In this document: piece after piece, positions 1-64,000 of the stretch | Layout: each line of letters opens with the position of its first letter | Numbering within the stretch: position 1 is the stretch's first letter | DNA from: Terriglobia bacterium | GTDB taxonomy: Bacteria > Acidobacteriota > Terriglobia > Terriglobales > Acidobacteriaceae | Length of the DNA: 64,000 bases | Assembly (NCBI GenBank): GCA_020073495.1 | Contig: JAIQFD010000001.1 | Location: 186,001 to 250,000 of the forward strand | Reading direction: 5' to 3' | Position numbers and translations under genes: made by a program | The notes under the pieces: generated by a model | Told to the model about the DNA's origin: nothing | Databases searched by the model: none | What the model saw: the letters and a program-made list of their open reading frames with translations, nothing else

Positions 1-252
1 GCCGACCGCGTACTCGACAACCCCGCCTACAACATGGTCATCCACACTTCGCCGGTGCAGGACCCCTCCAGCGACCACTACCACTGGCATATCGAATTCA
101 TGCCGAAGCTGACCAAGACGGCGGGATTCGAGTGGGGCACGGGTTTCTACATCAATCCGACGCCGCCGGAGGAAGCGGCGCGGTTCCTGCGCGAGGCCGA
201 CGTGAGCCAGTCGGGTCCGCCGCCGCCAGCGCAGCAGCCGGTGCACGCGTAG
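1..252 (+). CDS. galT: Galactose-1-phosphate uridylyltransferase, C-terminal fragment
   Basis: The reading frame is open from base 1 and ends at TAG, so only the last 83 residues lie in the window. The segment [12 protein letters not shown] followed by [12 protein letters not shown] and PPEEAA matches the C-terminal half of GalT-type nucleotidyltransferases (HIT superfamily), where the His residues and the GTG-YINP segment sit close to the sugar-nucleotide site. The enzyme exchanges UMP between UDP-glucose and galactose-1-phosphate in the Leloir pathway. The tail is proline/alanine-rich and unstructured-looking. Family membership is recognised from this conserved block; substrate specificity cannot be checked because the catalytic HPH region is outside the window. 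Confidence 0.85.
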
Positions 253-295
253 AACGTCAGAAGTGAGAAGCTAAAAGGAAGCGGGAAATCTGTCA

Positions 296-1003
296 CTAAG
301 CGCAGAGCGCCAGGGCGGGGTTGACGCCGGCCTTCTCCGCTTCCGCGGTCAGCCAATCCCCTAATCGATGCCGGTCCGCCAGCGGGATGGCCCGGAAGCG
401 CAGGCCGCAGCGCCCGTCGGAGTCGCCCCAGGCGACCTCCGCCTCGGCTTTGATCTCGCCCTTGCCGGGAAGCTCGAAGCGCACGTCCACCACCGTGCTG
501 GGACGGAGAGGTTCCGCGAGCTTCAAGCACATTCCGCCCTCGCTCACGTTGCTGCTGGCCGCGCGCAGGTCCTTCACCGCTCCGAAACTGAGGAAGACGG
601 TGGTTTGCATGGGCTGGCGGAAGTAGCGGCGGCGCTCCGCGAGCATCAATCCCTTAGCGGCGCGGAAGCTGCGTAACGCCCGGTCCGGAGCGATCGGCTT
701 CTCCAGGACGAAGTGCGCACCCAAGGCGAAAGCGTCGTGCATCGAGGTCACGCGATTCAGGATGGCGATGGCGATGGAGCGCTTGCTGGAGGCGCCGTCG
801 TGCAGCGCCTTGAGCAGGCCGGGGCCGCCGTCCACGTCGTCGCAATCGACGATCACGGTGTCGAACTTCTTCCGCTTCGCCTGTGCCAGCGCCTGCTCGG
901 GGCCGGCGAAGATCTCGACGGAGACGCCGATGCTCCCGAGCGCGTGGCACAGGGTCTGCACTGCCACCGGATCGCGGCAGAGAAGGAGTGCGTCCAGCTT
1001 CAC
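296..1003 (-). CDS. Degenerate receiver domain fused to PilZ domain
   Basis: The N-terminal ~115 residues have a CheY-like fold pattern: a candidate phospho-acceptor in VIVDCDD and a conserved Lys in LEKPI. The usual acidic pair at the end of beta-1 is degenerate (LLLCRD). The C-terminal ~115 residues carry a PilZ domain: an RRRYFR arginine motif followed by SNVSEGGM, the N/D-x-S-x-x-G c-di-GMP motif. The likely role is a cytosolic c-di-GMP-responsive adaptor; whether the receiver is phosphorylated is doubtful. The GTG at 1003 was chosen because it sits just before the receiver beta-1. An in-frame GTG at 1051 would add 16 residues but has no visible ribosome-binding site. It is convergent with galT. 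Confidence 0.8.
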   Translation of the reverse strand: MKLDALLLCRDPVAVQTLCHALGSIGVSVEIFAGPEQALAQAKRKKFDTVIVDCDDVDGGPGLLKALHDGASSKRSIAIAILNRVTSMHDAFALGAHFVLEKPIAPDRALRSFRAAKGLMLAERRRYFRQPMQTTVFLSFGAVKDLRAASSNVSEGGMCLKLAEPLRPSTVVDVRFELPGKGEIKAEAEVAWGDSDGRCGLRFRAIPLADRHRLGDWLTAEAEKAGVNPALALCA

Positions 1004-1189
1004 GATCCCATTACAGGGCCCCGAGGCCGGCGCGGAAAGGAAAGCGCTCACAGACGCGTGTGACGAGCAGCCGCCCGAGAACCGCCGGCGTTACTTCCGT
1101 TACTTGTTCCGCGATGACCACCGTTATCTTTCGCCGCCCGCGAGACCGCGCTACCTTGCGGGCATCGGGCACGGACTGTGAGGTGGGTC

Positions 1190-1444
1190 ATGGACGAGCT
1201 CAATCGCAAGATCGCCCGCGTGGCGGAAGAGTTGCGGTCCGTACAGGAGGAGTTAGAGCGTGCTGGGCTGGTGGTGACGCCCGAGATGGCGCGCGTGCGC
1301 CGCTGGGAGCTGGCCCGCCACCTGGGTTCGCTTTACCAGCACCTCCAGGAATTCATCTTTCTGCACCACGGAACGCCGTCCATGGCGCCCGATCGCCGTG
1401 AGCCACGACGCGCTGTGGCCCAAGCGCCCCATCCCGACTACTAG
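1190..1444 (+). CDS. Small conserved hypothetical protein
   Basis: 84 residues. The N-terminal half is a predicted amphipathic helix (RKIARVAEELRSVQEELERAG) followed by a second helix (WELARHLGSLYQHLQEF). The C-terminus is basic and proline-rich, with no membrane segment or signal peptide. The ATG at 1190 is preceded by GTGAGGTGG, a reasonable Shine-Dalgarno; a GTG at 1178 lies upstream but overlaps that site. No family recognised. It stands alone between a divergent receiver-PilZ gene and a 59-codon gene. Confidence 0.55.
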   Translation: MDELNRKIARVAEELRSVQEELERAGLVVTPEMARVRRWELARHLGSLYQHLQEFIFLHHGTPSMAPDRREPRRAVAQAPHPDY

Positions 1445-1493
1445 CCCCAGGCTTTCCCTATCCGCGCTTAGCGACTAGACTCGAGGCGTCTTC

Positions 1494-1673
1494 ATGTCCG
1501 ACATCAAGCTAGTGCGGGAGTGGGACGCCGACGGCTTTCACAAGAAAGTCCTCGAACTCGAACAGCAGGGATACGTCTCGAAACTGGACACCTACAAGAT
1601 CACCGCCGAGATGAACCCCGAGACCGGGCTCATCGTCCACCTGCACACCATTGAGATGCACAAGTCCGATTAG
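1494..1673 (+). CDS. 59-residue hypothetical protein
   Basis: An ATG-to-TAG frame of 59 codons with high-G+C codon usage like its neighbours. The sequence starts MSDIKLVREWDADGF and contains a charged, mixed alpha/beta pattern ending in HTIEMHKSD. No cysteine pairs, signal peptide or membrane segment are visible. I do not recognise the family. Its intact frame and the short gap to the downstream Fnr-type gene make it plausible as a real small protein, but coding is not proven. Confidence 0.5.
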   Translation: MSDIKLVREWDADGFHKKVLELEQQGYVSKLDTYKITAEMNPETGLIVHLHTIEMHKSD

Positions 1674-1747
1674 GCAGACTCGCCCAGGAACCGCCTCGAT
1701 TCCCGAAATGGTGCGGAAATGGTATATTCCTGCTAGGGTCCACAACT

Positions 1748-2464
1748 GTGCTGTCACCATACGGTCTCGAGATCATCGAGAGCTGCCTGACCTGCAAGCT
1801 GCGGGAAGATCGGCTGTTCTGTAATCTGTCGCCGGTGGCGGTCAAGGACCTGGAAGCCATCAAGTATTCCACCGCGTACCCCAAGGGCGCGGTTCTTTTT
1901 GTCGAAGGGCAGGCGCCGCGCGGGGTGTTCATCCTGTGCAAGGGCCGGACCAAGCTCTCCATCTGCTCCAGCGACGGCAAGACGCTGATCCTGAAGATCG
2001 CCGAGCCCGGCGAAGTGCTGGGGCTCAGCGCTACGGTTTCCGGCAAGCCCTATGAGCTCACCGCCGAGACCCTCGATCCCTGCCAGGTGAACTTCGTCAA
2101 GCGGGAGGATTTCCTGCGCTATTTGCGCGACCACAACGAAGTCACGCTGCGCGTCGCCGAACAGCTCAGCGAAAAATACAACACCGCCTGCCACGAGATC
2201 CGCTCCCTGGGCCTCTCCCACTCGGCCGCCGAGAAGCTGGCCAAGCTGCTGCTGGAATGGTCGGAGAAGAACGGCGACGCCAAGCAGCCGGGACGGATGA
2301 AGCTGGCCCTCACCCACGAGGAGATCGCGCAAATGATCGGCACTTCGCGCGAGACCGTCACCCGCCTGTTCGCCGATTTCAAGAAGCGCCAGATCATCCA
2401 GCTGAAGGGCTCGACGCTGGTCATCCGCAACCGGCAGGCCCTGGAAACCCTCATCAATCCCTGA
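1748..2464 (+). CDS. Crp/Fnr-family regulator with N-terminal cysteine cluster
   Basis: 238 residues in the order cysteine-bearing N-terminus, cyclic-nucleotide-binding-type beta roll, dimerisation helix and winged helix-turn-helix. Cys13, Cys16 and Cys25 plus an internal Cys112 resemble the four-Cys arrangement that holds the oxygen-labile [4Fe-4S] cluster of FNR, though the spacing differs from E. coli. The recognition helix (residues 200-206, SRETVTR) has the Arg-Glu-x3-Arg pattern of CRP, not the VETISR pattern of FNR, so it should read TGTGA-N6-TCACA. Such sites occur nearby upstream of several redox genes. The start is GTG. Likely an O2- or NO-responsive activator of anaerobic electron transfer; the cofactor is inferred. 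Confidence 0.9.
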   Translation: MLSPYGLEIIESCLTCKLREDRLFCNLSPVAVKDLEAIKYSTAYPKGAVLFVEGQAPRGVFILCKGRTKLSICSSDGKTLILKIAEPGEVLGLSATVSGKPYELTAETLDPCQVNFVKREDFLRYLRDHNEVTLRVAEQLSEKYNTACHEIRSLGLSHSAAEKLAKLLLEWSEKNGDAKQPGRMKLALTHEEIAQMIGTSRETVTRLFADFKKRQIIQLKGSTLVIRNRQALETLINP

Positions 2465-2490
2465 AACTGCGGTCTCCCCGCGTACTTTCC

Positions 2491-2530
2491 TGATGTACAC
2501 GCATCACCAATTTTCGTGATGCGAGTCACA
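2491..2530. promoter_or_regulatory. Crp/Fnr-type operator upstream of the HTH-less paralogue
   Basis: CGTGA-TGCGAG-TCACA at 2515-2530 is a near-perfect CRP-type dyad with a 6-base spacer, ending 33 bp before the ATG at 2564. A second dyad, TGATG-TACACG-CATCA, lies at 2491-2506, 24 bp upstream centre to centre; reading it as TCACC-type half-site gives 22 bp. The adjacent Crp/Fnr protein (1748-2464) is the natural candidate to bind. Confidence 0.6.
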
Positions 2531-2563
2531 GCTTTCCCCCGCCGCGGAACGTAGATTGGCGGC

Positions 2564-3052
2564 ATGAACCACGGGGGCGACATCCCGGTCAGTTTCTTTA
2601 CCTGCGACGTAGCGCCGCAGCGGCTGTTCACGCATATGGGCGCGGATGCGGCGCGGGATTTCTCCGCCATCCAGAACGTGCAGGAGGTGCCCAAGGGCGC
2701 CCTCCTGTTCAGCGAAGGACAGGCACCGACCGCCATCATCTTGTTGCAGACGGGCGGGGCGCGGCTCTCCGTGTGCTCCAGCCGCGGGGAGAAGCTCACC
2801 CTGCGCATGGCCAAGGCGGGCGAGTTGCTGGGCCTGAGCGCCAATGTCTCGGGCAAACCCCACGAGGTCACCGCGGAAACCACCGTCCCCTCGCAGATCG
2901 TCTTCATCAAGCGCAAGGATTTCGTGCGCTTCCTGAAAGACCATTCCGACGCCTGCCTGCAGGTGGTGCAGATGCTGAGCAACGATGTGCACGCCGCCTA
3001 CGACCGGGTGCGCGCCATCGGCATGGCCCGGGCCCGCCACGTGCGCAACTGA
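2564..3052 (+). CDS. Crp/Fnr-like protein lacking the DNA-binding domain
   Basis: 162 residues that align throughout with the neighbouring 238-residue regulator: PKGALLFSEGQAP, LSVCSS, AGELLGLSANVSGKP, AETTVPSQIVF and the long dimerisation helix. It then stops at RARHVRN exactly where the winged helix should begin. No HTH sequence follows in any frame in the 60 bp before the next gene, so this is a domain loss, not a frameshift. Only one N-terminal Cys remains. It keeps the dimerisation helix, so it could form heterodimers that titrate the full-length regulator, or act as a ligand sink. A CRP-type operator sits 33 bp upstream. Confidence 0.8.
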   Translation: MNHGGDIPVSFFTCDVAPQRLFTHMGADAARDFSAIQNVQEVPKGALLFSEGQAPTAIILLQTGGARLSVCSSRGEKLTLRMAKAGELLGLSANVSGKPHEVTAETTVPSQIVFIKRKDFVRFLKDHSDACLQVVQMLSNDVHAAYDRVRAIGMARARHVRN

Positions 3053-3114
3053 AAACGCCGGAAGCCCGCTCGCGGGCGGGCGTCTCACCGTTCACCCCAG
3101 CCCTCCCCAAGGCC

Positions 3115-3375
3115 ATGATCGAGAAGTGCGCCAATCCGGATTGCGCCCAGCCCTTCCGCTACCTGCGCGAGGGGCGGCTGTACCAGGTGGATCGCGATGC
3201 CGCCGGACACCTGGTGCGAGGACCGTTCCAGATCTCGGAGAGCGGCCTGCCGCACCGCCTGGAGCATTTTTGGCTGTGCGGCAACTGCGCCCAGCGCCTG
3301 ACCCTGGCCATCGATCCGCAGCGCGGCGTCGTTCCCGTGCCGCTGCCGCACCCCCACCGGCGCAAGGCGGCATGA
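3115..3375 (+). CDS. Small zinc-ribbon-like protein
   Basis: 86 residues with two cysteine pairs: Cys5 and Cys10 (EKCANPDCAQPF) and a second C-x2-C (LCGNCAQ) about 50 residues on. This suggests one structural zinc or other metal site. The C-terminus is basic (HPHRRKAA). No membrane segment. It begins 62 bp after the HTH-less Crp-like gene on the same strand and may be co-transcribed. Function not recognised. Confidence 0.6.
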   Translation: MIEKCANPDCAQPFRYLREGRLYQVDRDAAGHLVRGPFQISESGLPHRLEHFWLCGNCAQRLTLAIDPQRGVVPVPLPHPHRRKAA

Positions 3376-3401
3376 GGAGAAGCGGCGGGGGGTTGGGGCT
3401 G

Positions 3402-3439
3402 TGTGACACTCATCACACCCTCCCGTGACATCAGTCATA
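3402..3439. promoter_or_regulatory. Tandem Crp/Fnr-type operators
   Basis: A perfect dyad TGTGA-CACTCA-TCACA at 3402-3417 is followed by CGTGA-CATCAG-TCATA at 3424-3439. The centres are 22 bp apart, placing both on the same DNA face. They lie about 90-110 bp upstream of the Cys/His-rich protein starting at 3529. The same 22-bp tandem arrangement recurs before the monoheme cytochrome at 4184. Confidence 0.7.
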
Positions 3440-3528
3440 GCGTCGGGTCCGCACCCGGCGCACTCTGGGGCCAGTGGGGGCCATGTGGACCGGCGCATTT
3501 TAGGACGGCGTGGCGGAAGGAGACACCC

Positions 3529-3912
3529 ATGGCGAAAGATGACCGCGACATCCTCGAACTGCTCAAGTTCGAGCTCAGCTACCTGGAGCAGGGCGGCTAC
3601 GGGCGCTCCGTGCGCACCCCCTGGAAGCCCACCTCGGCTTTCCAGGACTCGATCAGCTGCATCAATTTCGGCGATCCGGACCGCCCTCGGCCGTGCTCCG
3701 AGTGCCTGCTGATGGACTTCGTTCCGCCCGCCGGGCAGGGCGAAGAAGTGCCCTGCCATCACATCCCGCTCAACGAAAAGGGCGAGACCGTGGATGCCAT
3801 CGAGCGCTACGACAACCAGCAGGAAGTCGAGGAGAAGCTCAAGAAGTGGCTGCGGGACACCATCGCCCGCCTCGAGGCCGAGCGCGCCCGGGGCAAGCAG
3901 CAGCGGGCCTGA
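3529..3912 (+). CDS. Cys/His-rich small protein of the putative redox regulon
   Basis: 127 residues. The ATG is preceded by GGAAGGAGA at ideal distance. The middle holds Cys44, Cys56, Cys59 (C-x2-C), Cys76, His77 and His78, a set able to bind a metal or Fe-S centre. The C-terminal third is a charged helix (QEVEEKLKKWLRDTIARLEAE), likely a coiled coil. No signal peptide. It is not a recognised family. Tandem Crp/Fnr-type sites upstream and the cytochrome cluster downstream suggest a cytoplasmic redox or electron-transfer accessory role, but this rests on context. Confidence 0.65.
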   Translation: MAKDDRDILELLKFELSYLEQGGYGRSVRTPWKPTSAFQDSISCINFGDPDRPRPCSECLLMDFVPPAGQGEEVPCHHIPLNEKGETVDAIERYDNQQEVEEKLKKWLRDTIARLEAERARGKQQRA

Positions 3913-4002
3913 TCGGGCCATCCATGCCCAACCCCTTCTGATCGCCCTGCCTTCCGGCAACCGCCGGGACTGTTTCGTTCTCCGCCCGCACGTACCCGCT
4001 CT

Positions 4003-4040
4003 TGTGATTGTTATCACACTAGAGGGTGAACACAATCACA
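4003..4040. promoter_or_regulatory. Tandem Crp/Fnr-type operators before the cytochrome cluster
   Basis: TGTGA-TTGTTA-TCACA (4003-4018) is a perfect CRP-type dyad. GGTGA-ACACAA-TCACA (4025-4040) is a second, near-perfect copy. Centre-to-centre spacing is 22 bp, two helical turns. They lie about 145-180 bp upstream of the GTG start of the monoheme cytochrome c gene. These are the best sites in the window and imply control of the multiheme cluster by the Crp/Fnr protein encoded at 1748. Confidence 0.75.
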
Positions 4041-4183
4041 GCCCGAAGTGTGGAGATGTTCAACAATGGGGTCGGTTCCGGACTCCTGCCAGGCAACGAA
4101 TCACCCTGGCCGGTCCCGGGTTGGGGAACCTTCCTCGGGCTCACCCGGACGATTACAGAGCGGCGAAATTCCAAGGAGGAATT

Positions 4184-4489
4184 GTGAACAAGAGACTCAT
4201 CACTGTGGGGCTGCTGGCTGCACTCGTGGCCATGCCGATGGCCTCCTGGGCCGAAGGCGGCGCGGACACCTTCAAGGCGAAATGCGTGATGTGCCACGGC
4301 GCCGATGGCAAGGGCAAGATGGCCGGCACCAAGGACCTGGGCTCGGCGGAGGTGCAGAAGCAGAGCGACGCCGACCTGACCGCTGTCATCACCAAGGGCA
4401 AGGCCCCGAAGATGCCGGCTTTCGACGGCAAGCTCACGGCCGACCAGATCAAGGCAGTGGTGGCCTACATCCGGACGCTCAAGAAATAA
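4184..4489 (+). CDS. Periplasmic monoheme cytochrome c
   Basis: 101 residues starting at GTG with a strong AAGGAGGA ribosome-binding site. A Sec signal peptide (NKRLITVGLLAALVAMPMASWA) precedes one CVMCH heme-attachment motif near residue 30. A C-terminal Met (PKMPAF) and the YIRTL helix complete a small class-I cytochrome c fold. It should shuttle single electrons in the periplasm. As first gene of the multiheme cluster, with tandem Crp/Fnr-type sites upstream, it is a plausible soluble partner of the membrane-bound multiheme proteins that follow. Confidence 0.9.
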   Translation: MNKRLITVGLLAALVAMPMASWAEGGADTFKAKCVMCHGADGKGKMAGTKDLGSAEVQKQSDADLTAVITKGKAPKMPAFDGKLTADQIKAVVAYIRTLKK

Positions 4490-4567
4490 ATGGCTCGACG
4501 GCGGCGGTCCTCGTGGCCGCCGCAACCCTTACACCAGGATGGAGCTCGACTCCGTCGTGAACACGGT

Positions 4568-4607
4568 GGAGGTCCGGGAACCTGTGGGGAGGTAGCCAGG
4601 GATCTCC
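4568..4607 (+). ncRNA. Leader hairpin with conserved loop, upstream of 19-heme gene
   Basis: GGAGGTCC (4568-4575) pairs with GGATCTCC (4600-4607), one G-T pair included, closing a loop that contains AACCTGTGGGGAGGTAG (4579-4595). The same 17-base loop, with one change, sits in a hairpin before the 11-heme/b fusion gene (7722-7738), also 25-29 bases before its ATG. It is a candidate cis-acting RNA or ribosome-standby element; no known riboswitch was recognised. Confidence 0.45.
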
Positions 4608-4623
4608 GGAGTTGGAACACACA

Positions 4624-6741
4624 ATGCCGGCGAAGCGTGGATTTGGAATTCGCCGCTACGGGCCCAGGGTTGAGATCGGCCTTATACCTTTCTTTCATGT
4701 CTTAGCAGTTCTGGGCTGGGCCGCGATACCGGATCGTAAGGACACTCGCCCGCGCTTGTCGGCGCGACAGGCGGGGCTGTTGGTGTTGCTCGTTCTGTTG
4801 TTCCTGCCTGCGCCGCTGGCGCGGGCCGAAGACCAGAACCAGACCTGCCTGGCCTGTCACAGCGACAAGACCCTGAGCACCACGCGCACCGGACGCACGG
4901 TTTCCCTGTTCGTCGAAGGCAAGAGATTCGCCGGCTCCGTCCACGGCTCGCTCTCCTGCACCTCGTGCCACGCCGACCTGGAAGGCAAGGAACTGCCGCA
5001 CTCCACCCCGCTGGCCAAGGTCAACTGCGGCACGTGTCACAGCGCGGAGTACGAACAGCATTCGAAATCGCTGCACGGGCGGGCGGTCGCGCGCGGCGAT
5101 GCGCTGGCGCCGCGCTGCGTCACCTGCCATGGCAACCACGACATCGTTGCGGTGAAGGACCCGCGCTCGGCAGTGGCTCCGCTGAAGATCCCCCAGGTGT
5201 GCGGCAAGTGTCACCGCGAAGGAACGACCGTTCAGCAGACCCGCAACATCCCCGAGCACAACATCCTGGAGAATTACTCCGAGAGCATCCACGGCGAAGG
5301 GTTGCTGAGGAAAGGCCTGATTGTCGCGGCCAACTGCGCCTCCTGCCACACGCCGCACAACATCCTCCCCCATACCGATCCCAAGTCGTCGATCGCGCGC
5401 AAGAACATCGCGGCCACCTGTACCAAGTGTCACGCGCTGATCGAGCAGGTGCACCGCAAATCCATCAAGGGCGAGTTGTGGGAGAAGGAAGCGAACGTCC
5501 TGCCCGCCTGCGTGGATTGCCACCAGCCGCACAAGGCGAGGAAGGTCTTCTACAACCAAGGCATGGCCGACGCCGATTGCCTGCGCTGCCATGCCGACGA
5601 GCGGGTGAAGGGGCACGACGGCAAGTCGCTGTTCGTGCGCACTGCGGAGCTTTCGACGTCGCGGCACGCCAAGGTCGCGTGCAGCCAGTGCCACTCCGAA
5701 GTGAATGCCTCGCGCGTCCGGCCCTGCGAAACCGTCACCAAGAAGGTGGACTGCGCGTCGTGTCACGCGGAGATCGGGCAGCAGTACACGAAGAGCAAGC
5801 ACGGCCAGCTTCTCGCCGTTAAGGACAACAACGCGCCGTACTGCTCGGAGTGCCACGGGACGCACCACGTCCTGGGCAAGAAGGACCCGGCTTCCAATAC
5901 CTTCCCCCCCAATGTGCCGAACCTGTGCGCACGCTGCCACCGCGAAGGCAAGAAGGCTGCTCTGCGTTACACCGGAACGCAGCACGAGATCATCCCCAGC
6001 TACCAGGAGAGCATCCACGGCAAGGGCCTGCTGAAGAGCGGGCTGACGGTCACCGCGACCTGCACCAGCTGCCACACGGCGCATGGCGAGCTGCCCAAGA
6101 GCGATCCCGATTCGACGGTCAATCCCAAGAACCTGCCCTCGACCTGCGGCCAGTGCCATCACGGGATCCAGGGGCAGTTCGTGCAGAGCGTCCACTCCCG
6201 CTCGGTCACGCACACCGACAAGGCACTGCCGGTCTGCAACGACTGCCACACCGCACACTCGATCCAGCGAGCCGACCAGGACAAGTTCGAGCTGGAGGTC
6301 ATGAGCAAGTGCGGCCGCTGCCACGAGGAGATCGCGAAGACCTACTTCGACACGTATCACGGCAAGGTGTCGCGGCTGGGCTACACCAAAACGGCGAAAT
6401 GCTATGACTGCCACGGGGCGCACGACATCCAGAAGGTGGCGGACCCGCGCTCGCACCTGAGCCGGGCCAATGTGGTGGACACATGCCGCAAGTGCCACGC
6501 CGACGCCACGCGCCGCTTCGCCGGCTATCTGACGCACGCCACCCACCACGATCCGAAGAAGTATCCCTTCCTGTTCTGGTCGTTCTGGGGCATGACCGGC
6601 CTGCTGATCGGCACCTTCGTCATCGGCGGCGTGCACACGCTGCTGTGGCTGCCGCGCGCCTTCCAGATGCGCCGCGAGCTGAAGGAACTGGAGGCCAAGG
6701 AAGCGGCCGAGCAGGAACGGTCCAGTGGGGAGGAGAAGTAG
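4624..6741 (+). CDS. 19-heme c-type cytochrome with C-terminal membrane anchor
   Basis: About 705 residues with 19 CxxCH motifs, from CLACH just after the signal sequence (LLVLLVLLFLPAPLARA) to CRKCH near the C-terminus. One transmembrane helix follows (FWSFWGMTGLLIGTFVIGGV) with a short charged cytosolic tail. Many motifs are of the CxxCHxxH type, as in tandem cytochrome-c7/nitrite-reductase-like repeats, and the region around CGKCHREG...CASCHTPH is internally duplicated (CARCHREG...CTSCHTAH). The protein should form a heme wire on the periplasmic side. Its stop codon abuts the ATG of the b-type cytochrome gene, so the two are probably one c+b complex. Start uncertain: ATG 4624 chosen, TTG 4612 possible. 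Confidence 0.88.
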   Translation: MPAKRGFGIRRYGPRVEIGLIPFFHVLAVLGWAAIPDRKDTRPRLSARQAGLLVLLVLLFLPAPLARAEDQNQTCLACHSDKTLSTTRTGRTVSLFVEGKRFAGSVHGSLSCTSCHADLEGKELPHSTPLAKVNCGTCHSAEYEQHSKSLHGRAVARGDALAPRCVTCHGNHDIVAVKDPRSAVAPLKIPQVCGKCHREGTTVQQTRNIPEHNILENYSESIHGEGLLRKGLIVAANCASCHTPHNILPHTDPKSSIARKNIAATCTKCHALIEQVHRKSIKGELWEKEANVLPACVDCHQPHKARKVFYNQGMADADCLRCHADERVKGHDGKSLFVRTAELSTSRHAKVACSQCHSEVNASRVRPCETVTKKVDCASCHAEIGQQYTKSKHGQLLAVKDNNAPYCSECHGTHHVLGKKDPASNTFPPNVPNLCARCHREGKKAALRYTGTQHEIIPSYQESIHGKGLLKSGLTVTATCTSCHTAHGELPKSDPDSTVNPKNLPSTCGQCHHGIQGQFVQSVHSRSVTHTDKALPVCNDCHTAHSIQRADQDKFELEVMSKCGRCHEEIAKTYFDTYHGKVSRLGYTKTAKCYDCHGAHDIQKVADPRSHLSRANVVDTCRKCHADATRRFAGYLTHATHHDPKKYPFLFWSFWGMTGLLIGTFVIGGVHTLLWLPRAFQMRRELKELEAKEAAEQERSSGEEK

Positions 6742-7644
<903 letters not shown>

Positions 7645-7715
7645 GCAGGCGGGGAAGTACTGCTCATTGTTATGCGCGCGATTCAGGATCGCGAGATCGG
7701 TCCGCCTGAGCGGGT

Positions 7716-7744
7716 CGCCGGAACCAGTGGGGAGGTAGCCGGCG
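7716..7744 (+). ncRNA. Leader hairpin with conserved loop, upstream of 11-heme/b fusion
   Basis: CGCCGG (7716-7721) pairs perfectly with CCGGCG (7739-7744), exposing the loop AACCAGTGGGGAGGTAG (7722-7738). That loop is identical but for one base to the loop before the 19-heme gene. Stems differ in sequence but pair in both cases, which favours a conserved RNA structure. It ends 18 bases before the ATG. Confidence 0.45.
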
Positions 7745-7762
7745 GGTCCCTGGGAGCAGTCC

Positions 7763-9784
7763 ATGTCCGGAGGTTGTGCCCTATCGGCTGCCTGTAACGA
7801 GCGTCACGGCCGGCGTGGCTGGGGACTGTGGGTCGTACTCATACTCTCCTTTATATGGTTGATGCCCCACGCGCTGGCAGCGAAGACTCCCAAGGCGCCG
7901 GCCAACGCGGATTGCCTCGCCTGCCACACGGCGGAAGCGGGCCTGACCAAGGAGGTCAACGGCAAGCAGGTCAGCCTTGCCGTGGACGAGAAGAAGTTCA
8001 ACGCCTCCATCCACGGCCAGATGTTCAAGTGCGTGGATTGCCACAAGGACGTCAAGACGTCGCCGCACGAGAACACGCCGGCCAAGGTGTCGTGCGCGGA
8101 CTGCCATGCCGACGCGCAGAAGGCGTTCGACGGCAGCATGCACGCCGTGGTGGCCTCGACCGGCAAGATGAACGGCCGGACGCCGACCTGCACCTCCTGC
8201 CACGGCGGCGCGCACGAGATCCTGCCTCCGGGCGATGAGAATTCCAAGGTCAACCACAAGAACATCCCTGCCACCTGCGCCACCTGCCACAGCCAGAAGT
8301 TCGTGATGGACGAAGCGGGGCTCAGCTCCACCACGGTGGCGTCGTACAACGCGAGCGTGCACGGTAAGGCGGTGGCCGGCGGCAACGTGAATGCCGCGGT
8401 CTGCACCGACTGCCATAGCAGTCACGCCATCCTCGGGCCCGGCAACCCGAAATCGGCGATCTACAAGTTCAACGTGCCCGCCACCTGCGCCAAGTGCCAC
8501 GACAACGTGAAGACGGAGTTCGTGCAGAGCATCCACGGGCAGGCGCTGGCGCGCGGCAACTGGCAGGCGCCGGTATGCACCGACTGCCACGGCATCCACA
8601 GCATCAAGAAGCACACGGACCCGACCTCTTCGGTCGCGGCCGCCAATCTGGCGAAGGTGACCTGCTCAAGCTGCCACGAAGGCGTCCGCATGTCGGCGGA
8701 ATTCGGCGTCGAGTCACGCCGCGCGACCACGTACCTCCAGAGCTATCACGGACTGGCGTCGAAGCTGGGATCCACGGTGGTCGCCAACTGCGCCTCCTGC
8801 CACGGCGTTCACAATATCCTTCCTTCATCGGACCCGAAGTCCATGGTGAACAAGGCGAACCTGGTGAAGACCTGCGGCAAGTGCCATCCGGGCGCGAACC
8901 AGAAGTTCATCACCGGCACGGTGCACATCGACGTGCCGCTCTCGGCCGACATGGGCAGCACCGCGATCCGCTGGGTGCGGCGGTTTTACATTCCCCTGAT
9001 CCTGATGACCATCGGCGGCATGCTGCTGCACAACTTCCTGATCTGGCGGAAAAAGGCGATCGCCATCCGCAACAAGCAGCACCGGCCGATCGTGCGCCTG
9101 ACGCTCGACCAGCGCATTCAGCACGCGCTGCTGCTATCGAGCTTTATCACCCTGGTGATCACCGGCTTCGCGCTGGCGTATCCCGATTCCTGGCTGGGCC
9201 TGGTGGTCGGCGAAAGCTTCCGGCGCTGGGCGCACCGTATAGCCGCCGTGATAATGATGGCAGTCGGCGTTTACCACGCGTATTATCTTGCCGCTAAGGG
9301 CGAGGGACGGAAGGCGTTCCTGGACATGCTCCCGGTGTTCAAGGACGCCGCGGACATCCGCGACAACATGCGCTACTACCTGGGCCTCGGCGGCGGCAAG
9401 CCGGCATTCGCCCGCTTCACCTACGCCGAGAAGATGGAGTACTGGGCGCTGGCGTGGGGCTGGCTGATCATGTCGGCGACCGGCCTGATGGCGTGGTTCA
9501 AGGTGGGCGTCGGGGTGTTCTTGCCGCGCTGGTCGGTGGACGTGGCCCTGGCGGTGCATTTCTACGAGGCGGTGCTGGCCTCGCTGGCCATCGTCGTCTG
9601 GCACTTCTACCAGGTGATCGTCGATCCCGACGTCTATCCGCTCAACTGGGCGTTCTGGGACGGCAAGATGTCGGAGGAGCTGTACCACGAAGAACATTCG
9701 CTCGATGCGTTGCGCATGATGCAGGAACAAAACGGTGGACCAGCCGGGCCGCGTGAGGGCGAGGAAGTAACGGCAAAGAAATAG
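7763..9784 (+). CDS. 11-heme c-type cytochrome fused to b-type membrane domain
   Basis: 673 residues. After a signal/anchor segment (LWVVLILSFIWLMPHALA) come 11 CxxCH motifs (ADCLACH to TCGKCH) over about 350 residues. A hydrophobic C-terminal half with conserved His residues follows (DQRIQHALLL, RWAHRIAAVI, GVYHAYYL, AVHFYEAVLA, VVWHFYQV), like FdnI/HydC diheme b subunits. The architecture recalls Geobacter CbcL, an inner-membrane c/b chimera for low-potential extracellular respiration, though heme number and order need comparison. It parallels the split 19-heme and b-type pair immediately upstream. Likely a quinol-linked conduit between membrane and periplasm. ATG supported by GGGAG six bases upstream. 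Confidence 0.88.
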   Translation: MSGGCALSAACNERHGRRGWGLWVVLILSFIWLMPHALAAKTPKAPANADCLACHTAEAGLTKEVNGKQVSLAVDEKKFNASIHGQMFKCVDCHKDVKTSPHENTPAKVSCADCHADAQKAFDGSMHAVVASTGKMNGRTPTCTSCHGGAHEILPPGDENSKVNHKNIPATCATCHSQKFVMDEAGLSSTTVASYNASVHGKAVAGGNVNAAVCTDCHSSHAILGPGNPKSAIYKFNVPATCAKCHDNVKTEFVQSIHGQALARGNWQAPVCTDCHGIHSIKKHTDPTSSVAAANLAKVTCSSCHEGVRMSAEFGVESRRATTYLQSYHGLASKLGSTVVANCASCHGVHNILPSSDPKSMVNKANLVKTCGKCHPGANQKFITGTVHIDVPLSADMGSTAIRWVRRFYIPLILMTIGGMLLHNFLIWRKKAIAIRNKQHRPIVRLTLDQRIQHALLLSSFITLVITGFALAYPDSWLGLVVGESFRRWAHRIAAVIMMAVGVYHAYYLAAKGEGRKAFLDMLPVFKDAADIRDNMRYYLGLGGGKPAFARFTYAEKMEYWALAWGWLIMSATGLMAWFKVGVGVFLPRWSVDVALAVHFYEAVLASLAIVVWHFYQVIVDPDVYPLNWAFWDGKMSEELYHEEHSLDALRMMQEQNGGPAGPREGEEVTAKK

Positions 9785-9800
9785 CAGCGAGGAAGCAGCG

Positions 9801-9854
9801 CGGGATCACCTTCCGGCGCGCCGGCGGGCATTCCCCGAAAGGACACTGATCCCG
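9801..9854 (+). ncRNA. Leader stem upstream of NapC-like gene
   Basis: CGGGATCA (9801-9808) pairs with TGATCCCG (9847-9854), four bases before the ATG at 9858. The internal region contains the palindrome CCGGCGCGCCGG. It differs in sequence from the two upstream leader hairpins but occupies the same position. AAGGA of the likely ribosome-binding site lies inside the closed region, so folding could limit translation. Confidence 0.35.
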
Positions 9855-9857
9855 GAC

Positions 9858-11375
9858 ATGGTCGAGGACATCAAGCAGCGGGCCCCCGGACTCATCCGCA
9901 ATACTCTCAGTCTCGCCGGCGTGATCGTGGCACTGGTCGCGCTCGCGAACATGATCTTTTTGCTCCTGGTGGACGTCGTCAGCGAGCATCCACGCCCTTA
10001 CCTGGGAATCTTCGCCTACATGATCTTCCCCGGGATCCTGGGATTTGGCGCATTCCTGATCGCCGCCGGCTTGTTCCTGGAGCGCCGCCGCCGTAAGCGC
10101 CTGGCCCCGGGCGAAGAAGTGCACGCCCTGAAGATCGACTTCGGCAATCCTCGCCACCGCAACGCCTTCGTCTTCCTGAGCACGTTTCTTCTGGTCTTTC
10201 TGTTTTTGACCGCGGTGGGCAGCATGCGCGCCTACGAGTTCACCGACTCGGTGCAGTTCTGCGGACAGCTCTGCCACACGGTGATGAAGCCCGAGTTCAC
10301 CGCCTACCTGGCCTCGCCGCACGCGCGGGTGCGCTGCGTGGATTGCCACGTCGGCCCGGGCGCGACCTGGTACGTGAAGTCCAAGATGTCGGGCATGCGG
10401 CAGGTCTATTACACGATGCGCGGGACCTTTCCCCGTCCCATCCCCAGCCCGGTGGAGAACCTGCGCCCGGCGCAACAGACCTGCGAGCAGTGCCACTGGC
10501 CGGCCAAGTTCTACGGCGGGCAGTTCAAGGTCATCAACCACTTCGGCAGCGACGAGAAGAACACGCCGCGCCAGGTGCGCCTGCTGATCAAGACGGGCGG
10601 AGGCAGTCCCACCACGGGCACGGTCAGCGGCATCCACTGGCACATGAACATCGCCAACGAGGTCACCTACGTGGCCACCGACCGGCAGCGGCAGGTGATC
10701 CCCTACATCCGGGTGAAAGACCGCAACGGGCGCATCGAGGAGTACTTCGCGCGCGACGCGCAGCTCAAGCCGGAGGAGCTCGCCAAGAAAGAAGCGCGGC
10801 GCATGGATTGCGTGGACTGCCACAACCGTCCCACGCACATCTACATCCCGCCCGACCGCTCCGTGGACGACCTGCTGACCACGCACAAGGCCGATCCCAC
10901 GCTGCCCTTCTTCAAACAGCAGGCGGTCGCCGCCCTCACCCAGCCCTACAAGACCACGGATGAAGGCGTCACCGGCATCGCCAACGCGCTGACCAACTTC
11001 TACGAGACCAAGTATCCGGACGTGTACAAACAGAAGCAGGCCGCGGTGCAGGACGCGGTCGCGGCGGTGCAGAAGGTCTTCCAGACCAGCTTCTTCCCCG
11101 AGATGAAGCTGGATTGGCGCACCCACCCCAACAACATCGGGCACTTCTATTCCGCGGGCTGCTTCCGCTGCCACGACGGCAACCACGCGACCAAGAGCGG
11201 CAAGGTGCTGAGCAAGGACTGCCGTGCCTGCCACGAGATCATCAGCGAGACCGACGGCTCGGCTCCGGGGGTGGAAACGGCCGTCAACCCGGTGGAGTTC
11301 AAGCATCCCGGCGGCGATCTCGGCGACCTGACCCAGGTCAACTGCGCCGATTGCCACGGCGCGCAAGCGCAGTAA
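9858..11375 (+). CDS. NapC/NirT-like multiheme quinol dehydrogenase (7 hemes)
   Basis: 505 residues. Three hydrophobic segments in the first 120 residues are followed by one CX3CH motif (FCGQLCH) and six CxxCH motifs. The block MKPEFTAYLASPHARVRCVDCHVGPG with later CEQCHWP and CVDCHNRP is typical of the NapC/NirT/NrfH membrane-anchored quinol oxidases, here extended by about 200 periplasmic residues with three further hemes (CFRCH, CRACH, CADCH). It would pass electrons from menaquinol to the periplasmic cytochromes of the cluster. The last 20 codons (heme motif and stop) are repeated twice downstream. An intrinsic terminator follows at 11396. Confidence 0.9.
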   Translation: MVEDIKQRAPGLIRNTLSLAGVIVALVALANMIFLLLVDVVSEHPRPYLGIFAYMIFPGILGFGAFLIAAGLFLERRRRKRLAPGEEVHALKIDFGNPRHRNAFVFLSTFLLVFLFLTAVGSMRAYEFTDSVQFCGQLCHTVMKPEFTAYLASPHARVRCVDCHVGPGATWYVKSKMSGMRQVYYTMRGTFPRPIPSPVENLRPAQQTCEQCHWPAKFYGGQFKVINHFGSDEKNTPRQVRLLIKTGGGSPTTGTVSGIHWHMNIANEVTYVATDRQRQVIPYIRVKDRNGRIEEYFARDAQLKPEELAKKEARRMDCVDCHNRPTHIYIPPDRSVDDLLTTHKADPTLPFFKQQAVAALTQPYKTTDEGVTGIANALTNFYETKYPDVYKQKQAAVQDAVAAVQKVFQTSFFPEMKLDWRTHPNNIGHFYSAGCFRCHDGNHATKSGKVLSKDCRACHEIISETDGSAPGVETAVNPVEFKHPGGDLGDLTQVNCADCHGAQAQ

Positions 11376-11395
11376 GGACCTCCCCGAAACAAGTA

Positions 11396-11423
11396 GGCCG
11401 GGCGGAAACGTCCGGCCTTTTTT
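11396..11423 (+). terminator. Intrinsic terminator of the cytochrome cluster
   Basis: GGCCGGGCG and CGTCCGGCC form a 9-bp stem (one G-T pair) around a GAAA tetraloop, followed by TTTTTTG. It lies 21 bp after the stop codon of the NapC-like gene. Confidence 0.85.
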
Positions 11424-11781
11424 GTTTGCCTCTGCCCGCGCCGCGGTAGCGGCGACGGGAGTGCAGCCCGCCGCGGAAGCGGCGACGGACGGTCGCAAAG
11501 CCGTCGTCGCTGGCGCGACTTGTGTCGGGAAGGTCCGCGTTCCCGGCACTGCCCCTTCGACTGCGCTCAGGGCAGGCCGTGCCGGGCTGCAAACCCGTCG
11601 TCCCTTGCGGGACTTGCAATCCCCGACGCCGGGCTGAAAGCCCGGCACTACCTCAGGCCTCAGCGGCTAAAGCCGGGGCGTTTTTTCGCGATGAGGGCGG
11701 GGACCTCGGCGACCTGACCCAGGTCAACTGCGCGGATTGCCACGGCGCGCAGGCGCAGTAAGGACCTCCCCGAAACAAGTA

Positions 11782-11809
11782 GGCCGGGCGGAAACGTCCG
11801 GCCTTTTTT
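11782..11809 (+). terminator. Second copy of the cluster terminator
   Basis: Exact repeat of the 11396-11423 terminator, 386 bp downstream, following the second gene-tail copy. Confidence 0.8.
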
Positions 11810-12277
11810 GTTTGCCTCTGCCCGCGCCGCGGTAGCGGCGACGGGAGTGCAGCCCGCCACGAAAGTGGCGGGTATTCGGCCAAAACAGGCTCGAAGCCGC
11901 GGAAGCGGCGACGGACGGTCGCAAAGCCGTCGTCGCTGGCGCGACTTGTGTCGGGAAGGTCCGCGTTCCCGGCACTCTCGTGCCGGGCTGCAAGTCCGTC
12001 GTCCCTTGCGGGACTTGCAATCCCCGACGCCGGGCTGAAAGCCCGGCTCTACCTCCGTCCTGGACAAATGTGTACCGGGAGGAGGTAGAGCTTCAGCGCC
12101 GCGTCACCGCGCCTTTAAGAAAATGTGGCTTTAGCCACCGAGGGATGTCTACCCCGGAGCCTCAGCGGCTGAAGCCGGGGCGTATTTTCGCGACGCGGAC
12201 GGCGATCTCGGCGACATGACCCAGGTCAATTGCGCGGACTGCCACGGAGCGCAGGCGCAGTAAGTGTCAATGACATA

Positions 12278-12305
12278 GGCCGGGCGTCCCCGCCCGGTCT
12301 TTTTC
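12278..12305 (+). terminator. Terminator after third tail copy
   Basis: GGCCGGGCG - TCCC - CGCCCGGTC stem followed by TTTTTC. Similar outer stem to the first two terminators, but a different loop and flank, so the third tail copy has its own diverged 3' region. Confidence 0.75.
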
Positions 12306-12505
12306 TTCGCGTGTGGGGGAGAGAACTTAAGTGTGCACTTCAATGCCGGCTTCGTCGCGGTTCAATGAGAGCGGTCGTAGCGAGGCTCTTATCTAGACGT
12401 AGTTTCCGAGTAGCCGACCATTGGGTCAGAACCATCCCCGACGCGAACCTGCGGGTAAAAATATCGTTCGTTGGGCTGCTATGATGCCGATCATACGAGC
12501 GCAAG

Positions 12506-13657
12506 ATGAACCTGCACGATGCGAATCAAAAGGCGGAACAAATACTCGATCAAGAAAGGGTCGAGCCGACTGTCCGGTACGAGATGGCCCCAACCGAAAC
12601 AGTGATACAGGTCTTAGCCACTTTTGCCGGTCCTTTAAAAGAGCGCGGCAAACATCCTCGTACAATCCAGGAGCGCCCGGAACAATTCCAATTCAAGAGC
12701 ACAAATTTCGACCTTCTATGCGCAATACTGGATCAGGTGCCTAGTCAGAATAGACCAGCATTCGTTGCGTCCGTACGTTCGCGAATCTCGGATGCGCGGT
12801 CATATCGCCGCAGATATGTAGACGTGCTGGGGGCAGGATCCTGGAAGCTGTCGTCGTCCGAACTACCGCTTGTTGCGGAATTCCTTGTTCGTCGTGGCGA
12901 CAAGCAAGTGTTTATCCGAGCCCTCAGTGAAGCAGCCCCTGGCCCCGGCCTAACTCTGCTGCTGATGCAACTGGAAGAGATGATTGCTCTCAACTTCACA
13001 TTGTTTACCGACGAGGAGTATCAGCAGCTTCCAACAGCAATCGAGAGTATCAGGACAACTGTCGCAGGCCTGAGTAAGGGACCAAAACCGAGCTCCACTG
13101 TCGAGTCCAACACCCTCTTCCACGTCCGCAAGGAAATCCCTGAGCTGTGTGACTCCATATTGGAAGGATGCCGGAAAGCGAGATATCTGTATGTAATAAG
13201 CTCCTTGTTGCCAGGCATGAATCTGGAGGTAAACCAAGACAAAAGCAGGGTCCGCACCTTCCTGGAGAAGCTAGGCTTCGCGCAATTGCTCATTGAGTCG
13301 CTCGAAGAAGCGGAAAGGTTGTACCGCACGGCCGCCACTCCGTTTGAACTGAAGAGCGGTATGGGACATCTGCGCAGTTTCTTGGAACAGTTGCATTTGC
13401 AAGCGTGCGCATTAGCGCACAAGAAACTCGGGGGGTGTCTACCCTCGACATGGGGAGAGGCGCTGAAGTACCTTCGAGATCAGAACATTCTGACCGTAAA
13501 GGAAGAACAGTTCGCCAGTCAGTTCTACGCACTGATGAGCGACACCAGTGTGCATCCCCTTGTTGCCGAACGTGAGTATGCCCGGTTGATGCGAAACATG
13601 AGCATCGAATACGGTCTGCTACTACTCACTAAGTTGGACAAGTTGGGACTGAATTAG
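12506..13657 (+). CDS. Hypothetical protein in lower-G+C island
   Basis: 383 residues, mostly alpha-helical by composition, with no signal peptide or membrane segments. The C-terminal third (LLIESLEEAERLYRTA ... LHLQACALAHKKLGG ... SVHPLVAEREYARLMRNMSIEYGLL) is a helical bundle with conserved-looking Arg/His positions, somewhat reminiscent of HEPN-type domains. That is only a resemblance. Base composition is visibly more A+T-rich than neighbours, and it is flanked by REP arrays, which suggests acquisition. It faces a convergent gene for a phospholipase-D-like protein. A defence role is possible but unproven. Confidence 0.7.
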   Translation: MNLHDANQKAEQILDQERVEPTVRYEMAPTETVIQVLATFAGPLKERGKHPRTIQERPEQFQFKSTNFDLLCAILDQVPSQNRPAFVASVRSRISDARSYRRRYVDVLGAGSWKLSSSELPLVAEFLVRRGDKQVFIRALSEAAPGPGLTLLLMQLEEMIALNFTLFTDEEYQQLPTAIESIRTTVAGLSKGPKPSSTVESNTLFHVRKEIPELCDSILEGCRKARYLYVISSLLPGMNLEVNQDKSRVRTFLEKLGFAQLLIESLEEAERLYRTAATPFELKSGMGHLRSFLEQLHLQACALAHKKLGGCLPSTWGEALKYLRDQNILTVKEEQFASQFYALMSDTSVHPLVAEREYARLMRNMSIEYGLLLLTKLDKLGLN

Positions 13658-13790
13658 CTGTGTCTGCCCCGTAGCGATCATTCCTGCGTGACGCGCCGCT
13701 CCGAAATTTACCGGCCAGGTTCCAGTTCGCAGCTTGTCGACAATTTCGTCGAGGAAATCGCCTCAAGTAATTCGTTTCCGAGTCGGGTCA

Positions 13791-14813
13791 TTAGAGAAGA
13801 ATAGCTCCAGGCCAGAGACTGGCTAACTCAGACAGTATCCGGTCTCTGACGGAGTCACTTTTCCGATCAATCACCGTGGCTTTGGCGCCCAAATGGTTGA
13901 TAGAAGATCCAAGCTGATAACACACCGCACCATCCAAGATGATGAAGCGATCGTGAAAATGTGCAGCAACGCGTACTTCCAAGTTGCCTCTTTGTTGACG
14001 GAGCTTGTTATAGGCAGGTTTGAAATTTCCTTTGACGTGCTCCGTAATTACTTGAACGCCGATACTGGGATGGACCGCGGCAATAAGGTCGAGGACCTGT
14101 TCGTCTACATACGGATCAATGACGATGATCGCGGATCGTGCTTGTTGAAATATTCCTTGCAATGTGCGGAATGCAGTGTAGACCTGACCTTTGGAAATGA
14201 ACGCTTCGATTTCGGCATATTCAGCAAATGTTTTACCGTGGATCGCCGAAGCTCCGCGTTCCGTCAGCTTGACCCAATCATCTGGCACAGTGAGGTCCGT
14301 TCCCGTAGACGCAGTCAGCCGCAGCCTTATGAGTTCATCCCATGTCCAGATTAGAGAGTCTTTCTCGTCAGGCGTCAGGTCCACCTTCTGCCAGCGTTCG
14401 AAATCTCCCTGAGCGCCTTTGCCGATCGTGTTGTACTTGTTGGGCGTTCGACGGTTCTTTTGCTCTTCCGAAATGAATCTCAACAACAAGAATTTTAGAG
14501 CTTCCTCACCAAACGAAATTAGCCCAGAAGCTTCTATTGTCTCCAGAATCTTTGCGTCAAGCTTGGCGGTCAGTTCAATCGTGTACTTGCCAGTTGGGGT
14601 GACTGGATTGTCCCTTAGGTCTTCCAGAAGTTCCCGCGAAAGGTACAGATCGGCATTCCTGCCGCTCGGTCCGAGAAGCCGGAGACAATAAAGACTGCGG
14701 TCGGAATCATATCCGGTCTCCGAAATGGAAATTTCGGGGCTGACCGACTTTATCCTTCCATCGACAATGTTGAAGGCCGGTACCTCTAACGGTTCAATTG
14801 CCCTGAAGGCCAT
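13791..14813 (-). CDS. Phospholipase-D-like domain protein
   Basis: 340 residues. The N-terminal ~200 are unrecognised. The C-terminal ~130 form one PLD-like half-domain: AIIVIDPYVDEQVLDLI, then the HKD-variant HDRFIILDG (His287) followed by GSSINHLG. Only one such motif is present, so activity would require dimerisation, as in Nuc-type or BfiI-type enzymes; the Lys of H-x-K is Arg. Possible nuclease or phosphotransferase. It is lower in G+C than the surrounding genome and convergent with the 383-residue unknown gene, suggesting a two-gene accessory island. Confidence 0.75.
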   Translation of the reverse strand: MAFRAIEPLEVPAFNIVDGRIKSVSPEISISETGYDSDRSLYCLRLLGPSGRNADLYLSRELLEDLRDNPVTPTGKYTIELTAKLDAKILETIEASGLISFGEEALKFLLLRFISEEQKNRRTPNKYNTIGKGAQGDFERWQKVDLTPDEKDSLIWTWDELIRLRLTASTGTDLTVPDDWVKLTERGASAIHGKTFAEYAEIEAFISKGQVYTAFRTLQGIFQQARSAIIVIDPYVDEQVLDLIAAVHPSIGVQVITEHVKGNFKPAYNKLRQQRGNLEVRVAAHFHDRFIILDGAVCYQLGSSINHLGAKATVIDRKSDSVRDRILSELASLWPGAILL

Positions 14814-15296
14814 GCCGCCTCCTTACATTTGAGCGGTGCGGGAGGATAAGTGTAGCTCTTTGCCACGGGACAGGGGTGGTAGCGGGATCTTGGTCATTTG
14901 GCCTTCATTAAGGTTCTTCGCGCCCATCGTCGGCGGAGGCGTGGATGGTGAGGCCCCCAGCAGTTTCTGGTTTCTCGTTTCTAGTTTCTAGAACAAGACC
15001 GCCGTAGGTGGCGCGGGTGGAGTGTGCCGCCCCTAAAGGGGCTCAGATCCTTTTAAGAATGCATGTAAACCCCCGCCTAAAGGCGGGGGCCTTCCACCGG
15101 GGCGAGCTCACGCGCATGGTGACCCAGAGCTGCAAAGCGGCGTCGCGGACGCGACGTGTGCCGCCCCTAAAGGGGCTCAGATCCTTTTAAGAACGCATGT
15201 AAACCCCCGCCTGAAGGCGGGGGCTTCCACCGAGGCGAGCTCACGGGCATGGTTACCCAGAGGTGCTACTCGTCGGCTTGGGCGTGGATGGTGAGG
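14814..15296. repeat. REP-like repeat units and nuclease-tail remnants
   Basis: Contains repeat units at 15022-15129 and 15156-15262 (a third is at 15592-15699). Each is about 107 bp with two hairpins, GCCCCTAAAGGGGC and CCCCCGCCTAAAGGCGGGGG, and a constant end GGCGAGCTCACG-GCATGGT-ACCCAGAG. Remnants of the nuclease 3' end (GGCCTCACCATCCACGCC on the minus strand) lie at about 14938-14955 and 15263-15298. No credible gene is present. Confidence 0.8.
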
Positions 15297-15430
15297 CCCC
15301 TTCGGCTGACACCTCAGGGCAGGCTCCTTCGGCTGCAGCTCAGGGCAGGCCCCTTCGGCTTGCACCTCAGGGCAGGCTCCTTCGGCTTGCCGCTCAGGGC
15401 AGGCTCCTTCGGCTGGCAGCTCAGGGCAGG
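15297..15430. repeat. Five tandem 26-27 bp repeats
   Basis: Five units (27, 26, 27, 27 and 27 bp) of the form CTCCTTCGGCT..CA.CTCAGGGCAGG, the variable part being the 3-4 bases after GGCT. No spacers, so it is not a CRISPR array. A related single copy (CCCCTTCGACTGCGCTCAGGGCAGG) occurs near 11551. Confidence 0.85.
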
Positions 15431-15591
15431 CTATGCTGGGGCACCGATGATCAGGTCGATCTGAGCCGCGGCAGCGGCGACGGGTGTTCGTCCAAGCCGC
15501 CGTCGCTGACGCGACTGAGTGATGGGAGGAATCCTTTCCCCTCCCCGGCACGACGTGCCGGGTTGCAAATCCGTCGTCGCTGACGCGACTC

Positions 15592-15735
15592 GTGCCGCCC
15601 CTGAAGGGGCTCGATAAGATTTCGGTTGGGGGCTCCTAAACCCCCGCCTAAAGGCGGGGGCTTCCACCGAGGCGAGCTCACGGGCATGGTTACCCAGAGG
15701 TGCTACTCGTCGGCTTGGGCGTGGATGGTGAGGCC
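15592..15735. repeat. Third REP unit joined to the nuclease gene tail
   Basis: A 107-bp-type REP unit (15592-15699) runs directly into the 3' end of the PD-(D/E)XK gene (15700-15735). The same junction is present 437 bp upstream (15220-15298), nearly identical over about 77 bp. The duplicated segment therefore includes the gene's last ~11 codons. Confidence 0.8.
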
Positions 15736-16189
15736 GTGGTCGCGGGTGTCGTCTTCGGGGTCGCCGGTGATCAGGCTCCAGCGGTTGCGGTACTTCTCGT
15801 AGGGCCCGGGGCGGTCCGGCTGGTGAGGAAAGAAGTAGGGGTAGCCGTGTTGGGGGATGGCGCGAGCGGGCATGACGTACCAGATATCCATGGGCGCGAT
15901 GTAGATGGCAAAGATGTCCACCTCGCGGGCGCGATAGGCGCGGGTGGTGCGGCGGGCGCGGGCGTGATAAGCGCCGCCATGGATGGCGAAACAGGTCTTG
16001 ACCTGGACGCGCACCATCTTTCCTTCGTGCACGGTGACAATGAAATCGAAGGGTTGGTTGTCACCGTTGGGCTTGGCGACGGAGAGTCCGAGGGCGAGGG
16101 CCTTGGCCTGGAAGGCGATCTCGCCCCATTCTCCCTTTTCCTTGGTGTGGGAGAGCGGGGGTGGTTTGGGGGAAGATATCCATTTTCAT
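15703..16189 (-). pseudogene. PD-(D/E)XK endonuclease-like gene with 5' frameshift
   Basis: The main frame encodes WGEIAFQAKALALGLSV, then QPFDFIV and VRVQVKT, the D and Q-x-K of a PD-(D/E)XK nuclease core, and ends HGLTIHAQADE. This frame has no start codon: it runs upstream to Lys-Trp and a TGA. The expected start ATG AAA ATG GAT ATC lies in another frame at 16189, and removing one T near 16175 (GATATCTTCCCC) would join the two into MKMDI-SSPK. So there is a one-base insertion, natural or a sequencing error. Its 3' tail is duplicated nearby several times. Confidence 0.7.
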
Positions 16190-16239
16190 TTTAGGAGAAG
16201 AGTGGGGCAAGGGGATGTGATGGCGGTCACGGGCCTGCT

Positions 16240-16440
16240 CAGCCGTGCCTACGGCACTCGACGATCCCTTCGACGCCGACCCGCCGCTGAAGCGGCGGGC
16301 TACTCTCAATCGCTCCGCCGGGGCTCGGATGGCGGCGCGGCCCGGATATCCAGCGCTAAAGCGCGACCAGGGGAACGGTTTTGGCGGGGCTGAAGCCCCG
16401 CGCTTCCACCGGGCCGGGCTGAAAGGCGGGCACTACCTCA
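16240..16440. repeat. Cluster of REP-like hairpins
   Basis: Several palindromes with CTGAAG or CTAAAG loops: CCCGCCGCTGAAGCGGCGGG, GGGGCTGAAGCCCC and a degenerate GGGCTGAAAGGCGGGCACTACCTCAGG. The last matches the REP type seen at 11628 and 12026. No gene is visible. Confidence 0.7.
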
Positions 16441-16454
16441 GGACTCGGCAGGAT

Positions 16455-17150
16455 TCATCGCAGCAACTCGTCGACGACCGCTTCGACGTGGATCGCAGTC
16501 GTGTCGAGAAACTCAAGGTCGGACTTCCCGGAATCCCGCAACAGTAGTGGCAGTTCCGTCCCCGCCAGGATCATGGCCTCCGTGCCCTCTTCGACTTTCA
16601 TCCGATGCGCGATGCGCAGCAACTCCGCACGGGTCTCCGGCAGGAATGTGCCGACCAGGAGTTCGCCGAGGTACTTCTGGTGAATGAAGTCCTGCTCTGA
16701 CTTGTTGGGTGGCGTGATGGCGATTCCCGCCCGCCGGAACTCCTCGGGATAAAAACTCCCTCGCATGGTGAATCCGGTCCCGAAGAGTCCGACTTTTTTC
16801 AACCCCAGCGCTTTCGCACGGTCACACGTTGCCCGCACGATGCTGAGCAGAGGGATCGCCGACCGCCGCTGAACATCGTCGAAGACGATGTGCGGGGTGT
16901 TGGCGGAAAAGAAGCCAAAGTCGGCGCCGGCGCGCACCAGCTTCTCGACCCCGGAGGCGAGGTAATCCGCGAGCTCGCTGAGCCGCCCGCTGTCCACCAA
17001 CTCGATGCCCTTGGCAAGATCGAGACTATTGATGATGAGGGATGGGTAGCCCCCATCGGGCCGCCGGGCACGATAACCCGAGATGATCAAGCGGTAGTAA
17101 TCGATGGTGGACTCGGGCCCAAGGCCGCCGATCATGCCTGCGGTTTTCAT
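16455..17150 (-). CDS. Aspartate/glutamate racemase-family protein lacking both catalytic cysteines
   Basis: 231 residues with the full two-domain Asp/Glu racemase fold pattern: start MKTAGMIGGLGPESTIDYY, central substrate loops and C-terminal TELPLLL. The two catalytic Cys are replaced: the first motif (family C-N-T) reads SANTPH with Ala83, and the second (family C-T-E) reads AGTELP with Gly197. Without the Cys pair the usual two-base racemisation is not possible, so this is probably a divergent subfamily with another reaction, such as hydrolysis, isomerisation or ligand binding. It is monocistronic, between a nuclease pseudogene and the radical SAM gene. Confidence 0.85.
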   Translation of the reverse strand: MKTAGMIGGLGPESTIDYYRLIISGYRARRPDGGYPSLIINSLDLAKGIELVDSGRLSELADYLASGVEKLVRAGADFGFFSANTPHIVFDDVQRRSAIPLLSIVRATCDRAKALGLKKVGLFGTGFTMRGSFYPEEFRRAGIAITPPNKSEQDFIHQKYLGELLVGTFLPETRAELLRIAHRMKVEEGTEAMILAGTELPLLLRDSGKSDLEFLDTTAIHVEAVVDELLR

Positions 17151-17266
17151 GTCAGGGAACGACCCTCGTCATGGGAGAAGACTCTACACCGGAAGCGGCT
17201 GACGGTTCGAACGGATGTCATTCCTCCGCGGCGGCGTGGATGGTGAGGCCGACTTCGCGGAGCCGC

Positions 17267-17303
17267 TGTGACGGCTGAACGAGCGGCTGTGACGGCGGTC
17301 ACA
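17267..17303. promoter_or_regulatory. Crp/Fnr-type operator before radical SAM gene
   Basis: Perfect dyad TGTGA-CGGCGG-TCACA at 17288-17303, 50 bp before the ATG at 17354. A second TGTGA half-site (17267-17271) lies 21 bp upstream with a degenerate right arm, echoing the tandem spacing at 3402 and 4003. The nuclease-tail remnant (17233-17249) is immediately upstream. Confidence 0.7.
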
Positions 17304-17353
17304 TCCCGCCCCCGTCCCCTCTTTTAGCCTTGAAGCGGTAAGGAGAAGGGCTC

Positions 17354-18598
17354 ATGGCATCCAGTGGGGAAAAGCCGAACACGGACGGGGCGCCCAAGCC
17401 GCGCCTGGTTTTCTGGGAAGTCACCAAGGGGTGCAACCTGCGCTGCATCCACTGCCGGGCCACCGCCACCGAGCTTTCCAGCCCCACCGACCTGCCCACG
17501 GAAAAAGCGAAAGGCATCATCGACCAGATCGCGTCGTTCGCCAATCCGATCCTGGTGCTGAGCGGCGGCGAGCCGCTCTTCCGCAAAGACATTTTCGAGC
17601 TGGCCTCGTATGGGACCGCCAAAGGGCTCCGGGTCGCGCTGGCGACCAACGGCACGCTGGTGTCGAAGGAGATCGCGCAGAAGATCGTGGACTCCGGCGT
17701 GAAGCGCGTCGCCATCTCGCTGGACGGCGCCGACGCCGAGACGCACGACTCGTTCCGCGGCATTCCGGGCGCGTTCGACGCCGCCGTACGCGGCCTGAAG
17801 AACCTGCGCTCGCTGGGCATGGGCGTGCAGATCAACATGACAGTCGCACGGCACAACGCGCACCAGTTGCCGGACGTCCTGGAGCTCGCCCGTTCCATCG
17901 GCGCCGACGCCCTGCACACCTTCCTGCTCGTGCCCGTGGGCTGCGGCGTGGAGATCGCCGACCGCGAGATGGTCCCCGCCGAGGAATACGAAAAGATCCT
18001 GAACTGGTTCTACGACAAATCGCTGGAAGGCGACATCGAGCTGAAGGCCACTTGCGCGCCGCACTACTTCCGAGTGGTACGCCAGCGCCGGGCGCAGGAG
18101 CGCCGCGAGGCGGAGCACGCCCCGGTCAACGTCGCGGGCATCGGCCCCACCGACGCCCTGCTGCCCGGCGCCACCGGCATCGTCATCAACCAGAACGCCG
18201 GACATCCGGGCGGGCATCCGGGACGCGTGCCCAAGGGACATCACACCGGCCACCCGGGCTCTGCGCCCGACGGCATGAGCGCCATGACCAAGGGCTGCCT
18301 GGCGGGCACGGGTGTATGCTTCATCTCGCACGAGGGAGAGGTGTTCCCCTGCGGCTATCTGCCGATGAAGTCGGGCGACCTGCGCACGCAGTCGTTCGCC
18401 GAGGTTTGGACCAGTTCCGAAGTCTTTGAACAGCTGAGGGACACCGGGAACCTGAAAGGAAAGTGCGGATGCTGCGAGTTCCGCAACGTCTGCATGGGGT
18501 GCCGCGCACGCGCCTATGCCGCCACCGGCGACATGCTCGACGAAGAGCCATTCTGCGTCTATCAGCCGAAGACGGCGGCGACGCCAGTCCGTAAGTGA
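17354..18598 (+). CDS. Radical SAM/SPASM protein, heme-biosynthesis (AhbD/NirJ) type
   Basis: 414 residues. Cys27-x3-Cys31-x2-Cys34 bind the radical SAM [4Fe-4S] cluster; SGGEP is the SAM motif. The C-terminal SPASM domain has the cysteines CLAGTGVC, FPCGY, CGCCEF, CMGC and the final FCVY, for auxiliary clusters. The arrangement is that of AhbD/NirJ-like porphyrin side-chain enzymes, but specificity is unproven. An unusual His/Gly/Pro-rich insert (NAGHPGGHPG...GHHTGHPG) separates core and SPASM, possibly binding metal. SD is AAGGAG. It lies just before cydAB, consistent with heme supply to cytochrome bd, and has a Crp/Fnr-type site upstream. Confidence 0.88.
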   Translation: MASSGEKPNTDGAPKPRLVFWEVTKGCNLRCIHCRATATELSSPTDLPTEKAKGIIDQIASFANPILVLSGGEPLFRKDIFELASYGTAKGLRVALATNGTLVSKEIAQKIVDSGVKRVAISLDGADAETHDSFRGIPGAFDAAVRGLKNLRSLGMGVQINMTVARHNAHQLPDVLELARSIGADALHTFLLVPVGCGVEIADREMVPAEEYEKILNWFYDKSLEGDIELKATCAPHYFRVVRQRRAQERREAEHAPVNVAGIGPTDALLPGATGIVINQNAGHPGGHPGRVPKGHHTGHPGSAPDGMSAMTKGCLAGTGVCFISHEGEVFPCGYLPMKSGDLRTQSFAEVWTSSEVFEQLRDTGNLKGKCGCCEFRNVCMGCRARAYAATGDMLDEEPFCVYQPKTAATPVRK

Positions 18599-18702
18599 AC
18601 GTCAACCATTCGCCGTCCCCGCGGGCGGAGGCACCAGCCGGACGGCACTTGGACCCATAAGGCTCATAGCGGCGCACCCGCGCCGTGTTTTGGAGTGGAT
18701 CC

Positions 18703-20079
18703 ATGGACGCACTCTTAGTGGATCGTCTGCAGTTCGCGTTTACTGTCACCTATCACTACTTATTCCCGCAACTCACCATGGGGCTTGCGCCCCTGATCGT
18801 CCTGCTGAAAACCCTGGGCATCTGGAAGCAGGACGAGCGCTACCACCGCGCGGCGCGCTTCTGGGCGCGCATCTTCGGCATCAACTTCGCGGTCGGCGTG
18901 GTGACCGGCATCCCCATGGAATTCCAGTTCGGCACCAACTGGGCGCACTTCTCGCGCTTCGCCGGCGGCGTGATCGGCCAGACGCTGGCCATGGAAGGCA
19001 TGTTCGCCTTCTTCCTGGAGTCGTCGTTCCTCGGCCTGTTCCTCTACGGCGAGAAGCGCCTGAGCCCGTGGGCACATTGGGTGACCGGCCTGCTGGTGTG
19101 GATCGGCGCCTGGATCTCCGGCTTCTTCATCATCGCCACCGACGCCTGGATGCAGCATCCGGTCGGCTTCTACCGGACGGCGGACGGCGCATTCCATCTT
19201 TCCAGCTTCTGGGCGCTGGTGCTGAACCCGTGGGCGTGGTGGCAGTACGCGCACAACATGAGCGGCGCGATGATCACCGGCTCGTTCGTGATGGCTGCGG
19301 TGGGCGCCTTCTACCTGCTCAACGGCAAGCACGTCGAGCAGGGGCGCATCTTCGTGGGCATCGGCGTGGCGGCCGCGCTCATCTTCTCGCTGCTGCAAGC
19401 GTTCCCCACCGGCGACACGCAGGGCAAGATGGTGGCGCAACACCAGCCGGTCACGCTGGCCGCCATGGAAGCTCTCTTCCAGACCGACACCGGCGCGCAC
19501 CTGGTCATCCTGGGCCAACCCGACATGGAGCAGCTCAAGCTCGACAATCCCATCAGCATCCACGGGCTGCTCAGCTTTCTGACGTATAAGCGCTGGAACG
19601 CCGAAGTGAAGGGGCTCGACGCCTTCCCCCGCGAGACCTGGCCCGACAACATCCCGCTGCTTTACTACAGCTACCACATCATGGTCGGGCTAGGGACGTT
19701 CTTTATTGCTATATCTATCGTCGCCGCCAACAAGCTGCGGCGAGGCACGCTGTACCACTCGCGCGCGATGCTCTGGGTCCTGATGCTGTCGTTTCCCTTC
19801 CCCTACATCGCCAACACCGCGGGCTGGATGACCGCCGAAGTCGGCCGGCAGCCCTGGCTGGTGTACGGCCTCATGCGCACCGCGAGCGGCCTTTCGCCGC
19901 ACGTCTCCGCCGGCAGCGGAATGTTCACCCTGCTGGGCTTCATGGGCATGTACACCGTGCTGAGCATGCTGTTCCTGTTCCTGATGTGGCGGGAGGTAGA
20001 GCACGGACCGGAGGTGGTCCCATCTCCTCCTCCGGACAAAAGTTTCGACGAACGCGAATTCTCGGCGGCGGGGAGGTAA
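18703..20079 (+). CDS. cydA: Cytochrome bd quinol oxidase subunit I
   Basis: 458 residues with about nine membrane helices. The N-terminal heme-ligand region reads DRLQFAFTVTYHYLFPQLTMG; further hallmarks are HNMSGAMITGSF, the GRQPWLVYG segment and the quinol-binding Q-loop region. It is shorter than E. coli CydA, so a short Q-loop form. With CydB it oxidises quinol and reduces O2 to water using hemes b558, b595 and d, typically with high O2 affinity and NO tolerance. ATG at 18703 follows GGAGTGG. cydB starts 3 bp after the stop. Confidence 0.95.
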   Translation: MDALLVDRLQFAFTVTYHYLFPQLTMGLAPLIVLLKTLGIWKQDERYHRAARFWARIFGINFAVGVVTGIPMEFQFGTNWAHFSRFAGGVIGQTLAMEGMFAFFLESSFLGLFLYGEKRLSPWAHWVTGLLVWIGAWISGFFIIATDAWMQHPVGFYRTADGAFHLSSFWALVLNPWAWWQYAHNMSGAMITGSFVMAAVGAFYLLNGKHVEQGRIFVGIGVAAALIFSLLQAFPTGDTQGKMVAQHQPVTLAAMEALFQTDTGAHLVILGQPDMEQLKLDNPISIHGLLSFLTYKRWNAEVKGLDAFPRETWPDNIPLLYYSYHIMVGLGTFFIAISIVAANKLRRGTLYHSRAMLWVLMLSFPFPYIANTAGWMTAEVGRQPWLVYGLMRTASGLSPHVSAGSGMFTLLGFMGMYTVLSMLFLFLMWREVEHGPEVVPSPPPDKSFDEREFSAAGR

Positions 20080-20082
20080 AGC

Positions 20083-21129
20083 ATGCCAACCTTCTGGTTC
20101 GTCATCGTCGCTCTGATGCTGGTGGCGTACGTGGTGCTTGACGGCTTCGACCTAGGCGCCGGGATCGTGCAACTGTTCATCGCCCGCAACAGCCAGGAGC
20201 GCACGCTGATCGCGCGCTCCGTCGGGCCCGTCTGGGACGGCAACGAAGTCTGGCTGCTGGCCGCCGGCGGCACCCTGTACTTCGCCTTTCCGTTGCTGTA
20301 TGCCTCGAGCTTCAGCGGCTTCTACCTGCCGCTGATCATGGCGCTGTGGCTGCTGATGATGCGCGGCATCGGGCTGGAGTTCCGGCACCACATCAAGAGC
20401 GGCCTCTGGGAGACCTTCTTCGACGTGATGTTCGCCGTCGCCAGCCTGCTGCTGGCGATCTTTTACGGGGCGGCGCTGGGAAACGTGATCCGGGGCGTGC
20501 CGCTCAAGCCCGACGGCTACTTCTTCGAACCGCTGTGGACCACCTTCACGGTGACGCCCGAGGCCGGCATCCTCGACTGGTACACGGTGATGGCGGGGGT
20601 GGTGGCGCTGGTCACGCTGGGACTGCACGGCGCCCACTGGGTCGCCACCAAGACTCAGGATGAGCTCAACCTGCGTGCCCGGCGCTTCGCCCGCCTGGCG
20701 TGGATCCTGCTGCTGGCGCTGACGCCGCTGTCGCTGGTGGCCACGGTGTACGTCCGCGCGCAAATGCTGGATAACTACTGGCAGCATCCTATCGGCCTGC
20801 TGATCCCCGCGGTGGTCGTGGCCAGCCTGGTGGCCATGGAGGTCTTCCGCGGACGCGGCGACGACCGCGCTGCGTTCCTGACTTCGGCGGTGTACATCGC
20901 GGCCATGCTGGGGGGCGCCGCCTTCGGGCTGTATCCGAACGTGCTGCCGGCCAGCACCGACCCCAGCCTCGGGCTCACCATCTACAACAGCGCCGCCGCC
21001 GAACATGGGCTGCGCGTCGGCATGGCGTGGTGGTTCGTCGGCATCGTTTTTGTCATCGGCTACTTCGTTTTCGTTTACCGCACCTTCCGCGGCAAGGTGT
21101 CGCTGGAAGGAGGACAACACGGGTACTAG
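20083..21129 (+). CDS. cydB: Cytochrome bd quinol oxidase subunit II
   Basis: 348 residues, about eight membrane helices, beginning PTFWFVIVALMLVAYVVLDGFDLGAG, the signature start of CydB, followed by PVWDGNEVWLLAAGG and RGIGLEFRHH. It stabilises CydA and its hemes in the inner membrane. The start is preceded by GGGGAGGTAAAGC, a strong ribosome-binding site within the cydA end, so the two are translated from one message. Confidence 0.95.
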   Translation: MPTFWFVIVALMLVAYVVLDGFDLGAGIVQLFIARNSQERTLIARSVGPVWDGNEVWLLAAGGTLYFAFPLLYASSFSGFYLPLIMALWLLMMRGIGLEFRHHIKSGLWETFFDVMFAVASLLLAIFYGAALGNVIRGVPLKPDGYFFEPLWTTFTVTPEAGILDWYTVMAGVVALVTLGLHGAHWVATKTQDELNLRARRFARLAWILLLALTPLSLVATVYVRAQMLDNYWQHPIGLLIPAVVVASLVAMEVFRGRGDDRAAFLTSAVYIAAMLGGAAFGLYPNVLPASTDPSLGLTIYNSAAAEHGLRVGMAWWFVGIVFVIGYFVFVYRTFRGKVSLEGGQHGY

Positions 21130-21155
21130 AGGCTTGTAAGGGCACCCGGGCTCCT

Positions 21156-22013
21156 ATGGCATCCATGGATAGCGAAGTACATAGCTTGAACGGTGCGCGC
21201 CTGCGTACCCTGCTGTGGCCGCGCGAGCATGGAGCGTGGGGCATCCTGCTGGTTCCCCTGGTGACGGGAGCGGCGGTCGGGCTGATGCACGGCGGATCGC
21301 TTGCCGCCGTGCTGCTCTTCCTGGCTGCTTCGCTGGCCCTGTTCTGCCTGCGGACGCCGGTGGAGTCGCTGCTGGGAGCGTCGGCCATGCGGGCGCAGAA
21401 AGGCCCGGAGCGACAGTGGGTGCTGTTGGGCGCCGCCGTGTACGGCGCGATCGCGCTGGCCACCCTGGCGGCCCTGTTCTGGGGCGGACGCAACCGCGGC
21501 CTATTCCTGCTGGGAGCGGCCGCAGCCGTCTCCTTCGGCGTCCAGGCGGCGCTGCGCAAGCTGGGACGCTCCACCCGCACCGGTTCCCAGATCATCGGCT
21601 CCCTGGGCCTGACCTCGACCGCCGCCGGCGCTTACTACGTGACCACCGGACAGCTCGATGCGCACGCTCTGGCGTTGTGGGGCGCCAACTGGCTGTTCGC
21701 CGCCAACCAGATCCTGTTCGTCCAACTGCGGCTGCACGCGGCCAAAGTGGAGAGTGTCGGCAAGCGCTTCGCCCACGGCTGGCATGCCGTGGCGGGGCTG
21801 GGGATCACGCTCGCGCTCTTGCTCGGGGCCTTCGAGATGGGCCTTATGCCCAAGCGCGCGGTCCTGGCCTACCACCCCATGATGTTGCGCAACCTTTGGT
21901 GGTTTTTCCAGAAGCCCCGGCCATTGAACGTCCACCGGCTGGGGATCCGCGAGCTGATCTCCGCCGCGATCTTCGGCGTGATCTTCATTCTCGCGCTGGT
22001 GAGTTGGCACTAG
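21156..22013 (+). CDS. YwiC-like family membrane protein
   Basis: About 285 residues with eight or so hydrophobic segments. Near the N-terminus LLWPREHGAWGILLVPLVTG matches the hallmark PREHGAW of YwiC-like proteins. Function is not established; in Bacillus the gene lies near nitrate-respiration loci. Here it follows cydAB by 26 bp and is probably the third gene of that operon, ending at a strong terminator. A second in-frame ATG at 21165 is an equally possible start; neither has a clear SD. Confidence 0.8.
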   Translation: MASMDSEVHSLNGARLRTLLWPREHGAWGILLVPLVTGAAVGLMHGGSLAAVLLFLAASLALFCLRTPVESLLGASAMRAQKGPERQWVLLGAAVYGAIALATLAALFWGGRNRGLFLLGAAAAVSFGVQAALRKLGRSTRTGSQIIGSLGLTSTAAGAYYVTTGQLDAHALALWGANWLFAANQILFVQLRLHAAKVESVGKRFAHGWHAVAGLGITLALLLGAFEMGLMPKRAVLAYHPMMLRNLWWFFQKPRPLNVHRLGIRELISAAIFGVIFILALVSWH

Positions 22014-22031
22014 AAAAACAACGGACGGGCA

Positions 22032-22057
22032 GGCCGCGGGTCCGCCGCGGCCTTTTT
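22032..22057 (+). terminator. Terminator of the cydAB operon
   Basis: GGCCGCGG (22032-22039), loop GTCCG, CCGCGGCC (22045-22052), then TTTTTG. It precedes the end of the convergent gene at 22061. Confidence 0.88.
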
Positions 22058-22060
22058 GCT

Positions 22061-22507
22061 TCAGGCCAGAAGATGGTCTACGGCGAGGGGCGCCGGCTCG
22101 GGCATGGGTTTCTTCGCGGGCACCTGCGTGATGCGCTCCAGATGCTTCTCGACTGCCAGAGTCGCGATCTCCTGGATGCTGGAGAAAAACGTCTGTGCTT
22201 CCGGAATGACGGCCAGTCGCGGCTCCGCCACGCGCTCGGTCAGGTCATGGAGCATGGTCGTGACCCGCTGCATGCGGTACTTCTGGAGAACTTCGTCCAG
22301 CCCGCCAGTCCGGCGGGCGGCCGCTTCCGCGTAGGGCCACAGCAGGTGCCGGACCCGGTCCACGGCGCTCTTGACGTCGCCCAGCAGCGCTTCCTCGCAG
22401 ATGTGGATGGATTGACCGCCATTCTCCCGGGCGATCTGCTTGAGTTCATTCTCGATCTCCGCCAATTCGACGCAAAAACGCGACAACCGTGCCTGCAAGT
22501 CTTGCAC
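22061..22507 (-). CDS. Hypothetical helical protein
   Basis: 148 residues from a GTG preceded by AAGGAAATCTC. Mostly helical with heptad-like spacing (LQARLSRFCVELAEIENELKQIA) and later LLGDVKSAVDRVRHLLWPYAEAA and MLHDLTERVAEPRLAVI. No membrane segment, signal or catalytic motif is visible. Likely a cytoplasmic coiled-coil protein. Not recognised. It is convergent with the cydAB operon and shares its terminator region. Confidence 0.65.
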   Translation of the reverse strand: MQDLQARLSRFCVELAEIENELKQIARENGGQSIHICEEALLGDVKSAVDRVRHLLWPYAEAAARRTGGLDEVLQKYRMQRVTTMLHDLTERVAEPRLAVIPEAQTFFSSIQEIATLAVEKHLERITQVPAKKPMPEPAPLAVDHLLA

Positions 22508-22781
22508 GAGATTTCCTTGTGAGAGGGGATTAGGCCGGATACAGACGGCCCGTCTCGAACGCGAGTGCGTATCTTCGCTCCACCGGAGGCGCACCGCCAG
22601 ATGTCAGCCGGGCATGGACGTAGGTAACAAGTGCCGAGAGCACATTTTCGGCCATTTGTCAGTGATCTAGATGAGGAATCAGGATAGTAAACAGAGGGGC
22701 GGCGATTTCCGGGTCCAATCCTCCGAATCGCCGCCTCTATACTCCCCCCTAGTGCGCGCCACGCACTCAGGAGAGAGCCCC

Positions 22782-22949
22782 ATGAAGCTAGTCCTACGTA
22801 TTCTTGCCTTCAGCCTGTGCCTGGTTGCCACCTACTCGGCAGCCAGCTTCAACACCACTCTGGCAGCAAATGCGCCCAACCCGCGGCCGTCGGCACCCAT
22901 GCCGACCTGCTCGCCGTCGAACCCGGCGTGTTCGATGGCGCTGCGGTAG
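22782..22949 (+). CDS. Small secreted peptide precursor
   Basis: 55 residues from an ATG preceded by CAGGAGAGAG. A good Sec signal peptide (MKLVLRILAFSLCLVATYSAASF) is followed by a short proline-rich tail holding two cysteines (MPTCSPSNPACSM). The mature part is only about 25-30 residues and could form one disulfide loop. No family recognised. It is isolated between 270 bp of upstream non-coding DNA and an unrelated membrane-protein gene. Confidence 0.5.
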   Translation: MKLVLRILAFSLCLVATYSAASFNTTLAANAPNPRPSAPMPTCSPSNPACSMALR

Positions 22950-23041
22950 TAAAGCATTTGGCCTTTACCTAGCCAAGAGTACACAAGTAACTTGAGGGCC
23001 GCTGCTTGCGGGGGTAACATACCTGCAAGCAGCAGCCCTCT

Positions 23042-23932
23042 ATGTCCTCCAGCCAGTTCCTGCGTGGCTTTTACTACGCGCTGTGGGTCGGCCAGCCGGT
23101 CCTGCAGTTCAGCGTGGCCGCATTGCTGCGCCGCCGGAAGCTGGAACGGGAATTCCCCTTCTTCTTCAAATATCTGATCTTTCAGGGCGTCGCCAATGTG
23201 CTGCTGTTCGCTTTCCTCAATCACTATCGCGCCTACTTCTACACCTATTGGACTCTGACAGCGATCAGCACGGTGCTGGAGTTCGGGATCATCTACGAGA
23301 TCTTCGGCCAATTGTTCCGTCCCTACCCGCACCTTGGGGATTTCGCGCGCGTGCTTTTCCGCTGGGCGGGCAGCCTGCTGCTGCTGGTCGCCGTCCTGCT
23401 CGCGCTCACCGCCTCTGCGACGGAGGACCCGATCGTGGTGGGCGCCCTGTGGGCGGAGCGGAGCGTCCGCCTGGTGCAGTGCGGGCTGGTGTTCTTTCTG
23501 CTCTGGTTCTGCTCTTATCTGGGGATCACCCGCCGGCACTACCTTTTCGGTGTGGCCCTGGGCTTCGGGACGATCGCCAGCACCGAACTGGCGGCGGTCG
23601 CGACGCGCATGGTGACCGGGTATATCGACGACCGCGGATTCAATATCGCCTTGCTAGCCGCAGCGGATTTTGCCGCCATCGTGTGGTCCATCTATCTGGT
23701 TTCCCCCGCACCCGCAGTGAAACCGGCGCCCGTGCTCGCCCCTCCCGGGCAGAAGTGGGAGGATGGTGTCGCCGAACTCCTCTACCCCCACCCCGAGCCC
23801 GGCCTGTTGACACGCATCGACAAGATGGTCGAAGACGCTTTCGCCCACTCGCGCCCTGGAACGGAAGTCAGGCCGCCGGAGGCACCGGCCGCCCCGCAGG
23901 CTCCAATCCCGCCCCCACGGCCCAGCCACTAG
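23042..23932 (+). CDS. Seven-helix integral membrane protein, unknown function
   Basis: 296 residues. Six to seven hydrophobic segments over residues 10-220 (for example FQGVANVLLFAFLNHY, GSLLLLVAVLLALTA, CGLVFFLLWFCSYLGI, IALLAAADFAAIVWSIYLV) are followed by a cytosolic proline/alanine-rich tail. RR-rich turns (LLRRRKLEREFPFFFKY) suit a positive-inside loop. No catalytic or heme motifs. This type of membrane protein is frequent in Acidobacteria, but I cannot name a function. Confidence 0.7.
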   Translation: MSSSQFLRGFYYALWVGQPVLQFSVAALLRRRKLEREFPFFFKYLIFQGVANVLLFAFLNHYRAYFYTYWTLTAISTVLEFGIIYEIFGQLFRPYPHLGDFARVLFRWAGSLLLLVAVLLALTASATEDPIVVGALWAERSVRLVQCGLVFFLLWFCSYLGITRRHYLFGVALGFGTIASTELAAVATRMVTGYIDDRGFNIALLAAADFAAIVWSIYLVSPAPAVKPAPVLAPPGQKWEDGVAELLYPHPEPGLLTRIDKMVEDAFAHSRPGTEVRPPEAPAAPQAPIPPPRPSH

Positions 23933-24044
23933 TCCCGATTCTGCTTTGGAATGAGACCCTAGGCGATCCCGTCCCGCCGGCGATCCGTCGTCCCTACGGG
24001 ACTTGAGTAAGCTGTACATGCCTACTCGCTGGCCGGGAGGTTGG

Positions 24045-24908
24045 ATGGGAGGCTTGACGATTTCGCTTGGCCGGATGGAGAGTAGAAGCATGTGGTGGGT
24101 GGTCTCTCTCCTATTTGCACTCTCGGTCGCCCTAACTGGCGCTTCTGCCCAGAGCATCATCTTCACCCGGGTGCCGAAGGACGTGGTGGAACAGCGCGTA
24201 CGTGAGCTCAAGAAAGACAATGCGGAACGAGAGGCCACCTTGAAGCGATCCTTCGCCGACGCCGGCTGCGATCAAGGTTCTCTGAAGGAACTCCCCGTCA
24301 AACACGAAAAAGTCCCCAATGTGCTCTGCATCCTGAAGGGGACGTCGGATTCTGTCATCGTTGTGGGCGCTCATACCGATCACGTCGCCCGAGGTGAGGG
24401 CGCGGTGGACAATTGGAGCGGCGCCGCACTTCTACCAAGCCTGCTGCAAAGCATCTCGAATGTTCCACGAAAGCACACGTTCGTCTTCGTGGGCTTCACG
24501 GCCGAGGAACAAGGGCTGGTTGGGTCGAAGGCCTACGCCGACGGGTTGTCGAAAGAAGATCGAGCGAACATCCGCGCGATGGTCGACATCGACACCTTGG
24601 GCCTCTCGTCGACCAAGGTATGGGCCACCCGGGCGGACAAGAAGCTGCTGGCGGAATTAGTGCGCGTTGCCCAGACCATGAAGTTGCCTTTGCAAGCTGT
24701 GAACGCAGACAAAGTGGGGGCTGCGGATTCGTTCAGTTTCGACAAGTACAAGATTCCTACCATCGCCATCCATTCGATCACGCAGGAGACCTGGCGGATC
24801 CTGCACACAGACAAGGACACGCTTGCCGTACTTCACATGGACGAGTACTACGACACGTATCGGCTGCTGGCGGTGTATCTGGCATACCTGGATAACGTGT
24901 TGCCGTGA
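24045..24908 (+). CDS. Secreted M28-family zinc aminopeptidase
   Basis: A signal sequence (MWWVVSLLFALSVALTGASA) is followed by an M28 peptidase domain. Zinc ligands and base are visible in order: His in GAHTDH, Asp in DNWSG, Glu-Glu in FTAEEQG, Asp in VDIDTLG and His in AIHSIT. Likely a periplasmic or extracellular aminopeptidase of modest size, without PA or other accessory domain. The start is uncertain: ATG at 24045 has GGGAGG upstream; ATG at 24075 gives a shorter n-region. It is convergent with typA, separated by REP hairpins. Confidence 0.85.
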   Translation: MGGLTISLGRMESRSMWWVVSLLFALSVALTGASAQSIIFTRVPKDVVEQRVRELKKDNAEREATLKRSFADAGCDQGSLKELPVKHEKVPNVLCILKGTSDSVIVVGAHTDHVARGEGAVDNWSGAALLPSLLQSISNVPRKHTFVFVGFTAEEQGLVGSKAYADGLSKEDRANIRAMVDIDTLGLSSTKVWATRADKKLLAELVRVAQTMKLPLQAVNADKVGAADSFSFDKYKIPTIAIHSITQETWRILHTDKDTLAVLHMDEYYDTYRLLAVYLAYLDNVLP

Positions 24909-24914
24909 TGGCGG

Positions 24915-24975
24915 CCTCAGTGGCTAAAGCCACTCCGAGAGGAACGCTATAACGCGGGCCTGAAGGCCCGCGCTA
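24915..24975. repeat. Two REP-like hairpins between convergent genes
   Basis: AGTGGCTAAAGCCACT and GCGGGCCTGAAGGCCCGC share the CTAAAG/CTGAAG loop of the window's REP family. With no other terminator visible, they probably end transcription of both the M28 gene and typA. Confidence 0.7.
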
Positions 24976-24977
24976 CC

Positions 24978-26801
24978 TCATTCCGTCGCGGTCGCAACGG
25001 GCGTCGCGTTCTTACGGGGTCGCTTGTTCGACTGAAGGACTTTCTTGCGCAGGCGCAGGGACGTGGGCGTGATCTCGACGAACTCGTCGTCGGCGATGAA
25101 CTCGATGGCCTGCTCGAGGTTCAGCTCCTTGTGCGGGACAAGGCGGATGGCCTCGTCGGCGGTGGAAGCGCGCATGTTGGTGAGCTTCTTCTCGCGCACG
25201 CAGTTGACGTCGAGGTCGGCGTCCTTGGCGTTCTCGCCGATGATCATGCCCTCGTAGACCTCGACGCCCGGACCGGCGAACAGCTCGCCGCGCTCCTGGA
25301 GGCCCCACAGCGCATAGGCGGTGGTGGTCCCCGGCCGGTCGGCGACCAGGGCGCCGGTGGGACGGTGCGGAATCTCGCCCAGCCACTCGATGTAGCCGTT
25401 GAACAGTGAATTCATGACCGCGGTACCGCGGGTGTCGGTGAGCAGTTCGCCGCGGATGCCGATCAGGCCGCGGCTGGGGACGTCGAACTCCAGGCGCACA
25501 CGGCCATATCCGTGATTGTGCATCTTGACCAACTGGCCCTTGCGCGAGCCCAGCTTCTCGATGACCACGCCGACGTAGCTCTCGGGCACGTCGATGGTGA
25601 GCTTCTCCACCGGTTCCATGGTTTTGCCGTCGACGTTGCGGGTGACGATCTCCGGCTTGCCGACCATGAGCTCGTAGCCCTCGCGGCGCATGGTCTCGAT
25701 GAGAATGGCGAGCTGGAGTTCACCGCGGCCCATGACCTTGAAGGTGTCCATCGTGCCGGTCTCTTCGACCCGCAGGGAGACGTTGGTCAGCAGCTCCTTT
25801 TCCAGGCGCTCGCGCAGGTTTCGCGAAGTGACGTACTGCCCGTCGCGGCCGGAGAAGGGCGAGGTGTTGATGGTGAACTGCATGGCGATCGTGGGCTCGT
25901 CGATGATGATGCGGGGCAGCGGCTCAGGGGTCTCGGCGCTGGTGATGGTGTCGCCGATGGAGATGCCCTCGACGCCGGCGATGGCCACGATGTCGCCCAG
26001 CTCGGTTTCCGTGATGTCGGTGCGCTTCAGCCCGCGGAAGGAGAACAGCTTGGTGATCTTCGTTTTCTGCACCGAGCCGTCCACCTTGGCGATGCCGACC
26101 TCTTCTCCGGTGCGCAGCGTGCCGTTGAAGACGCGCGCGATGGCCATGCGGCCGAGGTAGTCACTGTAATCGAGGTTGGCAACCAGGATCTGAAGCGGCC
26201 CCTCCGCCGTTCCGCCCGGCAGGGGGATGTTCGCGAGGATGGCGTCGAAGAGCGGTTGCAGGTCCTCGCCCGGCAGGTTCATATCGGGCGAAGTGGTGCC
26301 GGCCTTGGCGTTGGTGTAGAGCACGGGGAAATCGAGCTGGTCTTCCTCGGCGTCGAGATCGATGAACAGGTCGTAGATCTCGTTCAAGACTTCCTGCGAG
26401 CGGGCATCGCTGCGGTCGATCTTGTTGATGACCACGATGGGCGGCAGCTTGGCTTCGAGCGCCTTGCCCAGCACGTAGCGGGTCTGGGGCAGCGGGCCTT
26501 CGCTGGCGTCCACCAGGAGCATGACGCCGTCCACCATCTTCAGGGCGCGTTCCACCTCGCCGCCGAAGTCGCTGTGGCCGGGTGTATCCACGATGTTGAT
26601 CTTGATGTCGTGGTAGAAGATGGCGGTGTTCTTGGCCAGGATGGTGATGCCGCGCTCACGCTCCAATTCGTTGGAGTCCATGACGCGCTCTATGACCTGC
26701 TCGTTGGCGCGGAAGGTGCCGCTCTGGCGCAGCATGGCGTCCACCAAGGTGGTCTTGCCGTGGTCGACGTGCGCGATGATGGCGATGTTGCGGATGCTCA
26801 A
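24978..26801 (-). CDS. typA: Translational GTPase TypA/BipA
   Basis: 607 residues. The N-terminal G domain has AHVDHGKT (G1), RGITI (G2), DTPGH (G3) and NKID (G4), then EF-G-like domains II, III and V and the TypA-specific C-terminal domain. The GTPase binds the 70S ribosome and assists growth and large-subunit assembly in cold and stress. The only available start is TTG at 26801, with an in-frame TAG 24 bases upstream and no clear Shine-Dalgarno. The leader consists of TAGTAGTTGGTAG-type repeats. Confidence 0.95.
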
Positions 26802-26813
26802 TTTAGTAGTTGG

Positions 26814-26925
26814 TAGCTAGTAGTTAGTAGCCCGTACTCGGTTCTTGGCAGCTAGTGTTTGGACGTACAGCTGGCGCTTGAACGGCTTGCCGAGCTACTG
26901 ACGACCAACTACTAGCTACTGCTTT
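26814..26925. repeat. TAGTAGTT-type low-complexity inverted repeat before typA
   Basis: AGTTGGTAGCTAGTAGTTAGTAG just before the typA start is mirrored by CCAACTACTAGCTACT near 26906-26921. The two arms can pair over roughly 16-20 bases with the intervening ~70 bp looped out. This occupies the typA 5' leader. Confidence 0.6.
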
Positions 26926-26934
26926 ACAAAAAGA

Positions 26935-26957
26935 AAGGGCGGCTTGTGACCGCCCTT
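26935..26957 (-). terminator. Terminator of the cold-shock gene
   Basis: On the minus strand AAGGGCGG - TCACAAG - CCGCCCTT is followed by TCTTTTTGT. It lies 23 bp after the csp stop codon. Confidence 0.8.
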
Positions 26958-26980
26958 CTGGTGTAGCGAAAGTTTTCGTC

Positions 26981-27181
26981 TTACAGAGGACGAACGTTCT
27001 CGGCCTGCCAGCCCTTGGGTCCCTTCACGACGTTGAACTCGACCGCCTGGCCTTCCTGCAGGCTGCGGAAGCCCTGTGCCTGGATCGCGGAGAAGTGTAC
27101 GAAGACATCCTCCCCGTTCTGGCGGCTGATGAAACCATAACCCTTAGCGTCGTTGAACCACTTTACTGTTCCTTGTTCCAT
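26981..27181 (-). CDS. cspA: Cold-shock domain protein
   Basis: 66 residues, a complete cold-shock domain: [15 protein letters not shown] (RNP1) and DVFVHFSAI (RNP2), with the usual aromatic residues for single-stranded nucleic-acid binding. It acts as an RNA chaperone or translation modulator. Monocistronic with its own terminator; the long 5' leader between 27182 and about 27350 may be regulatory, as in other csp genes. The csp subtype cannot be assigned. Confidence 0.93.
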
Positions 27182-27371
27182 GGTGTAGCTAATTCCTCTT
27201 CTGTGATTTTGTTTTACGCTGAGTTGAACCGGAAGGTACCGCGAGGCAGGCTGCTTGAAGCTTGTTTCTGCGGATACAACTTACGTTCGAACCAAACGCA
27301 CAATTATTCTATCGCGAAAGCCCCAGGAAAGCCAGCGTCTGCCGATCCGGTTTTTCCCTGCAGAGCCGATA

Positions 27372-28349
27372 TCAGGCGTTCCCCGGCCTCAGGGCCGGAG
27401 CGGGTGGATTGTTCAGCACCTGGCGGAATTGGGCCAGCAAAGAGGAATCGAGCCAGCCCTGGTTCACATGCTCTTGCATGATCTCCATGGCCTGGGAGCG
27501 GTTGAGGGCCGCCTTATAGGGCCGCTGGGTGGTGAGAGCGTCGTAGATGTCGCCGATCTGAAAGACGCGCGCCACCAGCGGGATCTGCGCGCCCTTGAGG
27601 CCGTCCGGGTACCCCGAGCCGTCGAAACGCTCGTGGTGGTGGCGGATGATGGGCAGCACCGGCCGCAACGAGGTCAGGGGAGCGCACAACTGCTCTCCAA
27701 CCACGGGATGCTGGCGCACGAGCTGCCATTCGGCATCGCTGAGCTGCCCCTTCTTCAGCAGGACGGACTCGGGGATCACAACCTTGCCGATGTCGTGGAG
27801 GACGCCGCCGATGCGCAGCGCGCTCAGCTCCTCCTCGGAGCAGCCCACGCGCTGTCCCAGGCGGACGGCGTAGTCGGCGACGCGGTCGCAGTGACCCTGG
27901 GTGAAGGGGTCCTTCCCTTCGATGACGCGGGCCAGCATGAAGAGGGCGTCGGCGGCCTGCTCCAGCTCGTCGGTGTAGGCCTTCATGACGAGCAGCGAGC
28001 GGACGCGGGCGAGCAGTTCGGCGCGGTCGAAAGGCTTGATGAGCAAGTCGTCGGCGCCGCATTCCAGGCCGCGTACGCGGTCCTCGATCTGGGAAAGGCC
28101 GGTGACGAGCACGACCGGGACCAGGCGGCTGTCCGGGCGGTGCTTGAGGATGCGGCACACCTCGAAGCCGTTCATGCGCGGCATGACGATGTCGAGCAGG
28201 ACCACGTCGGGCTGGAAGCGGTCGTAGACCTCCAGGGCCTGGTCGCCGTCCTGGGCGAAGGCGAGTTCGTAGCCCTCGCGCTGGAGCAACTCCCCGAGCA
28301 CGTCGCGGATGGACTCGTCGTCGTCGACGATGAGAATCTTGCCTTTCAT
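27372..28349 (-). CDS. Response regulator with HD-GYP phosphodiesterase domain
   Basis: 325 residues. Receiver at residues 4-118 with acidic pocket (VDDDES), phospho-acceptor Asp in VVLLDIVMP and Lys in IKPFD. HD-GYP domain follows: GGVLHDIGK, HPVVGEQL, HHHERFDGSGYP and IGDIYDALTTQRPYK. The GYP signature reads GSGYPDG, fully conserved, so c-di-GMP hydrolysis is likely. It is an orphan: no histidine kinase gene adjoins it. Together with the two PilZ proteins in this window it points to c-di-GMP signalling. Confidence 0.92.
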   Translation of the reverse strand: MKGKILIVDDDESIRDVLGELLQREGYELAFAQDGDQALEVYDRFQPDVVLLDIVMPRMNGFEVCRILKHRPDSRLVPVVLVTGLSQIEDRVRGLECGADDLLIKPFDRAELLARVRSLLVMKAYTDELEQAADALFMLARVIEGKDPFTQGHCDRVADYAVRLGQRVGCSEEELSALRIGGVLHDIGKVVIPESVLLKKGQLSDAEWQLVRQHPVVGEQLCAPLTSLRPVLPIIRHHHERFDGSGYPDGLKGAQIPLVARVFQIGDIYDALTTQRPYKAALNRSQAMEIMQEHVNQGWLDSSLLAQFRQVLNNPPAPALRPGNA

Positions 28350-28463
28350 GGCTGGCCGCTTGCGGCAGACGGACAGGACAGCGTACCGTCCCCAAGAACA
28401 GGTTAACCTGATGCCCGTCCGGACAGGTTAGTTACGAAAGACCGTTGCACTACAGGCGGTGCG

Positions 28464-30497
28464 CTACCGGCGGTCCGCCTGGTCACGAACGTTCGGGAAA
28501 GGCGGCATGTACTTGTCGAACCAGTCCAGCAATCGGTGCATGATGTCGCGACGGTGCTCGGGCTGGGCGACGTTGTGCCCCTCGTTGGGATAGACCACGA
28601 GCCGAGTGGAGACCCCGAGGGTACGCAAGGCGTGCCAGAACTCGTAGGACTGCGGCGCCGGGCACTCGCCGTCGCGCTCGCCCACCAGCACCAGCGTCGG
28701 CGTCCGCGCCTGCTTGATAAAGGTCATGGGCGCGCTGCGGGCGTACACCTGGGGGTCATCGTAGACCGTGGCCCCGAAGAAGGGGACCATCCATTCGTCA
28801 ATGTCGTTCTGGCCGTAGTAGCTGAGCCAATTGGCGAGGCCGGCGCCGGCCACCGCCGCCCGGAAACGATTTGTCTGCGTGACCGCCCACATGGTCATGT
28901 AGCCGCCGTAGCTCCAGCCGGTGATACCCACGCGTTTGGGATCGATGGGAAACGATCTCAGCGCGGTGTCCACGCCGGCCATGATGTCGCGGAAATCGCC
29001 GTAGCCGAAATCCTTGACGTTGGCGCGCGTGAACTCCTCCCCCTGGCCGTAACTGCCGCGCGGATTGGGCTCGAGGACGAAGTAGTCCTCGGTCGAGAGC
29101 AGCGCCGTCCCCAGGAACGGCCGCGGCCAGGTGTTGTGGGCCGCCGACGAAGGCCCGCCGTGCACGACGACCACCATGGGATACGTGCGCTTGGGATCGT
29201 AGTGGCGCGGGAAGAGGAGCCACCCCTGCACCGTGAACTGGTCGCTTTTCCACTCCAGGCTCTCTGCCTTGCCCCAGGAAGGACGCGCCTCCGCGTTGCT
29301 GTGTGTGATCTGGGTCCAGGAGCCGATGGGGCCAGCAAAGAGCTCGGGCGGACGCTCCAGGGAGTCGCGCACCAGGGCGGAGGTTCGGCCGTCGCCCGCC
29401 AGCGACACGCTGAAGCGGTAGCTGGCGGCGTGGATGGACTCGGCGGCGCGCCACAACTCTTCGATTTTCCCGCTGGCGGGGTCGAGGGTGGCGATCTGGG
29501 CCATGCCCCCGACGGTTGCGGCCAGCACGAGCTGCCTGCGGCCGGGATCCCAGGTGAGCGAGTTGGCGCTGGCGCGCATGCCCGGCGTGAGGTTGCGCGG
29601 CTCGCCGCCAGTGGCTGGAAGCAGGTAGACGTCGCCGCCGACCACGCCCTGGTCGCTCATCAATCCGCCGATGAACGCGATGTTCTTGCCGTTGGGCGAC
29701 CAGAGTGCATCCGCCATTTGCATGTCCGGCTTCAGGAGGGAGGTGATCTGCCCGGTCGCGACGGGCATGGTGTAAAGCTGGGCGATCCACCAGTTGTTGT
29801 CGCCGGAGCCGTGCGCTGCGATCAGGGCCATGGTCTTGCCGTCGGGTGACCAGTCGTATTCGTACACATAAAGGTCGGCGGGCGAGACCTGCCGCGTGGT
29901 GTGGGCGTCCAGGTCGAAGATGGCGATGCGCTGCTCGAAGGGGTGTTCCTCGATCTCGCCGGTCTGGGGCGTCATCGGAGCCAGCGGGCCGGCCTCCCGG
30001 GGAGCGTTCTCGATGAAGAGAAAGGCGAGCCGGGTACCATTGGGGGACCAGCGAGGCTCGTCAAAGGCGCCGGTCATGTCGGTGAGGCGGCGCGGCGTCG
30101 CGGCAGGACGAGTGACGTCGGCGACGTAGAGCTGCGGCTGGCCGGAAGCATTGGAGACAAAGGCAAGCTGGCGGCTGTCCGGCGACCAGGCGATCTTCTG
30201 TTCGGCGGCGTCGCCATCGGAGGCCGCGGTGATGCGCTGTGGCTTGGTCCTCCCGGCGGCATCCGCGACGAAGATGGCGCTGTGGCCGGTGGGATCGCCG
30301 TTGGAGCCGTTGAGGGCCTCGACCCACGCCACGCGAGTTCCGTCCGGCGAGATGGCCGCCTGGCGGAAGGTGCGCGTGGCGAAGAGCGCGTTCAGATCAG
30401 TGTCGAGCGATGAGGCATTCGCAGGCGACTGTGCGAATGTCGCAGGCGACAGGACAACCAGGAAAACCAGGCAGACCAGAACCGGCCGGATCTTCAT
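28464..30497 (-). CDS. Secreted S9-family prolyl oligopeptidase-like peptidase
   Basis: 677 residues. A signal peptide (PVLVCLVFLVVLSPATFA) is followed by a WD/PD40 beta-propeller (repeated WSPDSRQLAF, WSPNGTRLAF, WSPDGKTMAL, WSPNGKNIAF) and an alpha/beta-hydrolase domain. The triad is visible: Ser in GWSYGGYM, Asp in GERDGECP and His in NEGHNV. Typical acyl-aminoacyl or dipeptidyl peptidase of the S9C type, acting on short peptides in the periplasm. Monocistronic. Confidence 0.92.
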   Translation of the reverse strand: MKIRPVLVCLVFLVVLSPATFAQSPANASSLDTDLNALFATRTFRQAAISPDGTRVAWVEALNGSNGDPTGHSAIFVADAAGRTKPQRITAASDGDAAEQKIAWSPDSRQLAFVSNASGQPQLYVADVTRPAATPRRLTDMTGAFDEPRWSPNGTRLAFLFIENAPREAGPLAPMTPQTGEIEEHPFEQRIAIFDLDAHTTRQVSPADLYVYEYDWSPDGKTMALIAAHGSGDNNWWIAQLYTMPVATGQITSLLKPDMQMADALWSPNGKNIAFIGGLMSDQGVVGGDVYLLPATGGEPRNLTPGMRASANSLTWDPGRRQLVLAATVGGMAQIATLDPASGKIEELWRAAESIHAASYRFSVSLAGDGRTSALVRDSLERPPELFAGPIGSWTQITHSNAEARPSWGKAESLEWKSDQFTVQGWLLFPRHYDPKRTYPMVVVVHGGPSSAAHNTWPRPFLGTALLSTEDYFVLEPNPRGSYGQGEEFTRANVKDFGYGDFRDIMAGVDTALRSFPIDPKRVGITGWSYGGYMTMWAVTQTNRFRAAVAGAGLANWLSYYGQNDIDEWMVPFFGATVYDDPQVYARSAPMTFIKQARTPTLVLVGERDGECPAPQSYEFWHALRTLGVSTRLVVYPNEGHNVAQPEHRRDIMHRLLDWFDKYMPPFPNVRDQADRR

Positions 30498-30548
30498 CGA
30501 ACCCCCAGGCGGCCTATTCTAAACGGACGCTCCCGGAAACACGGTGAA

Positions 30549-32405
30549 TCACCGATTCGGATCGAAGTGCAAGCGGATGGAGACGGGCGCCTCTACGGGA
30601 GTACCGTTGAGTCTGCAGGGCTCGTAGCGCCAGCGGTGGACCGCGTCAAGAGCAGCTCGCGTCAGCATCGCGTTCCCCTTCACGACCTCCACCTTGCCGA
30701 TCGTGCCGTTCTCCCGAACCACGGCGTTCAAGAGCACGTCACCCCTGATCTGGAGACGGCGGGCGGCCTCGGGATAGACCGGCGCCACCCGCAGGACCAG
30801 CCGCGCGGGCACCACCCCTTGCGATTGGCGTGCTGGGCCCGGCGCATTAGGGACTTCGGCCCGGGGCTCGGTGAAGCTGGGCAAAGCCGCCGTGTCGGAA
30901 GCCATCTCGGGGGGCGTAACGGAGTCAGGGGCAGGCTTCTGGTTCGGACGGCGGATCGCAAACTCGGGCACATCGGCAACGACGGTAGAAGCTCGAGACT
31001 TCCCCGGCCCGCTCATCGGGTCGGTGCTGTTCGCGGCGGTCGCGGCCGGGACGGAATCCTTCACTTCGACCGGCTGGGGCGCTGCCTCGGCGGGAAGCGG
31101 CACAGGGGACATTGCCGGCACGGCCGGGCTCGAAGCCGGGGCCGCCGGCGCCGGGCGGAGCGTCTGCCTGCGATAGACGTAAACCCAACCGCCGGCCGCG
31201 ACGACCGACGATGCGACCACGACCAGCGCAAGCCGCGCAGCGGATGACAGGCGTTGGCGCGACGGCCTCATCGATCCGGCGGGAGGGACCGGCCCGGTCA
31301 CCGCCGCGGGGATACTGAGAGGGGCTTCAGCCGCAGGCATCGTCAAGTCCACTTTCTTCGGCGCCTCGCTGGCAGGTGATTCGATCTTCACCGCCGTGGC
31401 CGCGGCCTGGGCGGGCTGGAGAGTCTCCGCCGGCGTGGTCGGAGGGGAGATCCTGGCGGGAGTGGCCGTTGCCACGAGCGCAGGCGCCGCAATCGGCTCC
31501 TCAAGTCGCACCGGGGGGACCGTCGCCGCGGGGAATGCCACCGCGAAGCGGCGCAGCACCGTAGCGATCAACTCGCTGGCCTGGCGCAGACGATGCAGGT
31601 CGGCGTCGGCGAAAGCCCGCGGACGATCGGAAAAAACCTCCAGCACGCCGCAGACCTCCTCGCCGTCGTGGATGGGGACCAACACGGCCGAACGCAGGTC
31701 GAGTGCGCGGCAGACGGCGGCGTCGACGCGCGGATCGAACTCGGTGTCATGGCACGAGACGGGCAGCCCGCTGCGGACGCACTGGCCTGAGAGTCCGCTG
31801 TCGGCTTGCAGACGAACCCCGAGGCTCGGGGCGGCGCCCGAAGACGCCCGACAGGTCATCTCGTCCCGTCTTCCCAGCGCGATCGCGGTGCCGTTGGCGC
31901 GGCAGATCCGCGACGTGCGCTCGGCAATCAGTTGCAGGGCACCGTCAAGATCGGGACCGAGCGCGGCAATCTCGCTCTCAAGCTGGGCCACATCGAAGCT
32001 GAGTCTCGGCGCAGCGGTCGCCGGGGGCGTACGCTCCACTGCCGACGCGCCCGCGGAGCTTCGCGTCCATCGTCCCAGCGCCTCGGCGGAGCCTTCCTGG
32101 AATGAAACGATGCGTATCCCGGCACGTCCCGAGGCTTCCGCCCAGCGGACGTCACCGCGCGCGCGGATGCGCGTGCCGCCATCCGGGAGGGAGAACTCCA
32201 CGTCGGTCGAGGCCCCGTGCGGAAGCCGAGCAACGGCCTGCACCGAAAGACCGCCCTCGCACAGGTCGAGGACGAGCCCGCCGTTGTCGCCAGTGAGCGA
32301 GACCGGCACGATCTGCTCGTTCACGACAGCGCGGCGCGTGCTGCGCCGCCGTTCCGGCCGCGGTTGCGGCCCGGGGATCGGGATGCTGGGCGAAGCGGAC
32401 ATCAT
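30549..32405 (-). CDS. PilZ-GAF-transmembrane-TonB chimeric protein
   Basis: 618 residues in the order: PilZ domain (about 18-115; RRRSTRR and DLCEGGL with Cys in place of the usual Ser), GAF domain (about 140-290), Pro/Ala-rich linker, one membrane helix (ARLALVVVASSVVAAGGWVYV, about 390-410), periplasmic linker, and a TonB C-terminal domain (about 528-618; YPEAARRLQIRGDVLL, HRWRYEPCRLNG). This places c-di-GMP and small-molecule sensing in the cytosol and a TonB-like domain in the periplasm on one chain. No ExbB/ExbD genes are nearby. The role could be sensing-coupled outer-membrane transport or a scaffold; unproven. Confidence 0.85.
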   Translation of the reverse strand: MMSASPSIPIPGPQPRPERRRSTRRAVVNEQIVPVSLTGDNGGLVLDLCEGGLSVQAVARLPHGASTDVEFSLPDGGTRIRARGDVRWAEASGRAGIRIVSFQEGSAEALGRWTRSSAGASAVERTPPATAAPRLSFDVAQLESEIAALGPDLDGALQLIAERTSRICRANGTAIALGRRDEMTCRASSGAAPSLGVRLQADSGLSGQCVRSGLPVSCHDTEFDPRVDAAVCRALDLRSAVLVPIHDGEEVCGVLEVFSDRPRAFADADLHRLRQASELIATVLRRFAVAFPAATVPPVRLEEPIAAPALVATATPARISPPTTPAETLQPAQAAATAVKIESPASEAPKKVDLTMPAAEAPLSIPAAVTGPVPPAGSMRPSRQRLSSAARLALVVVASSVVAAGGWVYVYRRQTLRPAPAAPASSPAVPAMSPVPLPAEAAPQPVEVKDSVPAATAANSTDPMSGPGKSRASTVVADVPEFAIRRPNQKPAPDSVTPPEMASDTAALPSFTEPRAEVPNAPGPARQSQGVVPARLVLRVAPVYPEAARRLQIRGDVLLNAVVRENGTIGKVEVVKGNAMLTRAALDAVHRWRYEPCRLNGTPVEAPVSIRLHFDPNR

Positions 32406-32420
32406 AGGCTCCAGACGAGA

Positions 32421-32639
32421 TTACGGGAACTGCTTCACTTCTCCGTTGCTGGGCCTGGTTACGCCCGCAACGCCGGCGGCAGCGGCAACGACGTGCACAG
32501 GAGCGTTCTCGCCGTCATCGGCGAGAAGGCGTGCGGCGGCGCGCAGCGTCTCGATGTCGCTCTCCATTTGCTGGATCTCCCGCTTCTTCTGCAGGATGTC
32601 GCGCTCTTTCTGCTTGATGACCTCAACGATGTTCTTCAT
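32421..32639 (-). CDS. Small coiled-coil protein
   Basis: 72 residues from an ATG preceded by GAGGAC. The first 45 residues form a strongly charged coiled coil (VEVIKQKERDILQKKREIQQMESDIETLRAAARLL); the rest is a short Ala/Val-rich tail. No known domain. It ends 15 bp before the start of the downstream PilZ-GAF-TonB gene on the same strand and is likely co-transcribed with it. Confidence 0.6.
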   Translation of the reverse strand: MKNIVEVIKQKERDILQKKREIQQMESDIETLRAAARLLADDGENAPVHVVAAAAGVAGVTRPSNGEVKQFP

Positions 32640-32841
32640 GACAGTCCTCGACAAAAGCTGGTAGGGACCAGGCTGGCGGTCCTGTAGTGCTGTTGCTGGA
32701 AATGGCGAAGCGCGGAGTACTGCGCTGATTGGAGTCATTTAACCACGCATCGTTGTGGAAATCGTGCTGAATTTTCGTCCCGGTGCCAGGACTGTGCGAA
32801 GAACTTCAGGCAGGGACCATGTCGGGAGTCACCGTGGCGTA

Positions 32842-32931
32842 TGGCGGAGGGTGAGGGATTCGAACCCCCGGTGCCCTTTCGGGCACAGCGGTTTTCAAGA
32901 CCGCCCGTTTCGACCGCTCACGCAACCCTCC
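32842..32931 (-). tRNA. tRNA-Ser (anticodon UGA)
   Basis: On the minus strand GGAGGGT pairs with ACCCTCC as acceptor stem, followed by discriminator G and an encoded CCA. The anticodon loop CTTGAAA within GGGCGGT-CTTGAAA-ACCGCT gives UGA. A long variable arm (TGTGCCC-GAAA-GGGCACC) and T-loop GGTTCGAATCC confirm a class II serine tRNA of 90 nt. Confidence 0.97.
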
Positions 32932-33019
32932 GCGCTTGCGATAGCAAGAGTTTACCAGCACTTTCGCAGGGGCCCTCGTGCCGACTGGGGGACTCCTGTG
33001 TTCGCGAGTCACTGATTCA

Positions 33020-33035
33020 AGTGATATCAGTCACG
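33020..33035. promoter_or_regulatory. Crp/Fnr-type operator
   Basis: AGTGA-TATCAG-TCACG, a GTGA-N6-TCAC dyad, 49 bp upstream of the Cys-rich membrane protein at 33084. A weaker TGTGT-N7-TCACT copy is centred about 22 bp upstream (32997-33013), again matching the tandem pattern. Confidence 0.55.
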
Positions 33036-33083
33036 GCGCGGGGGTGGCAGCCAACGGATACTGCGCATGTGGGGAGGTGAGCG

Positions 33084-33809
33084 ATGCTTACCCTGCTCCT
33101 CTTGCTGCTTGCCGTTGTTGCCATCGTCAGCATCCTCATGCCGCTGCTGTTCGCCACGCAGGTGTACCGGATCCGCCGAGGCCCTCGGCATGTGAGCTGT
33201 CCGGAGACTCATGAAACCGTAGCCGTCGAGATGGACGCGATGCACTGCGCCACGACGGCGCTGAGCGGCACCGAATACGTGCGCCTGGCCTCCTGCTCGC
33301 GCTGGCCGGAAAAGAGAGCGTGCGATCAGGATTGCGTCTACGAACTATTCCAGGAGGGGCCCGCCGAGGAAAGGCGCGTGTCTCCGCGCATCCGTCATGC
33401 CGCGGTGCTGGCCGGCGCGGGGCTGGCCTGGCTGCTGGGCGCGCTCTGGTACGCGGAGCCGGTGTTCGGCCGTACGTGGATGCGGTTGACGGGTCTCACG
33501 GAAGAGGCGGCACGGGCGCGCGCCGAGCTGGTGCTTCCTTACCTGGTACCGCTCGCCGGATTCCTTGTGCTCGGATATGTGCTCGCATGGGGGATGGCGC
33601 GAAGCGGGCGAGAGGGCATGGTGCGCGAGGCCTGGCTGGCGGTGCTTTTGTGCGCCGTGTTCTTTGCCCTGGACCTGCTGGTGCGCGCGGTCATTCCCGG
33701 ACCCTGGCTGGCGTTCACCTGGGTGGACGTCACCTACGCGCTGGCGGGAAGCCTGGTGACCGGCGCCGTAGTCGGCGGCTGGCCGGCATGGGCCCGCGCA
33801 ATCTCCTGA
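33084..33809 (+). CDS. Cys-rich membrane protein of the putative redox regulon
   Basis: 241 residues. One N-terminal membrane helix (LLLLLLAVVAIVSILMPLLFA) is followed by a soluble domain with Cys39, Cys55, Cys71, Cys80 and Cys84 (SCSRWPEKRACDQDC), then three or four more helices. The Cys set could bind Fe-S or another metal. Strong SD (GGGGAGGTGAGCG). Not a recognised family. A Crp/Fnr-type site upstream ties it to the redox genes at 3-4 kb and 17 kb. Confidence 0.7.
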   Translation: MLTLLLLLLAVVAIVSILMPLLFATQVYRIRRGPRHVSCPETHETVAVEMDAMHCATTALSGTEYVRLASCSRWPEKRACDQDCVYELFQEGPAEERRVSPRIRHAAVLAGAGLAWLLGALWYAEPVFGRTWMRLTGLTEEAARARAELVLPYLVPLAGFLVLGYVLAWGMARSGREGMVREAWLAVLLCAVFFALDLLVRAVIPGPWLAFTWVDVTYALAGSLVTGAVVGGWPAWARAIS

Positions 33810-33840
33810 TCTTGGGGCGATCCAAGCAGAATCAGCAGGC

Positions 33841-34575
33841 TCAGGCGAACATCTTGGTCAGAACAGAAACCAGCAGGAAGCCGAAGATGAGGCCGAGCGA
33901 CGGACCCTTGGCCTGCGGCTGCTGGCGGCTCTCCGGGATGAGTTGATCGGAAGCCACAAAGATCATGGCGCCGGCGGCCAGCGCCAGGGCGAAGGGAACC
34001 ATGGGGCCGATAATGCGCACGAACCACACGCCCAGCACGGCGGCGATCGGTTCTCCCAGGCCGGAGCAGGTGGCCCACAAGATGGCGCGGGAACGCGAGA
34101 AGCCAGCCGCTCGCAGCGGCATGGCGACAGCCAGCCCTTCGGGGATGTTCTGGAGAGCGATGGCAACCGCCACGATCACGCCCAGCTTGGGCGCACCGCC
34201 CGCGAAAGAAACGCCGACCGCCAAGCCTTCCGGCAAATGATGCAGCGTGAGCGCTGCGGCCATGAGCAGGCCGAGCCGCTTGGCGGGGCCGGTCAGTTGC
34301 GGCGCGAAATGCGGTTCCAGGTGGGGGACCGCAAGCTCCAGGTGGAAGACCAGCAGGGCCCCGATGGCCAGGCCAAGAGCGACCGTCCAAACGCCGTTCT
34401 GGCGCAGCGCGGGGCCGAGCAGGGTGATGGAACCGGCGGCCAGCATCACGCCCGCGCTGAATCCGAGCAGCGTGTCATAGACACGGCGCGAAAGTGTGGG
34501 AACGAGCGCGATCAGCGAACCGCCCAGGCCGGTGGCCAGGCCGGCCAGCAGACTGGCGATCAGGGCCGCGCGCAC
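33841..34575 (-). CDS. ZIP-family metal transporter
   Basis: 244 residues with about eight membrane helices. Metal-site motifs of the ZIP family are clear: LHHLPEGLAVG in helix IV and LQNIPEGLAVA in helix V, plus a His-containing loop (HLELAVPHLEPHF). It should import divalent metal such as Zn or Fe into the cytosol. The start is set by AGGAGG followed by GTG at 34575; an upstream ATG would hide that ribosome-binding site inside the gene. It lies downstream of a MerR regulator on the same strand, but a terminator separates them. Confidence 0.88.
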   Translation of the reverse strand: MRAALIASLLAGLATGLGGSLIALVPTLSRRVYDTLLGFSAGVMLAAGSITLLGPALRQNGVWTVALGLAIGALLVFHLELAVPHLEPHFAPQLTGPAKRLGLLMAAALTLHHLPEGLAVGVSFAGGAPKLGVIVAVAIALQNIPEGLAVAMPLRAAGFSRSRAILWATCSGLGEPIAAVLGVWFVRIIGPMVPFALALAAGAMIFVASDQLIPESRQQPQAKGPSLGLIFGFLLVSVLTKMFA

Positions 34576-34594
34576 GGCTCGCCTCCTCGGCGAC

Positions 34595-34625
34595 AAAAAA
34601 CGGGGTGCAGCGAGGCCGCACCCCG
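34595..34625 (-). terminator. Terminator of the MerR-type gene
   Basis: On the minus strand CGGGGTGC - loop - GCACCCCG followed by TTTTTT, 46 bp after the MerR-gene stop and just before the ZIP ribosome-binding site. Partial read-through could link the two genes. Confidence 0.8.
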
Positions 34626-34670
34626 AACGATCGAGTTCTCACTTCTCCTCATGCTGGAGCCCGCCCCGGG

Positions 34671-35159
34671 CTAAACGGCCGCCGCGGTCTTCGAAGCCTC
34701 GATGTGGTTGCCGTTCTGGGCCAGCAGAGCCCTGAAGTTGTCGCAGTTCGGCGCAGCGCGATAGACCGGGCAAAAATAACAATCCTGCACCGAGACGACG
34801 GGGCACGCCGCACGATTCGCCCAGCACGGCTTGGAGGCGTCGGAGATCACCGGACAGTTCCGCTTGCTCTCAAAACCGCAGTGGCGGATCTCCCAGCAAG
34901 GTATAAGCGCTAATAGATGACGGATCCCGGCAAAGTTCAGGCGTGCCTCCCGAACCAGACGCATCACCGTGCTGATCCAAGGAAAATCATGCTCGGTGTA
35001 GTAGCGCGTCCCACGACTGGACTTCAGCGGGAGCACAAGGCCTTCCCGTTCGTACAAGCGAAGCAGATCCACCGAAATGCCGAATTGCCGAGCGACCGCC
35101 CCGATCTTCAGGCTGCCGTTCGGCAGGTGCCCTTGCTTCTTTTCCATTCCTAATCGCAT
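34671..35159 (-). CDS. MerR-family regulator with Cys-rich C-terminus
   Basis: 162 residues. A MerR winged helix (LKIGAVARQFGISVDLLRLYEREGL, residues 17-41) and RYY hinge are followed by a helix. The C-terminal part has eight Cys (88, 94, 102, 112, 119, 127, 130, 139), including CWEIRHCG and KPCWANRAAC. The paired CW spacing recalls the two-CW motif of small Cys-rich proteins and could hold Zn or Fe-S. It probably senses metal or redox and may control the downstream ZIP gene. ATG at 35159 or the second ATG at 35147 may be the start. Confidence 0.85.
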   Translation of the reverse strand: MRLGMEKKQGHLPNGSLKIGAVARQFGISVDLLRLYEREGLVLPLKSSRGTRYYTEHDFPWISTVMRLVREARLNFAGIRHLLALIPCWEIRHCGFESKRNCPVISDASKPCWANRAACPVVSVQDCYFCPVYRAAPNCDNFRALLAQNGNHIEASKTAAAV

Positions 35160-35475
35160 ACGTGGCCACCAGTTGGACCCAAAGATCCAAGCGAATTGCT
35201 GTTACTCCAGAAAGTGCAGTTTTCGCACCAGTGAAGATGACTTGAAAGTCGAGAGCAAGTTGCTGAAAACGTGTGACTTAGGCTGTGCAGCGGGAGGAGG
35301 AGTGGGATGGGAGCAAGGCCCATAGCGGGAATTGGCGCACAAAACCGTGAGTTTCCGCTCAAGGAGCCCACAATCCGGGTGATTTACGCTGTTGCGAAAC
35401 CCAGCAGTCGTAGAAAAACGCGGAATTCCGAGGCGATCCGTCGGGGACGGACATTTTTTCGTAAAATGAAAAATC
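35160..35475. other. Intergenic region, no gene seen
   Basis: 316 bp between the divergent MerR gene and the 148-residue protein gene. Only short unsupported frames are present. The A/T-rich stretch ACATTTTTTCGTAAAATG just before 35476 is a plausible promoter or upstream region for that gene. Confidence 0.5.
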
Positions 35476-35922
35476 ATGCCCACGACGCTGTTCGAAGCTC
35501 CGCCCTATGACCCCAAGCGCGAGCGTCGGCGCAACGCCATCCTCGGCTTGGTCGTGGGCACGCTGATCGTGATCGGTGTTCTGGGATACCTGTTCCGCTA
35601 CCTGCCGTACGAACGGGTGGTGGACCACTTTTTCACGGCGCTGGAACAAAAAGATTTTGAGAAAGCGTACGGCATCTGGCTGAACGATCCGAGCTGGAAA
35701 CAAAATCAAACCAAACATGCCAACTACAGTTTCCACGATTTCTACGTGGATTGGGGCCCGGGCGGGGAGTGGGGCATCATCCGCCAGCACCAGATCGTGG
35801 GGTCGGCGGCGCCCAAGGGGGGAAGCGGGGTGGTGGTCGTGGTGCGCGTCAATGACCGCGCCGAGGAAGCCCGCATCTGGGTGGAGCGAAGAGACAGGAC
35901 GCTGACGTTTTCGCCCTACTGA
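35476..35922 (+). CDS. Membrane-anchored hypothetical protein
   Basis: 148 residues: short cytosolic N-terminus with basic residues (YDPKRERRRN), one membrane helix (AILGLVVGTLIVIGVLGYL), and a periplasmic alpha+beta domain (VVDHFFTALEQKDFEKAYGIW ... FYVDWGPGGEWGII ... GSGVVVVVRVN). The helical start DHFFTALEQKDFEKAY is like NTF2/DUF4878-type lumenal domains. Function unknown. Its last 7 bases overlap the end of convergent fabD. Confidence 0.7.
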   Translation: MPTTLFEAPPYDPKRERRRNAILGLVVGTLIVIGVLGYLFRYLPYERVVDHFFTALEQKDFEKAYGIWLNDPSWKQNQTKHANYSFHDFYVDWGPGGEWGIIRQHQIVGSAAPKGGSGVVVVVRVNDRAEEARIWVERRDRTLTFSPY

Positions 35923-36863
35923 CCGGCTCTGGTCGCGGCGAGGTTCTCCAGCGTTCTCTGCAGCGATGCACCGTCTTCCACGTTGGCGCAAGTCTTCGAG
36001 CGGTCGATCTGCCGCATGAGGCCGCAAAGCACTTTCCCCGGACCAACCTCAACGAACGTGTCAACTCCCTTCCCGATCAGAGCGCGCATGGAGCGCTCCC
36101 ACTGCACCGCGCCGGTGACCTGGCGGATGAGCGCGTCGCGCGCCTGCTCCGTGTCGGTGGTCGGCGCAGCGTCGAAGTTCTTGACCACCGGGACGCGCAT
36201 AGGATGGAAGGTGAGCGCGCGCAGGTCGTGGGCCAGACGGTCCTGCGCCGGCTGCATGAGCGCGCAATGAAAGGGCGCGCTCACGGGCAGCATGATGGCG
36301 CGCTTGGCGCCGCGCTGCCTGGCGAGTTCGGCGGCTCGCTCGACCGCAGCCTTGCTGCCGGAAATGGCGATCTGGTCGGGCGAGTTGATATTCGCGGGGG
36401 AGCAGACCTGCCCCTGCGCCGCTTCCTCACAGACTTTTTGCAAATCCTCAAGCTTCATTCCGAGGACCGCGGCCATGGCGCCTTGGCCCACGGGCACCGC
36501 TTCCTGCATGTACTTGCCGCGATTGCGAACCGTGCGCACCGCGTCGGCGAAGTCCAGCGTGCCCGCGGCGACGTGCGCCGAGTATTCGCCCAGGCTGTGA
36601 CCGGCGACGAAGTCGGGGGTGAAGCCCTTCGAGTGCAGCACGAGGAAGGCGGCTACCGAGACGGTCAGGATGGCGGGCTGGGTGATCTCGGTCAGCTTGA
36701 GCTTGTCTTCCGGGCCTTCGAAGCAGATCTGGGAGATCCGGAAGCCGAGGGCTTCGTCGGCCTGGTCGAAGGCATGCCGCGCGGGCGGGTAGATCGCCGC
36801 CAGTTCCTTGCCCATGCCCGCAGCCTGCGAGCCTTGTCCGGGGAATAAGAATGCGATCGCCAT
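35916..36863 (-). CDS. fabD: Malonyl-CoA:ACP transacylase
   Basis: 315 residues. FLFPGQGSQ at the N-terminus, catalytic Ser in GHSLGE, the Arg-containing substrate region and His in VSAPFHCALM are as in FabD. It loads malonyl onto acyl carrier protein for type II fatty-acid synthesis. Last gene of the yceD-rpmF-plsX-fabD operon; it starts 12 bp after plsX ends. Confidence 0.95.
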   Translation of the reverse strand: MAIAFLFPGQGSQAAGMGKELAAIYPPARHAFDQADEALGFRISQICFEGPEDKLKLTEITQPAILTVSVAAFLVLHSKGFTPDFVAGHSLGEYSAHVAAGTLDFADAVRTVRNRGKYMQEAVPVGQGAMAAVLGMKLEDLQKVCEEAAQGQVCSPANINSPDQIAISGSKAAVERAAELARQRGAKRAIMLPVSAPFHCALMQPAQDRLAHDLRALTFHPMRVPVVKNFDAAPTTDTEQARDALIRQVTGAVQWERSMRALIGKGVDTFVEVGPGKVLCGLMRQIDRSKTCANVEDGASLQRTLENLAATRAGQ

Positions 36864-36875
36864 AATGAGAAGAGC

Positions 36876-37907
36876 TTACGTGGTGGCTGCGGGTTTGACC
36901 TTTCCGTTGATGACCGCCAGCTCGTGCTCGATCTTGGCATTGATGCCCGCGTTGGCGAACTCCGAGGCGACGCGCAGCGCGTTCTTGATGGCGTTGGAAT
37001 TCGAGGAGCCGTGTCCGACGATGCACACCCCCTTGATCCCCAGCATCGGGGCGCCGCCATACTCGGAGTAGTCGAGGCGCTTCTTGAAATCCTTGAAGGC
37101 GCGGCGAGACAGCAGGAATCCGAGCTGGGAGCTGATGGTGGAGGTCAGGGTCTCCTTCAGCATGTAACGCACGGTCTCGACCATGCCCTCGGACACCTTC
37201 AGGGCCACGTTGCCGACAAAGCCGTCGCAGACGATGACGTCGAGCTTGCCGTTGTAGAGGTCGCGTCCCTCGACGTTGCCGACGAAATTCAGCGGCAGCC
37301 GCTTGAGCAGTTGGTAGGCAGCGCGCGTGAGCTCGTTGCCTTTCGATTCTTCCTCGCCCACCGAGAGCAATCCCACCTTGGGCTGGCGGATGCCGAAGAT
37401 GGTGCGCGAGTAGATATCGCCCATCACCGCGAACTGCGCGAGGTTGTGGGGCTTGGAATCGACGTTGGCGCCGACGTCGATCATGATGGCGGCAGTACCC
37501 TGCGAGGTGGGAAAGACAGCGGCCAGCCCAGGACGATCCACACCGGGCAGCGCGCCCAGCACCATCTTGGCCGTAGCCATAGCGGCGCCGGTGTTGCCCG
37601 TGGTGACAAAGCCCGCAGCCTTGCCCTCGCGGACCAGACGGCAGCCGACGCGCAGGGTGGAGTCGCGCTTGGAGCGCACCGCCTGCGCCGCCTTCTCGTG
37701 CATGCCGATGATCTCGCTGGCATGGGCGATGCGGATGGGCAGGCCCTCGGCCGAGGGATGCAAAGCCAGTTCCGCACGCACGGCCTGCTCGGGGCCGACC
37801 AGGACGATTTCAACGTCGTGGTGGCGCGCCGCCAGGATGGCGCCTTCGACCTCGGGCTTCGGGGCCCGGTCGGAGCCCATCGCGTCCAGCGCTATGACGG
37901 TCGGCAT
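36876..37907 (-). CDS. plsX: Phosphate acyltransferase PlsX
   Basis: 343 residues beginning [22 protein letters not shown], the PlsX signature, with TGNTGA and the C-terminal [13 protein letters not shown] and HGSSN segments. It makes acyl-phosphate from acyl-ACP for phospholipid synthesis at the membrane surface. The order rpmF-plsX-fabD is classical. Confidence 0.95.
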
Positions 37908-37922
37908 CGCGATCCGTGAGGG

Positions 37923-38108
37923 CTACTTCGTCTCTGCGACTTCGATGATCTCGCGCCCCTTGTAGTAGCCGCACTTGGGGCAGACGCGGTGCGGCATCTT
38001 GCGCTCGTGACAGTTGGGGCACTCGGAAAGCGAGTGCGCAGTCAGAAAATCATGGGCGCGACGCTTGCTGGTCCGCGCCTGCGAATGTCTCCGCTTCGGA
38101 TTTGCCAT
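37923..38108 (-). CDS. rpmF: 50S ribosomal protein L32
   Basis: 61 residues: MANPKRRHSQARTSKRRAHD and a zinc ribbon with CPNCHERK and CPKCGYYKGRE. Four Cys make this the Zn-binding (C+) form. It follows yceD and precedes plsX, as in most bacteria. Confidence 0.96.
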   Translation of the reverse strand: MANPKRRHSQARTSKRRAHDFLTAHSLSECPNCHERKMPHRVCPKCGYYKGREIIEVAETK

Positions 38109-38175
38109 GAAAACCTCCGGGGACGAGCCGCGAACCTGTGCGGTTCCCCGGTCGCCACTTCTCTTTCGAATTTCA

Positions 38176-38727
38176 CTAACCTGGTAGCTTGTCCTTGAGG
38201 TCCTTGAGGGCGTTCCAGCGCGGGTCCGGTTGCGAGGCGCCGCACTGGCAGCTCTCCAGGTTCAAGTTGCGCCCGCAATGCGGGCAAATCCCTTTGCAGT
38301 CCTCGCGGCAGACCGCCTTGATCGGCACCGCGAGCAGCACCTGCTCGCGCAGGACGTCCTGCAACTGCAAGCCTTCGCCGACGTAGTAACCGATCTCGGT
38401 GTCGGCCTCGTGGACCGCGCGTTCGTGCGTTGTGGCATCCACCCCCAGCGGCCGGTACAGCAGGTCGAAACTGCTGGCCACGTCGCGCAGCACCGGGTCC
38501 AGGCAGCGCGCGCACGGGAGCTCCACGCGCGTCCTGTAATCGCCGACCAGGCGGATGTCCTTGACCGTTTCTTTGCCGCCGCGATGCTCTTCGATAAGGA
38601 CGGCATGGCCCGACGTCGTAAGGCCTGTCCGCTGGTGCAAGTCTGGCCCAAAATCAATCGCCTGAGGCCGGAACTCCTCCGCAAAATCGATCTGGTGGAG
38701 TTCTAACTCGTGGATACTGATGAACAT
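38176..38727 (-). CDS. yceD: YceD/DUF177-family 23S rRNA accumulation protein
   Basis: 183 residues from the ATG giving MFISIHELELHQIDF. Family landmarks are the VELPCARCLDPV motif in the middle and the C-terminal CREDCKGICPHCGRNLNLESC zinc-like cluster. YceD is required for normal 23S rRNA levels in E. coli and lies before rpmF, as here. An upstream ATG at 38769 would add 14 residues of low similarity. Confidence 0.88.
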   Translation of the reverse strand: MFISIHELELHQIDFAEEFRPQAIDFGPDLHQRTGLTTSGHAVLIEEHRGGKETVKDIRLVGDYRTRVELPCARCLDPVLRDVASSFDLLYRPLGVDATTHERAVHEADTEIGYYVGEGLQLQDVLREQVLLAVPIKAVCREDCKGICPHCGRNLNLESCQCGASQPDPRWNALKDLKDKLPG

Positions 38728-38852
38728 ACGTACACTTTTCGGCCCGGGTGGTGAGCACGTGGTTTCCACGGGCCAGCACCAGAAACGGACTTCAACCTGG
38801 GGGCAAAACTCAAGAATAGCGGCCCAGTGAAGGAGGTGTCAAGAAATGCGGC

Positions 38853-39335
38853 TCATTCGATCTGCTTGGTGCAGTTGGCGGCGCCGTTCGGATCGTAGGT
38901 GATGACGGTCATCTGGTTGGAGCAGAAGCCGCGCACACCGGTCTGGCCGACCGTCGTCGGGACTGCGGTGAGCCCGTAGGCGGCAATCGGGTTCCCCATC
39001 GGATTCACGATCGCGAATTGGTAGCCACTCTTGCCACAGGGCTGGTTGGCACAGCCGAGCACCCAATCGAGTAAGGAGGCATTGTTCGGCCCGGGCGGCC
39101 CCCCGCCCACCGGCGCTCCGAGCTTGGCCAGGTTGTCCGCGTAGCCCACGGACGGATAAGAGATCGAATAGGTGGTCTGAGCGGTCGAGATGGAGCGTAG
39201 AGAAGATACGGCGGAGGCCTCGTTGGCGGAGATCCGAGACTTGATCAGATTGGGAATCGCCATGGCCGCGATGACCAGGATGATCGCCACCACGATCAGC
39301 AGTTCGATCAATGAAAACCCGGTTTGTCTTCGCAT
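38853..39335 (-). CDS. Type IV pilin-like protein
   Basis: 160 residues with a prepilin leader MRRQTG cut before FSLIELLIVVAIILVIAAMAIPNLI, the conserved N-terminal helix with Glu5. The C-terminal globular part has a Cys pair (GCANQPCG) and a second (GFCSNQ ... NCTKQ) for the D-region disulfide. Could be a pseudopilin or major pilin; no assembly genes adjoin it, so the machinery is elsewhere. Confidence 0.9.
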   Translation of the reverse strand: MRRQTGFSLIELLIVVAIILVIAAMAIPNLIKSRISANEASAVSSLRSISTAQTTYSISYPSVGYADNLAKLGAPVGGGPPGPNNASLLDWVLGCANQPCGKSGYQFAIVNPMGNPIAAYGLTAVPTTVGQTGVRGFCSNQMTVITYDPNGAANCTKQIE

Positions 39336-39591
39336 AGTCCTACCCCCGTACAGCTCTGCGGCCTGGATCCTGGGGAGGGTACGGAGAGCGGCAACAATAT
39401 ATCACGGGGCCACGGGCGCAAGCACCCGCCTTTAGTGCAAGAAGATTAGTGGTAACCGGACGATGGTTACCAAGACCTTTGGGCACCCATTGGGGAAATC
39501 ATCGGCATCGCTCCCGGCGCCGGTAGGAGGGGCCGCCGTGCCGGCTGCGGCGGAACTGCGCACGGAGGAGCGCCTGATAGACTGACCGCCT

Positions 39592-40713
39592 ATGATCCCG
39601 GGGTTTGCGACCGCCGAAGGGACCGCGCGTTACCGCGATCGCTTTCCCCAGTTGCGGGACGCCGGGCATTTTCGCCGTCCCCAGCACGTCCCCGGCGCGG
39701 GCGAACTCTGGCTGGCTTCCGTCGGGCTGGGCACCTACCTGGGCGAACCCAGCGAGGCTGTGGACCGCCTCTATACGGAGGCGATCGCGGAGGCGCTGCG
39801 TACCGGCATCAACGTGCTCGACACCGCCATCAACTACCGGCACCAGCGCTCGGAAAGGAACATCGGGGCCGCGCTACGCCAGGTGCTGGATGCGGGCGTG
39901 CGGCGCGACGAAGTGGTGGTGTGCACGAAAGCAGGCTACCTTTCGTTCGACGGCGACATGCCCCCGGACCCGCGCGCGTATTTCATGAAAGAGTACGTCG
40001 AGCCGGGACTCTTCAAGCCGGACGAGGTCGCCGGCGGCATGCATTGCATGGCGCCGAAATACCTTGCCGACCAGATCGAGCGCTCGCGCAAGAACCTGGG
40101 GCTGGAGACCATCGACGTCTTCTACGTGCATAACCCGGAGTCCCAGTTGGGCGCGGTCCCACGGGAAGAATTCCGAGTCCGACTGAAAGCAGCATTCGAG
40201 GTGCTGGAAAAGGCGGTCGCCGCGGGCAAGATCCGCTACTACGGAACGGCCACCTGGAATGCATTCAGGGTACTGCTAAGCGAGCAGGAAGGCATCGATC
40301 TGGCTGACGTCGTGTCGCTGGCGCGCGAGGCCGGCGGAGAGCAACACCACTTCCGCTTCGTGCAGCTTCCCTTCAACTTGGGAATGCCAGAAGCGTACGC
40401 GCTGCGCAACCAGCATGCCGGAACCGAGGCGGGCTCGCCGCTGGAGATCGCGGCCCGGCTTGGGGTCGCGGCCGTGGGAAGCGCGACGCTGTACCAGGGC
40501 CATCTTACCCGGGATCTTCCGCCCTTCATCGGCGAGAGACTGGGAATGGCGACCGACAGCGCCAATGCCATCCAGTTCGCCCGCTCGGCGCCCGGGCTGG
40601 CGTGCGCGCTCATCGGGATGAGCGGCCGCGAGCACGTTCGGAAAAACATGGAAGTAGCCACCCACCCGCCCACGCCGCAAGCGGATTGGGAAAGACTTTT
40701 CGCTTCACACTGA
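39592..40713 (+). CDS. Aldo/keto reductase
   Basis: 373 residues. The catalytic tetrad is visible: Asp and Tyr in DTAINYRHQRSERNIG, Lys in VVCTKAGY and His in YVHNPESQ. C-terminal NADPH-site residues and IGMSGREHVRKNM complete the (beta/alpha)8 barrel. The extended N-terminus and inserted loops (about 370 against 320 residues) suit the larger AKR subgroup. Substrate unknown. Monocistronic. Confidence 0.9.
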   Translation: MIPGFATAEGTARYRDRFPQLRDAGHFRRPQHVPGAGELWLASVGLGTYLGEPSEAVDRLYTEAIAEALRTGINVLDTAINYRHQRSERNIGAALRQVLDAGVRRDEVVVCTKAGYLSFDGDMPPDPRAYFMKEYVEPGLFKPDEVAGGMHCMAPKYLADQIERSRKNLGLETIDVFYVHNPESQLGAVPREEFRVRLKAAFEVLEKAVAAGKIRYYGTATWNAFRVLLSEQEGIDLADVVSLAREAGGEQHHFRFVQLPFNLGMPEAYALRNQHAGTEAGSPLEIAARLGVAAVGSATLYQGHLTRDLPPFIGERLGMATDSANAIQFARSAPGLACALIGMSGREHVRKNMEVATHPPTPQADWERLFASH

Positions 40714-40757
40714 GACCCCGCAAAAAATCCCGTGCAAGGACCCTAAGCGCCGGCGTT

Positions 40758-40799
40758 CTCCTCTTGCAGGCGGGAAGCACCCGCGTCTGCAAGGAGGAG
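40758..40799 (+). ncRNA. Leader hairpin sequestering the ribosome-binding site
   Basis: CTCCTC (40758-40763), TTGCAG (40764-40769) and GCGGG (40770-40774) pair with CCCGC (40780-40784), CTGCAA (40787-40792) and GAGGAG (40794-40799). This gives a 17-bp stem with a 2-base and a 1-base bulge and an AAGCA loop. The Shine-Dalgarno GGAGGAG of the ATG at 40802 is inside the stem, so translation should depend on unfolding. Confidence 0.55.
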
Positions 40800-40801
40800 T
40801 T

Positions 40802-41899
40802 ATGAAAACCTGTTTCAGACTGGGGACGGCGCTGGCAGTGGCGGCGATCTTCTGCTTTGCCGCGTGGAACCGCGCCGACGCCGGCAGGCCGGCGCGCAGC
40901 GATTACCGCGTGCTGGCGCCCATCACGCAGGGCAACCTGACCATCTTCCCCGTGGTCGCTTCCACGACGTACGACACCAGCAAGTTCATCACGCTCGACG
41001 AGGGATTGCGCTCGGGCGACGTGGTCGTCACCGAACTGGGCAACGTTCGCGGGATGATCCGGCCGCGTCCCGGGCACGTCGAACCCGTCCCACATCGAGA
41101 CAGAGGAGCCGAGGTCAACCGCCTGGTCCTGGTGAACAATTCGAACCGGCCGCTGCTTCTGCTGGCGGGCGAGATCGTCACCGGCGGCAAGCAGGACCGC
41201 GTCATCGGCAAGGACCGCATCGTCCCGGCGCAGAGTGATCCGCTGGACATGAGCGTCTTCTGCGTGGAACCTGGGCGCTGGACCGCGACCAGCGACAAGT
41301 TTGGCGGATTGCAGTCGCAGATGGCCCAGCCCGCCATCCGCTCCAAAGCCATGGGCGACAAGAACCAGCAGATGGTCTGGGATGAAGTACACAAGTCACA
41401 AGCCGCCATGGCCAGGTCGGTCCCGGCTCCCGCGGCGGCGGAAGTGAACGGCGCTGCCTCGTATGCGGGCGTGATGTCGAACGAGGAAGTGAAGAAGCAG
41501 GTGGACTCGGTGGCCATCCCGGTGCAGCGCTCGTACGACAGCGTGATCCGGCAGTTGCGCGCGCAGAATGCCGTCGGCGTGGTAGTGGCGGTGAACGGCC
41601 AGATCATCTGGGCCGACCTGTTCGCCAGCACCTCGCTGCTGGAAAAGTACTGGCCGAAGCTGGTGCGCTCCTACGCCGCCGAGGCGGTCACGACGCGACG
41701 CACGCGTTATTCCACGTCGAACACGGCCGACGCGCAGGATTTTCTCGAAGACTTCGAGGGACTGCGGCAGACGGTCGAGACCGAACCTGGGGTGTATCGC
41801 CACACGGAGATCGCGGGCAAGGGCTTCCGCGCGTTTGCACTGGCGTCGTTGCTTCCCAAAACGGGGTTCGACCTCCACATCAGCAAGATGGCGGAATAG
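40802..41899 (+). CDS. Secreted ARPP-1-domain protein
   Basis: 365 residues with a signal peptide (LGTALAVAAIFCFAAWNRADA) and a domain matching the ARPP-1 type: QGNLTIFPVV, LDEGLRSGDVVVTELG, VNRLVLVNNSNRPLLLLAGEIVTGGKQDR and RIVPAQSDPLDM. ARPP-1 domains have no established biochemical activity. The remainder is helical with no further recognised fold. Translation may be controlled by a hairpin that hides its strong SD. Confidence 0.8.
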   Translation: MKTCFRLGTALAVAAIFCFAAWNRADAGRPARSDYRVLAPITQGNLTIFPVVASTTYDTSKFITLDEGLRSGDVVVTELGNVRGMIRPRPGHVEPVPHRDRGAEVNRLVLVNNSNRPLLLLAGEIVTGGKQDRVIGKDRIVPAQSDPLDMSVFCVEPGRWTATSDKFGGLQSQMAQPAIRSKAMGDKNQQMVWDEVHKSQAAMARSVPAPAAAEVNGAASYAGVMSNEEVKKQVDSVAIPVQRSYDSVIRQLRAQNAVGVVVAVNGQIIWADLFASTSLLEKYWPKLVRSYAAEAVTTRRTRYSTSNTADAQDFLEDFEGLRQTVETEPGVYRHTEIAGKGFRAFALASLLPKTGFDLHISKMAE

Positions 41900-42068
41900 C
41901 TGGCGATGGTAAAGATTTGTAAATCCGGGCAGGCGGTGCGGCGACACCGGAAAACGGATTTGGTTGCATCGGCGAGAAGAAATTTTGCCCGCAACTAACA
42001 GGGCCTCTGCCGTGTCTAATCAAGCAGGCAGAGGGAGTAGGGTCCTAAGGAGTCGGAGGTGAGGTGAC

Positions 42069-42296
42069 ATGGGGGAAAAGTTCTCAATTACGGAAATGGT
42101 CGTCTTGCGGAGTGAGTTGCTGCAGGGCGCACTGGATTCGCAGCAGGCCGCGGAAATGCTCCAGGTCTTCTTGATGGGGCATGGGTATGGGGTCTCTCCG
42201 GACGCGGCGCGCGCCGCCGCCAGCCGGGTCGAAGGCGCAGGGTGCTCTCTGGAAGCCATCCAGCAGGAGTTGGAACGTCTTGCGCTCGTGATGTAA
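42069..42296 (+). CDS. Small hypothetical protein
   Basis: 75 residues with strong SD (GGAGGTGAGGTGAC). Mostly helical: SITEMVVLRSELLQGALDSQQAAEMLQVFLMGHG, then GVSPDAARAAASRV and SLEAIQQELERLALVM. No Cys pairs other than one Cys, no membrane segment. Not recognised. It ends at a bidirectional hairpin facing ddl. Confidence 0.6.
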   Translation: MGEKFSITEMVVLRSELLQGALDSQQAAEMLQVFLMGHGYGVSPDAARAAASRVEGAGCSLEAIQQELERLALVM

Positions 42297-42322
42297 CCGC
42301 ATCGGTACAGAGCGTCAGGATC

Positions 42323-42350
42323 AAACGCCGGGCCAACCAGCCCGGCGTTT
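42323..42350. terminator. Bidirectional terminator
   Basis: AAACGCCGGGC (42323-42333), loop CAACCA, GCCCGGCGTTT (42340-42350): an 11-bp perfect stem with A/T-rich ends on both strands between the convergent 75-residue gene and ddl. Confidence 0.85.
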
Positions 42351-42356
42351 CCTTCT

Positions 42357-43535
42357 CTATTCCCGGCTGTACTTGTTCTTCTTCTTGTCGGCCTGGCGTT
42401 CGAGACCGAGCTGGATGAGCCGGTCGATGAGCTTGGGATACGAAAGGCCGCTTGCCGCCCACAGCTTGGGATACATGCTTATGGACGTGAAGCCGGGCAT
42501 GGTGTTGATCTCGTTCACGTAGATCCTGTGAGTTCTAGGATCCATGAGGAAGTCCACCCGCGCCAGGCCCGAGCAGTCCACAGCCTGGAAGGCGGTGGTC
42601 GCCATCTCCTGAACTTGCTTCATCTGTTTCTTGCTGAGCTTGGCAGGGATGTGGAGCTGGGAACCTTCACTCAGATATTTCGCCTCGTAATCGTAGAACT
42701 CCTTGCCGGGAACGACCTCGCCGACGACGGAGGCCTCGGGCCGGTCATTGCCCAGCACCGAGCACTCCAGCTCGCGGGCCTTGTGCCTGGCGCCGCCGAC
42801 ACCTTCCTCGACGACCAGCTTGCGGTCGTACCTGGCGGCCTCGTCCATGGCGGGGCCGAGTTCCTTCTTGTCATGCGCCTTGGTGATGCCCACCGAGGAG
42901 CCGAGATTGGCCGGCTTCACGAACACCGGGTACTTGAGCTTCCTGTCGATGAGCTTGCGCACGCCCTTGGGGTCGTGTTCCCAGTCAGCACGCAGCGCCG
43001 TGACGTGCTTGACGATGGAAAGACCGGCAGCGGCGAACAGGCGCTTCATCACATCCTTATCCATGCCGGCGGCGGAGCCGAGCACGCCCGCGCCGACGTA
43101 GGCGATGTCGGCCAGCTCGAGCAGGCCCTGGATGGTGCCGTCCTCGCCAAAGGTGCCGTGCAGGACGGGGAAGATGATGTCCACTTCGATGGGGTGTGCG
43201 GCATGTGCGCCATGGCCTCCGCCCTCGAAGGGAGCGAGCGCAGTCTCCGGTACCGGCGGGACGAGAACGTCCTCGCCTTTGGCCAGCAGTGCGGCGCCCG
43301 GCGTGGCGTCGGGATCCCCGGCGCGCAGGTGCCGCTCCTCGTGCTTCTCGCCGCGCAGCAGGCGCTCGGCGTGGTGCGCGGTCAGCCAGCGGCCCTTCTT
43401 GGTGATGCCGATAGGCACGACTTCGTACTTGTTCTTGTCAATGGCTTCGACCACGGACGCAGCCGAGAGCAGCGAGACCTCGTGTTCGCCGCTGCGGCCG
43501 CCGAAGAGGATTCCGACACGGAGCTTTTTCGTCAT
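42357..43535 (-). CDS. ddl: D-alanine--D-alanine ligase
   Basis: 392 residues from [22 protein letters not shown], the Ddl start, through [15 protein letters not shown], the ATP-grasp core ([12 protein letters not shown]) and C-terminal RVDFLMD and [12 protein letters not shown]. It makes D-Ala-D-Ala for peptidoglycan. The start ATG overlaps the arginase stop by one base (TAATG), implying translational coupling. Confidence 0.95.
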
Positions 43536-44482
43536 TACAGTATCTTCTTCCCAAACACTGAACACGCCAGCTCGACCGCCAGATCGGCGGTGCGGTTGTG
43601 CTCATCGATGACGGGATTTACTTCCACGATTTCGAAGCTGAGCAGGCGGCCATGGTCGGCGATGATCTCCATGGCCAGGTGCGCCTCGCGGTAGGTGGCG
43701 CCGCCGCGGACGGGAGTGCCGACTCCAGGCGCGTCTTCCGGGTCGATCCAGTCCATGTCGAGCGAGACGTGGTAGCCGGCGGTGTTGCGCCCGGCCAGGC
43801 GCAGCGCCTCTTCCATCACCGTGCGCATGCCACGCTCGTCGATGTCGCGCATGGTGAACACCTCGATCCCGGCGCGGCGGACGTTTTCCTTCTCCCGATC
43901 GTCGATGTCGCGGATGCCCACCAGTACGCAGTTCTCCGGCGAAACCTTGGGGGAGAAATCGAAGATGTTCCCCAGTTCCATCGGTCCCAGGCCCATGATC
44001 GCGGCCAGCGGCATGCCGTGCACGTTGCCGCTGGGAGAGCTCTCGGGCGTGTTGATGTCGGAATGCGCATCGATCCAGATCAGGCCGCATTTCAGGTTCT
44101 GGCGCCGGTAATACTCGGCCACACCGGCGACGGTGCCGGCGGCGACCGAATGATCGCCTCCCAGCACAACCGGGATCTTGCCGGCTTCGAGCGTCTTCAC
44201 CACCAGTTCGGCGTGCTTGGTGCAGGTGGCCGTGATCTCCTTGAGGTACTTGGCGCGCGGATCGCCTTCCTTCTTCTGCTCGGCGATGGCGACGGCGACG
44301 TTGCCGGCGTCCTCGACCTTGTGCCCGATCGCCTCCAGCCGCGCCTCGAGGCCCGCCACGCGCACCGCCGACGGGCCCATGTCCACGCCGCGCCGCGATT
44401 GACCGAGGTCGAGGGGCACGCCGATCACACGGATCTTCTTCGGAGTGATGTTCGTAAATACCGGATTGCCTGCAGTTGCCAT
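43535..44482 (-). CDS. rocF: Arginase
   Basis: 315 residues. The two Mn-binding motifs [10 protein letters not shown] and DAHSDIN, and later [14 protein letters not shown], are all conserved, as in arginases that split arginine to ornithine and urea. C-terminal [18 protein letters not shown] also fits. It precedes and is translationally coupled to ddl, an uncommon pairing. Confidence 0.92.
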
Positions 44483-44485
44483 ACC

Positions 44486-44914
44486 CTAAGATTTCACCGC
44501 CGTGATCGCCGAGACCGCCGAGCGAGGAAATTCATTGACGATCTTCTTCAATCCCTGCTTCAACACCCGCACATTGAAATTCAGTAGCAGCCCGACACGC
44601 CTTTCCGACATTCGCAAATAGGACATCACTTGAGCCTGGTGCACGGGCAACAACTGCTCAACCGCCTTTACCTCGACCACGATCTCATCCTCGACGAGCA
44701 AGTCGAGACGGTAGCCGCAATCAATCACGACCCCGCGATAGTGGACTGGCAATTCTCTTTGCCTCTCCACCTTAGAGCCAAGCTGAACTAGTTCGTACGC
44801 AAGACAGGCTTCATAGGTCGACTCCAGCAACCCCGGACCAAGCGCCCGATGGACATTGATGGCAGCACCAATGATCTTGCGTGTGATCCGATCCAGCTGT
44901 TCTGCATCTTGCAT
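44486..44914 (-). CDS. GxxExxY protein
   Basis: 142 residues with the family signature GPGLLESTYE near residue 26 and later DLLVEDEIVVEVKAVEQL, typical of the GxxExxY family, which has a PD-(D/E)XK-like core (D, E-x-K). Molecular role unknown. It sits 3 bp upstream of the arginase gene on the same strand. Confidence 0.88.
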   Translation of the reverse strand: MQDAEQLDRITRKIIGAAINVHRALGPGLLESTYEACLAYELVQLGSKVERQRELPVHYRGVVIDCGYRLDLLVEDEIVVEVKAVEQLLPVHQAQVMSYLRMSERRVGLLLNFNVRVLKQGLKKIVNEFPRSAVSAITAVKS

Positions 44915-44965
44915 TTTTCATTCTCCTCGGCGATCTCGGCGTGCTCGGCGGTGAATGAAACCCGT

Positions 44966-46309
44966 TCATGGATACATCCGATGCAGCATGCGCGGGAAGG
45001 GGATGGTCTCGCGTACGTGCTCCAGGCCGCAGATCCAGGCCACCGCGCGCTCGATGCCCATGCCGAAGCCGGAGTGCGGCACGCCTCCATACTTGCGCAG
45101 ATCGAGATACCACTTGAAGGCCGCCTCGGGCAGATCGTGCTCCCGGATGCGCTTCAGCAGCAGGTCGTAGGAGCCGATGCGCTGGGAGCCGCCGATGACC
45201 TCGCCGTATCCTTCCGGCGCGAGCACGTCCACGCACAATGCCAGGTCGGGGCGCACCGGATCGGGCTCCATGTAGAACGCTTTCACCGACGCCGGGTACC
45301 GATGGATCATCAGCGGCTTGTCGTACCGTTGGGAAAGATAGGTCTCGTCGGGCGAGCCCAAGTCGCTACCGTACTCGAACCTGGTTTCCAGCTCGCCGCG
45401 AGCGTGGCCGTCCTGGAGCATCTTCACCGCTTCGTCGTATGTGATCCGGGGGAAAGGAGCGGCGACCTTCTCCAGCTTGGAGACATCGCGCCCGATCACC
45501 TCGAGGTCGGCGCGGCGGCGCTCCAGCACCCGCTGCACGATGTGCGAAATGAACTGCTCGGCCAGTTCCATCAAGCCTTCGAGTTCGAGGAACGCTACTT
45601 CGGGCTCCACCATCCAGAACTCGGTGAGATGGCGGCGCGTCTTCGATTTTTCCGCACGGAAGGTGGGGCCGAACGAGTACACCTTGCCCAGCGCCATCGC
45701 GGTGGCCTCGATGTAGAGTTGCCCGGACTGGGTGAGGAACGCCTGCTCGTCGAAGTAATCCACCGGGAACAGCGTCGTGGTGCCCTCGCAGGCGGCGGGA
45801 GTGAGGATGGGCGGATCGGTGAGCACGAACCCCCGCTCGTCGAAGAAATCGCGCGCCGCCTTGATGATCTCGGCGCGCGTGCGCAGGATCGCCGCCTGGC
45901 GCGGCGTGCGCACCCACAGGTGGCGGTGCTCCATCAGGAAATCGACCCCGTGCTCCTTGAGGGTGATGGGGTACGGATCTTCCTCGGGCACGCGCTGCAC
46001 GACCTTCAGGTCGGTGACCTCGATCTCGAATCCGCCGGGGGCGCGCGTCTCCCGGCGCACCTTGCCCCGCGTCACCACGCTGGACTCCTGCGTCAGGGTG
46101 CGGACGGTCTCGAACACCTCGGGCGTGACCATCTCCTTGAACACGACGCCCTGGATGACGCCGGTACCGTCGCGGAAGATGGGGAACAGCAATTTCCCGC
46201 TGCGGCGCAGGTTGTAGAGCCAGCCGTGGATGGTGACGATCTCGCCGTCATGGCGGCCGACACCCGCAATCGCCGTCAGCGGCGCCGGGACTTCATGCGT
46301 TCCTTCCAT
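44966..46309 (-). CDS. asnS: Asparaginyl-tRNA synthetase
   Basis: 447 residues: N-terminal OB-fold anticodon domain ([14 protein letters not shown] ... GVIQGVVF), then class II motif 1 region, motif 2 ([23 protein letters not shown]) and motif 3 ([13 protein letters not shown]). The residues around motif 2 and the overall length fit AsnRS rather than AspRS. It charges tRNA-Asn. Confidence 0.93.
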
Positions 46310-46434
46310 GAGTACGTCAGGACCTCAGGGCTTTCGCCCGACAAGTTTCTTCTCTGCGAGATGGCTCTGCCTGCTCCCCGCAACCGGTTCGACGGCCGGT
46401 TCCGCCGTGCCTCGCGGGTTTGACAGCAATGTAA

Positions 46435-47262
46435 TTACGGTTGTGCCGCCTGCGCCGCCTGCTCCAGCCGCTTGAAGGCGTCCGCCATGCCGTTGGGGAT
46501 GTCCGTCTTCCCCTCGCCGTTGATCTCCATCAGGAGAGCCGGCACCAGGGGCGCGGAGCGCAGCAGGGCAACCGCCTCGGCCCAGTCGATGTTGCCGTCG
46601 CCCGGCCACAGGTGCGTGTCGGCAGATCTGTCGTTATCGTGCACGTGGGTGGAGCGGATCTGGTTCTTGAGCTGCTCGAATGTCTCCTGTACTCCGGCTC
46701 CGAGGTGGGCGTGCCCTACGTCGAAGCAGAAGCCCACGTCGTCGAAGTGCAGCGTATTGACCAACTCGAGCAGCCGCTCCGGGGTCGAAAGCTCGTTGGG
46801 AATGTTCTCCAGCAGAAGGGTGACGCCGAGCGGCTTGGCAAAGGCGCGCAGGTGCTCGATCGAGGTCATGGCCGCCTCGAACTTCCCCTGGTCGAATTCA
46901 TCGCCGGAACAGCCCACGTGCTGCACCAGGAACTTGTAGGGGATCTGCTCGGCCACCTCGATGGCGCGCTTGATCTCATCCATGGCGACGATGCGCTCGC
47001 GCTTGTCCGCGGCCGCGATGTTCACCGGCGGCGAGCCCTGACGTCCCCACTCGTAGTCGCTGTACATGGGCGAATGCATGGATTGCAGGGGGACGCCGCT
47101 GGTGCGGAACCAGTCGGCGATCTCCTTCACCTGGGACTTGCGATTGGCGTAGTCGAAGTGGCCGCGGGCGCCGAAGATCTCGATAGCCTGGGCGCCAGCA
47201 CGCGCCAACCCGTCCAGCAGGCCGGGATGGAGCCGCTCCTTGATGTACACGTACGTGGACAT
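46435..47262 (-). CDS. Sugar phosphate isomerase/epimerase (TIM barrel)
   Basis: About 275 residues of the AP-endonuclease-2/xylose-isomerase-like barrel family: VYIKERLHPGLLDG, SMHSPMYSDYEWG, LLLENIPNE, CFDVGHAHLG and HVHDNDRSADTHLWPGDG with metal-binding His, Glu and Asp. Substrate unknown. Start chosen at the second Met (MSTYVYIK); an ATG 12 bases upstream is possible. Confidence 0.88.
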   Translation of the reverse strand: MSTYVYIKERLHPGLLDGLARAGAQAIEIFGARGHFDYANRKSQVKEIADWFRTSGVPLQSMHSPMYSDYEWGRQGSPPVNIAAADKRERIVAMDEIKRAIEVAEQIPYKFLVQHVGCSGDEFDQGKFEAAMTSIEHLRAFAKPLGVTLLLENIPNELSTPERLLELVNTLHFDDVGFCFDVGHAHLGAGVQETFEQLKNQIRSTHVHDNDRSADTHLWPGDGNIDWAEAVALLRSAPLVPALLMEINGEGKTDIPNGMADAFKRLEQAAQAAQP

Positions 47263-47592
47263 GGCCCGGATCATGGTTCGTCGACCGCCTTTCCGTCCCC
47301 CATCACGACTTTCGCCCGGCTCACGCCAAGATTAATAATTGCAGCAGAATCAATGACTTGCAGGAGATTCCCAGCCTGTTCTGGGGTCGAGACAGGCGCT
47401 TCCCGCTCACTAGGGCAGACCATTGAGGCTAGCTTAGCGGGGCACCGCCAGTCAAATAAGTCGCTTTCGCGATTTCCAGCCGACCGGCACCGGGCCAACG
47501 ACCAACGTTGAACCAACTCGAGCTCAACAACGTACCGGAAATACATAACTGCCGTGTGACGTCCGCGCAGCTTGCACGTCTCAAAGGGGGGT

Positions 47593-48210
47593 ATGAAGAA
47601 GGCTGTGAGTCTGGCTGTGCTGATCCTGGCGGCTGCTGCCGTTCTGGCGCTGAACGCCCTCAGTAGTGAGACGGTAAGTGGCGCGCCGCGCTTCAACGAT
47701 AAAGGCGAACTTCTGCCCCCGGAGGACTATCGCGACTGGGTGTATCTCACGTCGGGGTTAAACATGTCATACACGGAGAACGGGCGGCGAGCCGGACCGG
47801 CCGGCGAAACCGACGAGCCCCTGCCGTTTGACAACGTCTTTGTGGAGCCGTCCGCGTATCGCGAATTCAAGCGGACCGGCACCTGGCCCGACCACACCAT
47901 GTTCGTGATCGAGATCCGCTCATCAAAGACGAAGGTGCACCCCAACCAGAGCGGGTGGGTACAGGGCGACGTTGTTGGCATGCCCGCCGCAGTGAAGGAC
48001 GTGAAGCGCTTTGGGGACAAGAAGTGGGGCTACTTCAGCCTGATGAGCAATGGCAAGCCGACGCCCTCGCAAGCTATGCCCGCCGATCACTGCTGGAACT
48101 GCCACAATGCGAACGGCGCGGTGGACAACACCTTCGTGCAGTTCTATCCGACGCTGAAGCCGATCGCCGAAGAGAAAGGCACGTACAAGAAGACCGGTCC
48201 CGGACAGTGA
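47593..48210 (+). CDS. Cytochrome P460-family protein
   Basis: 205 residues. Signal peptide (MKKAVSLAVLILAAAAVLALN), then a P460-type beta domain (LPPEDYRDWVYLTSGLNMSY, FDNVFVEP, WPDHTMFVIEI) and one heme motif CWNCHN near the C-terminus. The family includes hydroxylamine- and NO-oxidising heme proteins; the Lys cross-link residue cannot be confirmed by eye. A role in NO detoxification is possible, given the NO reductase at 54 kb. Confidence 0.85.
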   Translation: MKKAVSLAVLILAAAAVLALNALSSETVSGAPRFNDKGELLPPEDYRDWVYLTSGLNMSYTENGRRAGPAGETDEPLPFDNVFVEPSAYREFKRTGTWPDHTMFVIEIRSSKTKVHPNQSGWVQGDVVGMPAAVKDVKRFGDKKWGYFSLMSNGKPTPSQAMPADHCWNCHNANGAVDNTFVQFYPTLKPIAEEKGTYKKTGPGQ

Positions 48211-48243
48211 GCGGGAGCGCGGGTCCTTCGACCCGCGCTGCTC

Positions 48244-49392
48244 CTACACTTGCTCGCGTGCCTCGCCCAGCGTGACCTTCACCTCCATCTTGCGCTTGCC
48301 GCGGTAGATGGTGATGGTGACCGCGTCGCCGGCGCGGTGGCTGTTCATGGCGTGCGAGAGGTCCTGCTGGTCCACCATCTCCTGCCCGTCGATGGCGACG
48401 ATCAAGTCCCCGCCTAGCTGGATGGGGACATTCCCGACGTAGGCGCGCTCGGTGCCGCCACGCAGGCCGGCGCGTTCGGCGGCCCCTCCCGGCACCACCG
48501 AGATGATCAGCACTCCATAATCCACCGGCAGGCCGATCTGCTCGGCCAGCTCCGGCCCGATGGGCAGCGAGCGGATGCCCAGCGCCGGCCGCTTCACGCG
48601 CCCGAAGGTCACCAGGTCGTTGAGCACGGCCTTGGCGGTGTTGATGGGGATGGCGAAGCCGATGCCCGAGCTCTGTCCCGCCGTTCCTGCGATCATGGTG
48701 TTGATGCCGATGACTTCGCCGCGCGAATTCAGCAGCGGACCGCCGGAGTTCCCGGGGTTGATGGCGGCATCGGTCTGGATGGCCTCGTCGATGAACACTC
48801 CGTCCGGTTCGCGCACCGACCGGATGGAACTGACGATGCCCCGCGTCATGGTCCCGCTGAACATGCCGAACGGGTTGCCGATGGCATAGACCTTCTGCCC
48901 CACCAGCAGTCGGCTGGAATCGCCCAGCGTCGCCGGCGCGAGGTTCGGGGCGTTGATCTTGATGACCGCAAGATCGTGCGAGCGGTCGCTGCCGATCACC
49001 TCCGCCTTGTACTTCTTTTTATTCGAGAGCGTGACCTCGACCTGTCGCGCGTTCGCGATGACGTGGTAGTTCGTCAGAACGTGGCCCTCTTTGTCGATGA
49101 CGAAGCCCGAGCCGGCGCCCTGTTCCGGGACCACACCGTAAAAGAAATCAAAACTCAAAGAAGTCGAGGTGATATTGACCACCGCGGGCAGCGCCTTCTT
49201 GTAGAGGTTGACGTTGTTCTGCTCCTCGGGATCGAGCTGCTGCGGGCCCGCGGCTTCGGTGATCTCCAGCGGCGCGGAGGGGCCGCTCCAGCGGACGGCC
49301 GAGAGCGGCTCGCCTCCACGGTGATGGGTGGTGAAGTAGTAGAAACCCGCCGCCAGCACGGCGGCGACGACGATAAGACGTAGCAATCTCAT
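48244..49392 (-). CDS. HtrA/Deg-type serine protease with PDZ domain
   Basis: 382 residues from MRLLRLIVVAAVLAAGFYYF, a single anchor helix. Trypsin-like domain with His in TNYHVIA, Asp in SHDLAVIKI and Ser in PGNSGGPLLN, followed by a PDZ domain (LGIRSLPIGPEL ... GGDLIVAIDGQEMVD). It is a periplasmic quality-control protease, DegS-like in having one PDZ and an anchor. The gene follows coaE on the same strand. Confidence 0.93.
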   Translation of the reverse strand: MRLLRLIVVAAVLAAGFYYFTTHHRGGEPLSAVRWSGPSAPLEITEAAGPQQLDPEEQNNVNLYKKALPAVVNITSTSLSFDFFYGVVPEQGAGSGFVIDKEGHVLTNYHVIANARQVEVTLSNKKKYKAEVIGSDRSHDLAVIKINAPNLAPATLGDSSRLLVGQKVYAIGNPFGMFSGTMTRGIVSSIRSVREPDGVFIDEAIQTDAAINPGNSGGPLLNSRGEVIGINTMIAGTAGQSSGIGFAIPINTAKAVLNDLVTFGRVKRPALGIRSLPIGPELAEQIGLPVDYGVLIISVVPGGAAERAGLRGGTERAYVGNVPIQLGGDLIVAIDGQEMVDQQDLSHAMNSHRAGDAVTITIYRGKRKMEVKVTLGEAREQV

Positions 49393-49474
49393 TTCCGTTA
49401 CCCCGACCTTTGTCATCCTGAGCGCTGTCCCGGAGGGACAAGCGTGAGGACCTACAGCGTGCATCTCGCAGCGA

Positions 49475-49492
49475 GCCCCACGCAAGTGGGGC
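49475..49492 (-). terminator. Hairpin after coaE
   Basis: GCCCCAC - TTGC (GCAA on plus) - GTGGGGC, a 7-bp stem just after the coaE stop. It lacks a clear T-tract, so it may be a REP-type element or weak terminator. Confidence 0.45.
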
Positions 49493-49500
49493 GATCTTCA

Positions 49501-50115
49501 CTAGGCGCCCGCGAGCCGTTTCAGCTCGGCCCACACCGCGTCCACTTGCGGCCCCAGTTGCTCGATGGAGCCGGAGTTGTCGATCACAAAATCTGCGTTC
49601 CTGACCTTGAGCTCGTCGGGCGCCTGCGCGGCCATGCGGCGCTCGACTTCGGCGCGCGCGTTGGCATCGCTGACCCCGAGCCGCTTCGCAAATCGCGCCA
49701 CCTTCTGCTCCATGCTGCACGTGACGACGATCAGCTTCTGAAACTGCCTGCCCGCGCCGGCCTCGACGATCAGGGCCGCCTCCACGATGGTGACCGCGTG
49801 CGGCTCACGCCGGCCGATCTCGTTCATCCATTCTTCCTGTCGCTGGATCACTGCCGGATGCACGATCTTGTTCAGCTCCTCGATGCGGTCGGGAAAGACG
49901 ATCCCGGCGAGCTTCGCGCGATGGATCGTCCCATCTGGTTTGACGATCTCCGGGCCGAAATGTTGCACGACCGCGTCGTACACCGGCAGCCCCGGCTTCA
50001 TCAGGTCCTGCGCCAGACGGTCGGCCTGGAGGACGTGCGCGCCGCGGGCCTGGAGCATCTCGCCCACCGTGGATTTGCCGCACGCCAGCCCGCCGGTCAG
50101 ACCTACCTTCAGCAA
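49501..50115 (-). CDS. coaE: Dephospho-CoA kinase
   Basis: 204 residues with P-loop GLTGGLACGKST and the DxL/QADRLAQDLM region typical of CoaE. It phosphorylates dephospho-CoA at the 3'-OH, the last step of CoA synthesis. It starts 1 bp after the folD stop on the same strand. Confidence 0.94.
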   Translation of the reverse strand: MLKVGLTGGLACGKSTVGEMLQARGAHVLQADRLAQDLMKPGLPVYDAVVQHFGPEIVKPDGTIHRAKLAGIVFPDRIEELNKIVHPAVIQRQEEWMNEIGRREPHAVTIVEAALIVEAGAGRQFQKLIVVTCSMEQKVARFAKRLGVSDANARAEVERRMAAQAPDELKVRNADFVIDNSGSIEQLGPQVDAVWAELKRLAGA

Positions 50116-50116
50116 T

Positions 50117-51064
50117 CTATCCTCTTTTGCCCGACGCCGCGGGTACCCGCGTCCCGCGCCGCAGGCGGGCCGCCTTGACCGTGTTGACCATCAGCATGGC
50201 GATGGTCAGCGGTCCCACGCCCCCGGGAACAGGCGTGATCGCGCCTGCCACCTCGGCGACTTCCGGCCGCACGTCGCCGGTGACGATATATCCGTTCTTG
50301 GCAAACGCAGCTTCCTTCTTCGCGTCGTTGCGGAATAAGCGATCGAATTCCTCGCGGCTCTCGATGCGGTTCATGCCGACGTCAACCACCGTGGCCCCCG
50401 GCTTGACGTGCTCGGTCGTGATCAGGCCGGGCCGCCCGGTTGCGACCACCAGGACGTCGGCCCGCCGGCAGACTTGCGCCAGGTTGCGCGTCTTGGAATG
50501 GCACACCGTGACCGTCGCGTCGGCGTAGGTGAGCAGCATCGCCGTCGGCTTGCCCACGATGTTGCTGCGGCCCACCATCACCGCTTCCGCGCCGGCCAGC
50601 GGGATCTCGGAGCGCCGCAGGATCTCCATGACGCCCGCGGGCGTACAGGGCAACATCGTGTCCAGCCGTTCGGCCAGCCGGCCGAAGTTGAGCGGGTGCA
50701 GGCCGTCCACATCCTTCTGCGGCGAGATGGCCATCAGGACAGCGTTGGTGTCGACCTGCTTCGGCAAGGGGAGCTGGACGAGGATGCCGTCGATCTCGTC
50801 CCTGCGGTTGAGCTGGCCGACGAGTTCCAGCAACTCTTCCGTGGTCACCGAAGCCGGACGGGTGATGGTTTCGCCCAGCAGCCCGAGCGCTTCGCAGGTC
50901 TTCACCTTGCTGCGGACGTAGATCTCCGAGGCCGGAGTATTGCCCACCAGCACCGCGGCGAGCCCCGGACGCACGCCCAGATCGCGCAGACGGCTGACTT
51001 CCTCGGCCAGTTCTGACTTGATCTGGTCGGCGATCTCGGTGCCATTCAGGATCCGTGCGGACAT
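50117..51064 (-). CDS. folD: Bifunctional methylenetetrahydrofolate dehydrogenase/cyclohydrolase
   Basis: 315 residues with YVRSKVKTCEALG (catalytic Lys/Tyr region), DGILVQLPLPKQVD and the NADP site VMVGRSNIVGKPTAMLL. Interconverts 5,10-methylene- and 10-formyl-THF. First gene of folD-coaE. Upstream lies a tandem hairpin repeat. Confidence 0.95.
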   Translation of the reverse strand: MSARILNGTEIADQIKSELAEEVSRLRDLGVRPGLAAVLVGNTPASEIYVRSKVKTCEALGLLGETITRPASVTTEELLELVGQLNRRDEIDGILVQLPLPKQVDTNAVLMAISPQKDVDGLHPLNFGRLAERLDTMLPCTPAGVMEILRRSEIPLAGAEAVMVGRSNIVGKPTAMLLTYADATVTVCHSKTRNLAQVCRRADVLVVATGRPGLITTEHVKPGATVVDVGMNRIESREEFDRLFRNDAKKEAAFAKNGYIVTGDVRPEVAEVAGAITPVPGGVGPLTIAMLMVNTVKAARLRRGTRVPAASGKRG

Positions 51065-51089
51065 GCGCGCCTCTCGGCGGCACCATTGT

Positions 51090-51215
51090 AAATGCTGGGT
51101 GCCCTACCCTTGTCGCGCCTGTGTTTGGCGCAACAGGGTGGGAAGAAAGCCCGGGTGCTGTGTGCCCTACCCTTGTCGCACCTGTGTTTGGCGCGACAGG
51201 GTGGGAAAGAAAAAC
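51090..51215. repeat. Tandem pair of hairpin repeats
   Basis: Two ~68-bp copies, each CCCTACCCTTGTCGC - CCTGTGTTTGGCG - CGACAGGGTGGG with small differences. Each can form a stem-loop through CCCTTGTCGC and GCGACAGGGTGGG. They fill the space between divergent folD and trm112. A related hairpin (CCCCACCCAACG ... CGTTGGGTGGG) occurs near 56480. Confidence 0.75.
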
Positions 51216-51241
51216 TCGGGTTCAGGTAGAATGTCGGCCTG

Positions 51242-51427
51242 ATGATCGCGAAGGAACTGCTCGACATCCTGATCTGCCCGGCCTGCCGCCGCGACCGCAA
51301 CGCACAGGAGTCGCTCGCCTACGACCAGCAACGGCAGGTGCTGAAGTGCAATGCCTGCCGTCGCGCCTATCCCATCCGCGACGAGATCCCAGTTCTGCTC
51401 ATCGACGAAGCGAAGATCGAGCCGTAG
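51242..51427 (+). CDS. Trm112-family zinc-binding protein
   Basis: 61 residues: LLDILICPACRRDR, LKCNACRRAYPIRDEIPVLL, the Trm112 pattern with two C-x2-C pairs for zinc. Bacterial members are small partners of methyltransferases. No methyltransferase gene adjoins it. Confidence 0.85.
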   Translation: MIAKELLDILICPACRRDRNAQESLAYDQQRQVLKCNACRRAYPIRDEIPVLLIDEAKIEP

Positions 51428-51472
51428 AGGAAAAGGCCCCCGCACGGGGAGCTCGTGGAAAACGGGTGATTG

Positions 51473-52189
51473 CTACTGCGGCTTCACGACCTGCGCGCGG
51501 GCGCTGGCGATCTGCCCCGCCACGCTGTTGGGGCTGTCCTTGTGGATCTGATCGTAGATGCGCGCTGCCTCCGCCGGCTGTGTGCTTTCGTACATGCCGG
51601 CGAGCTCGATCTGCGCGGTGGATTTGGGCACCGTGGTGCCCGGACGGTCGATCAGTTCCTTGTAGAGCTGGATGGCGGACGCATCCTTGCCCTCGGAGCG
51701 ATACACCGAGGCCAGGGCAAACTTGGCCAGGGGCGCAAGCTCGTCGCGCCGCGAACCGGTGAGGCCTTTGAGCTCCGTCTCCGCCGTCTGATAGTCGGCC
51801 ATGTCCATCGCGGTCACGCCCACCCAGTAGCGCGCGAACTCGGCGGACCGGGTGTGCGGATAGTCCTGCGCCACCTTGCGGAATTCCTTCTGGGCAGCCC
51901 GGGCCCGCTCGGCGGCCGAGGTGAAAGTCAGGACGTTGGGCTGCGCCGGGGCGTTCGCCGGCCGCAGTTGAGCGTCATAGATGCGCAGCGCCGCGCCCAG
52001 GGCGATGCTCGCCTTCTCGTCGCGGTTCTGCAGGTAGAAGAACCCCGCCACGCCCGCCAGCACTAGGACCGCCGCCACCATGCCGGCAATAGTCAATGGG
52101 TTCCGGTGCGCGACCGCCCAGAACACCTGATCCTGGACGGCCTCAGCGAACTTGTCTTCTTTCAGTTGGTGTCGGGTATAACGGGCCAC
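51473..52189 (-). CDS. YfgM-like TPR protein with N-terminal membrane anchor
   Basis: 238 residues. The N-terminus MARYTRHQLKEDKFAEAVQDQVFWA is cytosolic; one membrane helix (LTIAGMVAAVLVLAGVAGFFYL) leads to a periplasmic TPR-like region (FRKVAQDYPHTRSAEFARYWVGV, YQTAETELKGL, ASAIQLYKELID, EAARIYDQIHK). This is the architecture of YfgM, an ancillary SecYEG-associated protein; role inferred from that. Confidence 0.8.
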   Translation of the reverse strand: MARYTRHQLKEDKFAEAVQDQVFWAVAHRNPLTIAGMVAAVLVLAGVAGFFYLQNRDEKASIALGAALRIYDAQLRPANAPAQPNVLTFTSAAERARAAQKEFRKVAQDYPHTRSAEFARYWVGVTAMDMADYQTAETELKGLTGSRRDELAPLAKFALASVYRSEGKDASAIQLYKELIDRPGTTVPKSTAQIELAGMYESTQPAEAARIYDQIHKDSPNSVAGQIASARAQVVKPQ

Positions 52190-52596
52190 GGATTTCCTTG
52201 GATGGAATCGAGGGACGCTTCCAAACTCTTGAGTTTAACAGCCGCAATTCCCACGGGTCAAACGCCGGACGGGGTAGTACTCTCCGGGAAAAATTCGGCT
52301 ACACCCCCTGGGCTTGGGTGCGCGCGGGCGGATGTGCGGCCCGGTGCAGCAGCGGCCACAGGAGGGGCGCGGGCGGATCAGGGATGGGTGTTTGTAACTG
52401 GTGATAAGAGGATTTCTCAACAGTTACCAGGAAGTTCAATTCCTCTAGGGCCGACCAGCTACTCCCATTGACCAAAGCGGGGGCGAGATCGGATTGAATA
52501 ACATATCGCGTTACGATAACATATCCGGGAGTTTGATCCTGCACTCAGCATGCCTAGCTTGACTTGGTTTCGGATGGAGGCGTGTAGGAGGTCCAG
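52190..52596. other. Intergenic region with a possible operator
   Basis: About 400 bp with no supported gene, upstream of the cupin/NO reductase module. The one structured feature is the dyad at 52504-52518 listed separately. Base composition drops towards A+T on the right side, marking the start of the island. Confidence 0.5.
52500..52525. promoter_or_regulatory. Possible NO-module operator
   Basis: TATCG-CGTTA-CGATA (52504-52518) is a perfect dyad, and AACATATC occurs at both ends (52500-52507, 52518-52525). It lies about 75-95 bp upstream of the first cupin gene. It does not match the TGTGA-N6-TCACA sites, so a different (for example Rrf2/NsrR-like) regulator would be expected; no such gene is in the window. 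Confidence 0.4.
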
Positions 52597-53157
52597 ATGG
52601 TTCAGGAGGACCACGCCTCGCTATGCAAGTCCTGCCAGACCCGATTCGAGTACACGGACCAGCAAGCTGCCAACGGAGGACGACACATGGCTACCGCCCA
52701 AACAAAGACCTCCCGACAACCCCCTGCCGGGCACCAATTTATCGAGGGTACTCTCAGCAGACCCTTGCTCCGATTTGACCTAACCAGCGAACTCGACCAA
52801 CTGCACCGTGATGAATCATGGGCGCAGGCCGCTGGACGAAGTTCCAAGACCCTTGTAAAGCATCCGGATCTCCGCATTGTTCTGATCGCGATGAAAGCAA
52901 ACACTCGCATGCACGAGCACTCAGCGGCAGCGAGAATCTCCGTGCACACGCTCAGCGGCCACATCCGGCTCCATTTACCAGAGCAGGTCGTGGAACTCCC
53001 TGTCGGGCACCTGCTCGCTCTCGATGAGTGCATGCCTCACGACGTGGAGGCAGCCGAGGACAGCGGCTTCCTGCTCACGCTATCGTGGCCGCCGGAAACA
53101 AAGATTGAGGAATCCAAGACGGACCGGAAGAAGACGATTCGCCAGAAAGGGAAATAG
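52597..53157 (+). CDS. Cupin-domain protein
   Basis: 186 residues. A short N-terminal segment with C-x2-C (SLCKSCQTRF) precedes a cupin barrel with metal-ligand-type residues (RMHEHSAAARI, HTLSGHIRLH, ALDECMPHDVEA). Two in-frame ATGs both have strong SDs: 52597 (AGGAGGTCCAG) and 52687 (GGAGGACGACAC), so two forms, with and without the CxxC segment, may be made. Possibly an NO- or metal-responsive accessory of the NO reductase module; unproven. Confidence 0.75.
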   Translation: MVQEDHASLCKSCQTRFEYTDQQAANGGRHMATAQTKTSRQPPAGHQFIEGTLSRPLLRFDLTSELDQLHRDESWAQAAGRSSKTLVKHPDLRIVLIAMKANTRMHEHSAAARISVHTLSGHIRLHLPEQVVELPVGHLLALDECMPHDVEAAEDSGFLLTLSWPPETKIEESKTDRKKTIRQKGK

Positions 53158-53283
53158 CCGGAAGTCGCGCGTAAGATTCCTGCCCGCCTTCCTGGGGGTT
53201 CTTCCGCTCACCACGAGCAAGCCTTCTCGGGCAGTGCGACGGAGGGACGCGCTCATGGTTAAGGTAACCCTACGAGATGCCCG

Positions 53284-53508
53284 ATGAAGCCACTTTCGTT
53301 GCGCGTTCTGCGGTTATTCGGAGAAATGGGGATGGACCGACTGGACCTGCATGTGCTATTCGAGGCGGCGGGCAACGAACCGTCCGAACGGCAGCGCGTG
53401 CTCGACGCCATCGATGAATTGACCCGCGAAGGTATGCTGGATGCGTGCGGTGGGGACTTCTACGCGCTGACGGAAAAAGGTAAGGGGCAATCGCTCAGTC
53501 TTAAGTAG
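53284..53508 (+). CDS. Small winged-helix-like protein
   Basis: 74 residues: LRVLRLFGEMGMDRLDLHVLFEAAG, QRVLDAIDELTREGMLDACGGDFYALTEKGKG. The final LxExGxLxxxxxDxYxLTxKG pattern is that of a winged-helix wing. Could be a small transcription factor or a ribosome-associated protein. It is in the same direction as the cupin and NO reductase genes. Confidence 0.65.
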   Translation: MKPLSLRVLRLFGEMGMDRLDLHVLFEAAGNEPSERQRVLDAIDELTREGMLDACGGDFYALTEKGKGQSLSLK

Positions 53509-53645
53509 CGGAGTTTGGGCCCGTTTCGAAGAAAAGACCTGTGGAGCCGGTGGAGAAGCCGGGTTGCGAATCGGGATAGAGTTCGGCGTGCTGTGGGAAC
53601 CCAGACGATCAAACGAAATAATCGCGGCGGCTGAGGCGGCCAAAG

Positions 53646-53993
53646 ATGAGTTCACAGCATTCACAAAGTAAGCGTGAATTGCCTATCGCGGAAGTGGTCC
53701 GCTTGATAGACCTCGTGAATTACCAAGAAGGAGCCGTTGTTAGCCGGACGCTCATCAACCGTGCGACAGGAACAGTCACGCTTTTCGCTTTCGATGAGGG
53801 CCAGGGCCTAAGTGAGCATACAGCCCCTTTTGACGCCTTGGCGCATTTGTTAGAGGGCGAAGCGGAAATTGTAGTTTCGGGCAAGCCGCTACCAACGCAG
53901 GCAGGCGAAGCGGTTCTCATGCCAGCACATCAACCTCACTCTTTGAAGGCTCTCACCAAGTTCAAAATGCTGCTGACGATGATCCGTTCATGA
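53646..53993 (+). CDS. Cupin-domain protein adjacent to NO reductase
   Basis: 115 residues, one cupin barrel: FAFDEGQGLSEHTAPFDALAHLLEGEAEIVVSGKPL and MPAHQPHSLKALTKFKMLL, with His residues that can ligate a metal. Small cupins of this type frequently adjoin norZ or hemerythrin-like genes. The gap to the NO reductase is 31 bp, so they are probably one operon. Confidence 0.85.
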   Translation: MSSQHSQSKRELPIAEVVRLIDLVNYQEGAVVSRTLINRATGTVTLFAFDEGQGLSEHTAPFDALAHLLEGEAEIVVSGKPLPTQAGEAVLMPAHQPHSLKALTKFKMLLTMIRS

Positions 53994-54024
53994 CCCCAGA
54001 AGAAGAGGCAACACGGAAGTATCT

Positions 54025-56292
54025 ATGGAAATGCCGGACAAACTCTCACCTTGGTGGAAGCATTCAGTCATTCTGACTGTCGTTGCTGGGTTCTCAATTC
54101 TGATCTGGCTCGCGACGAAGAGCTATCATGATGCGCCCCCCATCCCGGAAAAGGTTTTGTCTCCCGTGGGTGAAACTGTTTTCACTGCTCAAGATGTGCT
54201 CAAAGGGCAGCAGGTTTTTCTGAAGTACGGCCTGATGGAAAACGGAACGATTTGGGGCCACGGTGCTTATCTAGGGCCGGATTTCTCCGCCGAATACCTT
54301 CACACATTGGCCGACGACACCCAACATTTGCTGGCCCGCCAGCACTACCACAGGGAGATGATCGAGCTGACGCCGGAAGAAAGGCAGGCGGTCTACGCCG
54401 AAGTCCAGCATCTGCTGAAGACGAACCGCTATGACCCTCGAACAAACAGCCTTGCTTTCACAGAACCAGAATCAGATTCTTTCCGGGGACAAATCGCGAA
54501 GTGGAAGGCGTACCTTGCCCACCCGAAGACAAGCGCTGGCCTTCCAGCCAACTACATCAACGACTCCGAAGAGGTCCGCCAACTAACGGCTTTCTTCGCT
54601 TGGACAGCGTGGGCTTCTGCTGCGAATCGCCCTGGGAAATCGTATTCCTACACAAACAATTTCCCGTACGATCCGGCAGTCGGGAATCTGCCGAGCAGCG
54701 ATTCAGTCCTTTGGAGCGCCCTGAGTCTCATTACGCTGCTGGGGGCCCTTGCGCTAGCACTTTTTATCGTTGGAAGATTCGACTTCCTGGGATGGAGGGG
54801 CAAGCCAGGCCACGTCCATCCTCAATTGATCCCGGGAGGCGCCACTGAAACACAGCGCGCACTCCTCAAGTACTTTGTCGTTGCGGCTCTGCTCTTCTTG
54901 GGCCAAGTGCTGGTCGGGGGAACCGTTGCACACTACCGAGCCGATCCCGGGAGTTTTTATGGGATTGACCTTTCCCAGATCTGGCCGAGCCACATTGCCC
55001 GCACCTGGCACCTGCAACTCGCCATTTTCTGGATCGTTACTGCCTATCTGGCGGGAGGACTGTTCTTGGCCTCTGCTCTCGGCGGCAGTGAGCCGGAGGG
55101 CCAGGTCAAAGGAGTCGGCTTTTTGTTCGGCGCTCTCGTCGTCGTGGTGGTCGGAAGTCTGCTGGGCGAAGTCATGGGCGTCAAGCAGCTGCTCGGGAAC
55201 CTGTGGTTTTGGTTTGGGCACCAGGGTTGGGAGTATCTTGATCTGGGGCGTGCCTGGCAAGTCTTGCTCGCCATCGGGCTGGTGTTTTGGCTCTTTCTGC
55301 TCCGCCGCGCGGTCGCACCAGCCAGGAAGAATCCTGAAGCCCGCGAGGTTTCCTCGCTTTTCCTCTATGCGGCAGCGGCTATTCCGATCTTTTACCTCCC
55401 GGCGATGTTTTTTGACAGCACATCGCACTTCTCGGTCGTAGACATGTGGCGTTTCTGGATCATTCACCTCTGGGTAGAAGGATTCTTTGAGCTCTTTGTC
55501 ACCGCGATGGTCGCAATCATTTTCTACAAAATGGGGATCGTATCCCATGTGACTGCGGCGCGCGTGGTCTACCTCGACGCCATCCTCTACCTGGGGAGTG
55601 GAATCGTTGGTACCGGACATCATTGGTATTGGACCGGCCAATCCAACATCACCATGGCTCTTGCAGCCGTCTTTTCGGCAATGGAGGTTGTTCCGCTGAC
55701 CCTTCTTACGCTGGATGCATCTGACTTCGTAAAGTTGACGCACACGAAATGCGAGACGTGCGGAAAGGAAGTAGGCATTCCCCATAAGTGGACGTTTCGT
55801 TTTCTAATGGCCGTAGGATTTTGGAATTTTCTCGGTGCCGGCGTGTTTGGGTTTCTGATCAACTTACCCATCGTCAGCTACTATGAGGTGGGAACCATCC
55901 TTACGCCCAATCACGGTCATGCCGCCATGATGGGCGTCTTCGGGATGCTGGCCGTCGCGCTGATGGTGTTTGCTTTCCGGCAAATTCTCTCGGATGAAGA
56001 CTGGCTGCGAATCGAGAAGTATGTAGGAGCATCTTTCTGGGGATTGAATCTCGGCCTCCTCTTGATGGTCATGACCAACTTATTCCCCGGCGGGGTGTTG
56101 CAACTTGCCGATGCGTTAAACAACGGATACTGGCATGCGCGAGGGCCCGAGTTCCTGAGTCAAAGAATTGTGCGTGTGATCGAATGGTGCCGGTTACCGG
56201 GCGATCTGGTGTTTATCCTACTTGGCGTGCTGCCGCTCATATACGCAGCGTGTGTAACTTGGAAATACTCGAAGAATTTACTCGCAGATTAG
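54025..56292 (+). CDS. norZ: Quinol-dependent nitric oxide reductase
   Basis: 755 residues. N-terminal cytochrome-c-like region without a heme motif (SPWWKHSV ... VFLKYGLMENGTIWGHGAYLGPDF), then a 12-helix NorB core with the expected ligands: RTWHLQLAIFWI, HLWVEGFFELF, GTGHHWYWTGQ and NHGHAAMMGVFG (His for hemes b, b3 and FeB, and the conserved Glu). Fusion of the two parts is diagnostic of qNOR. It reduces 2 NO to N2O using quinol, here most likely for detoxification since no nitrite reductase is seen. Base composition is lower in G+C than the surrounding genes. Confidence 0.95.
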   Translation: MEMPDKLSPWWKHSVILTVVAGFSILIWLATKSYHDAPPIPEKVLSPVGETVFTAQDVLKGQQVFLKYGLMENGTIWGHGAYLGPDFSAEYLHTLADDTQHLLARQHYHREMIELTPEERQAVYAEVQHLLKTNRYDPRTNSLAFTEPESDSFRGQIAKWKAYLAHPKTSAGLPANYINDSEEVRQLTAFFAWTAWASAANRPGKSYSYTNNFPYDPAVGNLPSSDSVLWSALSLITLLGALALALFIVGRFDFLGWRGKPGHVHPQLIPGGATETQRALLKYFVVAALLFLGQVLVGGTVAHYRADPGSFYGIDLSQIWPSHIARTWHLQLAIFWIVTAYLAGGLFLASALGGSEPEGQVKGVGFLFGALVVVVVGSLLGEVMGVKQLLGNLWFWFGHQGWEYLDLGRAWQVLLAIGLVFWLFLLRRAVAPARKNPEAREVSSLFLYAAAAIPIFYLPAMFFDSTSHFSVVDMWRFWIIHLWVEGFFELFVTAMVAIIFYKMGIVSHVTAARVVYLDAILYLGSGIVGTGHHWYWTGQSNITMALAAVFSAMEVVPLTLLTLDASDFVKLTHTKCETCGKEVGIPHKWTFRFLMAVGFWNFLGAGVFGFLINLPIVSYYEVGTILTPNHGHAAMMGVFGMLAVALMVFAFRQILSDEDWLRIEKYVGASFWGLNLGLLLMVMTNLFPGGVLQLADALNNGYWHARGPEFLSQRIVRVIEWCRLPGDLVFILLGVLPLIYAACVTWKYSKNLLAD

Positions 56293-57086
56293 AGTGAAAT
56301 CATGCGGAGAATATCAAGTACCATCAGCACCGCGCCCAGACCGGATTTCAGAGAACGATGACGAGACCGCGGCGCGCCGTTAGTCCCGGTGTTCGGCACT
56401 TGATTTAGTTGCATCTGGCGGGTGGCCCACCTTTGACGGCGAGTATAGAACCGGGCTGCCTCGCAGCAAAAAGACCGTGGGTGCCCCACCCAACGCGGTG
56501 TTCGTTGGGTGGGTCGTTCCGCGTTTTTGCGGTGAGTCTTTTCTCCCACCGCAACTCCCTGATAACACAGACGCGCTCCAAATCTGGATTTGTATAGCTT
56601 TCAGCTATGTCAAGCGATTTATTTTTCGGCCCGCTAACCCTCTGATTCCATTCGCTCTTTCGCGCCGTCTCTCTCCGATCCCTCTCCTTCGACTTGCTAT
56701 TCTGGATGGAGCGGGCCCAGGCTCGCCCGAGGTTCAGGCGCTCTTCTGGCTGACCACTGCCCACTGCCCACTGATTCCTCGCCTAATTCCTTTAAAACGA
56801 CATACCCGACATATCTTCGCGCCTAACCCCTTTGTTTCGACATATCGAAGGGGAGGGGGAGGGGGGCTGCATCTGTCGTCGACGCTCTATCCCGCCGACG
56901 ACCGTTCTGAGCTGCCCTTCTTTGCCGAACGAAGTGAGCCCTGAGCGCAGTCGAAGGGGTTGCGAAGGGACTGACGACTGCTCGCTGCTTTCGCCGTACA
57001 ATGTTTCTTGTCGAGAAGCTGCCCCGCCAGCCCTTCCGTCTGACTCGCAGCCGTGAGCGCAGACTCCCTGCGCTCGGGAGGTCGTC
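56293..57086. other. Intergenic region with hairpin and direct repeats
   Basis: About 800 bp without a convincing gene. It holds a hairpin (GTGCCCCACCCAACG ... CGTTGGGTGGG, near 56479-56514) related to the repeats at 51.1 kb and a REP-type stretch (GAACGAAGTGAGCCCTGAGCGCAGTCGAAGGG). Two direct copies of CCTAA-CCTTT-CGACATA start at 56782 and 56822. This region marks the right edge of the low-G+C NO module. Confidence 0.6.
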
Positions 57087-60000
57087 ATGCGCAAGCTTGG
57101 TATCGCCATTCTCGTGCTCCTTGCTGTGGTGGTGATCGTCGCGCTGGCGCTGCCCGCGTTCCTGGACGTCAACCGTTACCACGACCGCATCCAGGCGGAG
57201 CTGCAGAAAAAGCTGGGCCGCCCGGTGTCGCTGGGCCCGATGCACCTCAGCCTCCTCCCTCTTGCCTTCCGGGTGGAGAACGCCGTCATCGGAGATGATC
57301 CGGAATTTCGCAGCGAGCGGCCGTTCGCCCAGGCGCAGGAGCTTTACCTCACCGCCAAACTCATGCCGCTCCTGCATGGCGACGTGCAGATGGATTCACT
57401 GGAATTGCGCCAGCCGCGGATTGAATTGATCCGCAACGCCCAGGGCGTGTGGAATTTCTCCAGCCTGGGCCATAAGGCGGTCACGCCGGCGACCGAGCCT
57501 CGCGCCACGGCGCCGCAGCCAGCGCCGCAGGCACAGCAAGAGAAGCCCGCGGCCCAGCCGGCACAGCCGTTCAGCATCCAGGACCTGAGCATCCGCGATG
57601 GCCAGGTCGCGCTCACCGACCTGCAGAAGCGCCAGCCGCGCGCCGTCTACGACCACATCGATCTTTCGGTGAGGGGCTACGCGCCCGGCAGGGCGTTCAC
57701 CCTCGACGCGGCGGCACACCTGCCCGGCCAGGGCGCGCAGCAGGTGCAGCTCAGCGGCCAGGCAGGCCCGATTCCCGAGGGCGCGCTGGTCAGCATGCCC
57801 TTCGACGGCACCCTCAAGCTGGACCAGGTTTCCATCTCCTCGGCGCAGACGTTCTTGAACACGCAGGCGCTGACCGGGATGGAGGCCATCGCCTCCGGAG
57901 AGACCAAGCTCCGGAACGAGAGCGGGAAGGTTTCCACCAGCGGCTCGCTCAAGCTGGAGCAGGCGCGCGTGCACGGCGCCGACATCGGGTATCCCATCGC
58001 CCTCGACTACGACCTGACCGCCGACCTGGACTCCGACGTCATCCACATCGCGCGGGGAGACCTGAAGCTGGGCTCCACGCCGCTTTCCATCTCCGGCACG
58101 TTGAACATGCAACCCACGCCCTCGCAGCTGGACCTGAAGCTGAAGGCGTCGAATGTCTCGATTGAGGAGGCGGCGCGCCTGGCCGCGGCCTTCGGCGTGG
58201 CCTTTGACCCCGGCATGAAGATCGCCGGAAAGATGAACGCGGATATTCGCGCCCAGGGTCCCGCCACGCGGCCGGCGCTCGATGGCACGCTCTCGGCGCA
58301 GAACCTGAGCATCGTGGGCAAGGATCTGCCCAGCCCGGTGCAGGTGCAGGGCATCGACCTGGCTCTGTCGCCGCAGGCGATCCAGTCGAACAGCTTCACG
58401 GCGACCACCGGCTCGACCACACTCTCGGCGCAGTTCACGCTCAGCGATTACACCGCGCCGTCATCGAACCTCGACCTCGTGCTGCACACGGCGAACGCCA
58501 GGATCGGCGAGCTGATCAATATCGCCAAGGCGTACGGCGTCTCGGCGGCCGAGGGGATGTCGGGCTCGGGCAGCATCGCGCTCGACGTCCGTGCCAGCGG
58601 GCCGATGAAGAATACGGCCGCCATGACCTTCTCCGGCAACGGCGCCATCCAGAACGCGTCGCTGACGGCGCCGCAGATCACCAAGCCGCTCGAGGTGCGC
58701 AACGCCAACCTGCGCTTCTCCCAGAATTCGGTGATCTTCGAGAACGTGAGCGCCGGGCTGGGCTCGACCAACGCCACGGGATCGCTCACACTCCGCAACT
58801 TCAGCGAGCCGCAACTGCAGTTCGCCATCAATGCCGACCGCATGATCGTCGCCGAGTGGCAGCAGATGTTCCCCACCGTGCAGCCCGCGAAGCAGGCCGC
58901 GTTCTCGCTGGTTCCCGTGGCCTACGCGGCCAACCCGACGGAGCCCAGCCTGCTGTCGAAGACCACTGGCACCGGCTCGCTCGCCGTCGGCACCATCCAA
59001 TACGACCAGCTGGTGCTGACCGACGCGCGCAGCAGCGTCACGCTGGATCACGGGGTGATCCGCCTCGCGCCCATCACCGCCAACGTGTACAACGGCAAGC
59101 ATACCGGCTCGGTCGTCATCGACACTCGCCCCACTCCGTCGGTCTACACCGTCACCAGCAAGCTCGACCAGGTGGACGCCAACAAGCTGCTTTCCTCCAC
59201 GTCGTCGCTGAAGCAGACGCTGTACGGGCTGCTCGCGGCCAACGCCAATGATCTGACCTTCACCAGCGGCGGCAATGCCGACCAGATCGCGCGGTCACTG
59301 AACGGGACCCTCGCGCTCAATCTCACGAACGGCAAGCTCGTCGGCATGGACGTGCTGCACCAGTTGTCGGAGATCGCGAAGTTCATGGGAGGCGGCCAGC
59401 AGACGGACCGCGGATTCACCAACATCGTGCAATTGACCGGCAATTTCGACGTGCGCAATGGCGTCGCGCAAACCAACAATCTGAAGGCCGTCATTGACGG
59501 AGGCACCATGGGCGCGGTGGGTGCGGTCAATCTCGCGGACCAGTCGCTCAACATGCGCGTCACGGCCGTGCTCTCCAAGGCGATGAGCGACACGGTGGGC
59601 GGCACCGGCATTGGCGGCTTCATGAACACGGCGCTGGCCAACAACAAGGGCGAACTGGTGATCCCGATCGTCGTCCGAGGGACTTTCCAGCGCCCCAGCT
59701 TCGCGCCCGACCTCGAGCAGATCGCGCGCATGAAGCTACAGAACATGCTGCCCTCCCTGAATAACCCCGGGGCGCTGACCACCGGCATCCTGGGCGCGAT
59801 CCTCGGACAGAAGGGCCAGCAAGGCGGCCAGCAGCAGAACCAGCAGGGCGGCCTGCAGGAGATCCTGGGCGCGATCGGGGGAAAGCAGCCGCAGCAACAA
59901 CAACAACAACAGCAGCAGCAACCTCAGCAACAGCAGGGCAGCGGCCAGCCGCAGCAGCAACAGAAAGGAAATATCTGGCAGGACATTCTCGGCGCGGCGA

Positions 60001-60128
60001 TCGGCGGGCAACAGAAGAAACAGCCACCGCCGCAACAACAGCAAGGCGGGCAGCAGCAGAACCAGCAACAGCAGCAACAGCAGAACCAGCGGCAACAGCC
60101 CGATCAGCCGCCGCAACAGCCGCAGTGA
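57087..60128 (+). CDS. AsmA-family protein with glutamine-rich C-terminus
   Basis: 1013 residues. One N-terminal membrane helix (GIAILVLLAVVVIVALALPAFL) leads into the AsmA start (DVNRYHDRIQAELQKKLGRPVSLGPMHLSLLPLAFRVENAVIGDD), followed by a long beta-rich periplasmic region and a C-terminal AsmA_2-like part (TSGGNADQIARSLNGTLALNLTNGKL). AsmA-like proteins are thought to form beta-grooves that move lipids between membranes. The last ~110 residues are almost only Gln/Gly/Pro/Asn, with three copies of an ILGAI-type amphipathic segment. Confidence 0.85.
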   Translation: MRKLGIAILVLLAVVVIVALALPAFLDVNRYHDRIQAELQKKLGRPVSLGPMHLSLLPLAFRVENAVIGDDPEFRSERPFAQAQELYLTAKLMPLLHGDVQMDSLELRQPRIELIRNAQGVWNFSSLGHKAVTPATEPRATAPQPAPQAQQEKPAAQPAQPFSIQDLSIRDGQVALTDLQKRQPRAVYDHIDLSVRGYAPGRAFTLDAAAHLPGQGAQQVQLSGQAGPIPEGALVSMPFDGTLKLDQVSISSAQTFLNTQALTGMEAIASGETKLRNESGKVSTSGSLKLEQARVHGADIGYPIALDYDLTADLDSDVIHIARGDLKLGSTPLSISGTLNMQPTPSQLDLKLKASNVSIEEAARLAAAFGVAFDPGMKIAGKMNADIRAQGPATRPALDGTLSAQNLSIVGKDLPSPVQVQGIDLALSPQAIQSNSFTATTGSTTLSAQFTLSDYTAPSSNLDLVLHTANARIGELINIAKAYGVSAAEGMSGSGSIALDVRASGPMKNTAAMTFSGNGAIQNASLTAPQITKPLEVRNANLRFSQNSVIFENVSAGLGSTNATGSLTLRNFSEPQLQFAINADRMIVAEWQQMFPTVQPAKQAAFSLVPVAYAANPTEPSLLSKTTGTGSLAVGTIQYDQLVLTDARSSVTLDHGVIRLAPITANVYNGKHTGSVVIDTRPTPSVYTVTSKLDQVDANKLLSSTSSLKQTLYGLLAANANDLTFTSGGNADQIARSLNGTLALNLTNGKLVGMDVLHQLSEIAKFMGGGQQTDRGFTNIVQLTGNFDVRNGVAQTNNLKAVIDGGTMGAVGAVNLADQSLNMRVTAVLSKAMSDTVGGTGIGGFMNTALANNKGELVIPIVVRGTFQRPSFAPDLEQIARMKLQNMLPSLNNPGALTTGILGAILGQKGQQGGQQQNQQGGLQEILGAIGGKQPQQQQQQQQQQPQQQQGSGQPQQQQKGNIWQDILGAAIGGQQKKQPPPQQQQGGQQQNQQQQQQQNQRQQPDQPPQQPQ

Positions 60129-60211
60129 AGTCGGTCAGCGGGCAATCAGGCCATCCGGGGAAGCTGGGAAAATGGTTCGATGGCCAGATCCAACTTGGCC
60201 CGAGCAAACGA

Positions 60212-60239
60212 AAACGCCGTCGATCTCTCGACGGCGTTT
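60212..60239. terminator. Bidirectional terminator
   Basis: AAACGCCGTCGA (60212-60223), loop TCTC, TCGACGGCGTTT (60228-60239): a 12-bp perfect stem with A/T ends on both strands between convergent asmA-like and dksA-like genes. Confidence 0.9.
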
Positions 60240-60258
60240 CATATTCCAACACGATCAG

Positions 60259-60630
60259 CTACCGCGGCGTCTCCTGGATCTGCCCCTGCTCAATCTTCTC
60301 CTGGCAAGAGATGCAGTAGCGCGCCCAGGGCACGGCTTCGAGCCGCTTGGGGTTGAGTTCTTTGCCGCAGTTGATGCATCCTCCGAAGGTGCCGTCCCGG
60401 ATGCGAGCCAGCGCCTCTTCCACGCGCGCCAGCAGCGCGCGGTCGTTGCTGCTCTGCGAGAACAGGAACTCCTTGGTGTAGGAGTTGGCGGCCTTGTCGG
60501 CGATGTCCTGCGCGATGTCCTCGCTGTCGGCGGCGCGGCCATCCTGCACGTTACGCGACATGGTCCGGCGCAGCTCCTGCTGCCGTTGCTCCAGCTTCTT
60601 TTTGAATTGTTCCAGCTTCTTCTTGTCCAT
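60259..60630 (-). CDS. DksA/TraR-type C4 zinc-finger protein
   Basis: 123 residues: N-terminal coiled coil (EQFKKKLEQRQQELRRTMSRN) and the DksA zinc finger with CINCGKEL and YCISCQEK, the DGTFGGC lead-in being typical. The coiled-coil tip lacks an obvious DA motif (VQDGRAADSED), so whether it acts on RNA polymerase as DksA is open. Start ATG with no strong SD. Confidence 0.85.
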   Translation of the reverse strand: MDKKKLEQFKKKLEQRQQELRRTMSRNVQDGRAADSEDIAQDIADKAANSYTKEFLFSQSSNDRALLARVEEALARIRDGTFGGCINCGKELNPKRLEAVPWARYCISCQEKIEQGQIQETPR

Positions 60631-60896
60631 GAATGATTGCTCGAATAAAGAGAGGCCCTTCGGTGTCCTCGTTACCCGTAGGGCTAAACTTAAGATGATA
60701 GGCTGCGGAGAAAGGGAGCGTCAATACGTGCTGGGGCCTTACAAATAGCGGCTCGGCGCATCGGCCCGTGCGCCGGGTCTCCTCCCATGCCTCGGTCAAG
60801 TGATCTCCCCATCCAAGTTGCGTCGCGGAGAATGGGCCTTGGGGGCAACACGCAGGCCGCCGTTTCCGGCGGCCCGCGGTTGCGAAAGGTGTCGGC

Positions 60897-61631
60897 CTAG
60901 CTCGCCCTGATCTTGTTGGGCATGAAATGGTAGGGCGGCCAGGGACCGCTGATCTGCACCTCGATGTCCTTCAACTGGCGGGCGGCGGTGCTGTAGCGGT
61001 TCTGGTACTTTTCGACGGACTTATTGTCGATCAGGTGGGCGATGTCGATGAGCATACCGCCCGAATCCACTTTCTTGCAGCAGATTTCCTCGTCGAGCGG
61101 GTTGAACAGCTTGTGCACTTGCACCGAGATGGCGCGCGCCCGTGTCTGGCGTTCCCGCTGCCGGACGGCCTTCTCGCGCAGCTTGGTCAGGTACTCGCCG
61201 CCGGCGGTGGTGGGCAGTACGATCTCCGTCAGTGCCTCGCGCAGCGACCCGTCCTTCACCAGTAACTTGAGGTGCATCTCGGCCTTGCCGCGCAGCTTGC
61301 TGACGCTGTCCACGAACGCCTTGCGGTTCGAGCGCACGGCGCGCCGCAGCGAGTCATCGGTCTCGAACACCGTACCAAACCGGAAGGGCAGCACGGTGGT
61401 GTTGCGGAAGCACTCGCTCACCACGCGCGCGTGGTCAAGGATGGCCCGCTGGTCCAGCTCCTGGCCTCCTCGGTCATACTCACTGACGATGATTGCGAAT
61501 TCCCCGCTCGGATACCCGAACACCTGGGCACCCAGGATCCCCTTCAAACCTTCGATTGGAAATGGTCTGCGAGCTCGAGTCTCGCCTTGGAAAGCCTGCT
61601 GCTCAGTGATGCAGTACGCGTACCACGCCAT
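60897..61631 (-). CDS. GvpL/GvpF-family protein
   Basis: 244 residues from MAWYAYCITEQQAF. Family hallmarks are LPFRFGTVFET, the ILDHARVVSECF helix and C-terminal YSTAARQLKDIEVQISGPWPPYHF. GvpL/F proteins are minor gas-vesicle proteins, but no gvpA or other gas-vesicle gene is in the window, so this solitary copy likely has another role. ATG at 61631 was chosen since the family begins at M-x-x-Y-x-Y; a longer frame continues upstream without similarity. Confidence 0.82.
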   Translation of the reverse strand: MAWYAYCITEQQAFQGETRARRPFPIEGLKGILGAQVFGYPSGEFAIIVSEYDRGGQELDQRAILDHARVVSECFRNTTVLPFRFGTVFETDDSLRRAVRSNRKAFVDSVSKLRGKAEMHLKLLVKDGSLREALTEIVLPTTAGGEYLTKLREKAVRQRERQTRARAISVQVHKLFNPLDEEICCKKVDSGGMLIDIAHLIDNKSVEKYQNRYSTAARQLKDIEVQISGPWPPYHFMPNKIRAS

Positions 61632-62041
61632 ATCATCGCTCCGAAACAAAGGGCTGACGCGACGCACCGCGTCGCGGATACAGGGGCCGACAGATGTGGA
61701 GTAACGGGCTGTGTAGCGAGATGGCGTCCGCCGCAGCCGGGAATCCGGCGCCGAAAACCCGCACCGCAAGGCCATCGGCGAACGGCCACCATTTATCCTA
61801 GCCCCTCCGGGGACAAATAGCAACTCTTCCGCTGCATAGCCCCCAGCACTGCGGCGAGGGCATCGTCCGCAGCCGCCATGCCCGCTCTGCGAGGAGTGCC
61901 GAAAGGTATGGACTGGGAAGTGGCCGCCAATCGCCCTTGTTCCCTAAGCACGTGAATTTCCAGCCAGTTGCGGAGAGGATGATGGAAGCGTCACCCTCGC
62001 CGAGCGACCACACACGGAAGTATCTTGCAGCCGGCGGACGC
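61632..62041. other. Intergenic region, no gene seen
   Basis: About 410 bp between two minus-strand genes. Frames present are short and lack ribosome-binding sites or recognisable motifs. It presumably contains the promoter of the GvpL/F-like gene and the 3' end of the upstream transcript; no strong hairpin seen. Confidence 0.5.
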
Positions 62042-63064
62042 CTACGACGAAGCGGTTCGGGCGCGCGCTTGCTCGAGCTGCTTCTGCAAGTCCTGGTTGC
62101 TTCGCAACAGCTCGCTGATCTCCTGGCGGGCGCGCTGGTTGACCTTCTCCTGCTCGCGTCGCGCCACCTCCTCCGCCCGTTTGCGGAGCTGGTCGGCTCG
62201 TTCCAGCGACTTGGCGTTCGCCCAGATAAGCGCGACCAGGAGGATGATCTGGATGGCGGTGGATAAGGCCACGCCTAACTCGTTATCGTAGTAACCGACT
62301 TCCTCGCCCTTCCAGCGTAACCACGCGATGATCAGCGAGAGCACGATGGCGGCGGGCAACAGCCGCCGCGCCATGCTCCCCCCAAAACTCTCCCCCGCTA
62401 CCACGCTCACAAGCCCCTCGGTGGGCCGGACCAGTGCGATCGCTAGAGAGATTAGAGCGATGTTGAGCACGGTCAAAATCGGCATGTGCATCTGGGAGAG
62501 CGTCGGGTTGAGAATGCCGTCCAGCAGGCCGAAGACGCAGACAAGAAAGGTCAGGCACGCAATCCATTGCGCGCGGTATGCACCCTGCACTCCGCGCTCA
62601 TGGATGGCAAACAGAGCCGGTCCGAGGAACACAAATGCGGTGGCGGTCGCCGCCGCCATCCGCCACGGATCCTCCAAGGCCAGGTCCGCGGGCATGCCGG
62701 TGACCAGCAGGTGGTCCAGGTGCAGGTGCACGCCGAAGATGTATTCGACCGTCGTCAGGATGCCCAGCAGGAATACCACTGCACCAGAGATCCGGCCCAC
62801 CGTTCTCGCGATCCCACCTCCGGCTCCTCCGTCTGCCCACCGCCGCCAGGTCCACAGCGATACCGCGCAAAGCATGAATCCCAGCGCGGTGTTGGGCTTC
62901 ATCACGATGATCCGCGCCTCCGGCCGGAAAAAGAGGGACAGCCTCACGAGCCAACCGCTCAGAACAACCGCACCGATCACGAACACGAGCGTGCTCGACA
63001 GTCGGGAAAGAAACTGCAGTGACGAGATCAGGCAGGGATTGAAGCCTTCGGATTGATTTTGCAT
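62042..63064 (-). CDS. Multi-pass membrane sensor-like protein without output domain
   Basis: About 340 residues. Eight or so hydrophobic segments (for example LVFVIGAVVLSGWLVRLSLFF, NTALGFMLCAVSLWTWRRW, GRISGAVVFLLGILTTVEYIFG, TATAFVFLGPALFAI, IACLTFLVCVFGLLDGIL, LSTAIQIILLVALIWANAKS) precede a C-terminal coiled coil (ERADQLRKRAEEVARREQEKVNQRAR). This looks like the sensor half of a histidine kinase or diguanylate cyclase, but the chain stops after the coiled coil, with no output domain in any frame before the next gene. Probably a partner or remnant. Confidence 0.75.
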   Translation of the reverse strand: MQNQSEGFNPCLISSLQFLSRLSSTLVFVIGAVVLSGWLVRLSLFFRPEARIIVMKPNTALGFMLCAVSLWTWRRWADGGAGGGIARTVGRISGAVVFLLGILTTVEYIFGVHLHLDHLLVTGMPADLALEDPWRMAAATATAFVFLGPALFAIHERGVQGAYRAQWIACLTFLVCVFGLLDGILNPTLSQMHMPILTVLNIALISLAIALVRPTEGLVSVVAGESFGGSMARRLLPAAIVLSLIIAWLRWKGEEVGYYDNELGVALSTAIQIILLVALIWANAKSLERADQLRKRAEEVARREQEKVNQRARQEISELLRSNQDLQKQLEQARARTASS

Positions 63065-63144
63065 ACCGCGGGAGTGCTCTCGGGGATGAATGCTGATGGT
63101 GACGGAATTCGCAGCGCCTGTCAACGCGCCTTCCCGCACGCCGC

Positions 63145-64000
63145 TCACTTCTGCTTGGGCTGGAGCGCGGACGTGACCACGCGCTGCATCTCGTCCACCG
63201 GCGCCGGCTTCCCCGTCCAGATCTCGAATTGGCGCGCCCCCTGCTGCACGAACATCTCCGCGCCCGGGATGACCTGCACCCCCTTGGCCCGCGCCAGCTT
63301 CATCAGCTTGGTCTCGGCCGGGACGTACACCATGTCGAGCAGGTACCGGGCGTTGATCTCGTGCTCCTTCAATGGCGACTGCTTCGGGCTCCCCAGGCCC
63401 ACCGGGGTAGCGTGCACGATGGCGTCGAACTGCAATTTCCGGAGCTGCGCCCGCGTGACGAACTTGCTCTTGGATTTCTTCGCCAACTTCTGTCCCGCCG
63501 CCGAGGTGCGGTTGCTGATGAACACTTCCGCGCCGCGCTCCTTCAGCCCGAACGCGGCCGCCCGTGCCGCTCCTCCCGCTCCCAGCACCAGCACCTTCGC
63601 GCCATTCAGGGTCATGCGCTGTTCCAGCGGACGGACTACTCCTGCAACATCGGTATTGAACCCATACAGATTACCGTCCTGCGCCCGGACGACGGTATTG
63701 CAGGCCCCGATCTTGGCCGCCAAAGGCTCCGTGTTGTCGAGGTATTCGACGATGTCTTCCTTGTAGGGCATGGTGATACTGAGCCCGTGGATGGGGATCT
63801 CGCGCACACAGCTCAGCAGGTCGTCCAGGCTCTTCGCGTGCAATCCGAGATAGACGGCATTCACGGTTTCGCGGCGGAATGCGGCGTTCATCATCGCCGG
63901 CGAGAGCGAATGCTCGATGGGATCGCCGGCCACGCCGTAGACGCGGGTCGAATTCTCCACCTGCTCGATGCGATAGGTGTCACGCAGGGTCCGGCTGTCG
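63145..64000 (-). CDS. aroE: Shikimate dehydrogenase, probably the C-terminal part of an AroD-AroE fusion (partial)
   Basis: VYGVAGDPIEHSLSPAMMNAAF, catalytic Lys in TMPYKEDIVEY, GACNTVV, FNTDVAGVV, the NADP loop LGAGGAARAAAF and FISNRT are all as in AroE. The protein reduces 3-dehydroshikimate. The frame does not start at the GTG at 63960: it continues open to the window edge (DSRTLRDTYRIEQ before VENSTRVYG). This is the pattern of bifunctional dehydroquinate dehydratase-shikimate dehydrogenase, so the 5' end lies outside the window. Confidence 0.88.
   Translation of the reverse strand, partial: DSRTLRDTYRIEQVENSTRVYGVAGDPIEHSLSPAMMNAAFRRETVNAVYLGLHAKSLDDLLSCVREIPIHGLSITMPYKEDIVEYLDNTEPLAAKIGACNTVVRAQDGNLYGFNTDVAGVVRPLEQRMTLNGAKVLVLGAGGAARAAAFGLKERGAEVFISNRTSAAGQKLAKKSKSKFVTRAQLRKLQFDAIVHATPVGLGSPKQSPLKEHEINARYLLDMVYVPAETKLMKLARAKGVQVIPGAEMFVQQGARQFEIWTGKPAPVDEMQRVVTSALQPKQK

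Follow-up and report, generated by a model that had tools for sequence, protein, structure and literature searches.

Integrases that act at gene ends insert elements which restore the 3' end of a tRNA or other gene, so that a copy of this end is found at either border of the insert. In the arrangement described here the end of the target gene is likewise present on both sides of the inserted DNA, but the repeat differs gene by gene, the insert at comM measures only 73 bp, and no integrase was noticed in the translated DNA between tail copies. According to the portions of the papers cited here, homology-facilitated illegitimate recombination (HFIR) in transformable bacteria adds foreign DNA beside resident sequence, one side being anchored by homology and the other joined at a low-homology junction (PMC3240628, PMC5361080, PMC2884548, which cite primary work by de Vries and Wackernagel, Meier and Wackernagel, and Prudhomme et al.). 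An HFIR-like mechanism was proposed for the type VI effector modules of Vibrio, in which serial insertions shift older 3' material downstream and a shifted effector 3' end is mentioned (Kirchberger et al. 2017, PMC5361080). C-terminal displacement has also been described for Rhs genes (Jackson et al. 2009, PMC2935791).

As far as these portions go, HFIR is known from laboratory assays and has been inferred at variable loci, whereas here it would be read from old scars at ordinary genes. By eye, the second joint has short or no homology: in the 13 cases listed, only a few letters are shared between the 12 bases that precede the orphan end and the 12 that precede the gene's own copy. As in Rhs displacement, the old 3' ends mostly lie downstream of an intact gene on the same strand (18 of the 23 genes found under our loose rule; 4/5, 2/4 and 12/14). 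Rhs genes are polymorphic toxins with non-homologous new tips and identical core fragments, while the genes here are housekeeping or nuclease genes whose ends are homologous (pN 0.072), encode near-identical peptides and differ synonymously. Orphan immunity genes of the Vibrio type VI modules are kept, perhaps for protection, whereas the stubs here have no evident function. In open-licence PMC text we found no description of displaced ends at housekeeping genes.

The window, the whole stretch of 64,000 nucleotides analysed, contains the following features around a nuclease and a cytochrome gene:

9858-11375, plus strand: multihaem cytochrome gene (PF03264, PF14537), whose 3' end is tail c1 (11310-11375)
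11696-11761, plus strand: orphan cytochrome tail c2, followed by terminator-like and REP-like DNA
12200-12264, plus strand: orphan cytochrome tail c3
14908-14955, minus strand: orphan tail 3, GLTIHASADDGREEP and stop
15131-15298, minus strand: second copy of the nuclease 3' end with downstream DNA, direct-repeat partner of 15564-15735
15266-15298, minus strand: orphan tail 2, GLTIHAQADE and stop, 33 nt identical to the gene tail
15299-15432, plus strand: about five 27-bp repeats (family D2) between the two nuclease-end copies
15564-15735, minus strand: first copy of the nuclease 3' end with downstream DNA
15703-15735, minus strand: the nuclease gene's own tail, GLTIHAQADE
15703-16152, minus strand: PDDEXK_5 nuclease gene (PF11645), conserved frame, stop at 15703
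16455-17150, minus strand: Asp/Glu racemase gene (PF01177, 128 bits), between tail 4 and the nuclease
17218-17250, minus strand: orphan tail 4, reading GLTIHAAAEE and stop, on the upstream side of both the racemase and the nuclease

An earlier note on this DNA had placed the nuclease tail at four sites with differing endings. The 18-bp GGCGTGGATGGTGAGGCC, reading GLTIHA on the minus strand, is exact at 14938, 15281, 15718 (the gene's own tail) and 17233, and the endings read as given there (ASADDGREEP, AQADE, AQADE, AAAEE). With up to three mismatches the window holds five matches, the fifth at 26634 with three mismatches, compared to 0.17 expected from shuffles. In the whole 3.70-Mb genome six places match with at most one mismatch (reversed-pattern control 0); the two outside the window, at C1:825.8 and 826.4 kb, lie inside nuclease-gene debris. 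Since such matches are confined to nuclease genes and debris, we reject the objection, raised in the note itself, that the 18-mer is a promoter or a structural repeat with no connection to the gene end. When two mismatches were allowed, 17 of 20 genomes matched, but this search was set aside, as the reversed pattern gave 26 matches where the tail gave 42 outside G000. The "107-bp unit" said to be shared by two copies is a real repeat of another length: 99 bp at 99% identity (15200-15298 and 15637-15735), extending to 174 bp aligned at 86%. The copies of the cytochrome tail at 11.3-12.3 kb were confirmed as well.

The window nuclease matches the PF11645 profile with 68 bits, above the curated cut-off of 26.1. 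In the conserved frame its first ATG, GTG or TTG is codon 51 of the open frame (counted from 0), past the N-terminal conserved block; since no usual start codon precedes this block, the copy may be a pseudogene or have an unusual start. Orphan tail 2 is fused on its 5' side to the CCTTCGGCT..CTCAGGGCAGGCT repeat, and this junction is also present in the same-genus genome G001. An empty site, which the note had suggested looking for, was not found for the window locus, G001 also carrying the nuclease and orphan tails. The racemase gene has no DNA match in G001 contig 11 in the interval from the nuclease to the radical-SAM gene. Two positions count against displacement: tail 4 (17233) is found on the upstream side of the nuclease gene, and at another nuclease locus, L045, the orphan is upstream on the opposite strand.

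The intact cytochrome, ubiD and comM genes, a 271-aa gene and a second nuclease (L048) are likewise followed, on their own strand, by orphan 3' ends, and groEL provides a clean case in another genome. Most orphans are 3' of their gene and share its strand, the two being separated by other DNA such as repeat arrays, hicBA (at two loci) or a methyltransferase-like gene. At comM this DNA is a 73-bp repeat; ubiD has three tails and hicBA as cargo; at L048 hicBA lies between 119-bp repeats and forms with one tail a 720-bp unit; and the methyltransferase-like gene separates the 271-aa gene's end from its orphan. HicA is above the profile cut-off at both hicBA loci, with HicB_lk_antitox at 48.4 bits at ubiD, while the partner at L048 reaches only 22 bits for UPF0150, under the cut-off. 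A general role of hicBA as cargo was ruled out, gene-end repeats flanking two of five hicA loci; of the other three, L257 has a one-sided tandem repeat only. The two PIN genes of the genome gave a 16-bp match and nothing longer.

We propose that the scattered tails are gene ends displaced by one-sided, homology-anchored insertion, and give this reading a probability of roughly 0.6. For the recombination step, the source of the DNA and the order of events we infer the following. The incoming DNA would have carried an allelic 3' end, related to that of the resident gene, followed by downstream cargo (a repeat array, hicBA or another gene). Homology would have paired one side of it with the resident gene, while the opposite joint, 24-166 bp short of the resident stop codon, would have involved little homology or none. 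A gene altered in this way would remain intact with a new end, its old end being displaced downstream as a promoterless stub. Once two tails are present, unequal homologous recombination could add or homogenise copies, and is the likely origin of the 99%-identical 15281/15718 pair and the triple tails. On the side where homology would have joined the two, gene bodies are continuous with their current ends and several repeats run past the stop, though a donor allele was not identified. The pattern does not require a mobile unit. The evidence suggests that the stray gene ends are old ends shifted downstream by spliced-in DNA, in which case they would be visible scars of gene uptake.

At comM the shared downstream anchor starts 31 bp past the stop in G001, and in G000 37 bp past the orphan's stop but 162 bp past the gene's; because DNA shared with the sister genome follows the orphan, the orphan marks the native end. 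In G014, which belongs to another genus, a second contig carries an orphan comM end, both comM contigs ending near the break, and over 33 codons this end shows 11 synonymous and one nonsynonymous difference. The L048 locus, sought in ten relatives, gave short or weak matches only. The 271-aa gene did not turn up in any of ten relatives searched; its cargo alone was matched, in G001, in a stretch holding no tail.

In the nearest rival, a gene end and its downstream REP array were duplicated in tandem by slippage or unequal crossing-over, and the extra copies then decayed. We computed 13 tail pairs and excluded ubiD t2/t3 and cytochrome c2/c3 as non-independent. The remaining 11, pooled, have 58.7 synonymous and 37.3 nonsynonymous differences (pS 0.40, pN 0.072), which departs from equal rates (P 1.4e-16) and from a constrained gene with a neutral orphan (P 4.7e-7). 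With one pair per gene (8 pairs) the ratio is 43:19 (P 1.4e-7), and for pairs found by DNA, including ubiD t1/t3 and the two window pairs, 42:30 (P 7e-5). Over 20 codons, cytochrome c2 differs from c1 by four synonymous and no nonsynonymous changes and c3 from c1 by five and one; the G001 nuclease gene and its orphan give 8:0. Because the differences are mostly synonymous, gene and orphan ends appear from their substitutions to have diverged as coding DNA and not as decaying duplicates, and the copies look like displaced ends of once-functional alleles. Tandem duplication does account for the 99-bp repeat at 99% and for the cytochrome units, spaced 386 and 502 bp apart with similar repeat DNA ahead of c2 and c3. 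It is also in keeping with the window nuclease pairs, which show no synonymous excess (0.5:2.5 and 2.5:3.5). The chiefly synonymous, non-random differences elsewhere argue against it, as do the hicBA and methyltransferase-like cargos, which are not REPs and are single-copy in the stretch read, and some orphans, those at L044, L032 and L045, that are closer to another nuclease than to the neighbouring gene. We grant it a modest chance. For the window nuclease pairs themselves, displacement is suggested by analogy and by the G001 orthologue, since these pairs carry no synonymous signal. Simple duplication or conversion would fit the 15281 copy, which is identical at 99% of 99 bp; this counts against displacement, as does the ubiD t1/t3 ratio (9.5:14.5). 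The earlier note's process that duplicates gene ends at REP arrays stands insofar as extra 3' ends are real and extend beyond the nuclease; REPs are dispensable, because two loci have hicBA as the intervening DNA and a third has a methyltransferase-like gene.

Surveys of gene ends gave an excess of 3' copies. Under strict rules, which cover 3' and 5' ends only, 1234 genes yielded 13 orphan 3' ends and two orphan 5' ends (P 0.007), a 5' count that is lowered by gene starts being less certain than stops. Without L156, L172 and L192, whose strict 3' cases are probably local repeats, the counts are 10 and 2 (P 0.04). Loose rules, admitting any strand or side and alone counting middles, gave 23 3' ends, 10 5' ends (P 0.035) and one middle. 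Loci outside C3 and the window were sampled around nucleases; C3:1-400 kb and the window (361 genes of at least 100 aa) contributed four strict 3' cases and one strict 5' case, by themselves not significant, and one loose middle. By inspection this 5' case is a repeat at the called start. An early self-BLAST of gene ends had given 3' matches for 16 of 146 genes, against four 5' and five middle, many of the 3' matches being REPs that read into the ORF; the later surveys used stricter filters. An ORF-based control (15 3' and seven 5' of 164 genes) was compromised by spurious ORFs and superseded. If displacement is right, the stubs also suggest a simple reason for the 3' position of such scars, namely that a stray tail is silent while a stray head brings its promoter along and is expressed.

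It is improbable that the tails are remnants of tandem nuclease paralogues, of which the downstream second gene was deleted except for its tail. The genome holds 21 nuclease genes, the window copy included, orphan C ends resembling other nucleases lie shortly past genes at L044, L032 and L160, and L007 is a nuclease remnant with an internal deletion. However, paralogue decay leaves the same pattern at comM, ubiD, cytochrome, groEL and the 271-aa gene unexplained. Using 69 nuclease proteins (incomplete or stop-containing ones excluded), cut into N, M and C segments of equal length, we searched 78 loci from six genomes at E 1e-4, two spurious L172 rows having been removed beforehand. This gave N 2, M 0 and C 9, with one N (L150) and one C (L139) being pieces of frameshifted genes, so that N-terminal stubs occur only at L007 and as the L150 piece. 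Repeated at the same threshold in 71 independent loci (9 of 80 dropped as copies of genomes already used), the search yielded 0, 0 and 1. A nuclease-specific, family-wide tail process was accordingly downgraded, and orphan tails are not a general feature of the nuclease paralogues elsewhere, with this one orphan C end in 71 further loci.

A small mobile unit carrying tails or targeting 3' ends, such as REPs moved by a Y1, RAYT-like transposase, is very improbable: the window nuclease, comM, L032 and G001 L090 do have repeats between their tails, and a Y1_Tnp gene adjoins the nuclease copy L030, but tails are gene-specific (at up to one mismatch the 18-bp run is restricted in this genome to nuclease genes or debris), cargo varies by gene, no REP was noticed in several cargos, and by eye the junctions are gene-specific and share no common terminal sequence, unlike a palindromic unit whose ends stay constant from copy to copy.

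There is a small chance that gene-end displacement is a principal way in which these Terriglobia acquire small genes, tail-flanked cargo acting as a recombinase-free cassette. If so, each displacement event would leave a readable scar, and homologous recombination alone could excise the cargo as a circle, for example the 720-bp L048 unit, and bring it back into the corresponding gene of another strain, short genes thus moving without a recombinase of their own. If displacement itself is right, the stubs would mark the site, the neighbouring gene and the direction of entry of foreign DNA, and would stay informative after the insert has lost every other sign of mobility. They would also permit a genome-wide count of natural one-sided insertions, which in the portions of the literature cited here come from laboratory transformation and from variable or toxin loci.

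The earlier note had placed four copies of the tail of a nuclease gene in the window, and all four are present, with an 18-bp core that is exact in each:

14938: tail copy
15281: tail copy
15703..16152 (-): nuclease gene, ending in GLTIHAQADE, its own tail at 15718
17233: tail copy

With up to three mismatches, the core has 5 matches in the window against 0.17 in shuffled windows, and with up to one mismatch it occurs at 6 places across all 8 contigs of the genome (3.70 Mb), where a reversed-pattern control gave no matches. The 2 matches outside the window (contig C1, 825.8 and 826.4 kb) are what remains of related nuclease genes; the locus at C1:824-826 kb (L007) contains the debris of a nuclease pseudogene, in which a middle segment is repeated and two tails differ from each other, and no intact nuclease copy within the 7.4 kb read. 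When the window was scanned with up to two mismatches, only 18-mers from about the last 40 bases of the nuclease gene had copies outside it. The gene is assigned to PF11645 (PDDEXK_5), and since neither ATG, GTG nor TTG precedes codon 51 of its conserved frame, the window copy may not be intact. Its orthologue in the same-genus relative G001 has two orphan tails (stray extra copies of the gene's 3' end), one at the repeat junction that is also seen at window 15281 and another, more decayed, beyond it. Two genes without Pfam match (13791-14813 and 12506-13657) lie between the tails of the window cytochrome gene and the nuclease tail at 14938; they were perhaps recently acquired, because their G+C contents are 0.50 and 0.52 compared to 0.63 for the window.

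Gene ends were surveyed in 400 kb of contig 3 (C3) plus the window, a sample chosen to avoid nuclease-only loci, and in other loci of this genome (G000) and of other genomes. A codon model that had been trained on contig 3 served to call the genes. Copies of gene ends were counted if they were intergenic, not dispersed and no more than 6 kb away, with E-values up to 1e-3 in C3 plus window or up to 1e-5 in short loci. Strict rules required that a copy reach the gene end and lie on the strand of its gene, downstream if it was a 3' copy and upstream if it was a 5' copy. Under these rules, C3 and the window gave four 3' ends and one 5' end (361 genes), other G000 loci two and none (116 genes, not counting L029 and L044, which overlap) and other genomes seven and one (757 genes), in total 13 against 2 (P 0.007). 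The 3' cases of loci L156, L172 and L192 are probably local repeats, and without them the counts are 10 against 2 (P 0.04); the C3 5' case resembles a repeat that sits at a called start, and that of L226 adjoins the same duplicated block as the 3' case of this locus. Loose rules (any strand, any side) gave, in the same order of samples, 5, 4 and 14 3' ends, 1, 1 and 8 5' ends and 1, 0 and 0 middles (3' 23 against 5' 10, P 0.035).

Two new survey cases are clear. In a 271-codon gene without Pfam match at E 0.01, the last 87 bp and downstream DNA are repeated beyond an inserted gene of ∼273 codons, which has a methyltransferase match below cut-off. Downstream of the comM gene (PF01078, PF13541, PF13335) come first 73 bp of DNA that relatives have as a dispersed repeat and next the orphan end IAEAIQDRTLDRTYWV. 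The fetched stretch around comM holds one comM end in 10 of 10 relatives. Downstream DNA common to G000 and G001 begins 31 bp past the comM stop in G001, but in G000 162 bp past the comM stop and 37 bp past that of the orphan: the orphan is at the expected position of the native end. In G014, from another genus, another contig (L314, G014:C81, 2.4-2.6 kb) bears a second comM end of 103 bp that matches the end of the genome's own comM at 88% identity; the DNA before it, 140 bp as far as the end of this contig, is unrelated. The comM contig of G014 stops 2.4 kb past comM, so that the two ends are known on separate contigs only. The groEL end (PF00118) of a palsa MAG (L200) occurs on both sides of a 94-aa antisense ORF, as does, by eye, its terminator; the displaced groEL end is frameshifted. 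The same layout is found in L226 (YCII gene), L214 and L097, also from other genomes, the last with no evident gene between the repeated ends.

Substitution counts bear on whether an orphan is a duplicate or a displaced end. Eleven gene/orphan pairs, some from the same gene, show 58.7 synonymous and 37.3 nonsynonymous differences over 147.5 and 518.5 sites (pS 0.40, pN 0.072; P 1.4e-16 against equal rates). If the gene had been under constraint and the orphan had evolved neutrally ever since it arose, a synonymous share of ∼0.36 would be expected, compared to 0.61 observed (P 4.7e-7). One pair per gene (8) gives 43:19 synonymous to nonsynonymous (P 1.4e-7), or 35:19 without the G001 nuclease (P 1.5e-5). 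Detection by protein similarity may bias these counts; six pairs found by DNA gave 30:10 (P 3.6e-7), and all nine such pairs, including ubiD t1/t3 (first and third ends) and two window pairs initially left out, 42:30 (P 7e-5). Single pairs gave 8:1 (comM), 4:0 and 5:1 (cytochrome), 8:0 (G001 nuclease) and, outside every pool, 11:1 (G014 comM); the two window nuclease pairs show no synonymous excess (0.5:2.5 and 2.5:3.5).

One-sided insertion would account most simply for the orphan tails. Incoming DNA with a related allele of the gene end and the sequence downstream of it would replace the resident end by homology, and its far side would be joined to the resident gene 24-166 bp before the gene's end (median 51 bp at 13 joints, where no long homology was seen). 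Serial tails would result from serial events, while the near-identical copies at 15281/15718 and the junction-sharing second and third cytochrome ends (c2/c3) would fit later unequal recombination between tails. The rarity of heads may reflect that a displaced head keeps promoter and start and would be expressed, whereas a displaced tail is silent. Three papers describe C-terminal displacement in Rhs genes, where old tips are moved downstream and circles have been suggested as intermediates (PMC2935791), sequential displacement at Vibrio type VI loci, with an HFIR-like mechanism proposed (PMC5361080), and small variable segments in E. coli, for which homology-assisted illegitimate recombination was proposed (PMC2884548). 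In contrast, the cases here concern ordinary genes whose old and new ends are homologous and whose cargo (the DNA between gene end and orphan) is unrelated, a setting for which we found no description in searches of the open-licence literature.

The PDDEXK_5 family is patchy, with matches over cut-off in 12 of 61 genomes including G000 (21 copies in G000, the window's included, 14 in G001, 21 in G007 and none in most) and in 5 of 297 genomes sampled across the phylum, G000 and G007 included. Its expansion in G000 (21 loci, L029-L049, 3.7 Mb) is strong and lineage-specific. The other 20 G000 copies are 35-51% identical to the window's over the aligned part, and by eye a GLTIHA-like tail terminates 7 of the 21. 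Searches with segments of 45 residues from the N-terminal, middle and C-terminal parts of 69 proteins found 2, 0 and 9 stubs at E 1e-4 in 78 masked loci, one N and one C stub being pieces of frameshifted genes, but 0, 0 and 1 in 71 further loci; thus the C-terminal excess is present mainly in G000 and G026 and does not characterise the family as a whole. Of 129 further relatives from named genomes 80 were kept, by title 79 from acidobacterial MAGs (Terriglobia and allied) and 1 from Verrucomicrobia. In G026, a complete nuclease gene is soon followed by two different nuclease C ends in tandem (L160, 3481-3649). An orphan C end in L045 (4041-4139), most like a G026 nuclease, lies upstream of the gene on the opposite strand, at odds with a simple downstream displacement.

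In L048, about the last 50 bp of the nuclease gene and 68 bp downstream recur 720 bp on (119 bp, 91%), and the cargo between these repeats is a hicB-like gene and hicA. The ubiD gene of L047 (PF01977, PF20696) has three ends in series, in this order:

own end
hicBA
157-bp copy of the end (94%)
repeats
50-bp piece of the end (94%), with a diverged continuation

Its ubiD-hicB junction also occurs in G001, whose contig stops after it, and the fetched stretch shows a single ubiD end in the other 9 relatives. A hicA-hicB pair between genes read as purL-like and purF-like (L254, C4:580 kb) has no flanking gene-end repeat. In L030, a Y1_Tnp gene (2473-3132; IS200-like, possibly RAYT) adjoins a PDDEXK_5 copy; its last 29 bp and 49 bp downstream recur ∼0.8 kb upstream (79 bp, 94%), and therefore the transposase's own tail is a repeat unit.
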